DNA of 33,198 nt from Gallionella sp. (lineage in GTDB: Bacteria; Pseudomonadota; Gammaproteobacteria; Burkholderiales; Gallionellaceae): contig JABEVF010000017.1 in assembly GCA_013043965.1 (NCBI GenBank), positions 1 to 33,198 of the forward strand. Reading direction: 5' to 3'. The notes beneath the pieces are model-generated. The model worked only from the letters and a program-made list of their open reading frames with translations. It was not told where the DNA came from and ran no database searches. A program made the position numbers and the translations under genes. Shown one piece after another: positions 1-33,198 of the stretch (positions are counted from its first letter, which is position 1; each line of letters begins with the position of its first letter).

Positions 1-101
1 CTAATCGAAAACTAATTGGTTCACGGCCTCCGGTCGATTTCCTAAGATGCGCAACATCGTGAATTCACACGCACGATCCACACACAACTTGGGAAATCAC
101 C

Positions 102-1265
102 ATGAAGCGCAACAAGATACTGACCGCGACCGTCGTCGCTGCATTTTCCGTCCCGCTACAAGCTGCCGCAGATACCGCGAACATCAATGTGTATGGAAAT
201 TTTGATGTGTCTTACGACAGCATCAATACCGGCACTGCAACAACAGGCCGCTCCGGCACGACATCCAACCGGGTGTCGAGCAACACCACATTTATCGGCG
301 TGAAAGGTTCTGTAGGCGCGGGGGACGGCCTGTCCGCGATCTGGCAGGTCGAATCGTTGATCAATGTCGGCGATGCCGCAGCCAACGGCACGCCTACCGG
401 GGCCGCCACCAACAATGGCATAGGCTATCTGGGGAGTCGCAACACTTTTGCCGGCCTGCAAAGCGACAGCTACGGTACCGTTTTTGCGGGCCGCAACGAC
501 ACGCCATACCGACTGTCCACCCGTCGTTTTGACGTGTTCGATCGGGGCATCGCCGATAACCGTTCCATCTCGGGCGGCAGCAATGTCGCCGCCAAAATAG
601 CGTTTGATGGTCGCCAAGACCAGCTTGTGGAATACATCAGCCCAAGCCTGGAGGGGGTCACCGTTGCCATCGCCCGTATCAACCTGAACCCGACAACTAA
701 CCTTGCCGGTCAGTACCAGGGTAACGCCACCTCCGTTGCGGCCTGGTATCAGGCACATGGCCTCTACACCACGTTGGCCTACGAACTGCACAACTTGCAG
801 AACCCCGCCAATTCCAGTTACTTGGGCAGTGAGCATGCCACCAAGCTGGGCTTGGGTTACACGCAGGAAGGTGTGTTCACGGTGGGATTCTTTGCCGAAC
901 AGACCCGCGATAACGTAGGTGGCGGTGGCACCGATTTGTATGGCCACCATGCATACTATGCGTCCGGCAAGTTCTATGTGGGCAGCGCCGGTACGATCAA
1001 AGCCGCTGTTACCCGCGCAGCTAATCTGGGCGGCGGCAACACCGTCAACACCGGAGCCAAACAGGCCACGTTCGGTTACGACCACAGCCTGAACAAACGC
1101 ACCACGCTGTACGCGCTGTACACCCAACTGAACAACGATCCGGCGGCGAATTACAGCTTGTCTATCTATAACGGTGCCGCAGCCTCCGTCGGTGGGCCCA
1201 GCACGATTGCCGGCACCGGCGCATCGCCTTCCGCTTTGGCGGTCGGCGTACTGACCACATTCTAA
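102..1265 (+). CDS. Gram-negative outer membrane porin
   Basis: 387-aa ORF with signal peptide MKRNKILTATVVAAFSVPLQAAA, then INVYGNFDVSYDS, G/N/Y-rich beta-barrel pattern, and terminal aromatic F (AVGVLTTF). Confidence 0.9.
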   Translation: MKRNKILTATVVAAFSVPLQAAADTANINVYGNFDVSYDSINTGTATTGRSGTTSNRVSSNTTFIGVKGSVGAGDGLSAIWQVESLINVGDAAANGTPTGAATNNGIGYLGSRNTFAGLQSDSYGTVFAGRNDTPYRLSTRRFDVFDRGIADNRSISGGSNVAAKIAFDGRQDQLVEYISPSLEGVTVAIARINLNPTTNLAGQYQGNATSVAAWYQAHGLYTTLAYELHNLQNPANSSYLGSEHATKLGLGYTQEGVFTVGFFAEQTRDNVGGGGTDLYGHHAYYASGKFYVGSAGTIKAAVTRAANLGGGNTVNTGAKQATFGYDHSLNKRTTLYALYTQLNNDPAANYSLSIYNGAAASVGGPSTIAGTGASPSALAVGVLTTF

Positions 1266-1420
1266 ATACCGGACCCGATATTGTTTAATGATGGGTATCC
1301 CCGCACGACGTGTCTCCTCGCCGATTGCGGTTAAAATGGTGCGCGCCATTGCTTAGGTGATGCGCGTGTAGGTGGCACAAGATACTTATCCGCCGCGTGT
1401 GTTCGAGACAGGAGTGCCAA

Positions 1421-2338
1421 ATGAATTTTCAGCAGCTCAGGATCATCCGCGAGATGGCGCGTTGCAATTTCAATCTCACCGGGGTGGGAAACGCGCTGTT
1501 CACCTCGCAGTCCGGCGTGTCCAAACACATCAAGGACCTCGAAGATGAATTGGGCGTGGAGTTGTTCGTGCGCAAGGGCAAGCGTCTGCTCGGCCTCACC
1601 GATCCGGGGCGGGAACTGCTGGAGATCGTCGAGCGCATCCTGCTCGATGCGAACAACATCAAGAGTCTGGCCGAACAGTACAGCAGGCGCGACGAAGGCC
1701 AGCTCACGGTGATCGCCACACACACGCAGGCGCGCTACGCCTTGCCGAAAGTGATCCCCGAGTTCAAGCAGGAATTTCCCAAGGTGCACCTCAAGCTGCA
1801 TCAGGCGGGCCCGAACGAGATCGTGTCCATGCTGTTGAGCGGCGAGGCGGACATCGGCGTGGCGACCGAGGCATTGCACGATGTCACCGGACTGGATACG
1901 TTCCCCTATTACTTATGGCATCACGCGGTGATCGTACCCGCCGGGCATCCGCTGGAAAAAGCGCAGCCGTTGACTTTGCGGGCACTCGCCGAATACCCCA
2001 TCATCACCTATCACGAGGGGCTGACCGGACGGGCCAGGATCGACCAGTCGTTCGCAAGCGCGGGCCTCACGCCCGACATCGTCATGTCGGCACTGGATGC
2101 AGATGTAATCAAGACCTATGTGGAACTCGGTATGGGCATCGGCATCATCGCCTCGATGGCGTTCAATCCGGCCAAGGATAGCGATCTGCGCCTGTTGAAC
2201 TGCGAGCACCTGTTCGAGGCGAATACGACTTACATCGCCTTGCGGCAAGGACATTATCTGCGCAGCTACGCTTACCGCTTCATCGAGTTGTGCTCGCCAA
2301 GGCTGGACGAGGCGACGATACGGACAGCGGGTCGGTAA
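1421..2338 (+). CDS. LysR-family transcriptional regulator, CysB-like
   Basis: MNFQQLRIIREMARCNFNLTGVGNALFTSQSGVSKHIKDLEDELGVELFVRKGKR is a CysB/Cbl-type N-terminal HTH; start moved to internal ATG at 1421 from the ORF start at 1397. Confidence 0.9.
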   Translation: MNFQQLRIIREMARCNFNLTGVGNALFTSQSGVSKHIKDLEDELGVELFVRKGKRLLGLTDPGRELLEIVERILLDANNIKSLAEQYSRRDEGQLTVIATHTQARYALPKVIPEFKQEFPKVHLKLHQAGPNEIVSMLLSGEADIGVATEALHDVTGLDTFPYYLWHHAVIVPAGHPLEKAQPLTLRALAEYPIITYHEGLTGRARIDQSFASAGLTPDIVMSALDADVIKTYVELGMGIGIIASMAFNPAKDSDLRLLNCEHLFEANTTYIALRQGHYLRSYAYRFIELCSPRLDEATIRTAGR

Positions 2339-2352
2339 CGGAAAAAGATTCT

Positions 2353-3585
2353 TCACAAAGCCCGCGACAAATCTCCGCGCGCGAATCCGGTCAACGGGTT
2401 CGCTAATTTTTTACCCAGCGCGATGACTTTGAACAAATCGCCCATTTCTGCGGGACTGGTGAGTTTTTGCAATTGGCCGGACAGCGGCAGATAGTCACGC
2501 ACGTTCTCGGGCTGGTGTTGCGCCAGCAGATCGGTGATGCCGCCGTTGATCAGAAAGAACGCCTGGTTGGTATAGCCTGTCAGCTCCAGGCCGGCGTCGA
2601 TGCCGGTTTCCCCGATGTCGGTAAAATTCACATGCGCGGTGATGTCCTGCAAGCCGGGCAGATAAAAAGGATCGTCATGGGCGTGATGCCGGTAATGGCA
2701 CATCAGCGTGCCTTTGTCGCGTTGCGGATGATAGAACTCGCGCGCGCCGAAACCGTAGTCGATGAACAGCAGCGCGCCGATGTCCAAGCGACTCGCCAGA
2801 CTCTGTATCAAGCCGCGCGCCGCCAAACATATCTCGCTGAGGTAATCGTCCGGCATCGCTTCGACAAGCTCATAACCAGCGACTTGGCTATTGTTTTTTG
2901 ATAGCCTAGTCGAATGGCTAGTAGTTTCGTCAGGACGGATGGCCTGCGCCGCATCGCGCAGTGCCGCATCGCTGATGTCGCGCTCCTGCCATGTAAATCC
3001 TGCACCCTCGTTGACTACGCCGCGTTCGAATAAGCGGCTGTCGCGCCAGTGCACCAGATGCACCGGCAGCGCGTCCAGCACTTCGTTGGCGAAGACAGCC
3101 CCGGAAAAAGTTTCCGGCAACGCGTCCAGCCAATGCACGCGAGCCAGCAGATGCGGCAAGCGTTGTGCGACTTGCGCGCGCTGCCGTTCGCGCAGATCGG
3201 CACTCACTTCCAGTATCGAATAGCTGACAGGCAAGCGATCCAGCTGCTCCAACTCGGCCAGCATATCCACCGCCAGCTTGCCGCTGCCCGCGCCCAATTC
3301 CAGAATATGCGGCGCGCTCTGCGCCATGATCTGCCGCACTTGGCGCGCCAGCGTGCGCCCGAACAGAGCCGACAATTCGGGCGCGGTGATGAAGTCGCCC
3401 GCCTCGCCGAACTTGTGCGCCCCCGCCGTGTAATAGCCCAGTCCCGGCGCGTACAAGGCCAGTTCCATATAACGCGCAAACGGGATCCAGCCGCCGCTGG
3501 ACACGATCTCGTTTTGTATCAGCGTGGTCAAACGTGCGCTGTGTTCTAGTGCTGGCTGGCTGGGAGCGGGTAAGGAATTTGGCAT
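2353..3585 (-). CDS. Class I SAM-dependent methyltransferase, MidA/NDUFAF7 family
   Basis: Contains GYYTAGAHKFGEAGDFITAPELSALFGRTLARQ, ILELGAGSGKLA, FANEVLDALPVH, LFIDYGF, HPQRDKGTLMCHYRHHAHDDPF. Start MPNSLPAP at 3585 preferred over 3852. Confidence 0.9.
   Translation of the reverse strand: MPNSLPAPSQPALEHSARLTTLIQNEIVSSGGWIPFARYMELALYAPGLGYYTAGAHKFGEAGDFITAPELSALFGRTLARQVRQIMAQSAPHILELGAGSGKLAVDMLAELEQLDRLPVSYSILEVSADLRERQRAQVAQRLPHLLARVHWLDALPETFSGAVFANEVLDALPVHLVHWRDSRLFERGVVNEGAGFTWQERDISDAALRDAAQAIRPDETTSHSTRLSKNNSQVAGYELVEAMPDDYLSEICLAARGLIQSLASRLDIGALLFIDYGFGAREFYHPQRDKGTLMCHYRHHAHDDPFYLPGLQDITAHVNFTDIGETGIDAGLELTGYTNQAFFLINGGITDLLAQHQPENVRDYLPLSGQLQKLTSPAEMGDLFKVIALGKKLANPLTGFARGDLSRAL
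2872..2933 (-). repeat. 62-bp palindromic repeat, copy 1, in frame inside the MidA-family CDS
   Basis: Reverse complement CTGACGAAACTACTAGCCATTCGACTAGGCTATCAAAAAACAATAGCCAAGTCGCTGGTTAT matches 7373-7434 at 56/62 positions. + strand forms CGACT-T-GGCTAT-(TGTTTTTTG)-ATAGCC-T-AGTCG. Confidence 0.93.
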
Positions 3586-3629
3586 GGGCTGGTATAATTC
3601 GAAGTTGCGGGATTTTAGTGGAGCTGGCG

Positions 3630-4370
3630 ATGCAAGGCAAAGTGGTATTGGTGAGCGGGGGGGCAAAACGGGTGGGCGCGGCGATATGCCGTCGTCTGCA
3701 CGCGGCGGGGGCGAACATCGCGCTGCATTACCACACCTCGGCACACGAGGCGGTCGCGCTACAGAATGAATTGAACGGGCTGCGCACCGATAGCGTGGCC
3801 AGTTTTTCTGCCGACCTGCTCGACCTGAACGCCTTGCCCCTCTTGATCGCACAGACTCTCGCGCATTTTGGACGGCTGGATGGCCTGGTCAACAATGCGT
3901 CGAGTTTTTATCCCACGCCACTGACTGACGTGAGCGAAAAGGATTGGCACAATCTGCTGGGCACGAATCTCAAAGCCCCGTTGTTTCTGGCCCAGGCGGC
4001 GGCGGCGGAATTGCGCCGCACAGGCGGCAGCATCGTGAACATAGTCGATATTCACGCCGAGCGTCCCATGCAAGGTCATCTGGTATACAGCGTGGCAAAG
4101 GGCGGCCTGCGCGCTTTGACGCTGGGACTGGCGCAAGAGCTGGCCCCGCAAGTGCGCGTGAACGGCGTGTCGCCGGGGCCGATCTTATGGCCGGAACATA
4201 GCGATTGGCGAGATGCGGACAAACGTGCGGCCATCATAGCCCAGACCTTACTCAAGCGCGTCGGCGAGCCGGACGACATCGCCAAGACCGTGGCGTTCTT
4301 GATGCAAGGCGCGCCCTATATCACCGGCCAGATCATCGCCGTAGATGGCGGCAAGAGCATCAACAATTAA
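3630..4370 (+). CDS. SDR-family oxidoreductase, pteridine-reductase (FolM-like)
   Basis: MQGKVVLVSGGAKRVGAAICRRLHAAGANIALHYH, NNASSFYPTPL, VYSVAKGGL, VNGVSPGPILWPE, ITGQIIAVDGG; start at 3630 is the natural SDR N-terminus. Confidence 0.85.
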   Translation: MQGKVVLVSGGAKRVGAAICRRLHAAGANIALHYHTSAHEAVALQNELNGLRTDSVASFSADLLDLNALPLLIAQTLAHFGRLDGLVNNASSFYPTPLTDVSEKDWHNLLGTNLKAPLFLAQAAAAELRRTGGSIVNIVDIHAERPMQGHLVYSVAKGGLRALTLGLAQELAPQVRVNGVSPGPILWPEHSDWRDADKRAAIIAQTLLKRVGEPDDIAKTVAFLMQGAPYITGQIIAVDGGKSINN

Positions 4371-4388
4371 ATGGCATCCCTATAAACT

Positions 4389-4495
4389 AAAATCTCGTTG
4401 CAATGCTGTGTTGCTCACAAAAAATTACTCCTAACATAGTCATCCTATGTGTCGTCGAAATTTTTTATTCGCGCCTTGCCTTGCTTAGATATTTT
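4389..4495. repeat. Imperfect nested palindrome upstream of ttcA
   Basis: Perfect ACATAG(4434-4439)-TCATC-CTATGT(4445-4450), flanked by AAAAAATT(4419-4426)/AATTTTTT(4459-4466), with outer imperfect arms AAAATCTC..GCAA / TTGC..GATATTTT. Confidence 0.6.
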
Positions 4496-4532
4496 AATTT
4501 CTAGGGACACCATAAGGAACTTAAGGAATTTT

Positions 4533-5387
4533 ATGAACGCAATCGCACAACCCATCCACTTCGAAGCGCACTCAAACAACTTCAATCGCTTAAGAAGCCG
4601 CCTGGAACATCAGGTGGGCAAGGCCATCGGCGACTTCAATATGATAGAAGACGGCGACAGCGTGATGGTGTGTCTCTCCGGTGGCAAAGACTCGTACACG
4701 CTGCTGGATATTCTGCTGACGCTGCGCAAACGCGCGCCTATCGATTTCCGTATCGTGGCGATGAATCTGGACCAGAAGCAACCGGGCTTTCCGGCGGATG
4801 TACTGCCGACATACCTGAAGAACCTCGGCGTGGAATATCACATCGAAACGCAGGACACCTATTCCATCGTCAAAGAAAAGATCCCGGAAGGCAAGACCAC
4901 CTGCTCGCTGTGTTCGCGCTTGCGGCGCGGCATCATCTACCGCGTGGCGGGCGAACTGGGCGCGAACAAGATCGCGCTCGGCCATCATCGCGACGACATG
5001 ATAGAGACGCTGTTCTTAAACATGTTCTTTGCCGGAAAACTCAAGGGTATGCCGCCGAAGCTGATCACTGACAAGGGTGAACACATGGTGATCCGTCCGC
5101 TGGCTTATTGCGCCGAAAAAGACATCGCCCGCTTTGCGCGCGCAATGGAATTCCCGATCATCCCGTGCAACTTGTGCGGCGCGCAGGAAAACCTGCAACG
5201 CCAGAACATCAAAGAGATGCTGAATGCCTGGGAACACCAGTATCCGGGGCGCACATCGACCATGTTCACCGCCATGCAGAACGTGTCCGCCTCGCATCTG
5301 ATGGACAGCAGCCTGTTCGATTTCAAGCATATCCAGATGGGCGACAAAGCCGCCGAAGGCGATGTGGTGTTCGACCAGAAAGATTGA
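4533..5387 (+). CDS. ttcA: tRNA 2-thiocytidine(32) synthetase TtcA
   Basis: [18 protein letters not shown] (PP-loop SGGKDS), [29 protein letters not shown]; start MNAIAQP at 4533. Confidence 0.95.
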
Positions 5388-5475
5388 TACCGAGCGCTTT
5401 TTTCTGATGGAACTTAATCAGATATTCCCGGGTCGTAAACCGCGTTTCTCAACTTAACCAACTTGGAATCTAGCC

Positions 5476-6732
5476 ATGCGCCCTCGTCGACCCCGCCTTG
5501 CCATTGTGATGTTCGCCCTGCTGCTGGCCGCTTGCGCCACGCCTGTGGGCACCACCATCCAGCCTTCCGCGGCCCACCTCGCCAAGTACAACGACCTGTC
5601 CGCCCTGGATGTGGTGACTGCCCTGGAAAAGAATGTGAACGAGGCCAAAGCCGCAGGCATGCCGTTCCTGGCACCGCATTATTTCCGCGAGGTCTCGCAG
5701 ATCCTGAGTGACAGCCAGAACGGCTTGAGCCACAAACCCAAAGACGAGTTGGTGCAACAAGCCGCCAAAGGCGATGCCATATTGGAAAAGGGTCGTGCCG
5801 TGATGACCATCGTGCAATATCGTTTTGCCAACGAACTGGAACTCAAGGCGCATCTGGACAAACTCGACACCGCGAAACTGCTGCCCAAAGAATATGGGAA
5901 TGTCATGGGAGACTTTGCCGATCTCATCGCAAGAGTAGAACGCGAGCAGCCCGACAATATCGACAAAAACAAAGAAGCCTTGCTTAAAGCGTTGCAAGAC
6001 CTGGAGGTGAAAGCGGTGCAGGAAAGCGCGCTGCATGCAAGCGAGGCGATCAACGCCGAGAGTAAAACCAGGAATGCCGACAAGCAAGCGCCCGCGACCT
6101 TCGCGGAAGCGCTGCGCGTATTTCAGGATGCCAAAACGCAGATCGCCGCCGCGCCCCATGATAGCGAGCTGGTGCAGCGGCTGGGCGCGCAGGCCTTGTT
6201 TGCCGCACGCCATGCGCAGCAAGTCAACGAGCGCGTCGCCGAACTGCAAGCGCAACTCAAAGGAACAAGCAGCAGCTCGCCGGCATTGGGCGCGGCCGTC
6301 GGCCTTTCCGGTGCCGCTCATGTCAGCGCGCAAGCCGGCGGCGGCACGTCCGGCAGCTTAGAGAAATCGGCTGTCGAAAAGGTCGTGTTGCAAGAAGAAG
6401 ACCGCTTGTTTGGCATCTCCACCGCCCTGGGTCACAAAGACTTGCGCGACCTCGCGCTGGACAAACAAGTGCAAGAGATCAAACGTGTCGCCGCAGCAGC
6501 CGCTGCCCAGACGAAGAACGAAGCCTGTGTCGCCGCCACCAAGAATCTGGAATCGCGTCTGCAAGCTGCCGATGACGCGACGCAAAAGGCCATGATGCAA
6601 CTCGCGGACAAAGACCAACTGCTGGCAACACAGTCGGCACAACTTGCGGACAAAGACGCGCAGATCGCCGAACTGAAAGCGACCATCATGGCTAAAGAAA
6701 AGGCACGCGCGGGCAAGGCCAAGAAGAAATAG
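5476..6732 (+). CDS. Hypothetical lipoprotein with C-terminal coiled coil
   Basis: Signal peptide and lipobox MFALLLAACATP; K/A/Q/D-rich C-terminus with repeated QLADKDxxxA units. Confidence 0.8.
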   Translation: MRPRRPRLAIVMFALLLAACATPVGTTIQPSAAHLAKYNDLSALDVVTALEKNVNEAKAAGMPFLAPHYFREVSQILSDSQNGLSHKPKDELVQQAAKGDAILEKGRAVMTIVQYRFANELELKAHLDKLDTAKLLPKEYGNVMGDFADLIARVEREQPDNIDKNKEALLKALQDLEVKAVQESALHASEAINAESKTRNADKQAPATFAEALRVFQDAKTQIAAAPHDSELVQRLGAQALFAARHAQQVNERVAELQAQLKGTSSSSPALGAAVGLSGAAHVSAQAGGGTSGSLEKSAVEKVVLQEEDRLFGISTALGHKDLRDLALDKQVQEIKRVAAAAAAQTKNEACVAATKNLESRLQAADDATQKAMMQLADKDQLLATQSAQLADKDAQIAELKATIMAKEKARAGKAKKK

Positions 6733-6768
6733 GCGCGACTTGCGGCAGACAGGGCCGCAGGCTAACTG

Positions 6769-6799
6769 AAAAAAGCTCCCGCGTAACGGGAGCTTTTTT
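6769..6799 (+). terminator. Rho-independent terminator (possibly bidirectional)
   Basis: AAAAAAGCTCCCG-CGTAA-CGGGAGCTTTTTT: perfect GC stem with flanking A and T tracts, directly after the lipoprotein gene. Confidence 0.93.
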
Positions 6800-6832
6800 C
6801 GTGATGCGTTTTGCGCCAAACCGCGCGGGTGA

Positions 6833-7288
6833 TTAAGGCGGATTCGCTGCGACCTTGAAAATCAGTTTGCGTATCGCGCCGCTACCCACCAGCGGCGCAT
6901 GCGCATCTTCGGGAAAGAAGATGCAGAACGCACCCGCAGGTGTGGCGATCCAACTATCCGGCACATCGCCGAAAAATCGGATGTCGCGCTCGGCATTGTG
7001 CTCATCTAGAGGTCGATGGCAATCGGACAAAGGTTTCCAGCCCATCTCGTCCACGCCTTCCAGCACCAGCTGAATGTCGATGTATTTGCGGTGAGCCTCC
7101 AGCTTCGCCTCCGCCCGCGTGCGCCCATCAGCCACTTCGACAATGGCTAATAATTGCCTGTCGATGATTTGATGCACACCGGGTGCGAGGGTGTTGAGAT
7201 CGGTGTCGCGCATGAACTCGAACGCGCGCGGGAACAGCGTATGCAGCGCGGCGTAGCGTGGAGCTTGAGAAAGGGTGGAAAAAATCAT
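6833..7288 (-). CDS. YhcH/YjgK/YiaL (DUF386) family protein
   Basis: HRKYIDIQLVLEGVDEMGW, FFPEDAHAPLV, cupin-like pattern of the family. Confidence 0.88.
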   Translation of the reverse strand: MIFSTLSQAPRYAALHTLFPRAFEFMRDTDLNTLAPGVHQIIDRQLLAIVEVADGRTRAEAKLEAHRKYIDIQLVLEGVDEMGWKPLSDCHRPLDEHNAERDIRFFGDVPDSWIATPAGAFCIFFPEDAHAPLVGSGAIRKLIFKVAANPP

Positions 7289-7372
7289 TTTTATTTACTC
7301 GATTCATCAACGCAGAACGTGAACCCAGCAGCTCATGGTGTTGCGCTCCGCTGTTACTCATCCCGCGACAGG

Positions 7373-7434
7373 CTGATGAAACTACTAGCCATTCGACTAA
7401 GCTGTCAAAAAACAACAACCAAGTCGCTGGCTAT
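7373..7434 (+). repeat. 62-bp palindromic repeat, copy 2, intergenic (yhcH-like / trhP)
   Basis: CTGATGAAACTACTAGCCATTCGACTAAGCTGTCAAAAAACAACAACCAAGTCGCTGGCTAT; inverted relative to copy 1 at 2872-2933. Confidence 0.93.
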
Positions 7435-7465
7435 CAGGACGCACAGATTATTGAAACCATTGACG

Positions 7466-8812
7466 TTACAGAAACCGCGCCACCATACCCTTGGACATGT
7501 CGCCTTGCAACGGTATCTGCACCTTATGGCCGCTGCCGGGTGCGACGGTCAACACTTCGCCCTTGACGCTGCGCATCGCCGCCAAATCAATAATACTGTT
7601 TCCGTCGGGGTGGATGATCTCCAGCTTGTCGCCGACGGAGAATCTGTTCTTCACATTGATCAGGGCCATGCCATCCGCGCAACTGACGATATCGCCGACG
7701 TATTGCTGACGGAAACTTTCTGAGTGGCCGCGCAGGTAGTTCTGCTGCTCGTGGGTGTGGTGGCGTTCGTAGAAACCGTCGGTGTAACCGCGATTCGCCA
7801 GCGCGTCCAGCGCGCCCAGCAATTGCGTGTTGAAGGGCTTGCCTGCCACCGCATCGTCCACCGCCTGACGGTAGACTTGCGCGGTGCGCGCGACGTAGTA
7901 AATAGACTTGGTGCGGCCTTCCACCTTGAGCGAATCGATGCCTATCTTCACCAGCCGCTCGACGTGTTCCACCGCGCGCAGATCCTTGGAATTCATGATA
8001 TAGGTGCCGTGCTCGTCTTCCAGCACCGGCATCAATTCATCCGGATGATCGGGGCGCGAGATCAGATACACCTTGTCGGCGGCGGGGTGGCGTTGTTGCG
8101 AGCCGCAGGCGGAGAGATTGGATGCGCCCAACGCTTCATCGAAATTGAAATCGATTTTCTGCGGGTCGCCGGTCGCGTCTTCTTCCGCGTCTTTGACCTT
8201 GTAATCCCAGCGGCAGGAATTGGTGCAGGTACCTTGATTGGGATCGCGGTGATTGAAGTAACCGGACAGCAGGCAGCGACCCGAATAGGCGATACACAAC
8301 GCGCCGTGCACAAACACTTCCAGCTCCATGTCCGGGCATTGCTGGCGTATCTCTGCTATCTCGTCCAGCGACAATTCGCGAGAAAGAATGACGCGCGTCA
8401 GCCCCAGCGACTTCCAGAATTTCACCGCCGCATAGTTCACCGTGTTGGCTTGCACCGACAGATGGATAGCCACTTCAGGCCAGCGTTCGCGCACCATCGC
8501 GATCAGGCCTGGGTCGGCCATGATCAGCGCATCCGGTTGCATCGCGATCACGGGTTCCATGTCCGCCATGTAGGTCTTCACCTTGGCGTTGTGAGGCATC
8601 AGGTTGCTGGCGACGAACAGTTTCTTGCCCAGCGCATGCGCTTCCCCAATGCCGACCTGCAACTCCTCCAGCTGAAACTCGTTGTTGCGCGCACGCAAGG
8701 AATAGCGCGGCTGCCCGGCATATACCGCGTCCGCGCCGAAGGCGTAAGCGGTGCGCATCTTGTCCAAAGTGCCAGCGGGTAGCAGGAGTTCGGGCGCGCG
8801 CAAAGTACTCAT
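7466..8812 (-). CDS. trhP: tRNA 5-hydroxyuridine synthesis protein TrhP (YegQ), peptidase U32 family
   Basis: MSTLRAPELLLPAGTLDKMRTAYAFGADAVYAGQPRYSLRARNNEF, ELEVFVHGALCIAYSGRCLLSGYFNHRDPNQGTCTNSCRW; start at 8812. Confidence 0.92.
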   Translation of the reverse strand: MSTLRAPELLLPAGTLDKMRTAYAFGADAVYAGQPRYSLRARNNEFQLEELQVGIGEAHALGKKLFVASNLMPHNAKVKTYMADMEPVIAMQPDALIMADPGLIAMVRERWPEVAIHLSVQANTVNYAAVKFWKSLGLTRVILSRELSLDEIAEIRQQCPDMELEVFVHGALCIAYSGRCLLSGYFNHRDPNQGTCTNSCRWDYKVKDAEEDATGDPQKIDFNFDEALGASNLSACGSQQRHPAADKVYLISRPDHPDELMPVLEDEHGTYIMNSKDLRAVEHVERLVKIGIDSLKVEGRTKSIYYVARTAQVYRQAVDDAVAGKPFNTQLLGALDALANRGYTDGFYERHHTHEQQNYLRGHSESFRQQYVGDIVSCADGMALINVKNRFSVGDKLEIIHPDGNSIIDLAAMRSVKGEVLTVAPGSGHKVQIPLQGDMSKGMVARFL

Positions 8813-9645
8813 TTCGACAATCCCAGGCGTTGCCAGATCGCCAGGCTGGGTGCGGCCTGATTCAAGGTATAGAAGTGCAGTCCGGGTGCGCCGCCTGCCA
8901 GCAATTTTTCGCACAGTGCGGTCACCGCATCCAGCCCGAAGGCTTGCACCGCCTCGTTATCGTCGCCATAACCTTCCAGCGTTTTGCGCATCCAGCGCGG
9001 GATCTCCGCCCCGCATGCATCGGAGAAGCGCGCCAGCTGCGAGAATTTCACGACGGGCATGATGCCCGGCACGATGGGCGCTGTGACGCCTAGTTTTCTA
9101 CATTCATCGACGAAATAGAAATAGCTGTCGGCGTTATAGAAATATTGCGTGATGGCCGAATTCGCGCCCGCGCCCATCTTGCGCTTGAAGTTGAGCAGAT
9201 CATCGCGCGCCGACTTGGCTTGCGGATGCACTTCGGGGTAGGCGGCCACCTCGATGTGAAAATGATCGCCCGTCTCGGCGCGTATGAACTCCACCAACTC
9301 GTTCGCGTATTGAAACTCGCCTACGCTGCCCATGCCGGATGGCAGATCGCCGCGCAACGCGACAATGCGCCGTACACCCTGTGCCTGATAGGTTTGCAGC
9401 AAGCGACGGATACTCTCGCGCGTCGAACCCACGCACGACAGATGCGGGGCAACGTCCGATCCTTGCGCTTTGATATGTGCGACGGATTGCAGGGTGCGCT
9501 CTTGTGTCGAGCCGCCCGCGCCAAACGTCACCGAAAAAAATTCGGGCCCCAACGCGGCCAATTGCTGGTGCGTATTCACCAGTTTTTCCATGCCCTCCGG
9601 CGTTTGCGGCGGGAAGAACTCAAAACTAATATGTGATTTACTCAT
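8809..9645 (-). CDS. metF: 5,10-methylenetetrahydrofolate reductase
   Basis: ISFEFFPPQTPEGMEKL, FSVTFGAGGSTQERT, ALRGDLPSG, PEVHPQAKS, LHFYTLNQAAPS; stop overlaps the trhP start (ATGA). Confidence 0.95.
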   Translation of the reverse strand: MSKSHISFEFFPPQTPEGMEKLVNTHQQLAALGPEFFSVTFGAGGSTQERTLQSVAHIKAQGSDVAPHLSCVGSTRESIRRLLQTYQAQGVRRIVALRGDLPSGMGSVGEFQYANELVEFIRAETGDHFHIEVAAYPEVHPQAKSARDDLLNFKRKMGAGANSAITQYFYNADSYFYFVDECRKLGVTAPIVPGIMPVVKFSQLARFSDACGAEIPRWMRKTLEGYGDDNEAVQAFGLDAVTALCEKLLAGGAPGLHFYTLNQAAPSLAIWQRLGLSK

Positions 9646-9995
9646 GTTTTTCTCATCAGCTGAGCGGCCGCTGCCGACAACGCACAGGAAAAAAAACTGG
9701 ACAGCACCGCGCCCAATACGCCGTGCCAAAAACTATCCACGACAAAGCCGCGCAACACCGAACCGACGAACCAGAACAAGGTGCCGTTGATCACGAAGAT
9801 GAACAATCCGAGTGTGAGCAAGGTCACCGGCAAAGTCAGCAACAGCAACAAAGGGCGTATCAGCGTATTGACCAGGCCCAATAGAAACGCGGCGACCAAG
9901 GCGGCGGCAAAACCATCTACATGGATACCCGGTACAAAATTCGCCACGGCGATCAAAGCCAGTGCATTCAACATCCAAATTATTAAGAGTTTCAT
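9642..9995 (-). CDS. Phage-holin-family (holin_4_2-like) small membrane protein
   Basis: MKLLIIWMLNALALIAVANFVPGIHVDGFAAALVAAFLLGLVNTLIRPLLLLLTLPVTLLTLGLFIFVINGTLFW; multiple TM segments; overlaps the metF start. Confidence 0.88.
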   Translation of the reverse strand: MKLLIIWMLNALALIAVANFVPGIHVDGFAAALVAAFLLGLVNTLIRPLLLLLTLPVTLLTLGLFIFVINGTLFWFVGSVLRGFVVDSFWHGVLGAVLSSFFSCALSAAAAQLMRKT

Positions 9996-10108
9996 TTTGC
10001 TTTCCTTGAACGTGGAACGGGTTTGGCGGTTCGTAAAACTTTCGGCCTGACACCCGTCCGTGAACTTTTGGCTGGGCAAAAGCTTGTCGTCTAGGCAGGC
10101 GCAGACCG

Positions 10109-10317
10109 CTACGACATCCGCATCCACTGCATGTTCGGCAGACGAACGGCGAACAGCTCCGATTCTGACATGCTAGCCGCATCGGCTTTGAAATACAAAG
10201 CCTCGCGTCGATCGGGGCGAACATCGAGCCTTCGCGATACAGGCCGTAGCCGCCGAACAGCTTGCGCGATGCCGCCGCCCAATGCGACATGGCCTCCGAC
10301 ACATAATCAACAAATAT
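10109..10317 (-). pseudogene. TfoX/Sxy N-terminal domain remnant with frameshift
   Basis: Frame 1 gives IFVDYVSEAMSHWAAASRKLFGGYGLYREGSMFAPIDA; frame 2 continues EALYFKADAASMSESELFAVRLPNMQWMRMS*. RRxFGGYGLYxxGxMFA..LYxKAD is the TfoX_N signature. Confidence 0.7.
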
Positions 10318-10378
10318 TAGGTGAGGAGGCCATAACTCGATGCGCTGCAGGCAAAGCTTAAACCCGCCTACCGCCAAA

Positions 10379-11806
<1,428 letters not shown>

Positions 11807-11842
11807 AGCAGCTCCATTCATAAAAGGTTAGGTTTAATGAAT

Positions 11843-11916
11843 AGGTGCGGTTGCTTAAACGAATCCGAGCCTGACGGGGGAATGAGAATCAAACCCGCTG
11901 CAGCACCCCTCGGAGG
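11843..11916 (-). ncRNA. SAH riboswitch
   Basis: Reverse complement ...CCGAGGGGTGCTGCAGCGGG...CCCCCGTCAGGCTCGG...GCACC: P1 CCGAG/CTCGG, conserved GCTGC..CGG and CAGGCTCGG, pseudoknot GGTGC/GCACC, directly upstream of ahcY. Confidence 0.92.
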
Positions 11917-11922
11917 GCGCGG

Positions 11923-11950
11923 ATTATAAATGCAAATCGGGAATTTCCAA
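11923..11950 (-). promoter_or_regulatory. Candidate sigma-70 promoter of the riboswitch-ahcY transcript
   Basis: Minus strand TTGGAA-16 bp-TATAAT, ending about 7 nt before the riboswitch 5' end. Confidence 0.7.
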
Positions 11951-12072
11951 AATCACCCGCCACAATCTGTTGCACAACGGCCGATGCATATCACGACTGC
12001 CAATCGTCACAGCGTCGTCCGTGAGGAATTATTCGTCTTAATGTGGCCGCCACACATCGGCGTACTCGCAAG

Positions 12073-13467
12073 TTACGCCGCTACCGAAACATTCGGTCGC
12101 GTGATAACCCATGCCACTGTGGCGCATGCGAGCTGCACTAGTCCTCCCAGCAGCATGGAAAATCTCAAGCCGGTTGCAGGGTCATGTGCCGCATCGAACA
12201 CCGCGCCCAGTACCGCCACGCCAATTACCGCACCGGCCATCCGGGCTACGTTGAAGAGCGCGGCAGCAGTTCCCGAGCGTACGGCAGCAACAGAACCGAC
12301 TGCGAGGCCAGCAAGCGGCCCGGTGGCCAGCCCCATTCCCAGCCCGGTGAGGATCAAGCCTATCTCATCCGCCATGATCGATCCCCTACCTGTGGCTGCA
12401 CTCAGGACCAGGAGCCCGAACCCGATCAAAGCCACTCCACCGCTAGTTGCAGCGGACACCCCGAATTTGCGGCTGAACGCACCTGAGAAGGGCGAAACAA
12501 GGACAAAAACCAGTGCCATCGGCATGAGGGCGAGGCCCGCTCCTGCAGGATTCAGCATGCCGGTGCTCTGCCATGTCAGCGGCAGCAGAAACAAGACGCC
12601 GTACATGCCGAACGTCATGCCTGCCGTTGCCGCCATCGCACCCCGAAACTCGCGTATGCGGAATATATCCAGCGGGACTAGCGCTGTAGCACCCTTCTTA
12701 GCTTCGACCGTGATGAACGCCGCCAGAGCGAGCAGGGAAACAGTCAGGACGATAATGACAGCAAGGATCGCTTCCCGTGCCTCGATCGCGGCAAAAGCCA
12801 GGCCCCCGAGTGCAACTGCACCCAGGATTTGTCCGGGCGCATCGAAATGGCGCTCATCTGGATCAGACGATTCTGCGATGGCTGGAACTGCCAAAGCAAG
12901 GACGATAAGCCCCAGAGGAACGACGACCAGAAAGATGCTGCGCCATCCGAACTGCCCGATCAGCAAGCCGCCGAGAGTCGGGCCGATCGCCAGAGCCAAC
13001 CCGTTGCAGGCCGCCCATACGCCAAGCGCCCACCCGCGCTCATTGTGATCTGTCCATGCGACTCGGATGATGGACAATGACGCGGGCATCAACAGCGCAG
13101 CGCCGAAACCTGCAAACGTTCGTCCACCGATCAGGAGCTGGATGGACGGGGCGAACGCGCAGAGCAGCGATGCCCCAGTAAAGATAGCGGCGCCGATCAT
13201 GAAGATGGTTTTTCTGCCCCAGAGATCCGCCAGAAGTCCGCCGGTCAACAAAAACACGGCATACACCAGGTTGTAGCTGTCCACGACCCATTGCAACTCA
13301 GCTACGCTGGCCGAGAAATAAATGCCGATGGGTCGAACCGCCAAGTTGACGACCGAAGTGTCGATCTGGGCGATGAGCACACCCATGCATAGCGCGACGA
13401 GCGTCAGCCAGCGGCGATCAGTTTTGTTGGCGGAAGTTGTTGGCTGAATTGTTCCGTTGCCTTGCAT
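12073..13467 (-). CDS. MFS transporter, DHA2 (EmrB/QacA-like) drug exporter
   Basis: LVALCMGVLIAQIDTSVVNLAVRPIG, LQWVVDSYNLVYAVFLLTGGLLADLWGRKTIFMIG; many TM segments. Confidence 0.9.
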   Translation of the reverse strand: MQGNGTIQPTTSANKTDRRWLTLVALCMGVLIAQIDTSVVNLAVRPIGIYFSASVAELQWVVDSYNLVYAVFLLTGGLLADLWGRKTIFMIGAAIFTGASLLCAFAPSIQLLIGGRTFAGFGAALLMPASLSIIRVAWTDHNERGWALGVWAACNGLALAIGPTLGGLLIGQFGWRSIFLVVVPLGLIVLALAVPAIAESSDPDERHFDAPGQILGAVALGGLAFAAIEAREAILAVIIVLTVSLLALAAFITVEAKKGATALVPLDIFRIREFRGAMAATAGMTFGMYGVLFLLPLTWQSTGMLNPAGAGLALMPMALVFVLVSPFSGAFSRKFGVSAATSGGVALIGFGLLVLSAATGRGSIMADEIGLILTGLGMGLATGPLAGLAVGSVAAVRSGTAAALFNVARMAGAVIGVAVLGAVFDAAHDPATGLRFSMLLGGLVQLACATVAWVITRPNVSVAA

Positions 13468-13528
13468 AAGTTTCGCCTTTTTATCGAGGAGACAGTGTAG
13501 CTTGATCTGTACGGTCGACATTTCGATA

Positions 13529-13556
13529 CGGGTCGAAGCATGCAGGCTTGAACCCG
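13529..13556. promoter_or_regulatory. Candidate ArsR-type operator (inverted repeat)
   Basis: CGGGTCGAAGC-ATGCAG-GCTTGAACCCG, 9/11 arm matches, immediately upstream of a TATAAT (13559-13564) in the MFS/arsR divergent intergenic region. Confidence 0.55.
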
Positions 13557-13589
13557 ATTATAATTTTTGGACCTGTTGAGAGATTGAAG

Positions 13590-13808
13590 ATGAACACGCT
13601 GCCCAACCATGTTTCATCCACTGCCTTCCTGATTGCCGATCCGGCAAGAGCGGCGATGCTGATTGCCCTGGCCGACGGGCGAGCCTTGCCTGCGGGCGAA
13701 CTCGCCTATGCGGCGGGTGTGACCGCGCAGACTGCGAGTTCCCATCTCGCCAAGTTCCTCGCGGGCGGATTACTGACGGTCGAGACCGAGGGGCGGCATC
13801 GCTACTAA
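13590..13808 (+). pseudogene. ArsR-family winged-helix repressor, truncated after the beta-wing
   Basis: MNTLPNHVSSTAFLIADPARAAMLIALADGRALPAGELAYAAGVTAQTASSHLAKFLAGGLLTVETEGRHRY*; family usually continues GRHRYYRL, here CGC TAC TAA CGG. Confidence 0.65.
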
Positions 13809-13897
13809 CGGTTCCGCTAGAACCGAGGGCATGACTGTTCTGAAATGAAACGAATATGATTCCAACCACGTTTTGGATCGGGATTACCATTGTGAAA

Positions 13898-13973
<76 letters not shown>

Positions 13974-13987
13974 ACGACACTCAAATG

Positions 13988-14710
13988 CTAAACAGAAATT
14001 TTCTGCTTGGGAAGTGTCCAGCCGACCGTGCGGTAGAAGCCGTCCAGATCGCTTAGATCATCGAACACTGCCGCAGCACCCGTAAAATCCTGGTTGCGGG
14101 TGTAGTGATTGATGGTGACGTAAGTCTTGATGCCCGCTGCGAGACTGGAGCGCAAGCCGTTCTCGGAGTCTTCCAACGCAATGCAGTCGCCAGCGCTCAG
14201 CCCCAACTTTTCCAACACCCAGAAGTAAATGTCCGGCGCGGGTTTTTTGTGCGGCACGATGTCGCCACAGCCATTGGCAGAAAAATAGCTTTCCCAATCC
14301 TTACCCAAACCGACTTCCAATAAGGCGGAGACGTTCTCCGGTGTAGTGGTGGTGGCGATAGCCAGCGTGATGCCCGCCGCATGCGCTTCTTCGATAAGCT
14401 GCTTCACCCCAGGACGCAAGGGGATATGGCCTTCGCCCAACATGGTGGTGTAGTGCTTGGTCTTGACCGCGTGCAGTTTCTTGACGAAACCGTCGTAATC
14501 GGCGGGCGTGTCGAACCCCGGCAAAAAATTGCTGACGAAATACTTGATGCGTTCTTTGCCGCCGGTGACTTTCAGTAGCTTGTCGTACATCGCGACATCC
14601 CAGCTCCAGTCCAGGCCGGTATCCAGAAAGGCCTTGTTAAAGGACAAACGGTGCCCGTCTTCGGTATCGGCAAGCGTGCCGTCCACGTCAAAAATAATGG
14701 CTTTCATCAT
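13988..14710 (-). CDS. HAD-superfamily hydrolase, CbbY-like phosphatase
   Basis: AIIFDVDGTLADTEDGHRLSFNKAF, ALEDSENGLRSSLAAG. Confidence 0.88.
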   Translation of the reverse strand: MMKAIIFDVDGTLADTEDGHRLSFNKAFLDTGLDWSWDVAMYDKLLKVTGGKERIKYFVSNFLPGFDTPADYDGFVKKLHAVKTKHYTTMLGEGHIPLRPGVKQLIEEAHAAGITLAIATTTTPENVSALLEVGLGKDWESYFSANGCGDIVPHKKPAPDIYFWVLEKLGLSAGDCIALEDSENGLRSSLAAGIKTYVTINHYTRNQDFTGAAAVFDDLSDLDGFYRTVGWTLPKQKISV

Positions 14711-14934
14711 CTATATCGTCCTTTCAGTTTGATTAAATTGTTCGGGGTTCCCCTGGAGTTCAAATAGCCAAGCAAGGCCAGCCGGATGAGCCATCCCCAT
14801 AAAACCTGGTCGCTGCGTTGCTTGCTTCATCTGCAGGTGCAAACAAAAAAACCACGATGACCTATAAATAGCCATGTTTAGGGAGTGATTTTATCCGCAA
14901 CGCCGGTATGCAACGAAATTTGGATGTGGTGCCG

Positions 14935-16281
14935 TTAGCGCATCCCCGGCAGCTTGCCCGCCATGCCGCGCATCATCTTGGACATGCCGCCTTTGCTGAA
15001 CATCTTCATCATCTTCTGGGTCTGCTCGAACTGGTTGAGCAGCTGGTTGACGTGCATCACTTGCACGCCCGCACCCATCGCGATGCGGCGTTTGCGTGAG
15101 GCCTTGATAAGTTCCGGTTTGCTGCGCTCTTGCATGGTCATCGAGTTGATGATGCCCTCCAAGCGATTGATGGCTTTGTCATCGACTTTCGCGCCCGCCG
15201 CCTGACTCAATTGCGCGGGCAGCTTGTCCATCATGGCCGACACGCCACCCATCTTGCGCATTTGCACCATCTGCGATTTGAAGTCGTTGAGATCGAAGCC
15301 CTGCCCGGTCTTCATCTTCTTGGCGAGCTTCTCCGCCTCGGCATGATCGACTTCGCGGTGCGCCTCTTCGATCAGCGACAGCACGTCGCCCATGCCCAGC
15401 ACACGTGAGGCCATGCGTTCCGGATGGAAGGCTTCCAGGCCGTTGGCTTTTTCGCTGACCCCGATGAATTTGATCGGCTTGCCGGTGATCTGACGCACTG
15501 AAAGGGCCGCACCGCCACGCGCATCTCCGTCCAGCTTGGTCAACACGATACCGGTCAGCGGCAACGCCTCGCCGAACGCCTTCGCGGTATTCACCGCGTC
15601 TTGTCCGGTCATCGCATCGACCACGAACAATGTCTCGATCGGCTTGAGCAAAGTGTGCAACTGCTGTATCTCCGCCATCATCGCGGTATCGATCGCCAAA
15701 CGACCTGCGGTATCGACGATCAGCACATCGTGGTGATGCTTGCGCGCAAAATCCAGCGCGGCAAGCGCGATGTCCTGAGGCTTTTGCGTGATGTCGGAGG
15801 CGAAAAAATCGACCTGCAACTGCGTCGCCAGCATGCGCAGTTGCTCGATCGCGGCGGGGCGGTAAATATCGCAACTGACCAGCAGCACTTTTTTCTTCTG
15901 CTGGTCGCGCAGCAGCTTGGCGAGCTTGCCGCTGGTGGTGGTTTTGCCCGCGCCCTGCAAGCCTGCCATCAGAATCACTGCGGGCGGCACGGCGGCCAGG
16001 TTCAACGCGTCGTTGTGCTCGCCCATCAATTTGGTCAGTTCGCGGTGCACCACGCCGATAAGTGCCTGGCCGGGATTGAGATTGCCCACGACCTCGTGAC
16101 CCAGCGCGGCGACTTTGACTTGCGCGATGAACTCTTTGACCACGGGCAAAGCCACGTCGGCCTCCAGTAAAGCCATACGCACTTCACGCAAAGCGTCCTG
16201 GATATTACTTTCGGAAAGCCGCGCCTGGCCGCGCAGATTTTTAATTACGCCAGAAAGGCGTTGCGTCAGATTGTCCAGCAT
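14935..16281 (-). CDS. ffh: Signal recognition particle protein Ffh
   Basis: MLDNLTQRLSGVIKNLRGQARLSESNIQDALREVRMALLEADVALPVVKEF, GLQGAGKTTTSGKLAKLL, VDTAGRLAID, Met-rich M domain; start 16281, not the 680-aa ORF. Confidence 0.96.
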   Translation of the reverse strand: MLDNLTQRLSGVIKNLRGQARLSESNIQDALREVRMALLEADVALPVVKEFIAQVKVAALGHEVVGNLNPGQALIGVVHRELTKLMGEHNDALNLAAVPPAVILMAGLQGAGKTTTSGKLAKLLRDQQKKKVLLVSCDIYRPAAIEQLRMLATQLQVDFFASDITQKPQDIALAALDFARKHHHDVLIVDTAGRLAIDTAMMAEIQQLHTLLKPIETLFVVDAMTGQDAVNTAKAFGEALPLTGIVLTKLDGDARGGAALSVRQITGKPIKFIGVSEKANGLEAFHPERMASRVLGMGDVLSLIEEAHREVDHAEAEKLAKKMKTGQGFDLNDFKSQMVQMRKMGGVSAMMDKLPAQLSQAAGAKVDDKAINRLEGIINSMTMQERSKPELIKASRKRRIAMGAGVQVMHVNQLLNQFEQTQKMMKMFSKGGMSKMMRGMAGKLPGMR

Positions 16282-16338
16282 GAGTTGTCTGTAAGAGATA
16301 GTGTAGAATCCGCGAAGTCTAAAACATCCCGCTAAAAA

Positions 16339-17151
16339 ATGCCTAGCCTTCTTATCGCCATCCTGGCTTTTGTTGCTTACGCGAGCCTGTCTGTCCTGTT
16401 CTGGCGCGCGCAAGACAACGGCGACACCGACAGGCTCAGTCGTGGCACGGTGGGGCATCTGATCCTGATCCCGCTGGCATTGCACGGTTTTATATTGTCT
16501 GGCGATATTTTTGCCGGGGGCGGTTTTGATTTCGGGCTGCTCAACGCGCTGTCGCTGATCTGTTGGCTGACTTTGCTGATCTATTGGATCGCGCGCTTCT
16601 TCTACCCGATAGGGGAGTTGCTGGTTTTGGTATTGCCTTTGGCAGCTATCGCTTCTATCTTGCCGGGGATGTTCCCCTCCGAACATCCGCTCACCCACAC
16701 CGATTTTCCCGCCTTCTCGGCGCACATCAGCGCGGCGATGCTGGCTTACAGCTTGTTCACGATCGCGGTGCTTCACGCGGTGCTGATCTCGCAAGTCGAG
16801 AAACGTTTGCACCAGGCATCGTTGCCGCGCGTGCTGCGCAATCTGCCGCCGCTGATGACCATGGAAAGTTTGCTGTTCCGCATTATCGCCATCGGCTTTG
16901 CTTTGCTTTCCCTGACCCTGGCTTCGGGCATGATGTTTTCCCAAGAGCTGTTTGGCAAGCCTTGGCAGTTCACCCACAAGATCGTGTTCGGCTTTCTCTC
17001 CTGGCTGGTGTTCGGCACATTATTGCTGGGTCACGCGTTCTATGGCTGGCGCGGTCGCTTCGCGGTACGCTGGACCATCAGCGGCTTCGTCTTCCTGTTG
17101 CTCGCCTACCTGGGCAGCAAATTCGTCATCGAAATACTGTTGCACCGCTGA
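16339..17151 (+). CDS. CcsA/YpjD-like inner membrane cytochrome c assembly family protein
   Basis: Multi-TM protein downstream of divergent ffh; LWRAQDN, FSAHISAAMLAYSLFTIAVLHAVL, TMESLLFRIIAIGFALLSLTLASGMMFSQELFGKPW, HKIVFGFLSWLVFGTLLLGHAFYGWRGR. Confidence 0.85.
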   Translation: MPSLLIAILAFVAYASLSVLFWRAQDNGDTDRLSRGTVGHLILIPLALHGFILSGDIFAGGGFDFGLLNALSLICWLTLLIYWIARFFYPIGELLVLVLPLAAIASILPGMFPSEHPLTHTDFPAFSAHISAAMLAYSLFTIAVLHAVLISQVEKRLHQASLPRVLRNLPPLMTMESLLFRIIAIGFALLSLTLASGMMFSQELFGKPWQFTHKIVFGFLSWLVFGTLLLGHAFYGWRGRFAVRWTISGFVFLLLAYLGSKFVIEILLHR

Positions 17152-17173
17152 AGCAACCGAAAATCACGGGCAC

Positions 17174-17203
17174 TTGCTTACTCGGCAAGAATTAGCGTAG
17201 AAT
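17174..17203 (+). promoter_or_regulatory. Candidate promoter of the rpsP operon
   Basis: TTGCTT-18 bp-TAGAAT followed by GC-rich discriminator CCGCGCCC. Confidence 0.55.
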
Positions 17204-17302
17204 CCGCGCCCTTTCACTCAAAACAATGGGCTTTAGCCTCTAGTTTATAGAGGGAGACTCCCTGCGAGTTTTCGCTGGACTTATTTTTAGATAGGTTTTT
17301 AT

Positions 17303-17560
17303 ATGGTCATCATTCGTCTTTCCCGCGGCGGTTCCAAGAACCGTCCTTTCTACAACGTGGTTGTTGCCGACTCCCGCAATCGTCGCGATGGTCGCTTCAT
17401 CGAACGTCTGGGTTTCTACAACTCGATAGCGACTGAAAAACAAGAAGCGCTGCGCCTGGACTTGGCTCGTGTCGCTCATTGGCAAAGCAAAGGCGCGCAA
17501 TTGAGCGACACTGTAGCCAAGCTGGTAAAACGCGCTGGTGCGGCCACTGCTGCAGTCTGA
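17303..17560 (+). CDS. rpsP: 30S ribosomal protein S16
   Basis: [41 protein letters not shown]. Confidence 0.97.
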
Positions 17561-17573
17561 CGGCGCTGACCCC

Positions 17574-18074
17574 ATGGTTATCATGGGGCGAGTGGCATCT
17601 GCTCACGGCATACGCGGCTGGGTAAAAGTCCAGCCTTATACCGAGTATGTGGATAGCCTGTTGGGATATCGCACTTGGTGGATAGGCCAGGAGCGCGGCC
17701 CGTGGCGGGAAGTTGAAGTTTTGCAGTGTGAGTCACACCTCAAGACCCTGGCGGCTCGGCTGCCGGACTGTCCCGACCGCACTAGCGCCGAAAAACTGAA
17801 AGGCTTGTTGATTGCCGTGCCGCGCAGCAGCTTGCCGGAACAGCCCGAGGATGAGTACTACTGGTCGGACTTGATAGGCTTGCCTGTCATCAACGGGGCA
17901 GGGATCAACTTGGGCAACGTCGAACAACTGCTGGAGACCGGTGCCAATCAAGTGCTGATGGTCAAAGGTGAGAACGGCCAGATACTGATCCCGTTCGTGG
18001 CGAGCGCGATCAAACAGGTGGATACACAGAACAAGCGTATCGAAGTAGATTGGGCAGCGGATTATCTGACATGA
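17574..18074 (+). CDS. rimM: Ribosome maturation factor RimM
   Basis: [48 protein letters not shown]; start MVIMG at 17574. Confidence 0.95.
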
Positions 18075-18841
18075 TATTCGATGTCGTGACGCTGTTCCCC
18101 GAGATGTTCGATGCCTTGACGCAGTACGGCATCACGCGGCGGGCGGCGGAACAAGGCCACTACGAATTGAAGACTTGGAATCCGCGCGATTTTACTTCGG
18201 ATAATTATCGCACCATAGACGACAGACCTTATGGTGGCGGCCCAGGCATGGTGATGCTGGGTGAGCCGTTGAGTGGTGCGATCAACGCGGCCAGGCAGCG
18301 ACAAGCAGCAGCGGGGGTAAACAAAAGCCGTGTGGTGTATCTGTCACCACAAGGCAGACCGCTCAGTCAAAGCGTGGTCAAAGAACTGATCGCAAGATCG
18401 GACGATGGTCTGATCTTGTTGGCTGGCCGTTACGAGGGCGTGGATGAACGCCTGATACGCCAGGTTGTGGACGAAGAGATTTCCATCGGCGACTATGTGT
18501 TGTCCGGTGGCGAATTGGCGGCGATGGTGTTGGTGGATAGCCTGGTGCGGCAATTGCCCGGCGTGCTGGGTGATGCAGAATCGGCCGAGCAGGATTCTTT
18601 TGCGGAAGGCCTGCTGGACTGCCCGCACTACACCCGCCCCGAAGTGTTTAATGGTGAAGCCGTGCCCCCGGTGTTGATGTCCGGCAATCATGCGGACATC
18701 AAACGCTGGCGGCTTCAGCAGTCGTTGGGCAGAACGTGGTTGCGCAGGCCGGATCTATTGGCCGGACGCGACTTGACTAAAGAGGAATCTCGGCTTCTGG
18801 CAGCGTTCCAGAAGGAACAAGTTCCGATAACTAAGGAGTAA
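18071..18841 (+). CDS. trmD: tRNA (guanine-N1)-methyltransferase
   Basis: [68 protein letters not shown]. Confidence 0.97.
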
Positions 18842-18845
18842 AGAA

Positions 18846-19205
18846 GTGAATTTGATCGAAATATTGGAACAAGAAGAAATCGCCCGCCTGGGTAAAGTGA
18901 TTCCCCCGTTCGCACCTGGCGACACCGTCGTGGTCAGCGTTAACGTGGTCGAAGGCGAACGCAAGCGTGTGCAGGCTTTTGAAGGTGTAGTGATCGCCAA
19001 GCGCAATCGCGGCCTGAACTCAGGCTTCATCGTGCGCAAGATCTCCTCGGGTGAAGGCGTGGAGCGTACCTTCCAAACCTACTCGCCTATCATCGCCGGC
19101 ATCGAGGTGAAGCGCCGTGGTTCGGTGCGTCGCGCCAAGCTGTACTACTTGCGCGAACGCTCGGGCAAATCGGCTCGTATCAAAGAAAAGCTCGCCGCAA
19201 GATAA
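18846..19205 (+). CDS. rplS: 50S ribosomal protein L19
   Basis: [60 protein letters not shown]. Confidence 0.97.
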
Positions 19206-19285
19206 GCTTTCAGTGCAGGCGTTAAACCGAAACTGAAATCTGGCCGCGCGCGCTTAATCGTGATCGGTTTTTCGGTATGACAAGA

Positions 19286-19310
19286 ACGGGGGCTGCGGCT
19301 CCCGTTTTTT
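19286..19310 (+). terminator. Rho-independent terminator after rplS
   Basis: ACGGGGGC-TGCG-GCTCCCGT followed by TTTTT. Confidence 0.9.
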
Positions 19311-19338
19311 ATTGTCCTTCATGCGGTATCATCGCCTC

Positions 19339-19803
19339 ATGATGAACTACCAGGCCATCCTTGCCACGCCTTTTGCCATGCTCGGCATACGCTGCGATGA
19401 GCGGGCCGTGTCGGGCATCGGCTTCCTGCCGCTGAGCACCGCCCCGCAACAGCCCTGTAACGCGCTTGCGGCTGCGGCATGCCAACAACTGCATGCGTAT
19501 TTGTGCGACCCCGATGCGGTGTTTAATGTGCCGCTGGACTTGCATGGCACCGCACATCAGCAGAAAGTCTGGCGCGCGCTGCTGGAAATTCCACGCGGCG
19601 AGACGCGGCAATATGGCGAACTGGCGGCCGAGTTGCGCTCGGCGGCACAGGCAGTCGGCCAAGCCTGCGGCGCGAACCCCATCCCCATCATCATTCCCTG
19701 CCATCGCGTGGTGAGCAAAACCGGACTGGGTGGTTTCATGCGCCACGCGGATGGCGTACCGCTGGACATCAAACGCTGGTTGTTGGACCATGAACAACGC
19801 TGA
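19339..19803 (+). CDS. ogt: Methylated-DNA--[protein]-cysteine S-methyltransferase
   Basis: HQQKVWRALLEIPRGETRQYGELA, IIIPCHRVVSKTGLGGF active site. Confidence 0.92.
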   Translation: MMNYQAILATPFAMLGIRCDERAVSGIGFLPLSTAPQQPCNALAAAACQQLHAYLCDPDAVFNVPLDLHGTAHQQKVWRALLEIPRGETRQYGELAAELRSAAQAVGQACGANPIPIIIPCHRVVSKTGLGGFMRHADGVPLDIKRWLLDHEQR

Positions 19804-20686
19804 ACTCCTGGACGAATTTTCAGACGCGCTGTGGCTGGAAGACGGACTGGCGCGCAACACGCTGGACAGTTATAGGCGCGACTTGAACAAATTCGCCGAC
19901 TGGCTGGAAGGTGCGCGCGGCGCGACGTTGCTGCAAACCACACACGCGGACATACAAGGTTATCTGGGCCATTTGCTGCTCAAACAAAAGGCCAAGGCCA
20001 GCTCGACCGGGCGCAACATCTCCAGCCTGAAGCGATTGTTTCGCTACCTGTTAAGACTAAACAAGCTCACCGTCGATCCCACGCTGCAAATCGACACACC
20101 CAAATTACCGCGCAACCTGCCCAAGACACTCAGCGAAGCCGATGTCGAGCTGCTGCTAAACGCACCCGACACGCAAACACCCTTGGGGTTACGCGACCGC
20201 ACCATGCTGGAAGTGCTGTATGCCACCGGGCTGCGCGTGTCCGAACTGGTGAGCTTGCGCATCACGCAAGTGAGCATGGACATGGGCGTGGTGCGGGTGA
20301 TGGGCAAGGGTAGCAAAGAACGGCTCGTGCCTTTAGGAGAAGTCGCGTTGGATTGGCTGCGCCGCTATCTGGCCGGCGGACGCGCGGTGTTGTTGGGCAG
20401 GCAGACTTGCGATGCGATGTTCGTCACCGCCCGCGCCGATGCCATGACACGGCAGATGTTCTGGTATTTGATCAAGAAACACGCGCGACAAGGCGGGCTG
20501 CAAACTCCCCTGTCCCCGCACACCCTGCGCCATGCCTTCGCCACGCACTTGCTGAATCACGGTGCCGACCTGCGCGTAGTGCAAATGCTGCTCGGCCACA
20601 CCGACATCTCCACCACGCAAATTTACACCCACGTCGCCCGTGAGCGGCTCAAGACCTTGCATAAGCATCATCACCCGAGAGGTTAA
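19790..20686 (+). CDS. xerD: Site-specific tyrosine recombinase XerD
   Basis: DEFSDALWLEDGLARNTLDSYRRDL, ATGLRVSELVSL, KGSKERLVPLGE, SPHTLRHAFATHLLNHGADLRVVQMLLGHTDISTTQIYTHV; start overlaps ogt. Confidence 0.95.
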   Translation: MNNAELLDEFSDALWLEDGLARNTLDSYRRDLNKFADWLEGARGATLLQTTHADIQGYLGHLLLKQKAKASSTGRNISSLKRLFRYLLRLNKLTVDPTLQIDTPKLPRNLPKTLSEADVELLLNAPDTQTPLGLRDRTMLEVLYATGLRVSELVSLRITQVSMDMGVVRVMGKGSKERLVPLGEVALDWLRRYLAGGRAVLLGRQTCDAMFVTARADAMTRQMFWYLIKKHARQGGLQTPLSPHTLRHAFATHLLNHGADLRVVQMLLGHTDISTTQIYTHVARERLKTLHKHHHPRG

Positions 20687-20862
20687 GCGGACGGCGGCTT
20701 TGCTCAAAAACGCCCCCTCGCGCCATAGATACTCTGGATAAGCTGTCTCCATGATGAAATGATGAAAAGATATTGTTCGGATCACTCATCACGCTCGCCG
20801 ATATAGCCTGTCCGGAATCGCTCCCGGACGACAAGTGAAGATCGGGGGCGGGCGCACCAGAA

Positions 20863-20880
20863 TCACGGGCTAACCCGTGA
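20863..20880. other. Perfect hairpin abutting the prpR stop codon
   Basis: TCACGGG-CTAA-CCCGTGA; no U-tract on the prpR transcript side. Confidence 0.6.
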
Positions 20881-22491
20881 CTAGTCGCCAGCCCTGATCT
20901 TCCTCCACAGCGTGGTGCGGCTGATACCCAGATGCTTGGCGACGGCGGCCCGGTTGCCGTCGAAGCGCGCCATGGTCACATGCAGCGGCTCGGCCGGAAC
21001 AACGGGTGGGATAGGCGGCTCGCCCTCCAACGAGGATGCGGCATTCGCGAGTTCCGGCGCGACACCCAGCATGAAAGCCGGAGTGAGGGCTTGCAGAGGC
21101 TCGGCGGACAGGAACAGCGCGGCGCGTTCCATGACGTTGCGCAATTCACGGACATTGCCCGGCCACGCATAGCCCGCCAGTAGCGGTGCGCAGGCCTGCA
21201 TCTCGGCATGCAGGTTCTCATGCGGGCGCACGCCCAATGAGGCCAGCGCGTTCTTGAAACACCACGCCGCCAAGGGCACGATGTCTTCCGGACGTTTGCG
21301 CAATGTGGGCAGTGCCAGGCGCAGAACGCTCAAGCGATAATACAAATCGGCGCGGAAACGGCCTTCTTTGATGCGGTTCTCCAGATCGCAGTGGGTCGCG
21401 CTGATGATGCGCACATTCACCGGTATGGGTCGTGTGCCGCCGACACGCACCACTTCGCGCTCTTCCAGCACGCGCAGAAACCTCGTCTGCAAGGCCAGCG
21501 GCATCTCACCTATCTCATCGAGAAAAATCGTGCCCCGGTGCGCCGCCTCGAACAGCCCGGCATGCCCGCCGCGGCGCGAGCCGGTGAACGCGCCTTCTTC
21601 GTAACCGAACAATTCCGATTCCAGCAGCGACTCGGCGACCGCGCCGCAATTGAATGCGACGAAGGGTTTGTTGATTCCCTGCGCATGCAGGCTTTCGCGA
21701 TGTATCGCCTGTGCAGTCAACTCTTTACCCGTGCCGGTCTCGCCTTGTATCAACACCGTGGCGGGCGATCTGGCGAACAGCACGACGGACTGGCGCACCC
21801 GTTTCATCTGCGCCGAATCGCCGCGCAGATCGCTCAGATTGTGTTTGGCGCGCAACGTGTCCGCGACCGGCGAGCCGCGCTTGCGCTTGGCTTCCAGCTG
21901 CGTGAAACGCGCGATCTCCAAGGCATTCTCAAAGGCCTGGCATATGGTCGCCGACGAATATACGAACACCCCCGTCAGCCCCGCTTCCTCCGCCAGGTCG
22001 GTGACCAGACCCGCCCCAACCACAGCTCTGATGCCATTGGCTTTCAGCTCGTTTATCTGCGCGCGCGCATCTTCTTCGGTATGGTAAATGCGCTGGGCGA
22101 TCTTGAAGCCGAAAGTATCCTGGAACTCGGTCAGCTCGGGCATGGCCTGCTGATAGCTCACCACCCCGATATGCGGCGTGAGTTTGCGTGCCCGCGCGAG
22201 TGCCTGCATGACATCGAAGCCGCTGGCCTTGGCGATGATGACGGGCACGGACAAACGGCTCTTCAGATACGCGCCGTTGGAACCGGCGGCGACCACCGCA
22301 TCACAATGCTCGGCCTCCAGCCGTTTGCGTATGTATTGCACGGCCTCTTCAAAACCGAGGCGGATAGGGTCGATGCTGGCGCGCTCGGCGTATTGCGGGG
22401 TGATATCGCGGAACAGGTCGAACAAACGAGTGATAGACACGGTCCAGATGACGGGTTTGTCGGGGGTGTCGCGTACGGGAGGATAGGCCAT
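20881..22491 (-). CDS. prpR: Sigma-54-dependent propionate catabolism operon regulator PrpR
   Basis: PrpR N-terminal sensory domain ([11 protein letters not shown]), sigma-54 AAA+ motifs [42 protein letters not shown]-terminal Fis-type HTH; divergent from prpB. Confidence 0.93.
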
Positions 22492-22644
22492 GTTTCAGCG
22501 GCTCTTCAAAAAATTTCAGGAGCGGATTGAAACATATTTTGAAACGCGCCATCCGGATTATCGGCTGTGCGCGCACAAATTCGTGCCCACTGCGGGTAGC
22601 ATATCCGCAACAGACTAAAGATTTTATAGCGGCACGCTCGCGAC

Positions 22645-22661
22645 TGGCACACTGCTTGCAT
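22645..22661 (+). promoter_or_regulatory. Sigma-54 (-24/-12) promoter of prpBCDE
   Basis: TGGCAC-ACTGC-TTGCAT matches TGGCAC-N5-TTGCW, 48 nt before the prpB start, in the prpR-prpB intergenic region. Confidence 0.9.
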
Positions 22662-22708
22662 CACGAACAGTGCCAACCACTTTCATGAAACACAGCCCGA
22701 GGTCACAT

Positions 22709-23599
22709 ATGAATTGCCATTCCGCAGGTGCAGCATTCCGTCGGGCGATCCAAGCAGAGTCGCCTTTGCAGATCGCCGGGGCGATCAATGCTAATCACGC
22801 GCTGCTGGCGAAGCGCGCGGGCTTCAAGGCGATCTACCTTTCCGGCGGCGGCGTGAGCGCCGGGTCGCTGGGCCTGCCCGATCTGGGTATCTCCAATCTG
22901 GACGACGTGCTGACCGATGTGCGCCGCATCACCGATGTGTGCGATGTGCCGCTGCTGGTCGATGCCGATACCGGCTTCGGCTCGTCGGCTTTCAATATCG
23001 CGCGCACGGTCAGATCCATGATCAAATTCGGCGCGGCCGCGATACACATCGAGGACCAGGTGGGCGCGAAGCGTTGCGGCCATCGACCCAACAAAGAGAT
23101 CGTCAGCAAACAGGAAATGGTGGACCGCATCAAGGCGGCGGTAGACGCGCGCACCGATGGGGATTTCGTCATCATGGCGCGTACCGACGCGCTGGCAGTG
23201 GAAGGTCTGGATGCCGCACTGGATAGGGCGATGGCCTACGTCGAAGCCGGTGCGGACATGATTTTTCCCGAAGCCGTCACAGAGCTGGCGATGTATAAAA
23301 GATTCGCCCAGACCGTCAAGCTCCCGGTACTGGCCAACATCACCGAGTTCGGCAGCACGCCGCTGTTCACGTTGGAGCAGCTCGAGTCCGCCGATGTCCG
23401 GCTGGTGCTGTATCCGCTCTCCGCCTTCCGCGCCATGAACAAAGCCGCCGAAAACGTCTACACCGCGATCCGCCGCGACGGCACGCAACAGCATGTCGTC
23501 GATACCATGCAGACCCGCATGGAGCTGTATGAACGCATCGGCTATCACGACTACGAGCAAAAATTGGATGCGTTGTTCACGCAACAGAAAATAAAATGA
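22709..23599 (+). CDS. prpB: 2-methylisocitrate lyase
   Basis: [69 protein letters not shown]. Confidence 0.96.
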
Positions 23600-23624
23600 C
23601 TGTTATCGGCATCGGGGGAAAGCA

Positions 23625-24779
23625 ATGAGCGAATCACCATCTGGCAGCTTCAAACCCAAAAAGTCGGTCGCGCTGTCCGGCGTGACGGCGGGCAACACGG
23701 CCTTGTGCACCGTCGGCAAGACGGGCAATGACCTGCATTACCGCGGCTACGATATTCTGGATATCGCCGATACCTGCGAGTTTGAAGAGATCGCCTATCT
23801 GCTGGTGCACGGCAAGCTGCCCAATGCGGCAGAACTGCAAGCCTACAAGACCAGACTCAAGTCGCTGCGCGGCATTCCGGCCAGCGTGAAATCGGTGCTG
23901 GAATGCCTGCCCGCCTCCTCGCACCCCATGGATGTGATGCGCAGCGCGGTATCCGCTCTGGGGTGCGTACTGCCGGAGGAGCACGACCACAACATCCAGG
24001 GTGCGCGCGACATCGCCGACCAGTTGATGGCCTCGCTGGGTTCGATGCTGCTGTACTGGTATCACTACAGCCACAACGGCAAACGCATCGCCGTCGAGAC
24101 CGATGACGACTCTATAGGCGGGCATTTCCTGCACCTCTTACAGGGTAAGCCGGTATCGGCTGCGTGGGGAAAAGCCATGCACACCTCGCTGATCCTGTAT
24201 GCGGAGCACGAGTTCAACGCGTCCACTTTCACCGGTCGCGTGATCGCCGGAACCGGCTCGGATATGTACTCCGCAGTGACGGGCGCGATCGGCGCGTTGC
24301 GCGGCCCCAAGCACGGCGGCGCGAACGAGGCGGCGTTCGAGATACAGAAACGCTACGACAATCCCGATGAAGCCGAGGCCGACATACGCCAGCGCGTAGA
24401 GAACAAGGAAGTCATCATCGGCTTCGGCCATCCGGTCTATACCATCTCCGACCCGCGCAACCAGGTCATCAAAGCAGTGGCGCGCAAGCTCTCCCTCGAT
24501 GCCGGGTCGATGAAGATGTTCGACATCGCCGACCGGCTGGAAAGCGTGATGTGGGACATCAAGAAGATGTTCCCGAACCTGGACTGGTACTCGGCGGTGT
24601 CGTATCACATGATGGGCGTGCCGACCGCGATGTTCACGCCGCTGTTCGTCATCGCGCGCACCTCCGGCTGGGCGGCGCACATCATCGAACAGCGCATCGA
24701 CAACAAGATCATTCGCCCCAGCGCCAACTATGTAGGCCCGGAAAACCTGAAGTTCACCCCGCTCGCGCAACGCGCTTAA
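23625..24779 (+). CDS. prpC: 2-methylcitrate synthase
   Basis: [68 protein letters not shown]. Confidence 0.96.
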
Positions 24780-24803
24780 CCGCAGTTACCAAGAAGGCAC
24801 CCC

Positions 24804-26255
24804 ATGTCAGCATTCCTGCCCAACGCCCGGCCCGAAGCCGATCAAGTCATCGTCGATATCGTCGATTACGTCACAAAATACCAGATCACCTCCCAGCTCG
24901 CCTACGACACCGCGCGACTGTGTCTGATCGACACGCTGGGTTGCGGGCTGGAAGCACTGGAGTATCCCGCCTGCAAAAAGTTGCTCGGCCCCGTCGTACC
25001 GGGCACCATCGTGCCCAACGGCGCGAAAGTGCCCGGCACGCAATTCCAGCTCGACCCCGTGCAAGCCGCATTCAACATCGGCGCGATGATACGCTGGCTG
25101 GATTTCAACGACACCTGGCTGGCCGCCGAGTGGGGCCACCCCTCGGACAATTTGGGCGGCATCCTGGCGACAGCCGATTGGCTGTCGCGCACCGCCGTGG
25201 CCGCCGGCAAGAAACCGCTGAAGATGAGAGAGGTGCTGACCGCGATGATCAAGGCGCACGAAATACAGGGCTGCATCGCGCTGGAAAACTCCTTCAACAA
25301 GGTCGGGCTGGATCATGTGATTCTGGTCAAGGTCGCCTCGACCGCCGTGGTCGCCGAGATGATGGGGTTGACCACAGCAGAGATCATCAACGCGGTCTCC
25401 CTGGCATGGGTGGATGGGCAATCGCTACGCACCTATCGCCATGCGCCCAACACCGGCTCGCGCAAATCCTGGGCCGCGGGCGATGCCACTTCCCGCGCGG
25501 TGCGTTTGGCTCTGATAGCGAAGACCGGCGAGATGGGCTATCCGTCGGTGTTGACCGCCAAGACCTGGGGCTTCTACGATGTGTCGTTCAAAGGCCAGCC
25601 GTTCAAGTTTCAGCGTCCTTATGGAAGTTATGTGATGGAGAACGTGCTGTTCAAGATCTCCTTCCCTGCCGAATTCCATTCGCAGACCGCCGTGGAAGCC
25701 GCGATGACCCTGCATCAGCAGCTCGCCAGTGCGGGCAAGACCGTGGATGACATCAGCAAGATCACGATACGCACCCATGAGGCTTGCATACGCATCATCG
25801 ACAAGCATGGCCCGCTGGACAATCCGGCCGACCGCGACCATTGCATCCAGTACATGGTGGCCGTGCCGTTGGTCTTTGGCCGGCTGGTCGCCTCGGATTA
25901 TGAAGACAAGGTCGCGGCCGACACCCGCATCGACACCTTGCGCGACAAGATCGTTTGTGTCGAAGACAAATCCTTCACCCAGGACTATCACGACCCCAGG
26001 AAACGCTCGATCGCCAACGCGCTGACGGTCGAGTTCAAGGACGGCAAGACGCTAGCAGAAGTCGTGGTTGAATATCCTATCGGTCACGCCCGTCGCCGCA
26101 AGGATGGCATCCCATTGCTGGTGGACAAATTCAAGATCAATCTGGCGCGCCAGCTCCCCGCCAAACAGCGACAATCAATACTGGATGTGTCACTCGATCA
26201 GGACCAGCTGGAGACCATGCCGGTCAATGAATACGTGGACATGTACGTGATCTAA
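24804..26255 (+). CDS. prpD: 2-methylcitrate dehydratase (cofactor-independent PrpD type)
   Basis: [73 protein letters not shown]. Confidence 0.96.
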
Positions 26256-26337
26256 TCCGGCTTGCAGACCGGCGCAGCCTAACAGGTGCCAGAACGCGGC
26301 GTTATCCGGCATTTAAAGACGAATCTGGGGAGGCGTT

Positions 26338-28227
26338 ATGAACTATGCGGAATTCTACAAGCTATCGGTCGATGACCCGCAGGCCTTCTGGGCCCGGCAG
26401 GCCGAGCTAATAGACTGGCACCAGCCCTACACCCAAGTCCTCGATTACACGAACCCGCCATTCGCCAAATGGTTCGTCGGCGGGCAAACCAATTTGTGTT
26501 TCAATGCCGTCGACAGATGGCTGGACACGCAAAGTGACCAGCCCGCGCTGATCGCCATCTCCACCGAGACCCAGACGGAACAGGTGTATAGCTTCGCGGA
26601 GCTCGCGCAAGAGGTGCAGTGCGCCGCCGCCATCATGCAATCGCTGGGGGTGTGCAAAGGTGACCGGGTGTTGATCTACATGCCGATGATCGCCGAGGCC
26701 GCTTTTGCCATGCTGGCTTGCGCGCGCATCGGCGCGATCCATTCGGTGGTGTTCGGCGGCTTCGCATCGAACAGCCTGGCGACACGAATCGATGATGCAA
26801 AGCCCAAGCTCATCGTCTCGGTCGATGCCGGTTCGCGCGGCGGCAAACGCATGCCCTACAAACCGCTGCTGGATGCGGCCATCGACATGTCGCGACACAA
26901 GCCCGAGCGCGTGCTGTGGGTCGACCGCGGCCTAAGCCCTATGGGCCGGGTGACGGATCGCGATGTCGATTACGCCGCCGCGCGCAGGCAGCATATGAAC
27001 GCGCGAGTCCCGGTAGTTTGGCTGGAATCGAATGCCCCCTCGTACATCCTCTATACATCAGGCACGACGGGACACCCCAAGGGCGTGCAGCGCGATGTCG
27101 GCGGCTACGCGGTGGCACTCGCGGCGTCGATGAAACACATCTATTGCGGCCGCGCCGGAGAGACGTATTTTTCCACGTCGGATATCGGCTGGGTGGTGGG
27201 TCATTCCTACATCGTCTACGGCCCGCTCATCGCGGGTATGACGACCATCATGTACGAGGGGCTGCCGATTCTGCCGGATGCGGGCATCTGGTGGAGCATC
27301 GTCGAAAAATACCAAGTCGCACGCATGTTCACCGCACCCACCGCCGTGCGGGTATTGAAGAAATATCCCACCGGGTTCATGCACAAGCATGACCTGTCCT
27401 CGCTGAAGACGCTGTATCTCGCCGGTGAGCCGCTGGATGAGACCACCTCGCACTGGATATCCTCCGAACTGGGCGTGCCGGTGATCGACAACTACTGGCA
27501 GACCGAGACCGGCTGGCCCATCCTGACTATAGCCAAAGGCGTGGAAGACTTGCCCACCAAACTGGGTAGCCCGGGTATCCCCGTGTATGGATACAAGGTC
27601 AAGATCCTCAACGAAACCACCGGCGAGATATGCGGTACGAATGAAAAAGGCGTGGTGGTCATCGAGGGCCCCCTGCCACCGGGCTGCATGCAGACCGTGT
27701 ATGGTGACGACCAGCGTTTCGTCCAGACCTACTGGTCGAACTTCCGCACCGAGCAGGTCTACTCCACTTTCGACTGGGGGATACGCGATGAGGATGGCTA
27801 CTACTTCATCCTGGGTCGCACCGACGATGTGATCAATGTCGCCGGACACAGACTCGGCACGCGCGAGATCGAAGAAAGCATCTCCCGCCATACCGATGTG
27901 GCCGAGGTCGCGGTGGTGGGTGTGGAGGACAAATTAAAAGGCCAGGTCGCTGTGGCATTTGTTATTCTTAAGAACACAAAATTGGTGGCGACGGCGGAAA
28001 GCAGAGTGGCGAAGGAAAAAGAGATCATGGCGGTGGTGGACCAACGACTCGGCGCGTTGGCCCGCCCCTCGCGCGTGCACTTCGTCACGCTGTTGCCCAA
28101 GACGCGCTCGGGAAAATTGTTGCGCCGTTCATTGCAGGCGATCTGCGAAGGCCGCGCCCCGGGCGACCTGAGCACCATAGAAGACCCGGCATCGCTGGAG
28201 CAGATACGAAGCGTGTTGCAAATCTAG
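26338..28227 (+). CDS. prpE: Propionyl-CoA synthetase
   Basis: YILYTSGTTGHPKGVQRDVGGYAVAL, DIGWVVGHSYIVYGPL, DNYWQTETGWPI, KTRSGKLLRRSL. Confidence 0.95.
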   Translation: MNYAEFYKLSVDDPQAFWARQAELIDWHQPYTQVLDYTNPPFAKWFVGGQTNLCFNAVDRWLDTQSDQPALIAISTETQTEQVYSFAELAQEVQCAAAIMQSLGVCKGDRVLIYMPMIAEAAFAMLACARIGAIHSVVFGGFASNSLATRIDDAKPKLIVSVDAGSRGGKRMPYKPLLDAAIDMSRHKPERVLWVDRGLSPMGRVTDRDVDYAAARRQHMNARVPVVWLESNAPSYILYTSGTTGHPKGVQRDVGGYAVALAASMKHIYCGRAGETYFSTSDIGWVVGHSYIVYGPLIAGMTTIMYEGLPILPDAGIWWSIVEKYQVARMFTAPTAVRVLKKYPTGFMHKHDLSSLKTLYLAGEPLDETTSHWISSELGVPVIDNYWQTETGWPILTIAKGVEDLPTKLGSPGIPVYGYKVKILNETTGEICGTNEKGVVVIEGPLPPGCMQTVYGDDQRFVQTYWSNFRTEQVYSTFDWGIRDEDGYYFILGRTDDVINVAGHRLGTREIEESISRHTDVAEVAVVGVEDKLKGQVAVAFVILKNTKLVATAESRVAKEKEIMAVVDQRLGALARPSRVHFVTLLPKTRSGKLLRRSLQAICEGRAPGDLSTIEDPASLEQIRSVLQI

Positions 28228-28236
28228 TCGACCATC

Positions 28237-29046
28237 ATGCACAAACGCACTGTTATCTTTATTTCGGACGGAACCGGCATCACCGCTGAAACGCTGGGCA
28301 ATGGGCTGCTCTCGCAATTCGAAGGCATCAATTTTCAGCATGTGCGCCTACCCTTTGTGGACACGGTGGAAAAAGCGGAACAGGGTTTGGAGCGTATCAC
28401 CGGGATCGGCAAACTGGATGGCATCCGACCCCTGGTCATCATGACCATGATGGACCCGCAACTCGGCACGATCCTGCGCCGGGCCGACGCGCTGATACTG
28501 GATCTGTTCGAGGCTTTCATCGCGCCGCTCGAGCAAGAGTTGGGCACACAGTCTTCTCATACCGCAAGGCGCATGCACGGCCAGTCCGGCCGCGAATATG
28601 CCAGCCGTATCGAGGCGATGAATTTCGCGCTGGCCCATGACGACGGTATCTCGGCCGCCAAATTGAAAAACGCCGATGTGATTCTGGTCGGCGTGTCGCG
28701 CAGCGGCAAAACGCCGACCTGTTTGTACCTGGCGCTGCAGTTCGGGCTCAAGGCGGCGAACTATCCGCTCATCCCGGAAGACTTCGAGCGCAGCCGTCTG
28801 CCAGACACCCTGCTGCCGTTTCGCGACAAGTTGTTCGGCCTGACCATCGCCCCCGAACAACTGCAACGCATACGCCAGGAGCGCAAACCTAACAGCCGCT
28901 ACGCATCGCTGGAGAATTGCCGCTACGAGGTGGCCGCCGCCGAAAGTCTGATGGATAGGGCCGAAATCGTCTATTTCGACATGACCGCGCGATCGATAGA
29001 AGAAATCGCGGTACAGTTGTTGCAGGCAGTGCGGCGGGAAGCATAA
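28237..29046 (+). CDS. ppsR: PEP synthetase regulatory protein (kinase/pyrophosphorylase, DUF299)
   Basis: VIFISDGTGITAETLGNGLLSQFEG, LVGVSRSGKTPTCLYLALQFGLKAANYPL. Confidence 0.95.
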   Translation: MHKRTVIFISDGTGITAETLGNGLLSQFEGINFQHVRLPFVDTVEKAEQGLERITGIGKLDGIRPLVIMTMMDPQLGTILRRADALILDLFEAFIAPLEQELGTQSSHTARRMHGQSGREYASRIEAMNFALAHDDGISAAKLKNADVILVGVSRSGKTPTCLYLALQFGLKAANYPLIPEDFERSRLPDTLLPFRDKLFGLTIAPEQLQRIRQERKPNSRYASLENCRYEVAAAESLMDRAEIVYFDMTARSIEEIAVQLLQAVRREA

Positions 29047-29090
29047 AGATAAAAAATGAGCAGATACGATTTTAATTTAGGAGGTTCACC

Positions 29091-31487
29091 ATGCAGCAGT
29101 ATGTGATTCCGTTCCAATCTTTGGGCCTCGCCGACATCGCGCAAGTCGGCGGCAAGAACGCCTCGCTGGGAGAGATGATCCGCCATTTGGGTGCGGCCGG
29201 CGTGCAAGTGCCCGGCGGTTTCGCCACCACGGCAACGGCCTATCAGGAGTTCCTGTCCACCAGCGGATTGGATCAGCGCATCGCGCGGGCCTTGAGCAAA
29301 TTGAATGTGGATGACGTGGTCGCACTCGCCCAAGCCGGCGCGCAGATACGTTCATGGATCATCGACACGCCCTTGCCTGCCGCGTTGGAACAGGCGATAC
29401 GCCAACATTACGCGCAGCTCGCCGCCGCAGGCGAGGGCAGCTTCGCGGTGCGCTCCTCGGCCACCGCCGAAGACCTGCCGGATGCCTCTTTCGCCGGACA
29501 GCAGGAGACCTTTCTCAACATCCACGGCATAGACAACATCCTCCACGCGATCCGCGAGGTGTTCGCCTCGCTGTATAACGACCGCGCGATTTCCTATCGC
29601 GTCCACACCGGCTATCACGATACCGGCGTGGCTTTGTCGGCTGGCGTGCAGCGCATGGTGCGTTCCGACCTGGGTGCGGCGGGCGTGATGTTCACGCTGG
29701 ACACCGAGTCCGGGTTTCGCGATGCGGTGTTCATCACCTCATCCTACGGACTGGGCGAAATGGTCGTGCAAGGCTCGGTCAACCCCGACGAGTTCTATGT
29801 GCACAAGCCCCAACTCGCAGCGGGTTATCCCGCGCTGGTGCGGCGCAGCCTGGGCTCCAAACAACAGCGCATGGTGTTCGATACCGACAGGGTCGCCGGA
29901 CGCTCCACGCGTATCGAGGAAGTGCCGGAAGCATCGCGCCAGCGTTTTTCATTGAGCGATGAAGAAGTGCTGCAACTGGCGAAATACGCCGTGTCCATCG
30001 AACAGCATTACGGTCGCCCCATGGACATCGAGTGGGGCAAGGATGGCGCGGACGGCAAGCTCTACATCCTGCAAGCGCGCCCGGAGACCGTGCAGTCGCA
30101 AGCGCATTTGAAACAAGCTGGCGGCGCGACCAAATACCAGCTCAAACAAACGGGCGAGGTGCTCATCGAAGGGCGCGCGATCGGACAAAAGATAGGCGCG
30201 GGGCCGGTGCGCCTGGTCAAGAGCGCGGCCGAGATGCACAAGGTGCAGCCGGGCGACGTGTTGGTCACCGACATGACCGACCCCAACTGGGAGCCGGTCA
30301 TGAAAAAAGCCTCGGCCATCATCACCAACCGGGGCGGGCGCACCTGCCATGCCGCCATCATCGCGCGCGAGCTGGGCATCCCCGCCATCGTCGGTTGCGG
30401 CCATGCCACCGGGGTTTTGCTCGAGCACGAGCTGGTCACAGCAAGCTGCGCGGAAGGCGACACCGGCTACGTCTATCGCGGCCGCCTGGATTTTGCGGTG
30501 AGCCAACTGGATGACGCGCCCCTGCCGGAGATTCCGGTCAAGCTGATGCTCAACGTGGGCAACCCGTCACTGGCGTTCGAATTCGCGTCTCTGCCCTCGG
30601 CGGGCATCGGGCTGGCGCGTCTGGAGTTTGTCATCAACAACCTCATCGGCATCCATCCCAAAGCGGTGCTGGAATACCAGAAACTCCCCACGGAATTACG
30701 CGCAAAGGTCTTGCTCAAGGCCAGCGGCTACGCCGATCCGGTGAGTTTCTATGTGGACAAGCTGACGGAGGGCATCGCCACCTTGGCGGCGGCATTCTGG
30801 CCGCGTCCCGTCATCGTGCGCATGTCCGATTTCAAGTCAAACGAATACCGGAAATTATTGGGTGGCGAACTGTATGAGCCGCTGGAAGAAAACCCCATGC
30901 TCGGTTTTCGCGGGGCGGGACGCTATGTCGCGAAGAGCTTCCGGGATTGCTTCGAGCTCGAATGCCGCGCCATGAAAAAAGTGCGCGGAGACATGGGCTA
31001 CCGCAACGTCGAGATCATGATCCCCTTCGTGCGCACCGTGGCGGAAGCCCGCGAGGTGGTGGAGATGCTGGCGCAACAAGGCTTGCGGCGCGGCGAGAAC
31101 GGCCTGCGTCTGATCATGATGTGCGAGATCCCATCCAACGCGCTGCTCGCCGAAGACTTCCTGCAATACTTCGACGGATTCTCTATCGGCTCGAACGACC
31201 TCACTCAACTCACGCTGGGACTGGATAGAGATTCCAGTCTGGTGGCGGATAAATTCGATGAGCGTGATGCCGCCGTCAAAGCCTTGTTGAAAATGGCGAT
31301 CAGTACCTGTAACCGGCTGGGTAAATACGTCGGCATCTGCGGACAAGGCCCGTCGGATCATTTCGATTTCGCGCAATGGCTGATGCAAGAAGGCATACAA
31401 ACCCTATCGCTGAATCCCGATACGCTGCTGGGAACCTGGCGCAAGCTGGGTGCGGTGCAAGCTTGCGGGGGCGACATGGCGGATTGA
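29091..31487 (+). CDS. ppsA: Phosphoenolpyruvate synthase
   Basis: [88 protein letters not shown]. Confidence 0.97.
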
Positions 31488-31501
31488 GTTAAAATCCGCC
31501 C

Positions 31502-31570
31502 ATGAAAAATCCCTCACTCTTGGCTCTGTTCGGCTGGCTGTTCGGCACGCCGACCTCATGCGATGCCTGA
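31502..31570 (+). CDS. Possible 22-aa upstream/leader ORF overlapping the VanZ-like gene
   Basis: ATG..TGA encodes MKNPSLLALFGWLFGTPTSCDA*; stop overlaps the VanZ ATG at 31563; ATG follows TAAAATCCGCCC by only a few nt. Confidence 0.35.
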   Translation: MKNPSLLALFGWLFGTPTSCDA

Positions 31571-32633
31571 GTTTTTCCTCACCGAAAGTCGTGCCCGTTT
31601 ACGCACTTGGCTGGCCGTCGTTTACACCCTGTTCATCGTGTACGCGAGTTTGTCGCCGTTTTCGGGATGGCGCGATCAGGGACTGAATTTCATCGATGTG
31701 CTCGAGCAACCCCTGCTGCTCACCTACACGGCCTTCGACGCGATACTCAACCTGCTTTCCTATCTGCCGCTGGGGCTGTTTCTGGGCCTTGCATTGCGCG
31801 CGCGGCTGAATCCCCTGCCCAGCCTGATCTGTGCCTGCGCGCTGGGCATCGCGCTGTCGGCAGGCATGGAGTTCATGCAAATGTATCTGCCGACGCGCAC
31901 CAGCTCGAACCTGGACGTGCTCACCAATAGCACGGGGACGTTGATCGGCGCGTTGATCGCCCTGAGCATCACCCGCTGGACAGGCTTATACACACGGCTC
32001 ACAAGCTGGCGCGACCGCACTTTTTCGCATGGCAAGATAATGGATTTCGGTCTGGCGTTGCTGGCGCTCTGGGTGTTCGGTCAGATAAACCCCTCATTGC
32101 CCATATTGGGGAATGTGTTCATCAGCGCGGTCGCGCACCAACCTTTCGCCGCAGCGGCAAGCGCGCCGTTCGATGCGTGGGAGAGTGCCGCCGTGATGCT
32201 GAATCTATTGATGTTGGGCACACTGCTGCTGACGCTATTGCGCAACCCGTCCACGGTCATCAACGCCTTGTTGCTGGTGCTGACCGGCGTGGCTCTGGTG
32301 AAATTCATCACCGCCGCCGTTCTGCTTAAATCGTCGGCGATGCTGTTGTGGGTGAACAGCGAAGCGGTGCTGGGTATCCTGCTGGGCAGCGTGCTGCTGC
32401 TCGCCACGCGCCGGTTGTCTCACGGCAACGTGATCCGCTTCGGTGTGCTGCAAACGCTGGGCTACATCGTGATCGCGCATTTCGTGCTGGACAGCCGCAC
32501 GCCCGCCGCCGCGATGTCCATCTACCATTGGCATTACGGCCATTTGCTCAACTACAACGGCCTCGCCCAGACCATCACCCTGATTTTCCCGGCCCTGCTG
32601 CTGTTGCATCTGTGGCGTGTACGCAACGTATAA
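31563..32633 (+). CDS. VanZ-like family membrane protein
   Basis: LAVVYTLFIVYASLSPFSGW, ILNLLSYLPLGLFLGLALR, MEFMQMYLPTRTSSNLDVLTNSTGTLIGAL. Confidence 0.87.
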   Translation: MPEFFLTESRARLRTWLAVVYTLFIVYASLSPFSGWRDQGLNFIDVLEQPLLLTYTAFDAILNLLSYLPLGLFLGLALRARLNPLPSLICACALGIALSAGMEFMQMYLPTRTSSNLDVLTNSTGTLIGALIALSITRWTGLYTRLTSWRDRTFSHGKIMDFGLALLALWVFGQINPSLPILGNVFISAVAHQPFAAAASAPFDAWESAAVMLNLLMLGTLLLTLLRNPSTVINALLLVLTGVALVKFITAAVLLKSSAMLLWVNSEAVLGILLGSVLLLATRRLSHGNVIRFGVLQTLGYIVIAHFVLDSRTPAAAMSIYHWHYGHLLNYNGLAQTITLIFPALLLLHLWRVRNV

Positions 32634-32661
32634 TTTCCGCACTTTATATCGGAGCACGACC

Positions 32662-32973
32662 ATGAGTTATTTCGACAAACATGTATTCTTCTGCACCAAC
32701 CAACGCGCCAACAACGAGGGTTGCTGCAACAACCACGCCGCGCAAAAGATGCGTGACTACGTCAAAGACAAAGTCAAACAACTCGGAATTTCCTCAGCCT
32801 CCAACCGCATCCGCATCAATTCGGCGGGCTGCATGGATCGCTGCGACGAGGGCCCGGTGATCGTGGTCTATCCCGAAGGCACGTGGTACACCTATGTCGA
32901 TGAGAGCGATCTGGACGAGATCATCGAAGAACATCTGAAGAACGGGCGCATCGTCGAGCGGCTGAAAATTTAG
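32662..32973 (+). CDS. Thioredoxin-like [2Fe-2S] ferredoxin domain protein
   Basis: HVFFCTNQRANNEGCCNNHAAQKM, RINSAGCMDRCDEGPVIVVYPEGTWYTYV: cysteine spacing of the family. Confidence 0.92.
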   Translation: MSYFDKHVFFCTNQRANNEGCCNNHAAQKMRDYVKDKVKQLGISSASNRIRINSAGCMDRCDEGPVIVVYPEGTWYTYVDESDLDEIIEEHLKNGRIVERLKI

Positions 32974-33198
32974 GGTATCCGAAATGTTTTGTTAATCAAA
33001 ATACAAGGCTGCTTTGTTCCACGATCGGGAGTTCAAACCGAACCTGCGTTCACACTCAAGCTTAAAGAATGCAAATTAAGTGTATTTATTCATCATAAAT
33101 TTTCACTAGTGTCCGGTTAAATTGAGACGCGCCGGCGGCAACGTCAACATTGATAAGGGTTTCAAGAGATTCATGGGTGTCCACGATTTGAATTCTAG

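Follow-up and report, generated by a model that had tools for sequence, protein, structure and literature searches.

An in-frame palindromic insert in a MidA-family gene

The window analysed here, i.e. the whole 33,198-nucleotide stretch of Gallionella sp. DNA, encodes a MidA/NDUFAF7-family methyltransferase from an intact CDS (Methyltransf_28 domain, E=4.1e-62) that carries, in frame, one of two copies of a palindromic element, designated here as R1 (Table 1). The original prediction, made from the sequence alone, had described a 62-bp repeat at 2872-2933 within this gene and an inverted copy at 7373-7434. The repeat was shown to be real, as positions 2869-2933 match the inverted copy at 7373-7437 with 89% identity and constitute, by a wide margin, the window's longest inverted-repeat pair. 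Its borders were refined, based on the flanks of many copies, to 2872-2931 and 7375-7434, each representing 60 nt; the proposed in-frame reading within the MidA CDS was borne out, with 60 nt corresponding to 20 aa.

Table 1. Positions of the MidA-family CDS, the two R1 copies and the remnants of the repeats that surround them
Feature	Position	Strand	Description
MidA/NDUFAF7-family methyltransferase CDS with insert	2353..3585	minus	410 aa; Pfam PF02636
R1 copy 1	2872..2931	minus	60-nt hairpin, in frame in MidA, encodes 20 aa DETTSHSTRLSKNNSQVAGY; E=5e-24
Left remnant CGTCCT of host repeat CGTCCT/GAGCTTGTCGAAG, split by R1 copy 1	2932..2937	minus	Reading of the flank
Right remnant GAGCTTGTCGAAG of the same host repeat	2859..2871	minus	Encodes ELVE 3' of R1 copy 1
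R1 copy 2	7375..7434	plus	60-nt hairpin, intergenic between ORF 6833-7288 (minus) and ORF 7466-8914 (minus); E=3.9e-22
Left remnant GCGACAGGCT of a degenerate host repeat, type (C)GACAGGCT/CAGGAC	7365..7374	plus	Flank of R1 copy 2
Right remnant CAGGACGCAC of the same degenerate host repeat	7435-7444	plus	Flank of R1 copy 2

In a tblastn search of 61 genomes (the source genome, 36 of the same genus and 24 belonging to other families of the order), MidA orthologs were identified in 60. For nearly all of the congeneric genomes, the alignment is interrupted at query residues 216|243-244, the two halves being contiguous in the DNA. Consistent with this, multiple alignment showed that orthologs read ...AAQQI-NVPDDYVSEI..., compared with ...AAQAIRP[DETTSHSTRLSKNNSQVAGY]ELVEAMPDDYLSEI... 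in the present protein, and the closest homolog with a solved structure (4f3n) exhibits the same gap at the insert. The peptide is thus missing from nearly all congeneric orthologs at this site. Of the approximately 26 extra residues, 20 are specified by R1 and the remainder by an older repeat remnant (RPELVE) inside which R1 is nested, indicating that the extra segment derives from two nested repeats. The CGTCCT/GAGCTTGTCGAAG host repeat also surrounds R1 at two further loci (L131 and L068). An AlphaFold model of MidA predicted from the single sequence was uninformative (pLDDT 35).

The same MidA loop (window positions 2850-3020) carries different in-frame inserts in other Gallionellaceae (L228, L230, L231, L257 and L258), examples being ARPEPFDFATSTGSGQAQDRPVEAA, FPLPNPPPEGEGA, SPSRPPLIRGG and LSPTLSLPEGEGA, while similar 'RPE' peptides were observed in this loop in L228 and L257. 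To judge from these sequences, the loop is a hotspot for multiple repeat families besides R1.

Sequence, borders and predicted hairpin of R1

Alignment of many copies revealed that R1 begins with GATGRAAC after (C/T)T and finishes with GGTTAT, with GATGRAACWAC[TAGCCA..TGGTTA]T as its consensus. The element is an imperfect palindrome of 60 nt (or 54 nt), and the hairpin that had been predicted for it was correct: 18 pairs are formed, with covariation among 15 copies from the source genome above that of 500/500 shuffles. Among these 15 copies, 90.6% of cells were paired and compensatory change was observed at nine pairs, while 119 distinct ungapped copies displayed 94.4% pairing and 173 compensatory (i.e. 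doubly changed) cells, compared with 7-41% pairing and at most 26 compensatory cells in a control in which the arms were slid by 1-3 columns. The inner stem was the most variable part of R1, its changes being largely matched. Comparison of the copies thus shows that R1 is maintained as a hairpin by compensatory change. None of 17 loci gave an Rfam match reaching the gathering threshold.

Three R1 subfamilies were distinguished, one of 60 nt, one of 60 nt that retains this length through two compensating one-base changes, and one of 54 nt. Of the 201 measured copies, 190 had an insert length divisible by three, including all 34 in-gene copies whose borders were measured; the inserts of these 34 were 54, 60 or 144 nt long. 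Given so few subfamilies, a multiple-of-three length in all three would be expected by chance in about one in nine cases and is suggestive only.

Deletion variants were also present among the collected copies, as was an enlarged R1 (L208:4090-4239), located in frame in murE, with a 144-nt insert that includes an additional 84 nt internally. Members of a 50-nt-core class (L142, L143, L168, L141 and others) have lost one stem base and gained one at the left border; they mostly reside inside the CCCTCTCCCCAACCCTCT host repeat, with which they form a composite that may spread as a single unit.

R1 is a multi-copy family among Gallionellaceae

A DNA search of the source genome returned approximately 17 related places, and a covariance model built from the 15 copies gave 35 matches at E<=1 and 18 at E<1e-11 (i.e. 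about 18 clear copies), a number well above what chance would give. Of the 37 genomes examined from the genus, 36 contained R1; the 24 genomes representing the order's other families contained none. Across the Gallionellaceae it was present in 119 of 134 genomes and in 13 of 14 genera, with often at least 38 or at least 85 candidates scored per genome; most of the genomes surveyed are MAGs. When about 85,000 species genomes were scanned for an exact 19-mer, at least 116 stretches were identified; among the matches listed, almost all were labelled as Gallionella, Gallionellaceae, Gallionellales, Nitrosomonadales, Sideroxydans or Ferrigenium, and a few were assigned to broader or unexpected groups (Gammaproteobacteria or Sulfuricaulis, for example). 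Among the genomes tested, R1 is confined to the Gallionellaceae. These searches, together with the in-gene copies and ortholog comparisons described below, agree with the original prediction of a peptide-inserting repeat family resembling the Rickettsia palindromic elements (RPEs), as R1 is represented by many copies beyond the two in the window, is lineage-specific, occurs in frame in many conserved genes and is missing from orthologs.

Members of one genus (g34, G110-G126) mostly lack R1, with no match in 11 of 17 genomes, while neighbouring genera are rich in the element. R1 was not matched in the plasmid and phage databases searched; two viral contigs carry copies. On a phage-like contig from IMG/VR (L226:5595-5660), the R1 frame MKQLAIRLGHQTTLAKSLVI leads into the signal-peptide-like ISLLLVPSLAHA, as if a protein had obtained its start codon and N-terminus from R1.

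R1 insertion sites are enriched in dispersed repeats

The left flank of R1 is represented by YT (C in 84% or T in 13% of cases, followed by T in 90%) and the right flank is mostly G or C, defining a YT|S target with no clear target-site duplication and at most a single shared T. IS200/IS605-type ssDNA elements insert 3' of a fixed short target that is not duplicated; with its YT|S target and at most one shared T, R1 may or may not be of this type. When the two flanks were joined, an intact repeat recurring at at least three other loci was obtained for 110 of 186 copies, compared with 33 of 558 matched control sites; the enrichment at R1 insertion sites is thus for dispersed repeats. These host repeats include CCGTTCG(C/T)CCT/GAGCTTGTCGAAGG and its complement, CCCTCTCCCCAACCCTCT/CCCGCAAGCGGGAGAGGG, GTCATT/CCCGCGAAGGCGGGAATCC and GGTGGGCAAG...GCCCACGC, and both R1 copies in the window sit in remnants of the CCGTTCG(C/T)CCT/GAGCTTGTCGAAGG type. 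R1 was also found inserted into GTAG-like and CGTC-like repeats.

Targeting of hairpin-forming DNA was considered and rejected, as the foldability of joined flanks exceeded that of matched sites only slightly (p=0.002), with no extra pairs spanning the junction. In the mutS genes of two genomes (L131:461-526 and L071:1501-1566), R1 occupies different points of what is apparently the same host-repeat insert (RP|..|ELVEG versus RPEL|..|VEG), suggesting that R1 entered a single older insert on two independent occasions.

R1 copies inside protein-coding genes

Based on a codon-usage model, in which the sequences flanking the element had to show a coding signal in one and the same frame, 35 of 212 distinct copies were classed as internal to genes, in frame. 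The matched families encompass MutS (three), MutL, PolA, MetG, GuaA, PrmC, MurE (three), MurF, Mpl, GlnE, TilS, an RlmN-like enzyme, Mfd, IspE, AddA, ApbE, a CzcA-type pump, a CobD-like protein and an MFS transporter, and the source genome contains an in-gene copy in the gene for 5-formyltetrahydrofolate cyclo-ligase. Gene-by-gene ortholog checks covered MidA, MetG and GuaA only, and a few in-gene calls (e.g. L200, L156, L029 and L033) are uncertain. Similar to MidA, congeneric orthologs of MetG and GuaA mostly break at the insert (318-319|353 and 452|478, respectively), and PDB homologs exhibit the same gaps.

Three R1 frames are frequently stop-free (+0 in 77%, +1 in 80% and -0 in 69% of copies) and are the sole frames used in CDSs (19, 10 and 5 cases, respectively). 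That three of the six frames are open is unremarkable, since a shuffled consensus has at least three in approximately one third of cases, and frame openness alone is therefore no sign of adaptation. R1 was depleted in CDSs, with 32 of 187 copies in genes, compared with 61% of random windows passing the same test. Being 3.6-fold rarer in genes than under random placement, most copies look like tolerated selfish DNA, and such depletion is expected for selfish DNA filtered by purifying selection.

Several of the in-gene copies reside in repair or replication genes (mutS, mutL, polA, addA and mfd; L131, L071, L177, L222, L142, L157 and L209). Intragenic repetitive extragenic palindromes (REPs) of other taxa were likewise reported in DNA repair genes (PMC3733652).

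Proposed mechanism and alternative explanations

We consider it probable (roughly 85%) that R1 is a small non-autonomous mobile hairpin, confined to the Gallionellaceae among the genomes tested, whose in-gene copies are mostly tolerated. In this scheme the hairpin element inserts after YT, mostly in pre-existing repeats, as the flanks show, and the insert length keeps the reading frame, as seen in the measured copies. Since this length is almost always 3n and three frames are usually stop-free, a fraction of CDS insertions would preserve the gene and add 18-20 aa. Gene-breaking insertions would then be purged and those in permissive loops would survive, in line with the depletion in CDSs, and we infer that the peptides in MidA, MetG, MutS, GuaA and other proteins are mostly tolerated rather than useful.

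More tentatively, at somewhat less than even odds, an HUH (Y1/TnpA_REP-like) enzyme may mobilise R1 in trans by way of single-stranded DNA. This suggestion draws on insertion after CT or TT without clear target duplication and on hairpins being what HUH enzymes recognise; TnpA_REP was shown to cleave at CT located 5' or 3' of REPs (PMC8266576). The odds are put no higher because no R1-linked enzyme was found: the flanks of about 70 Y1/RAYT/IS200 loci displayed approximately background R1 density, some R1-rich drafts (e.g. G021) show no Y1 gene, and no recurrent neighbouring gene was detected at R1 copies. The 3' border TTAT, which is not a CT site, also counts against this step, as does the lack in R1 of the GTAG guide tag typical of REPs.

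R1 could alternatively be a MITE, derived by internal deletion from a lost or rare autonomous IS (with a DDE or other transposase) with CTGA..TCAG-like ends. Precise and constant borders, high copy number, the failure to find a transposase linked to R1, deletion variants and the single enlarged 144-nt version would all fit such an origin, and MITEs with reading frames (ERIC/RU-1, Correia/NEMIS and YPAL; PMC2229807) are, like R1, non-autonomous, form a stable stem-loop and give rise to in-frame fusions. However, R1 shows no clear target-site duplication and no terminal inverted repeat independent of its single hairpin, and the collected copies include no longer, gene-bearing relative. The named MITEs are about 100-200 bp in size, several with target-site duplications, whereas R1 has at most a single shared T. 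We regard a MITE origin as somewhat unlikely.

It is also unlikely that R1 is an ordinary GTAG-/CGTC-tagged REP/BIME family, mobilised by RAYTs and with a few accidental intragenic copies. R1 has hairpin DNA, CT-adjacent insertion and high copy number in common with REP/TnpA_REP (RAYT) systems, RAYT genes are common in the genus, and copies are paired or clustered in alternating orientation at some loci (L171 and L113). Yet in the R1 consensus the foot of the hairpin carries neither a GTAG nor a CGTC tag, no R1-linked RAYT or enrichment in RAYT flanks was observed among the approximately 70 Y1 loci, and GTAG-like and CGTC-like repeats instead serve as insertion hosts for R1.

That R1 is adapted to coding DNA, spreading through proteins by means of its 3n length, three stop-free frames and preference for earlier in-frame repeats, appears decidedly unlikely; if true, it would represent a steady supply of new 20-aa segments and, sometimes, start codons. 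Highly improbable is a function of the R1 peptides themselves, by which they would be kept in repair and cell-wall genes through altered protein activity. Their recurrence in mutS (three), murE (three), mutL, polA and addA, and intragenic REPs reported in the same gene class (PMC3733652), would be consistent with such a function, but sister genomes carry uninserted orthologs of the same genes, three different frames and peptides are in use, and copies are depleted in CDSs. That the extra MidA peptide is ancestral and the DNA similarity elsewhere secondary, for which nothing was found in favour, is refuted by the lack of the peptide in nearly all congeneric and more distant orthologs and by its presence in unrelated proteins.

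Relationship to known protein-coding palindromes

The best-known protein-coding palindromes are those of Rickettsia and Wolbachia, for which genome decay could be the explanation, and the RPE families of Rickettsia were reportedly described by Ogata et al. in 2000. Like R1, RPEs and their Wolbachia counterparts are lineage-restricted palindromes located between and inside genes, in frame in housekeeping genes, with a recurrent peptide. R1, being a multi-copy intergenic and intragenic palindrome whose insert is missing from MidA, MetG and GuaA orthologs, falls into this RPE-like functional class. In contrast to RPEs, which are about 100-150 bp long and occur in obligate intracellular Alphaproteobacteria, R1 inserts are 54-60 nt, reside in free-living iron-oxidising Betaproteobacteria, use three frames and are nested inside other repeats. 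By length and host R1 lies outside the true Rickettsia RPEs, a distinction that is based on these two features.

Rickettsia RPEs (reviewed in PMC2229807 and PMC10969869), the precedent originally proposed, hold as an analogy but are not the only one. Several bacteria, among them Thauera, Thioalkalivibrio and Opitutus, have documented intragenic REPs (PMC3733652); REPs of the GTAG/CGTC type, to which RPE-4 and RPE-6 belong, are small hairpins, often in ORFs, that encode 20-30 aa (PMC3733652), and other MITE fusions have been reviewed (PMC2229807). R1 differs from the GTAG/CGTC type in being untagged, longer than 20-40 bp and inserted into REP-like sequences. As precedents are wider than Rickettsia, the kind of element is not new; no description of R1 itself was found in the open-access literature on repeats of Gallionella or Gallionellaceae. 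R1 appears to work like RPEs and intragenic REPs, yet its lineage, its apparently different sequence and the lack of a GTAG/CGTC tag mark it as a probable separate family.

R1 represents a family-wide case in free-living hosts with ordinary-sized genomes, with hundreds of copies and presence or absence at orthologous sites, and permits tests of how short selfish DNA enters proteins, which protein loops admit it and whether it is ever put to use. For annotation, the Gallionellaceae peptides DETTSHSTRLS.., LAIRLS.. and ITSDLA.. derive from repeats and would lead homology searches and domain assignments astray. Finally, a RAYT-like gene at one locus (L267:1510-2094) contains doubled repeat-like peptides (GAIRELSLP.. 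and GAIHESPLPS..), apparently reflecting another palindromic repeat inserted in frame.
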